Positions 1 to 41,461 of a stretch of 41,461 bases of DNA are shown one piece after another. The DNA comes from Acidobacteriota bacterium. GTDB taxonomy: Bacteria; Acidobacteriota; Terriglobia; Terriglobales; Acidobacteriaceae. Position numbers and translations under genes: made by a program. The stretch covers positions 1-41,461 of the forward strand of contig JAJYUB010000032.1 in assembly GCA_021792795.1 (NCBI GenBank). The letters are read 5' to 3'. Position 1 is the first letter of the stretch, and each line of letters begins with the position of its first letter. The notes under the pieces were generated by a model. That model saw only the letters and a list, made by a program, of their open reading frames with translations, had not been told where the DNA came from and ran no database searches.

Positions 1-119
1 CGCACCCGATAGACCCAGATGCGGCCCACCTCAAACCGCCGCGCGATCTCCGTCGGACGGTCCCCACGCTCCAGCGCCCGCAACACCCGCTCCCGCAAAT
101 CCTGCGAATAGGCTTGCAT
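1..119 (-). CDS. IS630-family transposase, N-terminal part (cut by window edge)
   Basis: The first 39 codons of a leftward gene are visible, starting at an ATG at 119 preceded by a G-rich ribosome-binding stretch. The protein begins MQAYSQDLRERVLRALERG and continues with TEIARRFEVGRIWVYRV, the helix-turn-helix opening typical of IS630/Tc1-mariner transposases, where this domain recognises the terminal repeats. The catalytic DDE domain would lie beyond the left edge, so intactness cannot be judged. The roughly 200 bp to its right (120-326) hold no gene and presumably include one end of the element, but the partner repeat is outside the window, so the end cannot be placed. Family assignment is fairly confident. 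Confidence 0.75.
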   Translation of the reverse strand, partial: MQAYSQDLRERVLRALERGDRPTEIARRFEVGRIWVYRV

Positions 120-326
120 CTGCCCCCCCACCTGCCAGACAGAAGCATTATCGCATGAAATGTGTCTACCTAAATTAGAAATGCTCTGGCGGCAGGATTC
201 GCGCGTTTTCGCTTTCTCGGTGTTGTTTTGAGATTTGAGATCTGTTGGGTGCGGCTTTTCTTCACGGAAAAGCTGCGCCGTGATCCTTACTCCGGCCCAC
301 CTGTACGGTGAGAACTCTCTCATCGA

Positions 327-1058
327 TCATTGCGGCCGTAGCGGCTCATAGGGCTGGGCAAGCATCAGCGTGGCGAGAACTTGCCGTTCGTAGTCGGAAT
401 AGTGGTGTCTGAACTCCCACGAATTCAAGATTGCACCACGTTGCTCGGGCGGGAACTCACTCAAATCCCGGACCGCTCGGTGCATCATTCGCTGCCGGTC
501 AAAGGGCATTTGGTTCAGTTGCTGGATTCCGGTGCGAACCTGCTGCCGCTGCTCCGGGGACAGCCTTTCCCATATTTCCAAGCGGTCCAGCGTTCGTTCC
601 CGCTTCGCCGGCGGCATTGCGTCCAGCTGTTGCAAGCGCCACAACAGGCGTTGCTGTCGGGCTGGAGGAAGCCGATTGAAGCCTGGCTCAGTCCGCAGCG
701 CGCGCTCTTGCTCAGCGAACGACATGTTTTGATGTTGCCGCAGCCATTCTCCTAAATGCTCCCGGTCACGTTGCGAAGGAACAGGCCGAACCTGCGCGGC
801 ATTGTCGCCATTCCCGTTGTCCAATGGCCCGTGACCTGCTTGATACCACGCGGCCGCTTGCCATCCGGCCCGATCACGGCAGGGACGAGAAGCACAAGGA
901 CCCGCCCACCCGATGCCACCGGCCAGCAATAGGATTGAACCCGCCAGAAGGAAGACGGAACGTCGCAGTTCATGGCGAGAATTGATCGCAGGGCCGCCCT
1001 TGCACCGCCGGACAAGCCGTGCAGCAAGGACACCGCGATGTTTTCCAAGACAGGTCAT
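327..1058 (-). CDS. DUF3106 protein, secreted or membrane-anchored
   Basis: A 243-residue protein of unknown function. A basic N-terminus leads into one hydrophobic segment (about residues 34-52), read as a signal peptide or anchor, and the rest would lie outside the cytoplasmic membrane. The C-terminal half is rich in Arg and Gln and repeats units of the type LSPEQRQQ / LPPARQQR / FPPEQRGA, characteristic of DUF3106. It is the last gene of a leftward group with the anti-sigma factor (116 bp upstream) and the ECF sigma factor, suggesting a periplasmic role in that signalling pathway. The ATG at 1058 has no clear Shine-Dalgarno and gives a long n-region, so the true start may be further in. 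The domain assignment comes from pattern recognition only. Confidence 0.75.
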   Translation of the reverse strand: MTCLGKHRGVLAARLVRRCKGGPAINSRHELRRSVFLLAGSILLLAGGIGWAGPCASRPCRDRAGWQAAAWYQAGHGPLDNGNGDNAAQVRPVPSQRDREHLGEWLRQHQNMSFAEQERALRTEPGFNRLPPARQQRLLWRLQQLDAMPPAKRERTLDRLEIWERLSPEQRQQVRTGIQQLNQMPFDRQRMMHRAVRDLSEFPPEQRGAILNSWEFRHHYSDYERQVLATLMLAQPYEPLRPQ

Positions 1059-1174
1059 TATCCATTCGCAACGCCGGACTTGAACGCACCCGCGCGCCGC
1101 TCTCGTCCTCTATTGCATATAGGTCGCACCCACCCATCTGCTGAAGCCCGAATTGGCGATGTTTGGAAGCACTG

Positions 1175-1693
1175 TTAATAGGAGGAACTTCCTCCATCTG
1201 TGGTCGTGGCGCTATCGGAACTCGTCTCGTCGAACGCCGCCAATTGCTGCAACGTCTGAGCGTTGGAATCGAGAAGTTCCAGGTCATTGACGGTGGCGGA
1301 GACCGCTTGTTGTTGGGTGCCGATTGTACGGTTCAAACTGACGACACCGAGATAGGACCCGCCGCCGACCACGAGCAGCAGAGCAAAAGCCGCTGCCGCT
1401 GCCGGACGCAGGTGCAGATCGCTGCCGAACAGCAGCCGTAAACGCAGCCGCTCCAGCCATCCAGGCGCTTCCGACTCTCTGGCTTCGCGGAGACGAACCG
1501 CCAGCCGGGTATCGAAATAGGGGCTCGGCTCAGGCGCCTTCCACGCATTCAGCAGTTGCATCGTCGCCTGCAGTTCCTTCAATTCGCCAGCGCAATGAGA
1601 ACATTCCTTCACATGCTGCACCGCCTCGGCAGGCACACGAGTCGGATCGAAAATCATATCGGGCAAATGTACTGGGAGCTTTTCACACTTCAT
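1175..1693 (-). CDS. Membrane anti-sigma factor with zinc-finger-like motif
   Basis: A 172-residue protein placed 24 bp after the ECF sigma gene. The cytoplasmic N-terminal part carries H27-x3-C31-x2-C34, the signature of zinc-binding anti-sigma (ZAS-type) domains that hold the cognate sigma factor. One hydrophobic segment (about 96-119, Ala/Leu/Val/Gly-rich) is the single membrane helix, followed by a short periplasmic tail with a Ser/Thr/Gly-rich end. The ATG at 1693 follows a GGAG stretch at suitable spacing. The expected role is to sequester the sigma factor at the membrane until an envelope signal releases it. The signal is unknown; the downstream DUF3106 protein is a candidate sensor or partner. 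Confidence 0.85.
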   Translation of the reverse strand: MKCEKLPVHLPDMIFDPTRVPAEAVQHVKECSHCAGELKELQATMQLLNAWKAPEPSPYFDTRLAVRLREARESEAPGWLERLRLRLLFGSDLHLRPAAAAAFALLLVVGGGSYLGVVSLNRTIGTQQQAVSATVNDLELLDSNAQTLQQLAAFDETSSDSATTTDGGSSSY

Positions 1694-1717
1694 GGCAGCT
1701 CTCTCCTTTCGTCGATT

Positions 1718-2767
1718 CTAAGCAAATTCTTTCAGCGTCTCTCGTAACGTCTGATACGCGCGGAACAGCAGGGACTTTGTCGCCGACTCGCTCAACTTGA
1801 GCACGGCGCTAATCTGTTTGTAGTCCATGTCCTGGTACTTGTGCATCACCACGGCCATCCGTTGCCGCTCCGGCAAGGCCATTACCTGTTCTCGAATGCG
1901 CCGCATTCGTTCATCCTGCAGCATATCCTGCTCGGCAAGCGGGCGAAGATCGGCCACGTCCGGTTTTGAACCTGTACCTTCATCCGCTTGGTCCAGAAAG
2001 ATGCTGGCGGACGCGCGCTCGTACTTGGTGTTCCGAGCGTGGTTGATGGCCATATTCGCCGCGATCCGATACAGCCAGGTAGAAAAACGCGCCTCGGCGC
2101 GATAGGTTGCCCGGGCGCGGTAGACCCGCAGAAAGACCTCCTGCGCCAACTCTTCCGCCACGGCCTGACTGTGGACCATGCGGTACATGAAGTTAATGAT
2201 CGGTCGGCGGTATTTGGCGATGAGAAACTCAAGGCAGGCCTCGTCTCCTGTGCCAGCCCGCTGCATGATCTCCGCATCGGTCATCTGGGCCAGATTGCCG
2301 GCCAGTCCAGCCGGCAGCCGGGAAGCCGCCAGCCTGGCGCTTTGTTCGTCCAGCGGGATGCGTTCCAGCGCAACCGTTCCCATACCTTGTGGAACACCCT
2401 CGGGGGAAGAAAGTTGCGTTTCTTCCGCCCAAATTGCTTCCGATTCAGGGTTTATCTTGGATTCGGATGCTTCCTCTAACCCCTCATCGCTGAGAATGTT
2501 TCCCGACTCTTCCGCATCGGTCTGCTCCTCGTTTTCCAGGGAAGGAGCGTCTTCGTCGGACGGGCCGGAAGAAGGCATCTTTCTATGAGATGGGGCTACC
2601 GCGGAGGCCAACTCAGCGCCTTCGCCGACAGTGCCGGATCGCGGATCGCCCTTATGATCCGGGTGTATTTGCGGGTCGGCGTCAGCCGAAACCGGCTCCG
2701 CGGGTTGCCGGCGCTGGTCGATTTCCCGTGGATGGTTCCGCCCCGGATTTCCGTCCATTGCAGCCAT
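1718..2767 (-). CDS. ECF RNA polymerase sigma factor with long acidic N-terminal extension
   Basis: The last ~190 residues form a complete ECF sigma factor: a region-2 core with LAQEVFLRVYRA and FSTWLYRIAANMAINHAR (promoter melting and -10 recognition), then a region-4 helix-turn-helix with LPERQRMAVVMHKYQDMDY and SESATKSLLFRAYQTLR (-35 recognition). In front lies about 160 residues of acidic, low-complexity sequence not found in ordinary ~190-residue ECF factors. The open frame extends to a TTG at 2818; the ATG at 2767 is chosen here, but no start has a convincing Shine-Dalgarno, and internal ATGs at 2578, 2383 and 2284 are possible, the last giving a standard-size sigma. The anti-sigma gene follows directly, so the operon is probably autoregulated. 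Family certain, start not. Confidence 0.85.
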   Translation of the reverse strand: MAAMDGNPGRNHPREIDQRRQPAEPVSADADPQIHPDHKGDPRSGTVGEGAELASAVAPSHRKMPSSGPSDEDAPSLENEEQTDAEESGNILSDEGLEEASESKINPESEAIWAEETQLSSPEGVPQGMGTVALERIPLDEQSARLAASRLPAGLAGNLAQMTDAEIMQRAGTGDEACLEFLIAKYRRPIINFMYRMVHSQAVAEELAQEVFLRVYRARATYRAEARFSTWLYRIAANMAINHARNTKYERASASIFLDQADEGTGSKPDVADLRPLAEQDMLQDERMRRIREQVMALPERQRMAVVMHKYQDMDYKQISAVLKLSESATKSLLFRAYQTLRETLKEFA

Positions 2768-2898
2768 TGGGTGTGTTCGGATTCTAGCGTATACTGTGGC
2801 CAAGAGAGATGCTTCCAACGCATCTTAGTTTCATCCCGCCTACCCGGCAAGGGCCATTCGCGGTTCCCATTGCTGGAAATTCAGCCCCTGGCGAAGTA

Positions 2899-2973
2899 GG
2901 GCGCTTAACTCAGCGGTAGAGTGCCACCTTCACACGGTGGAAGTCGCAGGTTCGAATCCTGCAGCGCCCACCA
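2899..2973 (+). tRNA. tRNA-Val (anticodon CAC), CCA encoded
   Basis: A full cloverleaf can be folded. The acceptor stem GGGCGCT pairs with AGCGCCC, the D arm ACTC/GAGT encloses a GG-containing loop, the anticodon stem CCACC/GGTGG has loop TTCACAC (anticodon CAC, valine), and the T arm GCAGG-TTCGAAT-CCTGC is standard. The discriminator A at 2970 is followed by a genome-encoded CCA (2971-2973). It stands alone between the divergent sigma operon and the GT87 gene. Just downstream, AATGCT occurs three times (2991, 3005, 3016) without obvious meaning. Confidence 0.97.
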
Positions 2974-3074
2974 GTATGTGAACGAAATCGAATGCTTCGC
3001 TCCAAATGCTTGCCGAATGCTAACCATCTACATTTAAGATAAGACAGTCGCAGATGCCGGAAAACAATTGACTT

Positions 3075-4355
3075 ATGGGTGGCGCCAACCTGATGGGGAC
3101 AGTGATGGAAAGAAATTGCAGCGGAGAAGTTCGCGGAAAATTTCCTCTGCCTGCGATTCTCCGCCGATTCGCGGTGGCAATTGCAGTTCTAACAGTAGCG
3201 GCTTGGGGAATCAGTTTCTTCTGCTATCGAGTTTTGCATCTGCACTATCCGTATTCCTATCCGATGGTGCCCCGGCAGTTTCGCCAACTGGATTTCACCA
3301 TGTACTCGGGCTGTTTTCCGCAGTTGCCGCACTTTCCGGAAACCTGCGCGAATTACACTGCTTATCCTGCGTCAGCCCTCATGGTGTATCAGTTTTTTTT
3401 CCTGTTTCCCCATCCGCTGCTGGTGTTTATGGCCGCCGGAGTAGGCGTTTTTGCGGTAGCAGCAATCCTGTTAGCGCGCGCACTAGTGCGACGCGGCGTG
3501 GCTTGGCGGAGCGCATATCTCTATTGCGGAACAGCGCTGATTTGCTCCTATCCGATTTTGTTCGTGATGGACCAGGGCAACATTGAGGTTTATCTGTGGC
3601 TGGTCCTCGCTCTGGGAGTGTGGGCCTATATGCGGGGCGGCTGGACGCTGGCGGCTACGCTGTTCGGAGTGGCCGCTTCGATGAAGCTATACCCGGCTGT
3701 ATACCTGGGGCTGCTGCTGGCGAAGAAGCGTTATAAGGCATTTTTCTTCGGAATCCTGGTGGCAATCCTGGCGACAATAGTTTCGCTGTGGATCTTAGGC
3801 CCCACTATCCACCTTGCCTACCTGGGAGTTAACCAGAGGCTGCACAATTTTGGTTCCACCTATGTATCGACAACACAGCCCGGCGGGATTGGATTCGACC
3901 ACTCGCTGTTCAGTTTGGTGAAGGCATCGCTACCGGACCACAACTATCAGGCGTACGTCGGCCTGTATCTGCCATTGGCGGCGGTTGTGGGAACCGTAGT
4001 ATATTTCTGGCGAATTTGGCGGCTACCTCGAATCAACCAGGTTTTGGCGCTTACGATTGCGGCAGTTGTGTTACCGCCGTTTTCCATTGAGTACACCTTG
4101 ATTCATCTTTATATTCCCTGGGCCTTGTTGACACTCTATGCGGTTGAGACAGCAGAATCATCCGGAAGCTTGCAGCGGGTGCGCGGGCTGGGCGTTTGCT
4201 TTGTATGCTTTGCATTCCTAATGACGCCCGAAAGCTACTTTATCGTCGACAAAATCCGATTCAGCGGACAACTGAAAGCGCTGGTGCTGGTGGCGCTGTT
4301 CGTGGCTGCCCTGCGGTATCCGTTCGCTGAGACGGTGGAGACGAAGAGCGCCTGA
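3075..4355 (+). CDS. GT87-type (DUF2029) membrane glycosyltransferase
   Basis: A 426-residue, very hydrophobic protein with about ten membrane helices. The pattern fits family GT87/DUF2029, polyprenyl-phosphate-sugar-dependent mannosyl- or glucosyltransferases of the GT-C fold: an acidic residue and TMYSG in the first large extracytoplasmic loop, MDQGNIEVYLWLVLAL in mid-protein, and SMKLYPAVYLGLLL typical of the family. Such enzymes add single sugars to lipid-linked glycans on the periplasmic side; the substrate here is unknown. It is convergent with another multi-pass protein 18 bp away. ATGs at 3093 and 3105 are alternative starts, the latter with a better GGGGA ribosome-binding stretch. 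Confidence 0.78.
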   Translation: MGGANLMGTVMERNCSGEVRGKFPLPAILRRFAVAIAVLTVAAWGISFFCYRVLHLHYPYSYPMVPRQFRQLDFTMYSGCFPQLPHFPETCANYTAYPASALMVYQFFFLFPHPLLVFMAAGVGVFAVAAILLARALVRRGVAWRSAYLYCGTALICSYPILFVMDQGNIEVYLWLVLALGVWAYMRGGWTLAATLFGVAASMKLYPAVYLGLLLAKKRYKAFFFGILVAILATIVSLWILGPTIHLAYLGVNQRLHNFGSTYVSTTQPGGIGFDHSLFSLVKASLPDHNYQAYVGLYLPLAAVVGTVVYFWRIWRLPRINQVLALTIAAVVLPPFSIEYTLIHLYIPWALLTLYAVETAESSGSLQRVRGLGVCFVCFAFLMTPESYFIVDKIRFSGQLKALVLVALFVAALRYPFAETVETKSA

Positions 4356-4373
4356 ACGCGCGAAGCTCGCGGG

Positions 4374-6029
4374 CTAATTCATCCCGCCGGGAAGTCTGGA
4401 TGCGAACGGCGACGTGCAGTCGGAGTACCACCCGTGCAGATTGCACACCCAATCACGCGACGGTTCGCTGCTATCCAACCGCTTGACAATGGCTAGCAAT
4501 TCTGGGGTCGTCAGAGTCCCTGTGAATAGCAGTAAATTTGCGCGCGGCATAATTTTTTCGCGTGCGGTTTCGGAATGAAGCAGCAATTGATACACGTCTC
4601 CAGGGGAATCCTGGAATGAAGGCGTCAACTGTCGGCTCAACTGATGGACACGCGAACCCAGCGGTACATATGCCTCATATAACCAGCCTCCATTTAGAAG
4701 CATTGAGCCGCTTTTACGAAAATATCTAGCTCCGACCCAATAGTACGGCACATAGTTGAGTTCGGTCGTAATGGGTGCATCCGGCAAACTGAGCGTTAGG
4801 CCGGACAGTCCCGCCTGACCGACCGGCGCTGTCTCAATCTCCGAGATTTGCGCGGCAACGGGTCGAATCATGGAGTTCGCCAACACAAGAACTGCGAAGG
4901 AATAGAGCAGGACGCTCGCCGCCAGGAGAGTTTCTTTCGGTCGACCTAACCCTCCAAAACCGCTGGCTGCGGCTAGCGCCCCGATCCATACAAATACAAC
5001 CAGACGCTGAGAAAAATAGTTTGCCCCATTGATCACAGGCGGAAGAATTGGGACCGCAATCGTCAGAATCAGCGAGCCGACAAGAAAGGCCGTGGCAGGT
5101 GTGTACGCCCAGTGAAACCTGCCAGCCGCAGAAGAAGCAAGAACCAACGCGAGCAGGAGAATTGCGTACAACGATAAGCGGTACGCGATGACTGCGGGAT
5201 GCGACCCGGAGAACATCGCGAGGGTGCTTAGCTTGGCGAGTTTGACGAGCGCCGCTTTGCGGTCATAGCTCTGCAATATGTTGCTTACAACCCGATGCTT
5301 TCCTACAAATAGCAATATGTACCCGATCGTTGCCCAGGCACCCGCCATGTATTGCAAATCCAGCCAATAGCGCTTGACGCCGACCTTGAAATGAGCGGCG
5401 CTCAACCCGGCCGACTTTAGGTCCCCAGTGAACCGGCAAAAGACATCCGCCCCCACCATGACGTAGATGAATAGCAGAGGCACCGGATGCGTCAGCGTCA
5501 TCAGGATTACTACAGCCAGAAATGCCAGCCACAATCGATGGCTACGCCGCTCCACAGCGCGATACCAAAAACCCAGGGCCCAAAGGGCCATGCCAATCGC
5601 GAGGCAATAGTTATAGAACCCCATCCCCAAGGGCCAGTTGAGCAGAAGCGGAACGATAAAAAGCGATAAAAGATCGCCGCTGGGGCCGAGAAATCTGGCT
5701 AGATAGCGAAAACCAAAAGCCGTGGTAATGAAAATAAGGCAAACCAGGAGCTTGTCTGCCATGACATAGCCGAAGAAGTGCGCAACAGCGATTAAAAAAT
5801 AATAATGCAGCGCGTAGGGCGGCAAGATGTGGCGAATGAAATAGTAACTCGCAAACTCTTTCGACCCGGAGAGCAAACTTCCCAGGACTGACGCGTAGTA
5901 AAGATGCAGAGACCCATCGAGCGAGGGGAAGAGAGGAAGAGTGAAAATCCACGCGCAGTACAAAGCCAGCAAGATCAAAAATGGCGCTAAATATCCGGCG
6001 GTTTTTTCTTCCGACTGACCAGAAACCAT
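4374..6029 (-). CDS. Multi-pass membrane protein, GT-C-like, function unknown
   Basis: A 551-residue integral membrane protein with about ten to twelve helices in the first ~400 residues and a soluble C-terminal domain of about 150 residues ending near a Cys-containing segment (VCNLHGWYSDCTSPF). The first extracytoplasmic loop has FPSLDGSLHLYY, reminiscent of the acidic first loop of GT-C glycosyltransferases, followed by several aromatic-rich helices. I do not recognise a specific family, and transport or polymerase roles are not excluded. The ATG at 6029 follows AAGGCGG at reasonable spacing; a TTG at 6035 is the alternative. It lies downstream of enolase on the same strand, but the hairpin at 6091-6114 suggests separate transcription. 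Confidence 0.6.
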   Translation of the reverse strand: MVSGQSEEKTAGYLAPFLILLALYCAWIFTLPLFPSLDGSLHLYYASVLGSLLSGSKEFASYYFIRHILPPYALHYYFLIAVAHFFGYVMADKLLVCLIFITTAFGFRYLARFLGPSGDLLSLFIVPLLLNWPLGMGFYNYCLAIGMALWALGFWYRAVERRSHRLWLAFLAVVILMTLTHPVPLLFIYVMVGADVFCRFTGDLKSAGLSAAHFKVGVKRYWLDLQYMAGAWATIGYILLFVGKHRVVSNILQSYDRKAALVKLAKLSTLAMFSGSHPAVIAYRLSLYAILLLALVLASSAAGRFHWAYTPATAFLVGSLILTIAVPILPPVINGANYFSQRLVVFVWIGALAAASGFGGLGRPKETLLAASVLLYSFAVLVLANSMIRPVAAQISEIETAPVGQAGLSGLTLSLPDAPITTELNYVPYYWVGARYFRKSGSMLLNGGWLYEAYVPLGSRVHQLSRQLTPSFQDSPGDVYQLLLHSETAREKIMPRANLLLFTGTLTTPELLAIVKRLDSSEPSRDWVCNLHGWYSDCTSPFASRLPGGMN

Positions 6030-6090
6030 ATTCAAGTTCCGCCTTCTCGCCGACCTCTGCTGTGACCGATCCTACGTTCCCATATAACAG

Positions 6091-6114
6091 ACGGGCCCCG
6101 GAATCGGGGCCTGT
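6091..6114 (-). terminator. Hairpin terminator after enolase
   Basis: Inverted repeat ACGGGCCCCG / CGGGGCCTGT (10-bp stem with one G:U-type wobble) around a 4-base loop, about 55 bp past the enolase stop. Read leftward it is followed by CTGTTATAT, a weak U-tract. It probably separates eno from the membrane-protein gene downstream. Confidence 0.6.
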
Positions 6115-6169
6115 GCTAATAAAATTTCAGCGCGATGGATACGGTATCTAAGCTCGATTCCATTCTTTG

Positions 6170-8115
<1,946 letters not shown>

Positions 8116-9039
8116 ATGAGAATTCTGACTGCTACAAGTCTCGCCGCTGTGATGGTCGCGGCAACAGCATTTGGGCAAAGTTCAAAACCCAGCCCCTATC
8201 AGGGCGTATCGCATCCGCCGGACGACGCCATCGTGACCAACGATCTGACTCCAACCCCACCGGCCTCGACAGATTCGCCGGACGCAATCCCCGGGTCGGT
8301 GAGCCAGCCAGCCGCACACATGGAGGCTGCTCCGACATCTCCGCAGGACCACGACTATATCCAGCATCCGGGGCTTGTCAGCAGGTCTGCGGATTCGCTC
8401 GACGCCGGCGTTGTCACCAGCGTTCCGGCGGCTGGCCAACCCGACGATTCAGGCATCGTGGTCAGCGTTCCATCGGGGCCAAATCAATTGCCGGAAGGGA
8501 CCACTCTGACGGTATCGCTGAATCAGCAGTTGTCGACTGCCACAACCCAGCCAGGCACCATTTTCAGCGCTCGCCTCTTGCAACCGGTGATGAAGAATGA
8601 CCGCATCGTCATTCCGGTCGGCTCCACGGTAACTGGGCGAGTGACATCTGTCAGCGAAGGGCGGCGCATCACAGGCGGCGCTTCCATTCGGCTGCGGCCA
8701 GATGAAGTGGACCTGCCCGATGGCACTCGGTATTTTCTGCACGCGGAGGTCTACGACCTAGGGAACCCCCACAAAGTGAAACCGGATTCCGAAGGCAATG
8801 TTGTCAACGTTGCCCACGGCAAGCGAACCGTTGCGGAAACGGGACTGCTGGGCGGCGGCGCGGCGGCGGCGGGCTTTATGATCGCCGGCGGCCCGGCGGC
8901 CCTGGTTGTCGGCGGCGCGGCGGCGGGCTACGTTGGAGCGCACTGGCTGCTGGAAAGTAAGCAGGCAGTGCTTCCCAAGGATTCCGAAGTCGTGTTCGGA
9001 TTGACCCAGCCCATGTCGCTGGTGTCTTTCCACGAGTAA
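8116..9039 (+). CDS. Secreted protein with TrbI/VirB10-like C-terminal region
   Basis: A 307-residue exported protein of unknown role. The ATG at 8116 (preceded by AGGG at good spacing) starts a clean signal peptide, MRILTATSLAAVMVAATAFG; an ATG at 8104 is in frame but less well spaced. A Pro/Ser-rich linker follows (about 20-125). From about residue 128 the pattern LPEGTTLTVSLNQQLSTAT, then IPVGSTVTGRVTSV, resembles the beta-barrel repeats of TrbI/VirB10-like proteins. A Gly/Ala-rich hydrophobic stretch (LLGGGAAAAGFMIAGGPAA, about 246-275) could cross or enter a membrane. No other type IV secretion gene is nearby, so a conjugation role is unlikely. The upstream frame extension to 7711 is rejected as non-coding. 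Confidence 0.7.
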   Translation: MRILTATSLAAVMVAATAFGQSSKPSPYQGVSHPPDDAIVTNDLTPTPPASTDSPDAIPGSVSQPAAHMEAAPTSPQDHDYIQHPGLVSRSADSLDAGVVTSVPAAGQPDDSGIVVSVPSGPNQLPEGTTLTVSLNQQLSTATTQPGTIFSARLLQPVMKNDRIVIPVGSTVTGRVTSVSEGRRITGGASIRLRPDEVDLPDGTRYFLHAEVYDLGNPHKVKPDSEGNVVNVAHGKRTVAETGLLGGGAAAAGFMIAGGPAALVVGGAAAGYVGAHWLLESKQAVLPKDSEVVFGLTQPMSLVSFHE

Positions 9040-9082
9040 CCCTGACAAAGTCGCAGCGGCGAAGATCCGTTGGAAGAAGATC

Positions 9083-9123
9083 AAAAGGCTCGGCGAGAGA
9101 TTCATCGCCGGGCCTTTTCTTTT
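9083..9123. terminator. Strong bidirectional rho-independent terminator
   Basis: AAAGGCTCGGCGA (9084-9096) pairs with TCGCCGGGCCTTT (9105-9117), 13 bp with one G:U wobble, around an 8-base loop. It is followed rightward by TTTTCTTTT and leftward by TTTTGATCTTCTT. It lies between two convergent genes (ending at 9039 and 9148) and can serve both. Confidence 0.93.
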
Positions 9124-9147
9124 GGCCTTTCCGCAGTATGCGCGAAT

Positions 9148-10797
9148 TTATTTGCCAGGCTCAACTGCGAGGCGAGCGTCCAGTGTCGAGCGATACAGCC
9201 GCGCGCACGGCTGACCGGTGCTGCAAATAACAAACATCAGTTCCAGGCCCTGCGGATGCTTCCTGACCGACTCCGCCACTGGATCGCCATCCATCGCGAC
9301 AATGAAATCCGCCGCAGCGGCTGGATATTCAAGCGCCTGCCGCCAAAGATTGTAATCGCCTTCGTTGATCGTCCGGCGGAGTGGAAATCCAATCTGCTGC
9401 AGCGCCCCAATGTGCGCGGATGTGTACATCAGCAATGTCGCCTGCGGAGGGAGCACGATCAACTTGGTTGCCAATGCCTGTTCAAACGGAATGCGCGTCG
9501 CAGCATTGGCCTTGGCCTCCTGAAACACCAGCGGAGTGGCGTGCAGCAGGAAAGCATTGCTGGCGATGATCAGCGCGAACGCAAATCCCAGGATGGGCCG
9601 AGTCCACTGTGGTCGCTTCTTGATCGCAGCCAACACCGCGAACGCCGGAAACAGAGCGAATGCCGGCAGCAGTTCCATCCCGTACCGCGTGTTGTAGTAG
9701 GAGTTCGGGAACCATACTGGCAGAAAGATTGGGACAGAGCCATAGGCCACGGAATAGGCATAGAACGGGATGGGCATCCATAACAACATGGCAGCCGGGA
9801 CCGCGAGACTGCGATAGCGGACCAACGCGTACGCCGTGCCCGCGGCAGCCATCAGCAACAGCCATCGCCCGCAGCGTAAGGGCGCCGCGCCCATCTTGGC
9901 AGACTTGACGTAGTAGAGAAATGCCCACGACAGATGATGCCAGCCCGGATACGGCAACGAACCGGGCTTGGTGGTTCGCCTGGCAATGGCCGCGGCGGAG
10001 TAGGGGCCGCGCAGAAAATCCAATGGGTCGCCGTACATGCGCCAGTTGTAGCCCAGCCAGGTCAACGGAGAGGCCAGTAAACCCAGCGTGCAAACAACAA
10101 AAACTCCCGCATTGGCCGACTCTTTCCACCATCCCCGACGCAGCGTCCAATATGCCACCGCGAGCCATGCGAGCGTACCGAGAATCCATCCATCGTATCG
10201 AGTAAAAACGGCAGCGATCAGGACCAGTGTCAATTTGATCAGCGCACTACGAGCAGCGGGCGCATCGGTCTCTCGCAGCGCCGACTCAAAAGCTGTGAGA
10301 TGGACCACGCTCCAGATCATCAGGGCCAAAAAGAGCGGCTCTGTCATGGCGGTAACGGACATATACAGCAGGCCAGGATTGAGAGCAAGCGCAGCGAAGA
10401 CCAGCAGAGCGAGCAGGGGACGCATCCATCGTCGCGCCAGCCGATAGATACCGGCGCAGGCCATCACGTAGCTGGCCATGGAAGGAATGGCTCCAGCCAA
10501 CCCGCTCTGCCACCAGTCGGCGCGCTGCACAAATGGCAACAGCAAAAGATGCGGCAAGGGCAACCAAACAGAGCCCAGTTGGCTGAAGCCGGGACTGCGG
10601 GAATCGAAAATGCGCCGGGCAATATGGAGGTGTGCGACAGCGTCTCCATAGAGCAAGAGATACCCGTGCCTGGCACAGAAGGCGAGAGAAGCCGCGGTCA
10701 ACAAAACCGCCACCGTCGACACCAGCTTGGTTTCTTCCCCAAATGTGGGAACGCCGCCGGATCGACTGGAGCGGTGAGTCGGCGTTTTATTCGGCAT
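9148..10797 (-). CDS. GT-C-type membrane glycosyltransferase (PMT/ArnT-like)
   Basis: A 549-residue multi-pass protein. After a short basic N-terminus, the first large loop contains LLYGDAVAHLHIARRIFDS, the Asp-His arrangement common to lipid-sugar-dependent GT-C glycosyltransferases (GT39/GT83-like); more than ten helices follow, then a soluble C-terminal domain of about 130 residues. It probably transfers a sugar from a polyprenyl carrier to a surface glycan, lipid A or protein; the acceptor is unknown. The ATG at 10797 overlaps the stop of the PfkB gene by 11 bp, indicating translational coupling in the mtnP-pfkB operon; the frame's upstream extension inside that gene is not believed. Confidence 0.72.
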   Translation of the reverse strand: MPNKTPTHRSSRSGGVPTFGEETKLVSTVAVLLTAASLAFCARHGYLLLYGDAVAHLHIARRIFDSRSPGFSQLGSVWLPLPHLLLLPFVQRADWWQSGLAGAIPSMASYVMACAGIYRLARRWMRPLLALLVFAALALNPGLLYMSVTAMTEPLFLALMIWSVVHLTAFESALRETDAPAARSALIKLTLVLIAAVFTRYDGWILGTLAWLAVAYWTLRRGWWKESANAGVFVVCTLGLLASPLTWLGYNWRMYGDPLDFLRGPYSAAAIARRTTKPGSLPYPGWHHLSWAFLYYVKSAKMGAAPLRCGRWLLLMAAAGTAYALVRYRSLAVPAAMLLWMPIPFYAYSVAYGSVPIFLPVWFPNSYYNTRYGMELLPAFALFPAFAVLAAIKKRPQWTRPILGFAFALIIASNAFLLHATPLVFQEAKANAATRIPFEQALATKLIVLPPQATLLMYTSAHIGALQQIGFPLRRTINEGDYNLWRQALEYPAAAADFIVAMDGDPVAESVRKHPQGLELMFVICSTGQPCARLYRSTLDARLAVEPGK

Positions 10798-11722
10798 CGA
10801 GGTGCGAAAGCTCCTGGAAGCTCGCAAAGCGTTGGTCGATTTCTTCGCGCGTGAGCGCCTGTATCCGCTCCGTGCCAAAACGCTCCACGGCAAAGGAACC
10901 CATCACGCCGCCATAAAACATCGCCCGCTTGAATTGGGCTGGCGTGATCTCCGGCTGCGATGCGAGATGGCCGAAAAAACCGCCGGCAAACGAATCGCCG
11001 GCACCGGTGGGATCGACCACTTCCGCCAACGGCATTGCGGGTGCGCGGAAGAAACGGTTATGGACGCCGCTGGGAAAGGAATGGTCGCCAAAAAATGCCG
11101 TTGCGCCGTACTCGCCATGCTTGACAATCAGCGTTTTCGGGCCCATTTCCATGATGCGTCCGGCCGCCCGCACCAGGTTCGCGTCGTCGCCCAGCAGCTT
11201 GGCTTCGCCATCGTTGATCAGCAAAACATCCAGACCCTTCATCACCGCTTGCAGATTTTCTCTGTGGCCCGTGATCCAGTAATTCATGGTATCGCCGCAG
11301 ACCAGGCGCACACGCGGCATCTGCTGGCGGACCTGCTGTTGCAGCGCAGGATCGATGTTCGCAAGAAAGAGAAAATCGCTGTCGCGATACGATGCGGGGA
11401 TCTTGGGCTGGAAGCGCTCGAAAACATTCAGGTCCGTGCGCAGCGTGTGCGCCTCGCTCAGGTTCTCGCGATACTCTCCGGTCCAATGAAAACTGTTGCC
11501 CGCGGAATGCTCGATGCCTTCCGTGTCGATTCCGCGCGCGCGAAAAACAGCTTCATGCTGGGCGGTGAAATCTTCCCCGACAACGCCAATGACACGCACC
11601 TTCGTAAAGAAGCTGGCGGCAAGAGCAAAGTGGGTGGCGGCGCCGCCAAGGCAACGATCGACAGTGCCGTGGGGGGTTTGGATACTATCGAATGCAACCG
11701 AACCGACAACAAGAATGGACAT
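10787..11722 (-). CDS. PfkB-family sugar/nucleoside kinase
   Basis: A 311-residue ribokinase-type carbohydrate kinase. It opens with MSILVVGSVAFDS, has the substrate-side GGAATHFALAASF motif near residue 30, and ends with the PfkB signature DPTGAGDSFAGGF (237-249), whose Asp in GAGD is the catalytic base. The substrate cannot be read from sequence; ribose, adenosine or inosine are typical for this clade. It lies 41 bp after mtnP on the same strand and overlaps the next gene, so purine-nucleoside or methylthioribose-derived substrates are worth considering (inference). The open frame runs upstream into mtnP in a different frame, but homology begins only at the ATG at 11722. Confidence 0.9.
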   Translation of the reverse strand: MSILVVGSVAFDSIQTPHGTVDRCLGGAATHFALAASFFTKVRVIGVVGEDFTAQHEAVFRARGIDTEGIEHSAGNSFHWTGEYRENLSEAHTLRTDLNVFERFQPKIPASYRDSDFLFLANIDPALQQQVRQQMPRVRLVCGDTMNYWITGHRENLQAVMKGLDVLLINDGEAKLLGDDANLVRAAGRIMEMGPKTLIVKHGEYGATAFFGDHSFPSGVHNRFFRAPAMPLAEVVDPTGAGDSFAGGFFGHLASQPEITPAQFKRAMFYGGVMGSFAVERFGTERIQALTREEIDQRFASFQELSHLDAE

Positions 11723-11763
11723 GAAATGTACAAGACTTTCCTGGATTGATTTTTCCGGAGAGT

Positions 11764-12696
11764 CTACTGTTTCTCCGCCGGTTTTTCCGCCAACTTGTTC
11801 GCTGGCTGCAAATAGGGATCGAGCAGCAAGCGTAATTTCTGTCGCGTAGCCAGAGAGATCAGCGCCGGCCGGGTCAGGATCGCGCCTTTCAGCGCGGACT
11901 GGCAATGGCAAATCCGCTTGGCCGGCAGCGCAGCCACAACCGCATCCATCACCTTGAGCGCGGTCGCATTGTTCCGGTTCAGGGTGGCGACAATTTGTTC
12001 GGTCGTGACCGAATCGTGATCGGGATGCCAGCAGTCGTAATCGGTCACCATGGCCAGCGTGCCATAACACATCTCCGCCTCGCGGGCCAGCTTCGCTTCC
12101 TGCAGATTGGTCATCCCGATCACGTCCGCGCCCCAGGACCGGTAGAGGTTCGATTCCGCCTTGGTGGAAAACTGCGGGCCCTCCATGCAGACATAGGTCC
12201 CGCCCCGGGTGGCAGGAACATTTTGAACTCCACATGCCGCCATGATCGCAGTACCGATCTCCGGGCATACCGGATCGGCCATCGACACGTGCGCAACCAC
12301 ATCGGGACCGAAGAATGTGCTGCGCCGCGCATAGGTGCGGTCGATGAACTGGTCGGGAACGAGAAATGTTCCGGGCTTATGTTTCTCTTTCAGCGAACCG
12401 ACAGCGGAAATAGAAAGGATCGCGTTCACGCCCACCTGCTTCATCGCGTAGATGTTCGCGCAATGGTTGATGTCGGAAGGCAGTATGCCGTGGCCCCGCC
12501 CATGCCGCGCGAGAAACGCTACCCTGCGCCCATGCAGCTCGCCGAATGTTAGCCAGTCGGAAGGATCTCCGAACGGCGTGCTGATCTGTTCCTCATGTGC
12601 GTTCATCAGTCCCGGCATGTGATAGAGCCCGGTGCCGCCGAGAATTCCAATCTCTGCATGAAACATTCTGGGATGTACTCCTTCGCTCATGGCCAT
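11764..12696 (-). CDS. mtnP: S-methyl-5'-thioadenosine phosphorylase
   Basis: Splits methylthioadenosine with phosphate into adenine and 5-methylthioribose-1-phosphate, recycling the by-product of polyamine synthesis and other SAM-consuming reactions in the cytoplasm. The 310-residue protein has the PNP/MTAP family landmarks: EIGILGGTGLYHM near the N-terminus, FLARHGRGHGILPSDINH, and the substrate-binding GGTYVCMEGPQFSTKAES followed by GADVIGMTNLQEAKLAREAE. The ATG at 12696 follows AAGGTG at about six bases; an ATG at 12666 is the alternative. It is the first gene of an operon with a PfkB kinase and a GT-C membrane protein. Specificity for MTA rather than adenosine or inosine is inferred from overall resemblance. 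Confidence 0.92.
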   Translation of the reverse strand: MAMSEGVHPRMFHAEIGILGGTGLYHMPGLMNAHEEQISTPFGDPSDWLTFGELHGRRVAFLARHGRGHGILPSDINHCANIYAMKQVGVNAILSISAVGSLKEKHKPGTFLVPDQFIDRTYARRSTFFGPDVVAHVSMADPVCPEIGTAIMAACGVQNVPATRGGTYVCMEGPQFSTKAESNLYRSWGADVIGMTNLQEAKLAREAEMCYGTLAMVTDYDCWHPDHDSVTTEQIVATLNRNNATALKVMDAVVAALPAKRICHCQSALKGAILTRPALISLATRQKLRLLLDPYLQPANKLAEKPAEKQ

Positions 12697-12739
12697 CGAT
12701 ACACCTTAGACCCGCACGTAGCGCAAGACCGGGCCTGGG

Positions 12740-14437
12740 TCAGTATACCTTGTGGCCGCGGAGCATCTCCGGAACGGACATGGCGAGCAGCCAATGTCGC
12801 AGGTCCGTGGTCAAGTCCTTTTGCGGCATCTCGTTTTGGACGGCCACGCTGGTAGCACTGTCAACAATGCTGCCCATCATCACGAATTCGAGCTTGCGCG
12901 CCAGGTCCACTGGGAAGCTTTCACTGATAAAAACTGTTTTCCCGGAGACCGCAACCACGACCGGCCCCTCGGAAGTGTTCCAGATTCGGGTGATTGTGGA
13001 CGCGTCCGCACCCCCCGAATCTTGTGCCGGCGCGATGACAGCATGATCGTATTTCCGCGGAACCTGCTGCTCGTACAGATTCGCGAAAGCCAGCGCGGCC
13101 TGCGGTGTCGTCCACCGAGACAAATAGAGCAGCGCCAATGAAGCGGGTGTATCCTGCGCGTCCTCAGTGGTGGCCGCTTTGTTCTGCGCGGTATAGTAAA
13201 TTCCGCCTCGCCACGCCGGGGCCAGTACTTTCGCAACTGCGGGACCGCCAAAAAGTTCCGCCATCACCTGGACGTCGAACTCGCCCATCACTCCAATGTC
13301 GTACGGGCGATACTGCGGGTCGATCAGAGAATGAATGTCCGGCATCCGCAGCAACGGCACCGGTCCATGGTTGAGATACACGGCGGGGGTCATGATTTCG
13401 TAGGTCGAAGACGGCGGATGGTCCAGCATTCCAGCGAAGGCGGCTTCCCTGCCCTGGGCCGTCCACACCGCGCGAACAAAATCCAGGCCATCCACATAGG
13501 GAAATATCAACGATCGCTGCAGCAACAGCGGAGCATTGGCAAGCGTCGGCGAATCGCCTGTGTCGCTCATTGCCTGATTCATTTTGTCGGCAAGCTGCGG
13601 CGCCGTAAGAAGATTTTTCCCTGTAGGCGCCAGGATGTAATCGACGAAGACCGCCATCGCCTGGCCTTCGACCACGGCGTCGCGAACGGTATCTTCTTCA
13701 TCGGTGGCGATGTGTTCGTTGTCCTGCCGCGCGTTTTTCGCGATCGGCAGATCGGTTTCGCGGTCCCATTTTTCCAGATGAATGTGCTGGTCCTGCAGCG
13801 CATGTGTCAGCTCATGGGCCAGCACAGGTTTCTGCTCGTCGGGCGGAATCCAATCCAGCAAATTCACGGTCTTGGTCTTATCGTTGTAATATCCGGCAAT
13901 CTGCTCGCGAAGTAGCTGGATCAGGAAGGGCTTCAACTGGAAATCGCGGTCTAGCAGTCCAAACTTTTTCAGCACCAATTCACTGCGTTGCAGCCGTTTG
14001 GCATCGCGATCGTTCTGCAGTTGGCGCATCAGATACTGCTCCACTTCATCGCGAGTCACCAGGCGGCGTTTGACAGGATGCAATACGGGCAACCCAGTCT
14101 CTTTGCTGTCAAATTGCAAAATCGCATCGACTGAACTGAACAATTGTTTGGCCTGCTCCGGCGTAATGTGCGTGGTCGCGGTTGGATTGGAAGGCCTGGA
14201 TGCGGCGACCGGGCCCGACGGCGCCATCGGCGTTGGAGGGGGCGGCGTGCCTTGGCTTGTCCCCGGCGGCTGCGGCGTGTTTGACTGGGCCCGCACTCCA
14301 AGCGACACAAACAGAAACAACAGACAGGAGAAAACCAAGGGTCCGCGTATCGCCAGGAACCACGCATCGCGCAGCCGGAAATACGCCGTCTGGCACAGGG
14401 CCGGACCGTGTTCCGGCAAACATTTGTCAACCTTCAT
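12740..14437 (-). CDS. Secreted HExxH zinc-metallopeptidase-like protein
   Basis: A 565-residue exported protein. One hydrophobic segment (about residues 31-50, ending VRAQ) is a signal peptide after a long basic start; a Pro/Ser/Thr-rich linker spans about 51-90. The zinc motif HELTH is at 208-212 within PVLAHELTHALQDQH, and about 50 residues later VVEGQAMAVFVDYIL provides a Glu that could be the third ligand, as in gluzincins. The rest of the protein is not recognised, so the substrate is unknown. The ATG at 14437 follows GAGG at good spacing. It is divergent from ygfZ and 43 bp upstream of mtnP on the same strand. Enzyme class is well supported; peptidase activity is inferred. Confidence 0.75.
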   Translation of the reverse strand: MKVDKCLPEHGPALCQTAYFRLRDAWFLAIRGPLVFSCLLFLFVSLGVRAQSNTPQPPGTSQGTPPPPTPMAPSGPVAASRPSNPTATTHITPEQAKQLFSSVDAILQFDSKETGLPVLHPVKRRLVTRDEVEQYLMRQLQNDRDAKRLQRSELVLKKFGLLDRDFQLKPFLIQLLREQIAGYYNDKTKTVNLLDWIPPDEQKPVLAHELTHALQDQHIHLEKWDRETDLPIAKNARQDNEHIATDEEDTVRDAVVEGQAMAVFVDYILAPTGKNLLTAPQLADKMNQAMSDTGDSPTLANAPLLLQRSLIFPYVDGLDFVRAVWTAQGREAAFAGMLDHPPSSTYEIMTPAVYLNHGPVPLLRMPDIHSLIDPQYRPYDIGVMGEFDVQVMAELFGGPAVAKVLAPAWRGGIYYTAQNKAATTEDAQDTPASLALLYLSRWTTPQAALAFANLYEQQVPRKYDHAVIAPAQDSGGADASTITRIWNTSEGPVVVAVSGKTVFISESFPVDLARKLEFVMMGSIVDSATSVAVQNEMPQKDLTTDLRHWLLAMSVPEMLRGHKVY

Positions 14438-14476
14438 CCAACCTCTTCCAAGGCGGGGCTGGTTCTCGATCCCCGC

Positions 14477-14482
14477 TATAAT
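14477..14482 (+). promoter_or_regulatory. Candidate -10 element for the ygfZ operon
   Basis: A perfect TATAAT 40 bp before the ygfZ ATG in the short divergent gap. No TTGACA-like -35 lies 16-18 bp upstream (the position reads as GC-rich), so the call rests on the -10 and its location. Confidence 0.45.
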
Positions 14483-14521
14483 TTGGAGTGTACCTTTGTA
14501 AGACGTTGCATCCTGGCCGCT

Positions 14522-15709
14522 ATGAGCAAATCCACCCCCAATCGAACTGAAACAGCTCCAGCCAGGTCATCGATTCAAGGGGCCATGGTGGAACTGACAG
14601 CGGAAGCGGAGGATGCCAGCGTGTCCGACCTTGCGCGAGCAACCCCGTTGGCCGATGCATTGGGAAGGTCGGCTTCCATGCCTCTTCGACAATATCGCGG
14701 CGCAGGAACCGTTGAAAACTTTTCCAACACGCCGGACGAACTGGCCGCGCTGCTCACGTCCGCCGGCGTCTACGATCTGGGTTGGCGACGTTTTCTTCGT
14801 TGCACCGGCGAAGACCGCGTGCGTTGGCTGAACGGCATGGTAACAAATTTCGTCGGCGGACTGGACGAGAATACCGGCTGCTACGCCTTTGTGTTAAACG
14901 CGCAGGGCCGCATTCAAGGCGACCTCGATATCTATCGGCGCGCAGATTCGCTGTGGCTCGAAATCGACGTGGCCCAGGTTGAAACGCTCACCGCTTTTCT
15001 CGATCGCTACATCATCATGGATGAGGTGGCTCTGGAGCCGCAGCCCGCGTGGACGGCGATTGGAGTTGCCGGCCCGCTTGCCGCCACGAAGATGGCCGCA
15101 GCCGGGTTGCCAGCCCCCACGTTGCCGCTGCATATTGCAGAAACAATCATGCGAGGACATGCTGTCGTGGTGGTCGCGGCAACCAGCCCGCTGGTTCCGC
15201 GCTACGAACTTTGGCTGGAGCGGAAACATGCGCTCGATGGATGGAATACGCTGAGAGATGCGGGGGTCATACCTTGCGGAGCGGCTCCGATCGAACAATT
15301 GCGCATCCTTGAAGGGACCCCAGCGTATTCCTTCGACATCACCAACAAGGACCTGCCGCAGGAGACCGGCCAGATGCGCGCGCTTCATTTCACCAAGGGC
15401 TGCTATCTGGGGCAGGAGATTGTCGAACGCATTCATTCGCGCGGAAATTTGCACCGTACTTTTACCGGCTTCGTTCTCGCGGATGCAGGCCCGACACCGG
15501 GAACGCCGCTGCTCGCCCATGGCAAGCCAGTGGGCGAAATTACCAGCGTCGCCCGCATCTTGGTTCCCGGTGTCGGCGAGCGCGCGGTTGCGCTGGGCAC
15601 CATCCGGCGCGAGGCGTTGGAACGCAGCGCTGAATTGATGGCCGGTGAAACGGCTGCGATTGCTTCGCCGCTTCCATTTGACTTCACAAGCAACGCAGTC
15701 CAGCCTTGA
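14522..15709 (+). CDS. ygfZ: YgfZ-type folate-binding Fe-S cluster assembly/repair protein
   Basis: A 395-residue protein of the GcvT/YgfZ fold. The family signature KGCYLGQE is present at 292-299, including the Cys on which YgfZ function depends in E. coli; this separates it from true aminomethyltransferases. YgfZ proteins bind tetrahydrofolate and help maintain Fe-S enzymes such as the tRNA methylthiolase MiaB. The N-terminal ~50 residues are polar and less conserved, so an ATG at 14585 is a possible later start. It heads a compact operon with DUF1844, MBL and ribF genes. The frame upstream of 14522 overlaps the divergent gene and is not coding. Confidence 0.9.
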   Translation: MSKSTPNRTETAPARSSIQGAMVELTAEAEDASVSDLARATPLADALGRSASMPLRQYRGAGTVENFSNTPDELAALLTSAGVYDLGWRRFLRCTGEDRVRWLNGMVTNFVGGLDENTGCYAFVLNAQGRIQGDLDIYRRADSLWLEIDVAQVETLTAFLDRYIIMDEVALEPQPAWTAIGVAGPLAATKMAAAGLPAPTLPLHIAETIMRGHAVVVVAATSPLVPRYELWLERKHALDGWNTLRDAGVIPCGAAPIEQLRILEGTPAYSFDITNKDLPQETGQMRALHFTKGCYLGQEIVERIHSRGNLHRTFTGFVLADAGPTPGTPLLAHGKPVGEITSVARILVPGVGERAVALGTIRREALERSAELMAGETAAIASPLPFDFTSNAVQP

Positions 15710-15761
15710 GGAACGGCGACGACGGAGTCGACACACTTTGCAAAAGGAAATGAGTTGTCCT

Positions 15762-16406
15762 ATGTCAGAAAAAGAACCGCAGATTACATTTACCGATCGC
15801 CGCAAGATTTCTTCCGATGGAGAAATTCGTCCGGGTGTCGCGCAAAGCGAGGCCGATGAACAGCGAGCACGCCAGGCCGATACGCCGCCACCGCCTGCCG
15901 CTGCGGCAAAGCCGGCGGAATCCGGTGCGGCTGAGGGCCGCGCCGCGCAGGCTGGCGCAAGCGAAAAGTCCGATGGCGGAGAAGCATCGGACGAGCAGTT
16001 ACCCGAAGGCCCAACCGCGAGGGAAAGCGCCGAATCCAATGCCGCCTATCAGGAGACCACACAACAACTCGATGAGATGCTGCGGGCCAAGGCGCCGGAC
16101 TCCTCGCATCTGGGGCCGGTTGTTTTCGACCATCTGGTGCAGTCCATGTATATGACCGCCATGATGAGCATGGGCGCGGGAACCAAGCCCGGAGAGAAGC
16201 CACGGGTCGATTTGATGGGCGCGCGTCAGACGATCGATCTGCTGGGCGTGTTGGCGGAAAAAACCAAGGGAAACTTGACCGCGAACGAGCAGCGCCTGCT
16301 GGAGAGCGCCTTGTTCGAGCTGCGCATGACGTTCCTGGAGATTACCAACGCCATTGCGCGCAATGCCGCCAACCCCGCGCAACAGCAGCCATCCAGGCGC
16401 AAGTGA
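15762..16406 (+). CDS. DUF1844 protein with disordered N-terminal half
   Basis: A 214-residue cytoplasmic protein of unknown function. The first ~110 residues are Ala/Glu/Pro-rich and probably unstructured. The C-terminal ~100 residues carry the DUF1844 pattern: FDHLVQSMYMTAMMSMG, then VDLMGARQTIDLLGVLAEKTKGNLT and LLESALFELRMTFLEI. The ATG at 15762 is favoured because AAGGA lies about 11 bp ahead; the ATG at 15750 sits directly on that site. It follows ygfZ by about 50 bp and precedes the MBL hydrolase by about 50 bp, suggesting co-expression. Confidence 0.83.
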   Translation: MSEKEPQITFTDRRKISSDGEIRPGVAQSEADEQRARQADTPPPPAAAAKPAESGAAEGRAAQAGASEKSDGGEASDEQLPEGPTARESAESNAAYQETTQQLDEMLRAKAPDSSHLGPVVFDHLVQSMYMTAMMSMGAGTKPGEKPRVDLMGARQTIDLLGVLAEKTKGNLTANEQRLLESALFELRMTFLEITNAIARNAANPAQQQPSRRK

Positions 16407-16454
16407 GCGGCTCGGATACCAACAAACTTGAGCGCGCGGTATGAGAAAGTGGAG

Positions 16455-17237
16455 ATGGAAGCAGAGATCGTTTTCTTAGGCAGCGGCACCTCCATGGGCG
16501 TCCCGACGCTGGGATGCAGTTGCCTTGTCTGCGCTTCGAGCGATCCCAGAGACAGCCGCACGCGGCCTTCGATTATCGTTTTGTTTGACGATGGCGGGGC
16601 CAAACGCTGCGTCCTGATCGATTCTGGCCCCGATTTTCGACAACAGGCCCTGCGCGAAAATCTGCACAGCATCGATGCAGTTCTGTACACCCATGCCCAC
16701 GCAGACCATATCCTCGGCCTCGACGATCTGCGCCCGCTCAGCTTCAAGAGTCCCGGCAAAATCCCGCTGTACGCTGACCAGGCCACCGCCGCCGTGTTGC
16801 GGCATGTCTTCGAATATACGTTTTCGGAGAGCAACCATTATCCGTACAAAGCCCGGGTGGAGCTTCGTCCGCTTGCAGAGCGCACGCGCATCTTCGACGC
16901 CGACTTCGTAACAGTTCCTTTGCTGCACGGCACGCTTGAAACCGTTGGTTTCCGCTTCGGCAATGCAGCCTACTTGACAGATATGAGCGATATCCCGGAG
17001 GCGAGTTTTCCTCTGCTGCGAGACCTGGACGTATTGATTGTGGACGCATTGCGCCGAACACCGCATCCGAGCCATTCAAACGTGGAAACATCGTTGAAGT
17101 TCGTCGAAAAAATTCGTCCCCAGCGCGCCTATTTTACGCATATTGCTCACGACCTGGGACACGTTGAGACGGAAAATGAACTTCCCTCCAACGTCCGCAT
17201 GGCCTATGACGGACTTCGCATTCCAATTGAGTTATAA
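16455..17237 (+). CDS. MBL-fold metallohydrolase (PhnP-like phosphodiesterase type)
   Basis: A 260-residue metallo-beta-lactamase-fold hydrolase. The start MEAEIVFLGSGTSMGVP with CSCLVC close behind resembles the PhnP / cyclic-phosphodiesterase branch. The metal motif H80-A-H82-A-D84-H85 follows LYTHAHADH, with further ligands in LLHGTLE, YLTDMSD and FTHIAHD. Such enzymes cleave phosphodiesters such as cyclic or terminal nucleotide phosphates; the substrate here is unknown. The frame starts at a TTG (16428), but the ATG at 16455 begins the conserved sequence. It lies two bases upstream of ribF, so the two are translationally linked. Confidence 0.88.
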   Translation: MEAEIVFLGSGTSMGVPTLGCSCLVCASSDPRDSRTRPSIIVLFDDGGAKRCVLIDSGPDFRQQALRENLHSIDAVLYTHAHADHILGLDDLRPLSFKSPGKIPLYADQATAAVLRHVFEYTFSESNHYPYKARVELRPLAERTRIFDADFVTVPLLHGTLETVGFRFGNAAYLTDMSDIPEASFPLLRDLDVLIVDALRRTPHPSHSNVETSLKFVEKIRPQRAYFTHIAHDLGHVETENELPSNVRMAYDGLRIPIEL

Positions 17238-17239
17238 CC

Positions 17240-18202
17240 ATGCAAACATTCCACTCAATTGAGGAGATTCCCGGCAACTTCGGTCCGTCGGTTGCGACCA
17301 TTGGGAATTTCGATGGCGTGCATCGCGGCCATCAGGCTGTAATCCAGGAAGTGATTCAACGGGCGCGCGCCCTTCATGCTCGCTCGGTTGCTGTCACGTT
17401 CGATCCTCATCCGGTCCGCGTCGTGCGTCCACAGACGCCGCTGCGCCTGATTGGTCGGCAGGAACAAAAGCTCGACTTGCTGGCGCAGACCGGCGTCGAC
17501 GCGGTACTCGTTCTTCCTTTTACGCAAGCGCTTTCTCGACTGACGGCGCGTGAATTCGCCCGCGCGGTCCTTCGCAATGCATTGAAGGCAGTGGAAGTGC
17601 ATGAGGGAGAAAATTTTCGTTTTGGCGCCGATGCTGGCGCGGATGTGCGTGAACTGTCATCGCTTGGCGAGGAGTTCGGCTTCAGGGTCCGCGTGCATTC
17701 GGCAACCGAACGTCGAGGCAAGATGGTGTCCAGCAGCGCTGTGCGAGGCGCCATCGCGGCGGGAAACATGCGTGCGGCGCGGCAACTTCTGGGCCGTTCC
17801 TTTGAGATTTTTTCTACGCCGTCGCCCGGTCGCGGCTACGGATCGCGCTACACCGTTCCCACCATCAACCTGGCACCCTATGAAGAGTTGCTGCCGGCCA
17901 ACGGCGTGTACATCACCTGTCTGGAATTGACCGGAGAGCGATTTGGGTCCGTCACGAATGTCGGCAACCGCCCCACCTTCGGCGAGGAATCGTTTGCGGT
18001 GGAAACCCACATCCTCGACTTTCATCCCATCTCGCTGGACGAGAACACGCAGTTGCGGCTTCGCTTCCTCGACCGCATTCGCGCAGAAATCGCGTGGCCA
18101 TCGCCCCAGGCACTGAAAGAGCAAATCGGCAAGGACGTGGCACGCGCCCGGCACTACTTCGCGCTCTATCAGGCGCTGCCTGGGCCCAATTCTCAGCCGT
18201 GA
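17240..18202 (+). CDS. ribF: Bifunctional riboflavin kinase / FAD synthetase
   Basis: Converts riboflavin to FMN and then FAD in the cytoplasm. The 320-residue protein has the N-terminal adenylyltransferase domain with IGNFDGVHRGHQ (nucleotide-binding HxGH-like motif, about 21-32) and VTFDPHPVRV, then KMVSSSAVRGAI. The C-terminal kinase domain follows with GYGSRYTVPTINL, NGVYITC and NVGNRPTFGE. Both halves appear intact. It is the last gene of the ygfZ operon, two bases after the MBL gene, and ends before the hairpin at 18241-18270. Confidence 0.96.
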   Translation: MQTFHSIEEIPGNFGPSVATIGNFDGVHRGHQAVIQEVIQRARALHARSVAVTFDPHPVRVVRPQTPLRLIGRQEQKLDLLAQTGVDAVLVLPFTQALSRLTAREFARAVLRNALKAVEVHEGENFRFGADAGADVRELSSLGEEFGFRVRVHSATERRGKMVSSSAVRGAIAAGNMRAARQLLGRSFEIFSTPSPGRGYGSRYTVPTINLAPYEELLPANGVYITCLELTGERFGSVTNVGNRPTFGEESFAVETHILDFHPISLDENTQLRLRFLDRIRAEIAWPSPQALKEQIGKDVARARHYFALYQALPGPNSQP

Positions 18203-18240
18203 ACGCGCGTGAAACGCAATCATTCTTCTGTGAAGACAGC

Positions 18241-18270
18241 AGGCCCGAATGGTGCAGGATTCGGGCCTTT
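18241..18270. terminator. Hairpin terminator between ribF and the PBP1A gene
   Basis: AGGCCCGAAT (18241-18250) pairs perfectly with ATTCGGGCCT (18259-18268) around an 8-base loop, followed by TTTGGG. It lies between the convergent ribF and PBP1A genes. The U-tract is short, so efficiency is uncertain. Confidence 0.75.
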
Positions 18271-18337
18271 GGGATGACTTGCCAAGGCTTGCAGGAAAAA
18301 GAGGTACATGCACGCAGGTTCCGCAATGGCCAAGGAT

Positions 18338-20668
18338 TTACCTTGCTGGTTCAGCCTCCGTCTGCTGGATTTCTGCGCCGGAGGGGTTTGCGGGGGTCGG
18401 CCCTGTGGATGCTTCACCGGGAAAAGCTTCGTCTGGATGGTCGGCGATGGCCGTTCGCATGAAGCTCATCCAGATGGGCAACGCCACGCGCGCGCCGGTT
18501 TCCTTGTCCCCCAGGGATTGGCGATCGTCGTAGCCGACCCAGACGCCGCAAGTGATGGACGGGGAAAATCCAAGGAACCATGCGTCGGTAAAGTCATTGG
18601 TCGTGCCAGTCTTGCCTCCCAGGGGATGATGCAATTGGCTGGCGACGGCCCCCGTCCCCTGATGGGCAACCGCCTCGAACATCTGCATCATTTGCCGCGC
18701 CGTTTTCTGGTCCGTGGAGACATGCACGTCGGGGGTATCGTCCCACAAAACCTCTCCGTCGGCGGTGGTCACACGGTGGACAAAGTGGGGTGTCACGCGA
18801 ATGCCATCGTTCGGAAAGCTGCTGTAGGCCGCCACCTGCTCATCCAGGCTGATCTCCGCCGCGCCTAACGCGATGGGCAGGAATGCGGGAATGTCGGAGG
18901 TGACCCCAAACCGATGCGCGGTCGCAATCACTTTGTGGATACCGACCTGGTCCGCCAGTTTCAGCGCAGGAATATTCAGGGAATCGGCGAAGGCGCGCTG
19001 CAGCGTGACATTTCCCAGGTAGCGATGCTCATAATCGTGCGGAATGTAGGGGCCGGACGCGGTACGGAACGTGGTCGGCCCATCGAGAATGATGCTGTCG
19101 GGTTTGTACCCATCTTCCATGGCCGCCGTGTAGTCATAGATCTTGAAGGACGAGCCGGTTTGCCGTTGCGCCTGAGTGGCGCGGTCATATTGGGAAAGAT
19201 TGAAGTCTCGACCGCCCACCAGCGCAAGAATGTCCCCGCTGGGATTGTCTACGGTCATCAGCGCAGCCTGTACGCCGCTGTCTTGTTCCAGGGAGGCATC
19301 CAGCAAATTGCCATCTTCCTGCCCGCTTCCTGCCGACGGGGCGACCGCAATTTTGCTGACGGACTGTTGGCCAGCCGCTTGCGGCAGAATGCGCACATAC
19401 ACAATATCGCCGGTCTGAAGCAGGTCCGTGGCCAGTTCCTTTTTCGTCCAGGCCCAACCCTCGGGAGCGATGATGGCGCTCCGATTCTCACCCACGCGCA
19501 CCGTCACTTCATACGGCAGCGCCTCCGTCACCACCCCATGGATGTAGGTTCCCGGCGTTGGATTGGTGTTCCAGTCCGGATGACGGAATGCATCGATGGA
19601 ACTGCCGGCGGCGATCACGTTCAACAGGTTGCCGCGCCAACCTCGTCGGCGTTCATAGGAGGCGAGTCCATCCAAGACGGCAGCGTTCGCCGCCTGTTGC
19701 AGTTTCAGGTCCAGCGTGGTGTAGACGCGCAGCCCCGATTGGTGCACCATGTCCGAGCCGAATCTCCGGTCCAGCTCCTTGCGGACTTCCTCGACGAACC
19801 AAGGGGCGACCGTGTTCGGAGGCGGTTCGATATGCAGCCCCAACGGGCTGGATTTCGCTTCCGCTGCCTGTTGCGCGGTAACGACGCCATCCTCCAGCAT
19901 CGCATTCAAGACCAGATTGCGCCGGACAAGCGCCCGCTCCGGATGGGTCACGGGAGAGTAATAGGAAGGCCCGCGAGGAAGCGCGGCCAGCAAGGCGGCC
20001 TCCGGCAGGGTCACCTCGCGCGCATGTTTGCTGAAGTAGTATTCCGACCCGGCTTCAAACCCATACACGCCCTGGCCCAGATAAATCTGGTTGGCATACA
20101 GGGTAAAAATCTGTTGCTTGGTAAAATTCCTCTCAATCTGAATGGAGAGCAGCACTTCCTGCAGCTTGCGATGAAACGATCGTTCCGGAGAGAGAAACAG
20201 GTTCTTGGCCAACTGCATGGTCAAGGTTGAAGCGCCCTGTGCGCGCCGGTCCGCAGTCAGGTCTCGATACGCAGCCCCTGCCACACGAAACAAGTTCACT
20301 CCCCAGTGGCTTTCAAAATTCTTGTCTTCAATGGAAATGACAGCATGGCGGAGCATCGGAGAGAGGTCGTCGTACCCGACAACAATACGGCGCTCCAGCG
20401 CGAACGATCCAATCTGGCTGCCGTGGGCGTCGTACAGCAGTGTTGTCGTATTGGGCCGGTATCGTTCAAGGTCCTGTATCTGAGGAAGGTCCACCGTATA
20501 GATCAGCAGCAGTCCGCTGAGCGCGCCAAACATCGCCGCCAGAGTTGCGAGGACCGCAAATGCCGCCGATCCGGCCAGCTTTTTCCGCCGATTGGAGGGT
20601 GGACGAAAATCGGCCCGGCGTACGCCGCCGTGCAGTCCGTGGGACGACTTAAATGCTGGAGGTGTCAA
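18338..20668 (-). CDS. Class A penicillin-binding protein (PBP1A type)
   Basis: A bifunctional peptidoglycan synthase. After one membrane helix (about 31-57) comes the GT51 glycosyltransferase domain with IEDKNFESHWG (catalytic Glu near 114) and GASTLTMQLAKNLFL. The transpeptidase domain has all three motifs: S506-S-F-K509, S563-L-N and K686-T-G. Length is 776 residues from a TTG at 20668, which has AGGA about seven bases upstream. The frame extends to another TTG at 20842, but that stretch is atypical and abuts a palindrome. It polymerises and cross-links glycan strands at the inner membrane. It is convergent with ribF. Confidence 0.93.
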   Translation of the reverse strand: MTPPAFKSSHGLHGGVRRADFRPPSNRRKKLAGSAAFAVLATLAAMFGALSGLLLIYTVDLPQIQDLERYRPNTTTLLYDAHGSQIGSFALERRIVVGYDDLSPMLRHAVISIEDKNFESHWGVNLFRVAGAAYRDLTADRRAQGASTLTMQLAKNLFLSPERSFHRKLQEVLLSIQIERNFTKQQIFTLYANQIYLGQGVYGFEAGSEYYFSKHAREVTLPEAALLAALPRGPSYYSPVTHPERALVRRNLVLNAMLEDGVVTAQQAAEAKSSPLGLHIEPPPNTVAPWFVEEVRKELDRRFGSDMVHQSGLRVYTTLDLKLQQAANAAVLDGLASYERRRGWRGNLLNVIAAGSSIDAFRHPDWNTNPTPGTYIHGVVTEALPYEVTVRVGENRSAIIAPEGWAWTKKELATDLLQTGDIVYVRILPQAAGQQSVSKIAVAPSAGSGQEDGNLLDASLEQDSGVQAALMTVDNPSGDILALVGGRDFNLSQYDRATQAQRQTGSSFKIYDYTAAMEDGYKPDSIILDGPTTFRTASGPYIPHDYEHRYLGNVTLQRAFADSLNIPALKLADQVGIHKVIATAHRFGVTSDIPAFLPIALGAAEISLDEQVAAYSSFPNDGIRVTPHFVHRVTTADGEVLWDDTPDVHVSTDQKTARQMMQMFEAVAHQGTGAVASQLHHPLGGKTGTTNDFTDAWFLGFSPSITCGVWVGYDDRQSLGDKETGARVALPIWMSFMRTAIADHPDEAFPGEASTGPTPANPSGAEIQQTEAEPAR

Positions 20669-20845
20669 GGACAGTCCTGATGCAATTCTCGTACAGCTTC
20701 GAGCAAATCGTGGAATTCTGCGCCCTTGGCAGAGTTTCTCCTGGGCAAAATCGCAAGGCCCGGGTCCGAACTCAGAAGGAATCTGTCGAATGGCTTCGCC
20801 TAGCGCGGATTTCCTGTTGCGTCGCCCATCCGGGTCCAACAATGA

Positions 20846-20867
20846 GCGTCTCGCCGCGGCGAGACGC
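20846..20867. repeat. Perfect 22-bp palindrome upstream of the PBP1A gene
   Basis: GCGTCTCGCC-GC-GGCGAGACGC reads the same on both strands. It lies 74 bp past the S41-family stop and about 180 bp before the PBP start. No U-tract follows, so it may be a factor-dependent terminator, an mRNA-end hairpin or a protein-binding site. Confidence 0.7.
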
Positions 20868-20940
20868 GCGAAGATTGACCACTTCGATTACGCCCATACG
20901 AAATCCGCTCTCTCGCATGTCGGGGGGACTGCGTGTCTGC

Positions 20941-22197
20941 CTACGCGGCCTTGTCTTGCTTCAACAACTCCAGTGCTTTGTTCAACTGATCGTCCGGCTG
21001 GGCTGCCGCAGGCGGCGCAGGGCTGGCCTTCGCGGCTCCGGGCGGTGTAGGGACCGTCACCAGGCCATGCGGTGAAGCTGGCGTCTGTAATCCAAAACCA
21101 CTGTTCGCAGCCACCATGACATTCGGCGTTACGGCCTTGTCCTGAATGGCTTCCCCGTCCGGCGCATGATATTTGGCGACCGAAAGAAACAACATGGCGC
21201 CATCTGGCAGAGGGATCTGCTTTTGTACAGAACCCGCACCGAAGGTGCGGTCGCCCACGAGCTGGGCGCGTTTGTTCTCCTTTAGCGCAGCCGCTACAAT
21301 TTCCGCCGGCCCCGAGGTCCCGTGGTTCACCAGGACCATCAGCGGAGCGGAGGTGACAAAATTCTTTGGGTCAGCCGTCCAGGCTTGTTTCGGGTAGGTC
21401 TGGCCTTCCAGAGTGGCAATGGTGCCCGACTTTAAAAAAGCATTCGCAAGCTCGACTGCGGAGTTCATATCTCCGCCGGTCACGTCGCGCAGGTCGAGCA
21501 GGACCTTTTGCTTTCCTGTGGCCTGGACATGCCGCAGTTTCGTCAACATGTCATCCACTCTGTTCTGGGTCAGGTCGTACGGCTTCAGATAGAGAATGCT
21601 GCTGTTCTCATACTCGTCTACGTGCAGCGCCGGATAGTCGGTCGTGGAGCGGGTGAGTGTCATGGCGTCGGGGGTGGCGCTGGTCGGCTCAATCACGGAG
21701 AAATGCAGCGTCGAGCCTGGCTGGCCGTCGAGCGACATCTGGATCAACTGCAATGGCATGACGCGGGTGCTTTGATTGCCAATCTCTTCAATCACATCTC
21801 CATCGACGATCCCGGCGTGGTCGGCGGGGCTGCCCGGAACGACAGACACGACCGTCGCGTAACCGTAGCGCTTGGAAATATGTACGCCGATTTGAGCTTT
21901 GCTTTCGCTCTCTCGCGATTGGTAGAGCTTGAACTCGGACGCGGTCAGATAACCGGAATCCGGATCCAGGCCCTCCAGCAGTCCATGCAGCGCGCCGGTG
22001 GTCACGTCGGGGATGTTCGGGGTCACCACATAGTCATTCTGAATGTACTGCAGGACTTCGCTATAAACTTCCATCTGCTGATAGGCGCTCGCATCCGAGC
22101 CGGCGCGAACGCCACCGGGCAGAAATCCGCCCAGGAAAACAAACACGATCAGCAACACTGAGATTGCGAGCAAAGAAAGTTTCAGAGCTTTAGGCAT
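20941..22197 (-). CDS. S41/CtpA-like protein with substituted catalytic residues
   Basis: A 418-residue exported or membrane-anchored protein with the layout of C-terminal processing peptidases: an N-terminal hydrophobic segment (about 7-28), a PDZ domain (about 100-180, with GVHISKRYGYATVVSVVPG and GIVDGDVIEEIG), then the S41 core. In active members the core reads LVNxxSASASE and TFGKGSVQ. Here the matching stretches are LVNHGTSGPAEI (291-300) and GDRTFGAGSVQ (316-325). The nucleophile position is Gly296 and the general-base Lys is Ala321. A Ser lies one place early (295). The fold seems intact and the C-terminal tail is Pro/Ala-rich, so a non-proteolytic PDZ scaffold is more likely than an active protease (inference). 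The start has no strong Shine-Dalgarno. Confidence 0.85.
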   Translation of the reverse strand: MPKALKLSLLAISVLLIVFVFLGGFLPGGVRAGSDASAYQQMEVYSEVLQYIQNDYVVTPNIPDVTTGALHGLLEGLDPDSGYLTASEFKLYQSRESESKAQIGVHISKRYGYATVVSVVPGSPADHAGIVDGDVIEEIGNQSTRVMPLQLIQMSLDGQPGSTLHFSVIEPTSATPDAMTLTRSTTDYPALHVDEYENSSILYLKPYDLTQNRVDDMLTKLRHVQATGKQKVLLDLRDVTGGDMNSAVELANAFLKSGTIATLEGQTYPKQAWTADPKNFVTSAPLMVLVNHGTSGPAEIVAAALKENKRAQLVGDRTFGAGSVQKQIPLPDGAMLFLSVAKYHAPDGEAIQDKAVTPNVMVAANSGFGLQTPASPHGLVTVPTPPGAAKASPAPPAAAQPDDQLNKALELLKQDKAA

Positions 22198-22538
22198 ACG
22201 TAAATTAGGGGCGGCACGCGGACAACAGCGCCGTTGCTATCAGTGTACAGCTTTCACCGCAAAGTGAAGGAATCGGTGGACGCGAAATACCTCGCCAAAA
22301 TACATTTGGAATGCCAAGCGCGGAAACGCACGCTTGGCCAATGTCCGCCTTCACAGACACATGGCATTCAGCCGGGTCATGCTCCATTACGCCAGGAGCA
22401 GATGGAGGTAGAAAATGTATGGAGTGAAATGGCATGTCACAAACGCGATTCGATCGTCTGGCTCGCAATCGACCCTGAAAGCGCAGGCTTTTTCCAATTC
22501 GCACGCGAGTTTAATACCCAGTGAACGCGCTCTCCGGC
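22198..22538. other. Gene-free region (~340 bp) with one hairpin
   Basis: Lies between the cytochrome gene and the S41-family gene, both leftward. The only structure seen is GCCAAGCG / CGCTTGGC (22313-22320 with 22331-22338, 10-base loop), a weak terminator candidate for the cytochrome transcript. The promoter of the S41 gene is presumably here but was not identified. Confidence 0.4.
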
Positions 22539-22958
22539 CTACTTTTTCGACATGGAGCGCAGGTAGACCACCAGGTTCCAGATCTCGTCGTCCTTGGCGC
22601 GATCTTCCCCTGGCATTTTTCCCTGCCCGTTCTTAATGATGTAGAAAAGCTCTCCATCCGTCCGGTTTTTCAAGGTGTCCGGATTGGTGAAGTCCATCAT
22701 TGTCAGACTCATGTCCGAAATGATTCCAGGATCTCCCTTGCCGTCGCCTTTGGCCCCATGACACATGGCGCAGTCGATCCCATACACATTCTTGGCGTGG
22801 GCCTGGGACTCGGTTGTGGGGGTGATCGGGTTAACCATACGTGCCGCTGCGACGGGAATCACCGTAAGGGCAGGCGTAGCAGGCGCAGGAGCGGTCGTTT
22901 TCTGCTGGGGCGAGAGCGCAAAGAGTAGAGGAAGAAGGGCGAAGACAGGATTCGGCAT
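22539..22958 (-). CDS. Monohaem c-type cytochrome
   Basis: A 139-residue periplasmic electron carrier. A short hydrophobic N-terminus (MPNPVFALLPLLFAL) directs export. The haem-binding motif C63-A-M-C66-H67 is followed by GAKGDGKGDPG, and Met115 in NGQGKMPG is the likely sixth haem ligand, the arrangement of class I / c6-like cytochromes. The C-terminal helix with EIWNLVVYLRSMSKK is typical. The ATG at 22958 has an ideal AGGAGG eight bases ahead. No oxidase or reductase gene is adjacent, so the partner is unknown. Confidence 0.92.
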   Translation of the reverse strand: MPNPVFALLPLLFALSPQQKTTAPAPATPALTVIPVAAARMVNPITPTTESQAHAKNVYGIDCAMCHGAKGDGKGDPGIISDMSLTMMDFTNPDTLKNRTDGELFYIIKNGQGKMPGEDRAKDDEIWNLVVYLRSMSKK

Positions 22959-23090
22959 ATCGTAAGCCTCCTAAACTACCGAACATACATGCTACGGCCC
23001 AACCCCAGAGATGTCTATGTTTCCCATCGCAAATCGCCCGATTCGTTGGGTCGGCAGGCCATCCTTGCTCTCCATTAGAAAACTTTTCTC

Positions 23091-23124
23091 TTGACACAGA
23101 GTACTCTTCTTTATAGAGTATTCT
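23091..23124 (+). promoter_or_regulatory. Promoter with palindromic operator, copy 1
   Basis: A TTGACA -35 (23091-23096) and a TATAGAGT -10 region lie around an inverted repeat TACTCT-TCTTTAT-AGAGTA (23102-23120). A flanking half-site AGAGTA at 23098 makes AGAGTACTCT a perfect palindrome. The repeat covers the spacer and -10, as expected for repression by occlusion. The same 6-7-6 layout recurs at 24261-24279. The winged-helix protein encoded at 23946 is the likely ligand (inference). Confidence 0.7.
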
Positions 23125-23176
23125 CGATTAGGCGCCTTCCCGCTTGGAAGACGAATTTGGATGGCGGAAAGCGTAT

Positions 23177-23329
23177 ATGGCGCATGCCTGGCGTGGCCCC
23201 ATGAAAAATATCTCTCGAAATTGCCTGAAACCTGTCTCTGCTCTGAGTGAACGTCATCCGTTGTTGACTCGCTGTCTCGCGCTGCTATTTTTTCTGGCTG
23301 GAATTATTCTCTGCGCACGCATGCTCTGA
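23177..23329 (+). CDS. Possible small single-helix membrane protein
   Basis: A 50-codon open frame in the ~240-bp leader between the copy-1 promoter and the membrane-protein gene at 23363. The C-terminal half, CLALLFFLAGIILCARML, is a convincing transmembrane helix after a basic stretch. A weak GGAAAG lies ahead of the ATG; an internal ATG at 23201 and an upstream TTG at 23144 are alternatives. It could be the first gene of the regulon, a leader peptide or chance. Low confidence. Confidence 0.3.
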   Translation: MAHAWRGPMKNISRNCLKPVSALSERHPLLTRCLALLFFLAGIILCARML

Positions 23330-23362
23330 AATTCATTTTCAGGATTCTGAAAGGAAATCACG

Positions 23363-23953
23363 ATGACCGAACAAGAAACACAACAGGAACTACTCACCCG
23401 CTTTGAGCTGGTCGAGATGATGGTGAAAGAAGGACGCCGCTCGACAGAATACTGGGGCTGGACTTTCGTCCTTTGGGGAACCGCCTACCTGATCGCCATC
23501 GGCTGGACCTACGGGTCGCATCGGCCCGATATTGCGTGGCCTGTGACGATGATCGCCGCCACGATCATAACCATCATCGTGGCGACCAAAAAGAAAATAG
23601 CGAAACCACAGACGCCGGTTTCGCGCGCCATCGGCGGCATATGGACTGCGGTCGGCACAGCCATCTTCATATTCTGTTTTGCCGTTGCCATCAGTGGACA
23701 CTCCGAGGCGCATTCTTACATGGCCGCTGTGGAGATCCTTCTAGGGGTCGCCAATTGCGCCATCAGCATGGTCCTTCGTTGGCGTGGGCAATTTATGGTC
23801 GCCCTTCTATGGTGGACCTCCGCCGTGGCAACGTGTTTTGTCAGCTTGCAATGGATCACGCCCATCCTGGTTTTCGACACGCTCGTCGGATTCCTTGGCT
23901 TTGGACTTTACCTGATGTACCGCGAACGTCGCCTCCGGGTGCAGCATGACTGA
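23363..23953 (+). CDS. Multi-pass membrane protein of unknown function
   Basis: A 196-residue inner-membrane protein with a polar, acidic N-terminal ~30 residues (TEQETQQELLTRFELVEMM) followed by five or six helices in pairs, for example WGWTFVLWGTAYLIAIGW and GGIWTAVGTAIFIFCFAV, and a basic C-terminus. No family is recognised. The ATG follows AAGGA at good spacing. The stop overlaps the start of the winged-helix regulator by 8 bp, so the two are translationally coupled, a layout often seen where a membrane partner modulates its regulator. The gene lies behind the operator-bearing promoter at 23091. Confidence 0.75.
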   Translation: MTEQETQQELLTRFELVEMMVKEGRRSTEYWGWTFVLWGTAYLIAIGWTYGSHRPDIAWPVTMIAATIITIIVATKKKIAKPQTPVSRAIGGIWTAVGTAIFIFCFAVAISGHSEAHSYMAAVEILLGVANCAISMVLRWRGQFMVALLWWTSAVATCFVSLQWITPILVFDTLVGFLGFGLYLMYRERRLRVQHD

Positions 23954-24245
23954 TCTACCCGAACTCGATCCCGTGATCCACGGCAAGCTGCGGCTGGCAG
24001 TCCTCTCCCTGCTCTCCAGTGTTGACGATGCGGAGTTCACCTGGCTGCGCGACAAAACCGGCTCGACCGACGGCAATCTAGGCGCCCACTTGTTGAAGCT
24101 GGAAGAAGCCGGCTATATCGGCGTAGAAAAAAAGTTCATTCTGCGCAAGCCGATCACGCTCTACCGCATGACGGAAGCCGGCAGAACTGCACTCGCGGGT
24201 TATATTCGTGCGCTGCGGATTCTGTTGGGTTCCGCGCTCAAGTAG
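23946..24245 (+). CDS. Small winged-helix transcriptional regulator (HTH_34 / MarR-PadR-like)
   Basis: A 99-residue protein that is almost entirely one winged helix-turn-helix domain: HGKLRLAVLSLLSSV, then FTWLRDKTGSTDGNLGAHLLKLEEAGYIGVEKKF and a wing ending ITLYRMTEAGRTAL. This fits the HTH_34 group of stand-alone regulators that bind DNA as dimers. It overlaps the upstream membrane-protein gene by 8 bp. Matching inverted repeats lie in front of that gene (23102-23120) and just past its own stop (24261-24279), making it the natural candidate to bind both and repress its own operon. No ligand pocket or metal site is obvious. Confidence 0.87.
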   Translation: MTDLPELDPVIHGKLRLAVLSLLSSVDDAEFTWLRDKTGSTDGNLGAHLLKLEEAGYIGVEKKFILRKPITLYRMTEAGRTALAGYIRALRILLGSALK

Positions 24246-24250
24246 TTTTT

Positions 24251-24280
24251 TTGGCCAATCAACTCTGTTTTATAGAGTTC
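24251..24280 (+). promoter_or_regulatory. Promoter with palindromic operator, copy 2
   Basis: The inverted repeat AACTCT-GTTTTAT-AGAGTT (24261-24279) matches copy 1 in arm length, spacer length and sequence (consensus ACTCT-N2-TTTAT-AGAGT) and likewise covers a TATAGA -10. A weak -35 (TTGGCC) is at 24251. It lies 6-50 bp from the regulator stop and about 50 bp before the DUF1579-like gene. Confidence 0.7.
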
Positions 24281-24328
24281 TCCACATTGTACGACGTACG
24301 GAAATTCGATGGAAAGGGAAGATACATT

Positions 24329-24943
24329 ATGGAACGCTTCATCGTTCGGTTCGCACAACCAAGAGGGTCCCGCAGATTGATTCTTTTCACGCTGCTCGCC
24401 TTCATTCCCATGCTCGCCTCCGCGCAGGCAAGATCGGCCCCGGATCCAGTCATCCTTATCGCGGCACAACGCAAGGCCATGGCCCCACTGGCATTCCTTG
24501 ACGGCGTGTGGAGGGGCCCCGCATGGATTATTTTGCCATCCGGCCAAAAGGAGACATTCACCCAGACGGAACGGATCGGGCCATTTCTGGATGGGTCCGT
24601 CAAGGTCATGGAGGGTCGCAGTTATGGCCCCGATGGCAAGATCGTCTTCAATGCGTTCGCCATTCTTTCCTACAATTCCGTCCAACGCGCGTACTCGATG
24701 CACTCCTACGCCCAGGGCAACGTGGGCGATTTTGCCTTCACGCCTTCCGCCCATGGATACACGTGGGACATTCCCGCAGGCCCCATGACCATCCGTTACA
24801 GCGCAGAGGTCAAAGGCGGCGTTCTGCATGAGGTGGGCGACCGAATCCTGCCCGGCAAAGATCCCGTCCAATTCTTTGAAATGAATGTCAAACGCGTCGG
24901 CGACGCCAACTGGCCTGCTGCTGGAGCAGTCGGCCCGCGGTGA
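24329..24943 (+). CDS. Secreted DUF1579-like protein
   Basis: A 204-residue exported protein. The ATG at 24329 begins a basic start and hydrophobic core (LILFTLLAFIPMLASAQA), a clear signal peptide; the frame extends to a TTG at 24251, but that would run through the operator. The mature part has FLDGVWRGPAWI, LDGSVKVMEGRSYGPDGK and FAILSYNSVQRAYSMHSYA, the spacing seen in DUF1579-type proteins predicted to form a lipocalin-like barrel. Function unknown; small hydrophobic ligands are a guess from the fold. It is the first gene behind operator copy 2. Confidence 0.72.
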   Translation: MERFIVRFAQPRGSRRLILFTLLAFIPMLASAQARSAPDPVILIAAQRKAMAPLAFLDGVWRGPAWIILPSGQKETFTQTERIGPFLDGSVKVMEGRSYGPDGKIVFNAFAILSYNSVQRAYSMHSYAQGNVGDFAFTPSAHGYTWDIPAGPMTIRYSAEVKGGVLHEVGDRILPGKDPVQFFEMNVKRVGDANWPAAGAVGPR

Positions 24944-24994
24944 AGATGCCAGCCATACTGGAAAAAACCCAATCTAACCAAAGGAGAAACTTCA

Positions 24995-25699
24995 ATGCAA
25001 ACTCAATCTTCATTTCCATCGTCGATGCAAGACGACGCAGGCCGCGCTTTCGGATTGGCCATCGGCAACCTGTTTCTTGGAATTTTCGGGATGGTATGGA
25101 TCGTGATCGGATTGGTCGTCGGCGGCAGAAAAGACCCATGGATCTTCGCCGGCCTGGCCTGCTTCCTATTGGCAATCGTGGCCGTCAGCATCCAGACGAT
25201 GCGGCGGACACACGGCCGCCTGGACCGCAGCGAAGCCAACCGGGAAATGAAAAAGAAGATAAACCGCCAATTCGGACTGGTCAACTGTCTCCAGTGGGGA
25301 TTGATCTTCCTTGCGGTTTACGGGCTGGAGTATCTGAAACTCGACAACTGGATCCTGCCCGCGATCGTTTTCATCGTCGGGGCGCATTTCCTTCCACTGG
25401 CGCGCCTGTTCGAGATTCGAACGTATTACTATACCGGCGCGGCAATGGTGGCATGGGCCATCCTCGATCCATTCCTGTTTATCGCGGGCAAAAACGACTG
25501 GATTGACGGCGTCGGAACGGGTGCGATCCTATGGATCACCGCTCTCTTCATCTGCTGGCAGATATTTCACCTGCTCGGGCGAATCGGTCCAGCCGAGTTG
25601 AACGACACTGCCGTCCCGCCTCAAGCGGCGGCCGCTCTCGATCTGAATACGGAACTTCCGCGCAACGACATGCGCACTTTCAAGTGCGTCCAAGGATAG
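24995..25699 (+). CDS. Six-helix membrane protein of unknown function
   Basis: A 234-residue inner-membrane protein with six predicted helices: about 26-44 (LFLGIFGMVWIVIGLVVG), 48-65, 100-116, 124-140, 151-168 and 180-198. A charged cytoplasmic loop between helices 2 and 3 (RRTHGRLDRSEANREMKKK) may be a contact surface. The ATG is preceded by an ideal AAGGAG. It lies 51 bp after the DUF1579-like gene, so it is probably co-transcribed from operator copy 2. Overall layout recalls DUF7010-type proteins, but I am not sure. Confidence 0.72.
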   Translation: MQTQSSFPSSMQDDAGRAFGLAIGNLFLGIFGMVWIVIGLVVGGRKDPWIFAGLACFLLAIVAVSIQTMRRTHGRLDRSEANREMKKKINRQFGLVNCLQWGLIFLAVYGLEYLKLDNWILPAIVFIVGAHFLPLARLFEIRTYYYTGAAMVAWAILDPFLFIAGKNDWIDGVGTGAILWITALFICWQIFHLLGRIGPAELNDTAVPPQAAAALDLNTELPRNDMRTFKCVQG

Positions 25700-25741
25700 A
25701 CCTTCCGCTGAAGAGGCGAGCGACTGATGCGCAAGTTTTGC

Positions 25742-26014
25742 CTATTGAGGACGCTGCAGCTCGGTAATGCGAAGGGTGTCGACGGGTTTGAGATATCCCT
25801 TGCGACGAAACCAGTCTTCCATCGCAACCCTCAAAGCTTCCAGAGGCACGCGGAAACCCACCTCCAGCAGGCCGTCGCCCACCGGCAGGGTGTCGTCGAA
25901 AATGGCGTCGTTGGTGAAGTTCCGCATGGCAAAATTGTCGATCCATTGCACCGGGCATGGATGCCGCTGCCCTGCCGCATCGACGGATTCGATCTTCAAT
26001 TTGCGCAGAAACAT
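25742..26014 (-). CDS. Small conserved-looking protein co-transcribed with pckA
   Basis: A 90-residue protein that sits inside a longer open frame overlapping pckA. The ATG at 26014 is five bases beyond the pckA stop, with an AAGAG stretch in the pckA tail as a possible ribosome-binding site, so the two are almost certainly one transcript. The sequence looks like a folded globular protein: MFLRKLKIESVDAAGQ, QWIDNFAMRNFTNDAIFDD, VGFRVPLEALRVAMEDWF. No family is recognised. The part of the frame upstream of 26014 is the shadow of pckA. Confidence 0.65.
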   Translation of the reverse strand: MFLRKLKIESVDAAGQRHPCPVQWIDNFAMRNFTNDAIFDDTLPVGDGLLEVGFRVPLEALRVAMEDWFRRKGYLKPVDTLRITELQRPQ

Positions 26015-26019
26015 GCGGT

Positions 26020-27615
26020 TTACTCTTGCGCCCGTGGGCCGGCATTGCGGACCGCGTCCGGAACATCGAACCTGACAAAATTCTCCTGGAATTTTGCCGC
26101 CAGCATCGCGGCCTGGCGATCGTAGGCATCGCGATCTTTCCACATGTTGCGCGGATTCAGAATGTCGTACGGCACTCCGGGATACGAGGTTGGGATGCTG
26201 AATCCAAAGGTGGGCTCTTTCACAAACTCCACCTCCGCCAGTTGTCCGTCCAACACTGCATGGACCATGGTGCGCGTATGCGGCAGACCCATGCGTTGAC
26301 CGACGCCATAGGGTCCGCCTGTCCAGCCGGTATTTACCAGCCAACACTGGGCGTCGTGCCGGCGCAGGCGTTCTCCCAGCATCGCCGCATACACCTTGGG
26401 CGGCAACGGCATAAAGGGCGCGCCAAAACATGTGGAAAAATCGGGTACAGGTTCGCTGCCCATCCCCGTCTCGGTGCCCGCCAGTTTCGCCGTGTATCCC
26501 GACAAGAAGTGATACATCGCCTGCTCCGGCGTCAGCTTGGAAATAGGAGGCAGGACCCCAAACGCGTCTGCGGTCAAAAACAAAACGTTCTTAGGATGGC
26601 CGCCAATGCTGGGGACCAAAGCATTTTGAATGTAATCGATGGGGTATGCGGCCCGAGTATTTTCTGTGAAGTGGATGTCGCGATAATCCGGCTCGCAGGT
26701 CTCTGGATCGATCGCGACATTTTCCAGCACCGATCCAAATCGAATCGCGTGATAAATCTGCGGTTCCTTCTCCTTCGACAGATCGACGCACTTGGCGTAA
26801 CAGCCGCCTTCAAAGTTGAAGACGCCGTTCGGGCCCCAGCCATGCTCGTCATCGCCAATCAGACGGCGATAGGGGTCGGCGGAAAGCGTGGTTTTCCCTG
26901 TGCCGGAAAGTCCGAAGAACAGCGCCGTCACTCCATCTTCACCGACGTTGGCGGAGCAGTGCATGGGAAATACATCGCGTTGGGGCAATAGAAAATTCAA
27001 GACGCTGAAGATGCATTTCTTCATCTCGCCAGCATATTTTGTGCCGACAATCAAAACGATCCTTCGCGTGAAATCCAGCAGGATTGCGGTGGAAGATCGG
27101 GTTCCATCTCGCTCCGGAACAGCTTCAAACTCCGGCGCCGCGATCACCGTGAACTCCGGTACATGCGTCGCCAGCTCTTCCGGCGTGGGGCGCAGAAATA
27201 ATTGATGCACGAATAGCGCCTGCCACGCGTATTCGGAAATGATCTGCACCGGCATCTGGTAATGCGGATCGGCACCCGCAAACAGGTCCTGCACATACAC
27301 GTCGCGATTGGCCAGGTACGCCAGCACGCGATGGTACAGCGCATCGAACTTCTCCGGCTCCAGCGGCTGGTTGACCTTGCCCCACTTCACGGTCTCGCGA
27401 GTGCGGTCGTCCTGAACAATGAATCTGTCTTTTGGAGAGCGACCGGTGCGCGCGCCGGTATAGGCAACCAGCGCGCCATTGGCGGCCAGCTTCGATTCTC
27501 CGCGGGCCAGTGAGACCGCAACCATTTGAGGAACAGAGAGATTGCGATGAATCCTGCCCGGCGTCAGCCGGGCAAGGACAGGTGTATCGTGGACGGCCGC
27601 TTCAACCGGTAGCAT
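26020..27615 (-). CDS. pckA: Phosphoenolpyruvate carboxykinase (ATP)
   Basis: Converts oxaloacetate and ATP to PEP, ADP and CO2, the entry step of gluconeogenesis. The 531-residue length is typical of the ATP-dependent class. Visible motifs include [13 protein letters not shown] near residue 55, the P-loop [11 protein letters not shown] (235-245), the following metal/ATP segment IGDDEHGW with NFEGGCYAK, and [14 protein letters not shown]. The ATG at 27615 has AGGAG about ten bases ahead; an ATG at 27651 is the alternative, with its ribosome-binding stretch too far away. A 90-residue gene follows directly. With enolase this supports growth on acids or amino acids. Confidence 0.96.
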
Positions 27616-27898
27616 ACGTGCTTCGCTCCTGGACTTGACCAAACCTTCCATTGTGCCATAGAACCGGCCTCCGGAAGTTATCCGGCGAGATGAACGGTGG
27701 TGGGGCGGTATGCGGTCACGGGCAGCAGGTTCGCTGTACGCAAGCGCAAATCTGCGTCCATTGGCGCGGCACCGGACGCTCGCGTCCGTGAACTCTTCAC
27801 AATTCCAGATCGTTCGGACTCACCCTAATCCCCCGCACCAAATTTCGGTAGCCACCAGGTAACAAGCGCTGTAATATGGGTCATCGCCGGAGGCTTCC

Positions 27899-29143
27899 GT
27901 GAGACCCAACCGCCCTGCCCCACCTGTGTGGCTAATGGGCCTCTCGAATTCCACCGTAGGACTCGCAACTGGGATCGTGTTCTTCGTCATGCCCCAGTTG
28001 TTGGCGGCGCAGCATGTCCCTGAAGCAACGATCGCGGGAATCACGGCGGCGGCCATGTCCGCCAACTTCTGGGCTGTGATCTTCAGCCCAATGCTCGACG
28101 TGCGATTTAGCCGGCGCTGGTATGCCACTGTTTTCGCCGCCGGGACATCGCTCCTGATGTTCACTGCGATGACGAACATGCATCACCTCGTCATCCTGGA
28201 AATTGCACTGGTTTTGGGGGTGGCGACCGCTGGGCTTTCGACAGCGGCCCTTGGCGGATGGCTCTCTGTGGTCTGTCGCGATCAGGAGAAGAACAAGCTC
28301 AGCGCTTGGGCCAACATCGCATTCATTTGCGGAATTGGCGTGGCCTCGTCAGTAGGCGCCGAGTTGGTTCACCATCTGACGATGTGGCTTTCCGCGTCTC
28401 TTCTGGCTCTGGTTGTTTCTCTTCCCACAACCATTTTCCTGATCATGCCCGCGCCCGGCCCCGATAGAAGGCTAGCCGGGGAAAGCTTCGTCCAGTTCAA
28501 TCGCGACGTGCTGGCGCTGCTGCGCCGCCGCGAAGTGTTGATCGCGCTTCTGTTTTTTGTGTCTCCATGCAGTTCTTTCGCACTGACCAACATATTAGGC
28601 GGCCTCGGGGCCGACTTCCACGCGTCCACGCGGATGATAGGTCTTGCCGGTGGAGCTGGTGCATTCCTGTCCGGTCTCGCAGGTTGTTTGGTGTTTCCTA
28701 TCATCGCCCGACGGATGCCGCTGCGCCTTCTCTACCTGGCCAATGGAATTGTGGGCGGCCTCTTTACCCTGAGCCTCATTGTGCTGCCCCGTGAGCCATG
28801 GAGTTACGCACTTGCGTTGCTCGGTGAATTCCTGTTTCAGGCCGGAGCCTATTGCATCCAATATGGGATTGTGCTGGAGACGATCGGCCAGAACAATCCG
28901 CTGGCCGCAACAACTTTCGCCTTCCTGACGGCGGCCACCAACATTCCAGTGACGTACATGATAGTCGCCGACGGCCGGGGTTATGCCATGGGCGGAGTCG
29001 CCGGAAGCCTCGCCATCGACGCAGGAATCGGAATCGCCGCTTGCCTGCTGCTTGGCTTGCTTCTCTACCGTCTTCCCGGCAAAGCTTTCGATTCAAATGT
29101 TGCAGCCATTGAACCCCTCAATACGCTTCCGCAGGAAGACTGA
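27899..29143 (+). CDS. MFS permease, AmpG/PAT-like
   Basis: A 414-residue transporter with about twelve helices, arranged as two six-helix halves around a cytoplasmic loop (FVQFNRDVLALLRRREV). The opening GLSNSTVGLATGIVFFVMPQLL and GITAAAMSANFWAVIFSPMLDV recall the AmpG / acetyl-CoA transporter branch of the major facilitator superfamily, which includes muropeptide importers. Substrate is not established; no amidase or beta-lactamase gene is close. The start is a GTG at 27899, supported by GGAGG five bases upstream. Confidence 0.78.
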   Translation: MRPNRPAPPVWLMGLSNSTVGLATGIVFFVMPQLLAAQHVPEATIAGITAAAMSANFWAVIFSPMLDVRFSRRWYATVFAAGTSLLMFTAMTNMHHLVILEIALVLGVATAGLSTAALGGWLSVVCRDQEKNKLSAWANIAFICGIGVASSVGAELVHHLTMWLSASLLALVVSLPTTIFLIMPAPGPDRRLAGESFVQFNRDVLALLRRREVLIALLFFVSPCSSFALTNILGGLGADFHASTRMIGLAGGAGAFLSGLAGCLVFPIIARRMPLRLLYLANGIVGGLFTLSLIVLPREPWSYALALLGEFLFQAGAYCIQYGIVLETIGQNNPLAATTFAFLTAATNIPVTYMIVADGRGYAMGGVAGSLAIDAGIGIAACLLLGLLLYRLPGKAFDSNVAAIEPLNTLPQED

Positions 29144-29196
29144 TCAGACACGCCGCGGGCGGCTTCGACCGCAATCTCCGGTGGAACTGCGTTGGG

Positions 29197-29583
29197 TTAA
29201 TTCGCGGCGAGGATAGGAAGGACGGGGAGGTTGCGGGTGCTGCCTGCCTCCTGCATCACGATGTCGAGATGGGCCAGCACTTCATCGACCGTCATGGTGT
29301 AGATTTCGCGGCCATTGTCGTAGCCGTTCTCGATTGCCTGCTTCAGATAGTGTCCGGCGATTTGCGCGGCCAGATAATCCGTGATGACATTGCCTCCGGA
29401 CCGCTTGCGGAATTCCACCCAGGCAGGCAGCGGCATGGCGATCGCCAGAGAACGCCCATTGACGAGAAAGCGGACATCGACGGCATCCGCGTGCCGGGTT
29501 GCGATGGCGACAATGTTCCCTTTCCAGGCGCAATGCAGTTGTTCGCCGGTCCAGTGGTCCACGGCTTCAAAGTCTTCATACAT
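29197..29583 (-). CDS. Small protein of unknown function
   Basis: A 128-residue soluble protein beginning MYEDFEAVDHWTGEQL. It has a beta-rich first half (GNIVAIATRH, VDVRFLVNGRSLAIAMP) and a helical second half (ITDYLAAQIAGHYLKQAIENG, TMTVDEVLAHLDIVMQEAG). No motif is recognised. The ATG at 29583 is chosen over the upstream start at 29637, whose extra residues look non-coding. It is convergent with the permease gene. Confidence 0.6.
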   Translation of the reverse strand: MYEDFEAVDHWTGEQLHCAWKGNIVAIATRHADAVDVRFLVNGRSLAIAMPLPAWVEFRKRSGGNVITDYLAAQIAGHYLKQAIENGYDNGREIYTMTVDEVLAHLDIVMQEAGSTRNLPVLPILAAN

Positions 29584-29818
29584 AATTACAAGCCTACTTG
29601 GCGGACGGTCCCGGATCAAGTTGCAGGTTTGCCGCATCCAAATTTAAACTGGCGAAAAGCGGTCGCGGACGGCAGCGGGCGCGCCCGCGATGCGGTGGCC
29701 CAATCTGGCGCCGCGTGGGGCAGTTTTCCCAAAATAAAAAAATATTCTCAACCATTCCGCGTCGATCCGCGTCCAACAATGGTTAGTACGATTAGGAATA
29801 AGAGACGGAGTCCACAGA

Positions 29819-30214
29819 ATGGCCAATACCCCTAGCGCGAACCCACAGGATACGCGGCTGTATTTCGAGAAACGCTTACGGCAGCGCCAGCAGGAACTGG
29901 AGCAGGCCGTGGCCAGCACGGTGGCGCAAGCGCTCGCCAGCAACACCAATGACACGCAAGACGTCGCCGACCAGGCGGTCGCGGGCTATCAAAAGGAATT
30001 GCTGTTTTCTCAAGGCTCGGTACGAAGCGCGCAACTGCGCCTGGTGCGCCAGGCATTGGCGCGCCTTGCGGACGGAACGTTTGGCGAATGCGTCCGCTGC
30101 TACCAGGCCATCGGGGCCAAACGGATCGAGGCGCTTCCCTGGACCCCGTATTGCATCGATTGTCAGGAACGCATTGAGAAGGGCGACATCGAACCGACCG
30201 CTTCCGTCGCCTGA
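29819..30214 (+). CDS. DksA/TraR-type zinc-finger protein
   Basis: A 131-residue protein with a helical coiled-coil N-terminal half and a C4 zinc finger, C91-x2-C94-x17-C112-x2-C115, in the DksA/TraR arrangement. Members enter the RNA polymerase secondary channel and adjust promoter choice, often with ppGpp. The acidic coiled-coil tip needed for canonical DksA action is represented by NTNDTQDVADQA. It is shorter than typical DksA (~150), closer to the short relatives. The ATG follows GGAG at good spacing. It is convergent with ruvA. Confidence 0.87.
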   Translation: MANTPSANPQDTRLYFEKRLRQRQQELEQAVASTVAQALASNTNDTQDVADQAVAGYQKELLFSQGSVRSAQLRLVRQALARLADGTFGECVRCYQAIGAKRIEALPWTPYCIDCQERIEKGDIEPTASVA

Positions 30215-30273
30215 AAAGCGTCGAGAGAGCCGGAAACCAAGGAATATTCTGGAGCAAGTGGGTTCCGCTGGCC

Positions 30274-30864
30274 TTATTTCATGGCGGCCATGGCAGCGCG
30301 GAACAGCGTTTCAAAATCTTTGCCCGCTTCCGGATCGCGAGCGATGGCGGCTTCCACGCCTTTCTGCGCGACCGGGCGCTGATATCCCAGATTGACCAGC
30401 GCGGACAGGACATCTTCCGATACCGGCGTCGATGAGCTTGCGGCTGCCCCCGCAGAAGCCAGTTCCTGCAACTTGTCCTTCAACTCCAGCACGATTCGTT
30501 CGGCTGTCTTCTTGCCGACTCCTGGGATGCGGGTCAGCGTGGCGTGGTCGTGGCCGTGGATCGCGGCGATGAGCCGCTCCGGCGGCAAGCCGCTGAGCAC
30601 GGTAATGGCGAGCTTGGGGCCGATTCCGCTGATGGAAAGCAGCTTTTCGAAGAGCCGCTTCTCCGTTGCAGTCGTAAATCCGAACAGCGCCAGCGCATCT
30701 TCGCGAACGTGGGTGTAGACCAGGAGAGCGACTTCGTTGCCTTCTGCGGGCAGCGCCGTGAAAGTTGGAATGCTGATGGTCACTTCATAGCCGACGCCCG
30801 CAGCTTCGACCACCGCCGTTTGCGGAGTCTTGGAAAGAAGCCGTCCGCGCAGATGTGCAATCAT
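30274..30864 (-). CDS. ruvA: Holliday junction DNA helicase subunit RuvA
   Basis: Binds four-way junctions and loads the RuvB motor for branch migration in recombinational repair. The 196-residue protein shows the three domains: an OB-fold start (MIAHLRGRLLSK, VEAAGVGYEVTISI), two helix-hairpin-helix motifs (LLSISGIGPKLAITVLSG and LTRIPGVGKKTAERIVLELKDK), and the flexible-linked C-terminal RuvB-binding domain (VLSALVNLGYQRP). No ruvB or ruvC is adjacent. It follows a gene of unknown function by 64 bp on the same strand. Confidence 0.97.
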   Translation of the reverse strand: MIAHLRGRLLSKTPQTAVVEAAGVGYEVTISIPTFTALPAEGNEVALLVYTHVREDALALFGFTTATEKRLFEKLLSISGIGPKLAITVLSGLPPERLIAAIHGHDHATLTRIPGVGKKTAERIVLELKDKLQELASAGAAASSSTPVSEDVLSALVNLGYQRPVAQKGVEAAIARDPEAGKDFETLFRAAMAAMK

Positions 30865-30928
30865 GCGCCGATTCTATCGCCTGAGGAGTGCGTATGTCGC
30901 AGGACTGTGGATGCAGGGAAGAAAATTG

Positions 30929-31801
30929 CTAACGATTGCGGCGGTAGAGGATGGAAAATTCATGGCCGGCAGATGCAGGAAACAGTTGCGCAACGGCTCG
31001 CAGACGCTCCGCCAGCGCGGGCGCGGCGAGCAGCGGATATTCGCGTTCCCGTAGCTCGCTATAGTCGAAATCGACAGTGAGCGAGAGAAGATAGATGGCG
31101 ACGGCGTCGGAAAAAGCAGCTTCAAGATACTGCGTGCGCGCTTTTTCGTCGACAGCGCGGCTTTCGATCACCGGCTCCTGCGTGGGCTTGCCGATCCAGA
31201 ATTTTGGCCGCCGCCGCTTGGTTTGCGGTACGGCAATCTGCCCAGCGTTTGAGCCGAGCGCTTTCGCTCGCAGTTCCCACGCATCCTGGCTGGTCTCTCC
31301 GCGCACATTGGCTTCGGCCTGCGACCAGACCGTCCGCATAAAACTTTCCGGCACGCCGGCGGCATCGACAAAGTGATGACCGGCATTGATGTAGAACTCG
31401 AAGGAGAGCGCGAACCGGTCCTGCATCAGGCGGGTAGAAATAAAGACGCAATCCGTACCGTCCACATTTGCGTTGCGATGGCAGACGGCCGTATCGCTCA
31501 GTTCGGTCGAGAAGTCGGCGGCAACCATCAGCTTGCTCGAATCAATTTCGAGGAATGTCGGCTCGCTGGTCTCAGACGGGTAGGACCCGCCCAGTGTCAG
31601 CGGCACAAAATAATACCGCTTGCGATGGAGAGCGGCGGCAATCGCGGGTGGAACGGCCTGGACCATTCGCTGCAAATCCGCAGCGGCAAGCTGAGTGTCG
31701 CCAAAGCTTCCATAGTGGATACCGTTGGAAGCCCGCTCGATGGGCACGGTGCGCGCCACTTCCTGGGCGGCCTTCAATTCGATCTGGGCGATTTCTGGCA
31801 T
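30929..31801 (-). CDS. Protein of unknown function upstream of ruvA
   Basis: A 290-residue, probably cytoplasmic protein: no signal peptide or membrane segment. Landmarks that may be conserved are YYFVPLTLGGSYPSETSEPT, DCVFISTRLMQDRFALSFEFYINAGHHF and a basic RRRPKFWIG stretch. It starts MPEIAQIELKAAQ at 31801 without a clear Shine-Dalgarno; the longer frame to 31984 overlaps the divergent gene's leader and looks non-coding. It is probably co-transcribed with ruvA. I do not recognise the family. Confidence 0.6.
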   Translation of the reverse strand: MPEIAQIELKAAQEVARTVPIERASNGIHYGSFGDTQLAAADLQRMVQAVPPAIAAALHRKRYYFVPLTLGGSYPSETSEPTFLEIDSSKLMVAADFSTELSDTAVCHRNANVDGTDCVFISTRLMQDRFALSFEFYINAGHHFVDAAGVPESFMRTVWSQAEANVRGETSQDAWELRAKALGSNAGQIAVPQTKRRRPKFWIGKPTQEPVIESRAVDEKARTQYLEAAFSDAVAIYLLSLTVDFDYSELREREYPLLAAPALAERLRAVAQLFPASAGHEFSILYRRNR

Positions 31802-31971
31802 GAAGCTGTATTCTAGAGCAGTTCGACGGAACCCGGTACCCGGCCAACGATCCCCTGGAGCAGCTTTCGATCGCGAAATCCTATGGGGCGCGTAAACCCG
31901 CTGCATGCGCCGGTCACGAAACGGGTCGGGCTGAACGCAGCAACTGCGGCCATTGCCAAGGAAAATCGAGA

Positions 31972-32298
31972 ATGACAAACGCACAAAACATCGCAGCCGA
32001 GGCTTCCGGTGGCTCAGGAAAAAAAGATGTCGCCATCTTCAAGATTCCCATCGGGAAGCTGGGCTTGTTGAGCAGCGTGTTGATCGGCGGCGCGTGCGGA
32101 TTTCTGGTCTTTTTCGTGACATTTTTTCTTGCCATCGTCGGCGTCGCGATCTATGACGCAGCCACTGGAACCTCCATGCTGAATCTCGACATCAGCTATC
32201 GCTACATTGCCGCGCCGGTTGGCATTCTTGCCATGCTAGTCAGCTTGACCTATCTACTGACGGTGTGGGCCCGGCGAAAATTGTCTGGCGCAGAATGA
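31972..32298 (+). CDS. Small two-helix membrane protein
   Basis: A 108-residue protein with a polar N-terminus, then two membrane helices (about 32-58, LLSSVLIGGACGFLVFFVTFF..., and 78-98, YIAAPVGILAMLVSLTYLLTVW) and a basic end. The ATG follows AAGGA. It lies 27 bp before the Kdo hydroxylase gene on the same strand, so an envelope role is possible, but nothing in the sequence shows a function. Confidence 0.6.
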   Translation: MTNAQNIAAEASGGSGKKDVAIFKIPIGKLGLLSSVLIGGACGFLVFFVTFFLAIVGVAIYDAATGTSMLNLDISYRYIAAPVGILAMLVSLTYLLTVWARRKLSGAE

Positions 32299-32325
32299 CC
32301 GCGCACTCCTGATCGAACTCTGTCT

Positions 32326-33249
32326 ATGGGCATGGTGACCATTCCGCTGGAAGCGACTTCGCCGCGACGCTCTACTGTGGACCAAGCGCGCGCCTGGTGC
32401 CAGCAGTTGGAAGAAGGCAACATCCTGTTTTTCCCGCAGACCCCGATTGCATTGGCGGAAGACGACCTGCGCTTTTTGCTGACGCTGGAACAAACCGGCA
32501 GCGGGCTACACAAAAATCTCGCATACAAACCGCAGCGCGACGAAGTTTCCGGGGCGGACATGAAAGGCGCCGATGCTGCCGCAAGCGAACGCCTGCATCG
32601 AATTCTGCGCGAGTATTCTCAGCGCGTCACCGAATTTCTCGACTCTTTTCTGTCTCCCTATCGATCGCGCTGGCGCCTGGATTACGGCAGTTTTCGTCCG
32701 CAGGAAGAGCAAGGGCGCGACCTGCCTCTGCGCCGCCGCAACGACCTGATGCACACCGACGCCTTCCCTACGCGACCTACGCGGGGCGCTCGCATTTTGC
32801 GGTTCTTCAACAATCTTCATCCCACCAAGACACGCGACTGGATCACCGGCGAGCCGTTTCGCGCCTTGGCGCCACAGTTCGCGCCGCAGCAGATTGCGTT
32901 GCCGGGGGAGCAAAGCACGCTGATGCGTGTGACCATGGCGGCGGCGTGCAAGGCTGGACTGGGGAGGGCAATTCCCGGGCTGAAGCGCTCGCCGTACGAC
33001 GGCTTCATGATGCGCTTCCATAATTTCCTGAAGGAAAATGCCGACTATCAGGCGCAAGGAAAGCGCGAAGCGTGGTCCTTCCCGCCGGGTTCCAGTTGGA
33101 TGGTCTACACCGACATGGTGCCGCACGCCGTTCTGGCCGGTCAGTATGCGCTGGAGCAGACTTACCTGGTTGCGCCCGAGGCGATGGTCGCGCCGGAGCA
33201 TTCTCCGCTGGCCGTGCTACAGTCCATGACGGGCGAGCGGCTGGTTTAG
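32326..33249 (+). CDS. Kdo hydroxylase (KdoO-type Fe(II)/2-oxoglutarate dioxygenase)
   Basis: A 307-residue protein matching the KdoO family, which hydroxylates the outer 3-deoxy-D-manno-octulosonic acid of Kdo2-lipid A at C3 to give Ko. The iron-binding HxD is in LMHTDAFPTRPTRGARILRF (H143, D145), and the distal His is in MVPHAVLAGQYALEQTY (about H267). KdoO is membrane-associated and acts during LPS core assembly. Its presence implies Kdo-containing LPS, hence an outer membrane. Starts at 32326 or 32332 are both in frame. It is preceded by a small membrane-protein gene. The family assignment is from motif memory. Confidence 0.85.
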   Translation: MGMVTIPLEATSPRRSTVDQARAWCQQLEEGNILFFPQTPIALAEDDLRFLLTLEQTGSGLHKNLAYKPQRDEVSGADMKGADAAASERLHRILREYSQRVTEFLDSFLSPYRSRWRLDYGSFRPQEEQGRDLPLRRRNDLMHTDAFPTRPTRGARILRFFNNLHPTKTRDWITGEPFRALAPQFAPQQIALPGEQSTLMRVTMAAACKAGLGRAIPGLKRSPYDGFMMRFHNFLKENADYQAQGKREAWSFPPGSSWMVYTDMVPHAVLAGQYALEQTYLVAPEAMVAPEHSPLAVLQSMTGERLV

Positions 33250-33416
33250 AGGTTTCCCTCCTGCTCTACAGGGATTTCCCTGTCCTGGCCTGCCTTCAAA
33301 ACCGACAACGCGGGCCAACTCTCAATCCCTGCAAAAAAGCGCTGAAAAATACCGGGGGGGAAAGTTCTCGTCTCTGCTATGCTTGCGTTCGTTATTTCTT
33401 AGTGGAGGGAAGACCC

Positions 33417-35204
33417 GTGAAGCAGAACCATTCTTTTCGATCGGCCATTGCGGTGCTGACGCTTGCGTCATCGATGACCCTGGGGGCATTCGCGCAGAAA
33501 CACCATACAAAAGCAAAGAGCGCGGCGGCCACAGAGGCCGCTCCGGCAGCAACGGAAGTGCAGCCTGCGCAGGAGACGATCGACCTGGGCATGTACCAGC
33601 GCATTATGGATGAGGGGTTCAACCACTCGCATGTCATGGACTACGCCAGCGCGCTGGATGACGATATTGGCCCGCGACTCACTGGCTCCCCAAGCCTGGC
33701 CAAGGCGAATGAATGGACCAAGAACCAGCTCGCGGCGATGGGATGCGCGAACGCGCATCTGGAGTCGTGGGGAGATTTTGGCATGGGCTGGCAGCAGATG
33801 AATACTTGGGTTCGGATGGTCTCGCCGGACACGGCAGTCTTTATCGCGCAGGCCACGCCATGGTCTCCCGGAACAAATGGACCGGTGACGGCCAGCGTCG
33901 TCCACGTCAATGTTCAGGAGGAAAAAGACCTCGACCAATATAAGGGCAAGCTGGCAGGCAAGATCGTGCTGCTGGGCGAGATGCGCGCAGTGCCGCCAGT
34001 GGACAAGCCGCTGTGGACGCGCTATACAGATGCGGAACTGGAGGCGATGACCAGCTATCCTCGAGCTGGCGGAATTATGCCTCCAAATTTGAAGAAGCGA
34101 CTGCAAGCGTATCTCAAGCGGCGTGATCTGATGGGTAAACTGATGCAGTTTCTGGCCGACGAGCACGTCGCCGCGATCATCCTCCCCAGTCGTGATGGTG
34201 GGGACGGCGGCGGCTCGGGCGGTACGTTTTTCGACGACAACGGCACCTGGCTCGGCCCGGAGCCGTACAAGGCCGACCATCGCATGAAGGTCCCGGTTGT
34301 GGTGATGGCGATCGAGAACTACGGACGCATGGTCCGCCTGCTGGAAGCCAACGTTCCCGTGACCGTGCAGATGGATGTCGAAACCAAATTCACCGGCGAT
34401 AACGAACAAGGCTACGACACCATCGCGGAAATTCCAGGAACCGATCCGCAACTGAAAGACCAGGTGGTGATGGTGGGCGGACATCTCGATAGCTGGATCG
34501 CGGGCACAGGCGCAACGGACAACGGAGCTGGTACAGTGGTGGCGATGGAAGTGATGCGAATCCTGAACGCCTTGCATGTTCAGCCGCGTCGCACCATCCG
34601 CGTCGCCCTGTGGACCGGCGAGGAACAGGGCATCTTCGGTTCGCGCGGCTACGTAAAGAACCATTTTGGCAGCTTCCCGCTTTCCACCGCACCGGACCAG
34701 ATGAAGTTGCCGGAATATCTGCGCAAGCCTGCCGGCCCGCTGACCATTCTGCCGGAGCAGAAACTGATCTCCGGATATTTCAACGTGGACAACGGCTCGG
34801 GAAAAATTCGCGGCGTGTATCTGCAAGGCAATGCTGCGGTCGCGCCGATCTTTGCTGCATGGATCGCTCCACTGAAGGGCCTGGGCGTCACCACGCTGAC
34901 GATGCGCAACACCGGCGGCACGGACCATTTGTCGTTCGATGCGGTCGGAATTCCTGGATTTCAATTCATTCAGGACCCGCTGGATTATGAAACGCGCACG
35001 CACCACTCCAACATGGACGTGTATGAGGAGCTGTCGCCGAGCGACCTGAAGCAGGCCGCCGTGGTGGAGGCTATCTTTGTCTACAACACCGCCATGCGCG
35101 ACCAGATGCTGCCGCGCAAACCGCTGCCCACGCCGAAGCCGATGTTCGACTTCAGCGCGCCCAAGCCGCTGCCGGGAGTCTTTCCCGATGCGGTGGCGCA
35201 GTAA
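33417..35204 (+). CDS. Secreted M28-family metallopeptidase
   Basis: A 595-residue exported zinc aminopeptidase/carboxypeptidase. The GTG at 33417, eight bases after GGAGG, begins a signal peptide (SAIAVLTLASSMTLGAFAQ); the frame upstream overlaps the Kdo hydroxylase gene and is not coding. A protease-associated-like insert spans about 180-310. The M28 co-catalytic metal set is complete: H356 (GGHLDSW), D368 (TDNGAG), E402-E403 (GEEQG), D458 (VDNGSG) and H504 (TDHLSF). It probably acts in the periplasm or outside, trimming peptides for nutrition. It is convergent with the xylanase gene. Confidence 0.92.
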   Translation: MKQNHSFRSAIAVLTLASSMTLGAFAQKHHTKAKSAAATEAAPAATEVQPAQETIDLGMYQRIMDEGFNHSHVMDYASALDDDIGPRLTGSPSLAKANEWTKNQLAAMGCANAHLESWGDFGMGWQQMNTWVRMVSPDTAVFIAQATPWSPGTNGPVTASVVHVNVQEEKDLDQYKGKLAGKIVLLGEMRAVPPVDKPLWTRYTDAELEAMTSYPRAGGIMPPNLKKRLQAYLKRRDLMGKLMQFLADEHVAAIILPSRDGGDGGGSGGTFFDDNGTWLGPEPYKADHRMKVPVVVMAIENYGRMVRLLEANVPVTVQMDVETKFTGDNEQGYDTIAEIPGTDPQLKDQVVMVGGHLDSWIAGTGATDNGAGTVVAMEVMRILNALHVQPRRTIRVALWTGEEQGIFGSRGYVKNHFGSFPLSTAPDQMKLPEYLRKPAGPLTILPEQKLISGYFNVDNGSGKIRGVYLQGNAAVAPIFAAWIAPLKGLGVTTLTMRNTGGTDHLSFDAVGIPGFQFIQDPLDYETRTHHSNMDVYEELSPSDLKQAAVVEAIFVYNTAMRDQMLPRKPLPTPKPMFDFSAPKPLPGVFPDAVAQ

Positions 35205-35226
35205 GCGCCGCGTTGCCAGCTAGACG

Positions 35227-36357
35227 CTACGCGAAATCGGCCCTGCGAGTGTCGATCGCATCGCGTTCCGCATAAAAGGCCGCTGTCGGCTGCAGGTTCC
35301 CGTCGAACGGCAGCGGCCGCAGCGGTTTTCCGTCGGCGCGTTTGTCTTCCTTCTGTCCATTCAGCCAGGTATACCGGTCGGTGATACCCCAGGTCAGCAC
35401 GGCCTTGACATTGGGCTCGGCCAACATCATCGTCAGGTAGTCGCGATAGACTTTCGCGACAACTGCATCGCGTTCGAGAACCGTGCCGGGGACTTTTCTG
35501 TCCGCCACGTCCAACTCAGTCACAAACACCTGTAGATTGAGCTTGGCCATTTCGCGGACAAAACTTTGCAGCTCTTTTCCCGGTGGCGCCAGGTCCGCCT
35601 TCAGATGGCTTTGCACGCCGACCGCATCGATGGGCACTCCAGAGGCCTTCATGCGGCGAACCATCGCCAGCACGGCGTCGCGCTTCTTCTCCTGGTCGGG
35701 ATACTCAATGTCGTAATCGTTATAGGTCAACAGCGCTTTCGGATCGGCCCGACGGGCGGTTTTGTAGGCGAGGTCAATGTAGTCGTCCCCGACAAGTTCC
35801 AGCCACGGCGTCTTGCGCAACCCATGGGGCAGCCCATCCTTCGGATCGATCCCTTCGTTCACCACGTCCCAGGATTGGATTCTCCCCGCAAAATGCTGCA
35901 TCTCCGTCTGGATGTGGTCGATCATGGCCTGTCGCGCATTGGCTTTCGTAATGGGCCCGGGAAACCACTTGGGCAATTCCTCGTGCCAAATCAAATTGTG
36001 CCCGCGTACCTTCTGTCCGTTCTTTTGGGCGAAATCCATCAAGGCATCCGCTTCGTGAAAATCGTATTTCCCTGGCGCAGGACTGATCGGTCCCCACTTC
36101 ATCGCATTCTCCGGGACGACAATCGAGCACTGCTCCGCGATCAGCGCGCCATACGCAGGATTGCCGGCCAACGCCGCCGCATTGACCGCGCAACCGACCA
36201 ATAGGCCGTGGGCCTTTCCATGCGCGCGCAAAGAAGCTGGTCCGCTGACGCTCTTCGGTGGCTCGTTGGTTGTCTGCGCCCATCCGGAGCGCTGCGATAC
36301 CAGCGCTGCCCCAGCCGTCAGTCCTGCCGTTCGAAGAAATTCTCGTCTGTTTTGCAT
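35227..36357 (-). CDS. GH10 endo-1,4-beta-xylanase, Tat-exported
   Basis: Hydrolyses internal beta-1,4 bonds of xylan. The 376-residue protein begins MQNRREFLRTAGLTAGAAL, a twin-arginine signal, so it is folded before export. The GH10 barrel shows the general acid/base E168 (WDVVNEGI) and nucleophile E281 (VFVTELDV), with WHEELPKWF and ENAMKWGP also typical. The ATG at 36357 has GAGGAG four bases ahead. The divergent neighbour is a deleted FucP-type sugar permease, suggesting the pair once coupled polysaccharide breakdown to sugar uptake. A CATTGCAATG palindrome lies in the shared promoter gap. Confidence 0.95.
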   Translation of the reverse strand: MQNRREFLRTAGLTAGAALVSQRSGWAQTTNEPPKSVSGPASLRAHGKAHGLLVGCAVNAAALAGNPAYGALIAEQCSIVVPENAMKWGPISPAPGKYDFHEADALMDFAQKNGQKVRGHNLIWHEELPKWFPGPITKANARQAMIDHIQTEMQHFAGRIQSWDVVNEGIDPKDGLPHGLRKTPWLELVGDDYIDLAYKTARRADPKALLTYNDYDIEYPDQEKKRDAVLAMVRRMKASGVPIDAVGVQSHLKADLAPPGKELQSFVREMAKLNLQVFVTELDVADRKVPGTVLERDAVVAKVYRDYLTMMLAEPNVKAVLTWGITDRYTWLNGQKEDKRADGKPLRPLPFDGNLQPTAAFYAERDAIDTRRADFA

Positions 36358-36487
36358 GCATCTCCTCGCCGTCGAATTCACGATCATTGCAATGGTACGC
36401 TTTTGCGCTGTGCTCTCGTTTGCAGATACCTTAAGAGAGGCAATTCGACAGGACAGGCCAATCTACCGCGGGGGCATCGCACCAACC

Positions 36488-36955
36488 ATGGCAATGGCAA
36501 GCGTAGAAAGCCCCAACATACTGGCGGTAGAACCATCGCCGGGCAGCAAAACGGCGTTGCCCATGGTGATCGTGTTGTTCTTCTTGTGGGGGTTCATCGC
36601 CTGCCTCAACGACATCCTGGCCCCTCATCTCAAGCACCTGTTCACGCTGAATTATGCCGAGGTCATGCTGGTGCAGACCTTCTTTTTCGCCGGCTATTTC
36701 ATCATTGCGCTTCCCTCCGGCAAGGTGATTGACTGGATCGGCTATAAGTGGACGATGGTGGCTGGCCTGCTGGTGATGGGAGTGCTGGGCGGGGCGCTCA
36801 TCCCGCCGTTGCAGGGGTTCGTGGCCGACAAGATCGGCATCCACCACGCATTCTTCCTGCCCGCCCTTTGCTATGTTTACATTTGTTTCTACGGGTTCAA
36901 GGGATCGAAGATCCGGTCCTGCAGAATTGCGCAGGAAATCGCTCCAACGTTTTGA
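36488..36955 (+). pseudogene. FucP-type sugar:H+ symporter with large internal in-frame deletion
   Basis: A 155-residue remnant of an MFS sugar permease normally about 420 residues long. Residues ~26-98 are the family N-terminus: LFFLWGFIACLNDILAPHLK, the FFFAGYFIIALPSGKVIDW helix pair and WTMVAGLLVMG. It then jumps directly to the family C-terminus: LGGALIPPLQGFVADKIGI and HHAFFLPALCYVYICFYG. The frame is kept, but roughly 260 residues (about eight of twelve helices) are missing, so it cannot work as a symporter. The join lies near 36778-36785, at a GLLVMGV-like segment found in both halves of such permeases, suggesting repeat-mediated deletion. The last residues past GFKGSK may be extra. 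Confidence 0.8.
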
Positions 36956-36997
36956 GAACTTGTTGTCAGCTCTCCCCCTGGAAAACCATCTACATCG

Positions 36998-37021
36998 GGT
37001 GTATACTTGCATGTATATACC
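36998..37021 (+). promoter_or_regulatory. Inverted-repeat operator of the vapBC-higA operon
   Basis: GGTGTATAC-TTGCAT-GTATATACC: 9-bp arms with one mismatch, 6-base spacer, starting 44 bp before the vapB ATG. It contains a TATACT -10-like hexamer. Type II antitoxins of the VapB (AbrB-like) class bind such sites to autoregulate the operon. Confidence 0.7.
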
Positions 37022-37041
37022 TAATTGGGGGTGGACGAAAG

Positions 37042-37275
37042 ATGGCGAAAGCGAGAGTTTTTCAGTCAGGCAACAGCCAGGCGGTTCGACTTCCCAAGGA
37101 ATTCCGTGTCCGCAGCAAGGAAGTGGAAATCTTTCGACGCGGCGATGAATTGGTGTTGCTTGAAAACGTTCGGCCCATGGCGCAAACGTTCCATTTATTG
37201 GCTGAACTGCCCGAGGATTTCATGCCGGACGGGCGCGATGAAACGCCGCCGCAAGAACGGGAAGGCCTGGGATGA
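37042..37275 (+). CDS. vapB: VapB-type antitoxin (AbrB/SpoVT fold)
   Basis: A 77-residue antitoxin. MAKARVFQSGNSQAVRLPKE is the classic swapped-hairpin AbrB-type DNA-binding start, and the acidic, Pro-rich C-terminus (about 50-77) is the toxin-wrapping part. It neutralises the VapC nuclease and, with it, represses its own promoter. The ATG overlaps nothing upstream; the stop overlaps the vapC ATG by 4 bp, giving translational coupling and antitoxin-first order. It lies just after the deleted permease. Confidence 0.93.
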   Translation: MAKARVFQSGNSQAVRLPKEFRVRSKEVEIFRRGDELVLLENVRPMAQTFHLLAELPEDFMPDGRDETPPQEREGLG

Positions 37276-37679
37276 ATCTCAGATATCTGCTCGGCACCGA
37301 CATCTGCATCTACATTCACCGCCATCGCCCACCGGAGGTCCTCGCTCGCTTTCAACGGCTGAACCTCGGGGAGGCGGCGATCTCAGTCATCACCAGCGGC
37401 GAACTGCTCTACGGAGCGGAAAAAAGCCAGCATCGCGCGCGGGCACTCCAACTGTTGGAGGAATTCGTTACCCTGATCCCGGCCATGCCGCTGCCCGCAA
37501 ATGCGGCAGGCGCTTATGGGGCCATCCGTCGGCAATTGGAGATGCGCGGAGAAACGATTGGAAACAACGATCTTTGGATTGCCGCGCATGCGAAGGCCGC
37601 TGAACTTATATTGGTTACGAACAATGAGCGGGAGTTCAAGCGCGTACCGGGGCTGAAGGTGCAGAACTGGGCAAAGTAA
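37272..37679 (+). CDS. vapC: VapC-type toxin (PIN-domain ribonuclease)
   Basis: A 135-residue PIN-domain RNase of a type II toxin-antitoxin pair, probably cutting tRNA or rRNA when freed from VapB. Metal-binding acidic residues are in place: D10 (LLGTDICIYI), E44 (TSGELLYGAE), D100 (GNNDLWIAAHA), with an E/N-rich TNNEREF segment near 117-122 as the fourth site. It looks intact. It overlaps vapB by 4 bp, and its stop overlaps the higA-like start by one base, so all three genes form one transcript. Confidence 0.93.
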   Translation: MNLRYLLGTDICIYIHRHRPPEVLARFQRLNLGEAAISVITSGELLYGAEKSQHRARALQLLEEFVTLIPAMPLPANAAGAYGAIRRQLEMRGETIGNNDLWIAAHAKAAELILVTNNEREFKRVPGLKVQNWAK

Positions 37680-38026
37680 TGGAATGTGGGATGGGTATGG
37701 CATTAGCTGCGAAGAAAGCCATTCCGGCGTTGGGATGGAATATCCATCCAGAAGAGATTCTGCGCGAGGAATACATGAAGCCGCTGGGTCTGAGCGTCTA
37801 TGCCCTGGCGATAGAGTTGAAGCTAACGCGCCCGCGGCTGTATGACATTTTTCTGGAGCGGCGGCGAGCGATCACCGCCGACACCGCGGTTCGCCTCGCA
37901 AGATACTTTGGAACCACGGCGCAGTTCTGGATGAACATGCAATCTTCGTACGAGCTACGCGAAGCCGAGAATGCAAACCGCAAGATCGTCGACAGTATCT
38001 CGCCTCGACAGACCGATGCTGCGTAA
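37679..38026 (+). CDS. HigA-like antitoxin without HigB
   Basis: A 115-residue HTH protein of the HigA/VapI type: WNIHPEEILREEYMKPLGLS leads into the helix-turn-helix (YALAIELKLTRPRLYDIFLERR) and TAVRLARYFGTTAQFWMNMQ, all characteristic. HigA normally pairs with the RelE-like toxin HigB encoded just upstream; here that place is taken by VapC and no HigB is found. Its ATG overlaps the vapC stop (TAATG), though ATGs at 37691 and 37697 are possible. It may be an extra regulator of the vapBC operon, an orphan antitoxin, or a partner of the convergent ImmA/IrrE gene. Confidence 0.87.
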   Translation: MECGMGMALAAKKAIPALGWNIHPEEILREEYMKPLGLSVYALAIELKLTRPRLYDIFLERRRAITADTAVRLARYFGTTAQFWMNMQSSYELREAENANRKIVDSISPRQTDAA

Positions 38027-38084
38027 AAGCGAAACAAGTTGGGCATATCCGAATGCTGTCCTGACCCTCGCGTCGATCACGTTA

Positions 38085-38600
38085 TCAGAGGGGGAGACCG
38101 AGACGAATTTTGAGCGCAGGTTGTGAGACGAGCAAGCGATTCGCGAGTCTTTCAAGGGTATTGTCGCCTTCATCCATCAGGCGGCGGATCAAACTAAACG
38201 GCATGAGGATATCGGCGGCCATTTGATTCGCTTGGGTTTCTTCACGGCTGCTCAAGCCGCCACGATACATGACATCCTCAAAAATCCCTCCATCCAATCT
38301 GCTGCGATGCAAAATGTAGTGTGCGATTTCGTGAGCCACCGTGAACCTCTTTCGGATCAGTGGTTCGGATGCCCGAACGCCTATACTAAAACCGCTCGTG
38401 CCCCCATTGACCGGATCCCTCCAGATTTGGCCCGAGACGCCTTCCGGTAGGTCATGCATCTCCCAAACCCGAATTCCCAGTTCTCCTGCAATAGCAACAA
38501 CATCGACGGGAGCCGTTCTCTGATACTTCGCAATAATTTCACCAGGAGTCGGTGGAACCGTCGTTGTCCTCGTTACCGGATTTTCCATCGTGGCGGTCAT
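38085..38600 (-). CDS. ImmA/IrrE-family metallopeptidase
   Basis: A 171-residue zinc peptidase of the ImmA/IrrE (DUF955) type. The active site is H90-E91-I-A-H94 in FTVAHEIAHYILH, and SREETQANQMAADILMP (about 118-134) provides the third ligand. Members cleave HTH repressors, as in ICEBs1 ImmA-ImmR and Deinococcus IrrE-DdrO. The ATG at 38600 has GGAGG five bases ahead; the frame's earlier ATG overlaps that site. One base separates it from the stop of the upstream membrane-protein gene. The nearest HTH protein is the convergent HigA-like gene 58 bp away, a possible substrate (inference). Confidence 0.9.
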   Translation of the reverse strand: MTATMENPVTRTTTVPPTPGEIIAKYQRTAPVDVVAIAGELGIRVWEMHDLPEGVSGQIWRDPVNGGTSGFSIGVRASEPLIRKRFTVAHEIAHYILHRSRLDGGIFEDVMYRGGLSSREETQANQMAADILMPFSLIRRLMDEGDNTLERLANRLLVSQPALKIRLGLPL

Positions 38601-38601
38601 T

Positions 38602-39171
38602 CTAACCTCCATCTCCGCTAGGATAGCTAGCGCTTATGGGTTCTGTTCCTTTATCGACGGACCCTTCGTTATCTTCACCCACCTGACCATTAGATGCGTC
38701 AGGACTCCCGTTAGCATGAAGACGGGTCAAGATTGCGTCGGCTTCTTCCGACCGTTTCTGCCAGACAGCATATTCACGTTTGAATTCTGAAAGCTGCGCA
38801 TTGAGCTTCCGGTAAAGTTCAAAGAATTCAGCGCCTTGAGGGTACTGCTCGATGGCCTTTTCGAACGCTTCGCGGGCAGCTTTCTCTGCTGTGCGAGCGG
38901 CGGCGATCTTAATTTCTTTGATCCCCCAAATGCCTACGACAGCAATGATGATTCCGGCCAAGGCTACTATCAGGGTGACAACAGCCAACAGCGCTGCCAA
39001 GGCCGCTAGAAGAATCGAAGTCCAAGTTTCGAAGCTCATATGCCAAATCGTTTGCATCGCCACTTGAATAAGCTCAGCCTTGTAGTCCTGATGTCTCGAT
39101 ATCGCAAGTGTAGCCCAAGAAATAGCAACAGGCGCTAGGAATTTTCCCAATTCGCACAGTGGCGTCCTCAT
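38602..39171 (-). CDS. Membrane protein with cytoplasmic coiled coil, paired with ImmA/IrrE peptidase
   Basis: About 189 residues. A strong hydrophobic region (LLAALAALLAVVTLIVALAGIIIAVVGIW, near residues 52-82) gives one or two helices; a weaker helix may lie near 10-25. Then comes a charged helical stretch (AARTAEKAAREAFEKAIEQY, KLNAQLSEFKREYAVWQKR) likely to form a coiled coil, and a polar Asp/Gly/Ser tail. The start is uncertain: ATGs at 39171, 39060 and 39039 are all in frame with weak ribosome-binding sites. It is the first gene of a two-gene operon, one base before the ImmA/IrrE gene, suggesting a membrane sensor or tether for that peptidase. No family recognised. Confidence 0.65.
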   Translation of the reverse strand: MRTPLCELGKFLAPVAISWATLAISRHQDYKAELIQVAMQTIWHMSFETWTSILLAALAALLAVVTLIVALAGIIIAVVGIWGIKEIKIAAARTAEKAAREAFEKAIEQYPQGAEFFELYRKLNAQLSEFKREYAVWQKRSEEADAILTRLHANGSPDASNGQVGEDNEGSVDKGTEPISASYPSGDGG

Positions 39172-39251
39172 CCCGTAAAATTGACTGTTTGGTTCGAGCG
39201 CGTGTCGTCGGGCATCCAATATCTACCCTTGCAACGGAACGGAGCATTCCC

Positions 39252-40688
39252 TTGGCTGAAACCATCTATGACGTCGCCATCATCGGCGGCGGCCCTGCCG
39301 GCTACACGGCGGCCATTCGTGCTGGGCAGTATGGCCTGAAAGTCGCGCTGATTGAAAAAGAGAGCAAGCTGGGTGGGACCTGCCTGCACTGGGGCTGTAT
39401 CCCCACCAAGTCTTTGTTGTTTAACGCGGAAGTGTATGAGCACCTGAAGCATGCGGTGGAGTATGGCATCGAGGGGCTGGGCGAGGGCAAGCTCAACTGG
39501 GACACCATCCAAAAGCGCAAGCAGGCCATCATCGACAAGCACGCCAAGGGCCTTGTCTTCTTGATGAAGAAGAACAAGGTCACCGTGATCGCAGGCCATG
39601 GACGGCTGACCGGCCCGGCAAAAGATGGCATGCACTCCGTTGAGGTGCAGGCCGCAGCCAGCGGGTCGGCAGACGGCGAGCGCACTTCCGTGAAGGCGAA
39701 AAATGTGATCCTGGCGACGGGTTCCGACGCCAAGATGCTGCCGGGATTGAAGCCGGACTCCCGCGTGTTGACGAACATGGAAATTCTGGCGCTGAAAGAA
39801 ATTCCAAAGTCCATGGTCGTCATCGGATCGGGAGCGGTGGGCGTGGAATTTGGGTCTATCTTCAAGAGCTTCGGCACGGAAATCACCATCGTCGAAGCGC
39901 TGCCCAGACTGGTGCCCAATGAAGATGAAGACGTCAGCAAGGAACTGGCGCGGGTCTTCCGCAAGCGCGGGATCGAGTCCTTTGTCAGCGCGAAGTTTGA
40001 GAAGCTGGAGAAGACAAAAGACGGCGTCAAAGTGACGATTACCGGCTCCGACGGCAAGCAGATGGTGAAGGAAGCCGACAAGGTGCTGGTGGCTGTGGGC
40101 CGCGCGCAGCGCACCGGCAACGTGGGCCTGGAGAAGACAAAGATCAAGCCGGATCGCGGATTTATCAAGGTGAACGAGTGGATGCAGACGGAGGAGCCAG
40201 GCATCTACGCCGTAGGCGACATCGTCGCCGGACTGCCGCAACTGGCGCACGTCGGCATGATGTGCGGCATGGTCGTCGCGGCCAAAATCGCCGGGAAATA
40301 TGCGCGTCCCGTCAAGCGCGAGCGCATTCCTGCGTGCACCTATTGCGAGCCGCAAATCGGCAGTGTTGGCCTCACCGAAGCCGCAGCGAAAGAAAAAGGT
40401 TTGCAGGTGAAGGTGGGCAAATTTCCATTTACCGCCAACTCGAAGGCATCGATCGTCGACTCCCACGAAGGTTTTGTAAAGATTGTTGCGGACGCAAAAT
40501 ACGGCGAGATTCTCGGCGTCCACATCATCGGCCCGCAGGCGACAGAACTGATTGCCGAAGCCGTCACCGCCATGGAACTGGAAGCCACGGTCGAAGAGAT
40601 GATGTTTACCATCCACGCGCATCCAACGCTGGCGGAAGCCATGCTGGATGCTTTTGGCAGCGTCGAAAATATGGCCATCAACGCTTGA
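39252..40688 (+). CDS. lpdA: Dihydrolipoyl dehydrogenase
   Basis: E3 subunit of the 2-oxo-acid dehydrogenase complexes and glycine cleavage system; reoxidises dihydrolipoamide with FAD and NAD+. The 478-residue protein has the FAD-binding VAIIGGGPAGYTAAIRA, the redox disulfide C44/C49 in GGTCLHWGCIPTKSL, the NAD-binding VIGSGAVGVEFGSIF, the second FAD motif YAVGDIV, and the C-terminal His-Glu pair (H457, E462, in HAHPTLAEAML). The start is a TTG at 39252, with GGAG about six bases ahead; the frame's GTG at 39159 is too early. No E1 or E2 genes are nearby. Confidence 0.95.
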   Translation: MAETIYDVAIIGGGPAGYTAAIRAGQYGLKVALIEKESKLGGTCLHWGCIPTKSLLFNAEVYEHLKHAVEYGIEGLGEGKLNWDTIQKRKQAIIDKHAKGLVFLMKKNKVTVIAGHGRLTGPAKDGMHSVEVQAAASGSADGERTSVKAKNVILATGSDAKMLPGLKPDSRVLTNMEILALKEIPKSMVVIGSGAVGVEFGSIFKSFGTEITIVEALPRLVPNEDEDVSKELARVFRKRGIESFVSAKFEKLEKTKDGVKVTITGSDGKQMVKEADKVLVAVGRAQRTGNVGLEKTKIKPDRGFIKVNEWMQTEEPGIYAVGDIVAGLPQLAHVGMMCGMVVAAKIAGKYARPVKRERIPACTYCEPQIGSVGLTEAAAKEKGLQVKVGKFPFTANSKASIVDSHEGFVKIVADAKYGEILGVHIIGPQATELIAEAVTAMELEATVEEMMFTIHAHPTLAEAMLDAFGSVENMAINA

Positions 40689-40769
40689 AAGAAGTGAATT
40701 TTTTACCCATTCGGAGAGGTTGGAGTGAGCATACGGTAAGATTGTCTGGATTATCTCGGGGCGCTGCGA

Positions 40770-41240
40770 ATGGACCATCCTGCGGCTTTGAATGATGTTT
40801 ACCGGAGATTCGGAGAAGCAGCAGAAGCGGCGCAACTTCTCGAAACTGAACTAGGCATCTTACTCTTGAAATTCCACTGCGAAGGTGAGGGGCTGTTCGA
40901 GAGCCAGAATCCATCACGGGCAGCGGAGATCTTTGCCTGCGTTGACCGTCAAACACTGGGCCAGATCCTCAAGAACCTAAACAATCGAACACAGTCTCTT
41001 GACGCGCTTGAAGCACTCCTCTCGAAGGCTCTTCAGGCGCGGAACCGGCTCTTTCACACCTTTTACCCGAAACATAATTTTCGGAGAAATTCCGATGAGG
41101 GAAGAACAGTCATGATGCAAGACCTTGATGCCATTCATTCCGCATTGATGGACGCATACAAAGCCATTCTTGCGCTTCGTGGTATCGATCTCGACACTTT
41201 GACGTTGACGACATTGCCAACTCGCCATTTACCAATCTGA
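40770..41240 (+). CDS. Small helical protein with HEPN-like RNxxxH motif
   Basis: A 156-residue, mostly helical soluble protein. The segment LLSKALQARNRLFHTFYPKH holds the R-N-x3-H arrangement typical of HEPN-domain proteins (many are toxin or defence RNases), followed by an EGRTVMMQDLDAIHSALMDAY helix like those seen after this motif. Similarity is by motif only. The start at 40770 has a weak GGGG upstream. It stands 81 bp after lpdA and looks AT-richer than its neighbours. The absence of an MNT nucleotidyltransferase partner leaves function open. Confidence 0.6.
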   Translation: MDHPAALNDVYRRFGEAAEAAQLLETELGILLLKFHCEGEGLFESQNPSRAAEIFACVDRQTLGQILKNLNNRTQSLDALEALLSKALQARNRLFHTFYPKHNFRRNSDEGRTVMMQDLDAIHSALMDAYKAILALRGIDLDTLTLTTLPTRHLPI

Positions 41241-41252
41241 AGGCAATCGGAT

Positions 41253-41273
41253 CACCCAAGCCGCCTCTGGGTG
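41253..41273 (+). terminator. Weak hairpin after the HEPN-like gene
   Basis: CACCCA / TGGGTG with a 9-base loop, 12 bp past the stop codon. No U-tract follows, so it is only a candidate. Confidence 0.3.
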
Positions 41274-41383
41274 GGATGGAGACGATGTCCGTCCTCGCAT
41301 AATGAACAACAAGTCAGCCCGCGAAACGACCTTGTAATTCTACTTCTCTTTCAAGATGAGACTAATTATGCTATTTTGTCTTC

Positions 41384-41461
41384 ATGGCAAGACCACGAAT
41401 AACCGATGAGCAGTTGGTCGCATCCGCACGGCAGGTTGCGCAGCAAACCCAGGATATTCGC
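41384..41461 (+). CDS. Start of a possible KfrA-type DNA-binding protein (cut by window edge)
   Basis: Only 26 codons are in the window: MARPRITDEQLVASARQVAQ and six more. The opening resembles the N-terminal DNA-binding region of KfrA-like plasmid proteins, where a helix-turn-helix follows. No Shine-Dalgarno is visible and a TATGCT element lies just upstream, so the mRNA may have a very short leader. Identification is tentative. Confidence 0.4.
   Translation, partial: MARPRITDEQLVASARQVAQQTQDIR

Follow-up and report, generated by a model that had tools for sequence, protein, structure and literature searches.

What purpose is served by a bacterial gene of the protease type CtpA once both of the residues with which its product would cut have been replaced? 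The question is posed by an open reading frame on the minus strand of the window, by which we mean the whole stretch of 41,461 nucleotides of DNA from a soil acidobacterium that was analysed. This short-type CtpA gene runs from 22197 down to 20941 (20941..22197, stop codon included) and encodes a protein of 418 amino acids with a signal or anchor segment, a PDZ domain and an S41 domain. The first-pass annotation had given the span with both ends exact and had named no strand. We consider it probable that the protein is the CtpA orthologue of its phylum, that its proteolytic activity was lost in an early ancestor, and that it has been kept for a job other than cutting. The early date of the loss is something that we infer.

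The features described here and below all lie on the minus strand. A hydrophobic N-terminal helix (residues 3-25, 22123..22191), found in the AlphaFold model and kept as a hydrophobic segment in the alignment, would be a signal anchor or a signal peptide. It is followed by a PDZ domain at about residues 99-170 (21688..21903), which is matched by the Pfam models PDZ_6, PDZ_2 and PDZ, the PDZ_6 match (8.5e-10) covering residues 116-165 ahead of the protease core. The Peptidase_S41 domain occupies residues 202-361 (21115..21594; Pfam, 3.6e-37), and its score of 127.9 bits against PF03572, for which the cut-off is 24, places the protein in the S41 family by descent and fold. The best NCBIfam model is TIGR00225 (prc), whose 191.8 bits fall below the cut-off of 218.6. 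A Pro/Ala-rich linker leads to a C-terminal helix of the pattern DxQLxKAL (residues 402-414, 20956..20994), which is indicated by the model and by the conserved D402, L405 and K407. Mean pLDDT is 83.8 for the model, with values below 50 at residues 369-387 and 93 in the block 401-410. When the model was superposed with VIA-align on H. pylori CtpA (9ku0), 341 residues matched at 3.2 A with a Z score of 36.9. This match and the Pfam PDZ hits bear out the initial impression that the PDZ domain and the fold have been retained.

It is at the catalytic positions that the protein departs from its active relatives. The best-matching solved structures are the CtpA proteins of H. pylori and P. aeruginosa. 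By alignment, Gly296 (codon GGG, 21310..21312, read from 21312 to 21310) takes the place of the nucleophile Ser, and Ala321 (codon GCG, 21235..21237, read from 21237 to 21235) that of the general-base Lys. HMMER aligns the window motifs NHGTSGPAE and TFGAGSVQ, without gaps, to nggsasase and tfgkgsvq of H. pylori CtpA, such that Gly296 and Ala321 pair with S300 and K325. Both substitutions are thus as the first-pass annotation had claimed. The same two columns hold S300A and K325A in the chain of the H. pylori triple mutant (S300A/K325A/Q329A; 9ku3). Gln325, which corresponds to Q329 of H. pylori CtpA, is retained.

Two supporting residues have also been replaced in the alignment. Asp80 (21958..21960) is found where the active enzymes have a His that supports activity (His-84 in P. 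aeruginosa CtpA, His-85 in H. pylori CtpA), and Asp157 (21727..21729) where H. pylori CtpA has a PDZ Arg (Arg162, which appears in PMC12749690 as a mutant primer). In a count of 192 rows that includes the long-type protein L241, which is left out of the larger count given below, position 80 is His in a single row, that of L241 itself, and 22 rows, L241 again among them, have Arg at position 157. These two losses count for little, because several comparison proteins with Ser and Lys also depart there, for example L205, L214 and L225-L227 at the His and L001, L203 and L225 at the Arg. According to PMC11021448, S302A and K327A each abolish the in vivo activity of P. aeruginosa CtpA, whereas the effect is minor for Q331A and moderate for H84A. 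PMC12749690 describes no cleavage by H. pylori CtpA S300A and largely lowered activity for H85A. Judging by its residues and by the published P. aeruginosa mutants, the window protein would be expected to have no protease activity.

The same loss is found well beyond this one genome. A first table, limited to the 30 top-scoring matches from 41 genomes, contained 31 short-type rows for 30 distinct loci (the window gene appears twice, as L002 and L003), and all 31 have Gly at site 296 and no Lys at site 321, where A, S, T, M, D, E, V or I is found instead. The sole long-type row, L001, is the second of two S41 genes in the window's own genome and has Ser and Lys. We then counted a wider collection of 260 proteins from the same class and phylum, 33 of which are long-type or outgroup sequences. 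Removal of repeats and poorly covered rows gave 222 distinct short-type proteins, with 67 numbered families represented; left out were L002, L021, L040 and L054 (repeats or partial sequences), identical proteins, rows alike over residues 60-360 and rows with more than 150 gaps there. This sample is not random, being drawn from best matches, and 117 of the 222 have no family number, most of these being Acidobacteriaceae-type loci. A PF03572 search over 200 genomes of the class was too broad for telling the short type from the long type, and other phyla are represented by five plasmid-borne outgroups. The named records are mostly labelled Acidobacteria, Acidobacteriaceae or genera of these, with a few labelled otherwise, and the named carriers include Terriglobus roseus DSM 18391, Granulicella mallensis and Edaphobacter aggregans. 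Three records titled Rhodanobacteraceae, Verrucomicrobia and Proteobacteria (L093, L098 and L100) hold Acidobacteriaceae-type versions of the gene that are 52-56% identical, and are probably mislabelled or mixed bins.

Within this collection the Ser-Lys pair is absent from 207 of the 222 orthologues: 199 have neither residue, 6 have Ser only, 2 have Lys only and 15 have both. The comparison set of 28 long-type and 5 outgroup proteins has Ser and Lys in 32 of 33 cases, and the exception, L222 (a 40.8-bit match), probably does not align properly. A sequencing error or an oddity of a single genome is ruled out by the recurrence of the loss in 30 distinct loci and in those 207 orthologues. Misalignment is likewise ruled out, given that the mutant chain aligns ungapped at both sites, that Glu299 is fixed (222/222) and that Gly320, which adjoins site 321, is kept in 220 of 222 (entropy 0.07 bits). 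In trees built without both catalytic columns and their neighbours, the short-type proteins form one clade (support 100/99; three trees) that excludes both the long type and alphaproteobacterial CtpA. Rooted on the latter, the short type is no closer to alphaproteobacterial CtpA than the long type is; deep branches are weak in two trees. One tree omitted L220, L221, L217, L208, L227, L226, L214, L206, L225, L137 and L132 as long branches or outliers, and was also thinned by 17 rows from families already represented.

The residues that now occupy the two sites differ in how strongly they are held. Site 296 is Gly in 191 of the 222 (entropy 0.83 bits). At site 321, where 205 proteins have a residue other than Lys, Glu is the commonest (78), Ala is found in 11 and the entropy is 3.27 bits. 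The idea that Gly and Ala might both be conserved in a clade therefore holds for Gly296 and fails for Ala321, though the absence of Lys is itself widespread. A variable site 321 together with a site 296 that is mostly Gly is what would be expected if the base had become useless and a small residue were still needed, and the mostly fixed Gly296 would fit a groove that still has to hold peptide. The PDZ domain carries a clade signature of its own, [ST]KRxGYA at residues 108-114, in which Lys109 (184/222) and Tyr113 (187/222) are prominent; both positions are variable in the comparison set.

Might such a protein still cut, or might its gene simply be on the way out? A displaced active site, with Thr294 or Ser295 as nucleophile and the clade-conserved Lys326 as base, could be imagined from the fact that position 294 is Thr or Ser in all 222 orthologues and position 326 is Lys in 161, and PMC10211241 speaks in general terms of pseudoenzymes whose catalytic residues have migrated. 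We regard this as very improbable. Ser or Thr at position 294 is also present in 32 of the 33 comparison proteins, which have a nucleophile of their own; position 295 is Ala in 114 of the 222; and Lys326 should point away from the site in the model, because it lies next to Gln325 on a strand. Ser295, which the first-pass annotation had named as a dyad Ser that would refute its reading, is ruled out as the nucleophile: it pairs with the Ala that precedes the nucleophile in the CtpA motif and is Ser in just 50 of the 222. The thought that the gene is decaying and heading for loss draws on the alteration of both catalytic codons, and is ruled out for practical purposes by the pattern of substitution. 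Between the window gene and six relatives dN/dS is 0.068-0.174 overall (counted with a custom script, some dS values being near saturation), and the gene is under purifying selection. Invariant alignment columns, and the presence of the gene in 67 numbered families of the phylum, argue against decay as well. What defines a pseudoprotease, namely the absence of catalytic residues with retention of fold and selection, is found in the window protein as far as sequence and model can tell. The earlier description of a retained pseudo-protease is supported by the loss of the dyad in 207 of 222 orthologues, the kept fold and the purifying selection.

The genes nearby provide some direction as to what the protein might do. 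Next downstream, at 18338..20842, is a gene for a bifunctional penicillin-binding protein of the PBP1A family, with Transgly and Transpeptidase matches and a TIGR02074 match above cut-off. Its true start is probably inside this open reading frame: in L004, a close relative, the beginning of the PBP1A open reading frame is read in another frame, so that the mechanical start probably lies too far upstream. Between the pseudoprotease and PBP1A genes is a GC-rich hairpin (20846..20867) with 9 pairs, 7 of them G-C, a loop of 4 and a weak T run, which might act in regulation or as a partial terminator. A scan of 20400-22600 gave no sigma-70-like promoter, against 0.8 expected. Because the start is uncertain, no promoter was found and a hairpin lies between the genes, we hold a shared operon with PBP1A as a likely linkage only. 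Upstream of the window gene is a cytochrome c gene, and the window gene does not lie between the envC-like and yibQ-like genes that flank some of its relatives in other families.

Among loci with at least 500 nucleotides of downstream sequence (taken from 80 named and 23 family loci, two sets that share some genomes), 64 of 74 named loci and 17 of 21 family loci, the window included, have a PBP1A gene on the same strand no more than 250 nucleotides downstream. In the 10 named exceptions PBP1A is further off in 6 and was not seen in 4, and of the 4 family exceptions one has it at 260 nucleotides, while larger stretches of the other three genomes show it at 1158 nucleotides in one and not at all in two. 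It is absent at the loci of families f2 and f3, and apart from a weak nearby PBP1A-like match (33% identity) at the f6 locus L151, the link is confined to the window's family. One f2 locus (L192) has as its next downstream gene (2983-4806, minus strand) a modest match to SpoIVB peptidase S55, at 28.7 bits with a cut-off of 25.

Other cell-wall genes accompany the other families. Among 30 further-family loci, 20 have an EnvC-like M23 gene upstream, 13 have a YibQ-like deacetylase gene downstream and 8 have both. In a set of 80 loci, 11 had an upstream match to the M23 model and 8 a downstream match to the YibQ model; elsewhere in that set there are MltG/RuvX or thrS-infC genes, and many are without a match to any model. 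Both EnvC-like and YibQ-like neighbours are also present at L137, L238 and L239. These labels derive from Pfam M23 and Polysacc_deac_2 matches of single representatives and from HMMs grown from them. In Ruegeria an M23 gene is followed by an S41 gene with Ser and Lys. In P. aeruginosa, envC-ctpA-PA5135 is described as an operon that ends with the orthologue of yibQ/sddA (PMC12569750). The order M23-S41-deacetylase, matched in part of the other families, is shared with the P. aeruginosa operon, and the clade is therefore most simply the CtpA of that locus.

Because the dyad is lost and yet the gene is kept, often beside cell-wall genes, a binding or regulatory role rather than a cutting one is probable. 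The context of PBP1A, EnvC-like M23 and YibQ-like deacetylase genes points to the cell-wall machinery, where the protein might serve as a periplasmic PDZ adaptor. P. aeruginosa CtpA is reported to degrade cell-wall hydrolases and so to control them. We picture a protein that would reside in the periplasm, anchored through its N-terminal helix, and would assemble into an oligomer in the manner of CtpA. The tails or flexible stretches of cell-wall enzymes could then enter the PDZ domain and the groove, and these enzymes would be held or recruited there without cleavage. For the window's family, within the Acidobacteriaceae, the likeliest client would be the adjoining PBP1A; elsewhere the candidates are MltG, the YibQ-like deacetylase and EnvC-like M23 proteins. 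Binding does survive in a dead CtpA: according to PMC11021448, S302A CtpA of P. aeruginosa was purified together with LbcA, its partner, and a substrate peptide that had co-purified was seen.

The chief rival to such an adaptor is a role exerted through the long-type S41 protease, in which the short type would be a regulatory pseudo-subunit that either enters mixed assemblies or competes for substrates and thereby protects them. Short and long S41 genes are found together in 36 of 41 genomes of the match list, and Ser and Lys are present in 32 of the 33 comparison sequences. Protein search did not find the short type in G010 (of the same family), G033 or G040, through loss or incomplete assembly, and the long type was not found in the match list for G011 and G018. 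Against this reading, the short type has about 420 amino acids and the long type about 550, they share about 30% identity and, in the window's own genome, they are encoded on different contigs. We consider this rival unlikely, and favour a short-type protein that acts on cell-wall enzymes by binding them.

Comparison with known systems helps to place the protein. It resembles the CtpA proteins of P. aeruginosa and H. pylori in its layout of N-terminal part, PDZ, S41 and C-terminal part, in structure (Z 35.7 and 36.9, with 31% identity to each) and in keeping the Gln of the proposed triad. Unlike them, it has the Ser, the Lys, the supporting His and the PDZ Arg all replaced, and it falls below the TIGR00225 cut-off. 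The vertebrate interphotoreceptor retinoid-binding protein (IRBP/RBP3) is known as a binding protein and is not known to be a protease. It has the S41 core fold (4lur, Z 18.6; sequence match 1.8e-5) and is by name put to ligand-binding use; unlike the window protein, it is a retinoid-binding repeat protein, with 20% identity and no orthologous relationship. The closest laboratory parallels are the dead mutants CtpA S302A (7rqh) and S300A/K325A/Q329A (9ku3), in which the same sites are disabled. The H. pylori triple mutant is still hexameric (PMC12749690), and LbcA binding is retained in the P. aeruginosa mutant (PMC11021448). Unlike these mutants, the state of the window protein is natural and clade-wide, and Gln325 is kept. 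Pseudo-orthocaspases, as described in PMC6426788, are likewise a natural group of bacterial pseudoproteases, although as caspase homologues they belong to a different protease family.

Dead proteins of the S41 fold and dead bacterial proteases are thus known kinds, and we found no account of a dead CtpA orthologue across most of a sampled phylum. Open-licence PMC literature yielded no report of such a clade, which is no proof of absence from print; the word 'inactive' has 0 occurrences in PMC6411480. A short-type CtpA that lacks the dyad nearly everywhere and is nevertheless conserved separates the binding role from cutting, so that nature itself provides a test of the functions left to a CTP that lacks catalysis. 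The automatic name 'S41 family peptidase' would be misleading for the majority of these genes. The existence of named members makes the role testable.

The clade is not uniformly dead, because two families within it carry Ser and Lys. These account for the 15 proteins with both residues, and comprise all 12 loci of family f9 and 3 of the 5 loci of f38. Every f9 locus (L170, L171, L179 and L228-L236) carries GSASAAE...SFGKA, and the family has no PDZ Arg, a Tyr at the His position and the SK of the clade signature. By its residues f9 may well be active as a protease, since the Ser/Lys outgroups L225-L227 likewise have Tyr at the His position. In f38 (L247, L274, L275, L277 and L278) the site pair is S/K, G/K or G/R, and the branches follow the order G/R, G/K, then S/K; its neighbour f53 (one locus, L250) has G/K. 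An ABC-ATPase gene is next downstream in five f9 loci (L170, L179, L231, L232 and L233), and the EnvC-like model has no match within the 1-5 kb flanks of the f9 loci.

How these families came by their dyad bears on the history of the whole clade. In a 50-row tree, which has no f38 rows, f9 is nested with support 98/92, and its exact place shifts between four trees. The fewest changes between active and dead states number 2 in two trees and 3 with f38 included; the latter figure corresponds to one loss with two returns, and regain is thus the shorter story. When the 39 dead rows of the 50-row tree are constrained to be monophyletic, the log-likelihood falls by 15.8 units, and the AU test does not reject the constraint (p-AU 0.053). 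Repeated loss, or an early Ser/Lys f9 branch beside a single origin of the dead state, may account for the pattern instead. We put forward only tentatively, as a possible but rather doubtful sequence of events, that the protease died early in the phylum, persisted as a regulator of the cell wall and later had its dyad return twice, in f9 and in part of f38. If this is true, a pseudoenzyme would have turned back into an enzyme in nature, by steps that are still visible in the f38 branch order. If the Ser-Lys families are active, they would also be a rare case for studying the return of activity in a pseudoenzyme. Lys at site 321 is kept more often in f38 and f53 than elsewhere in the clade.
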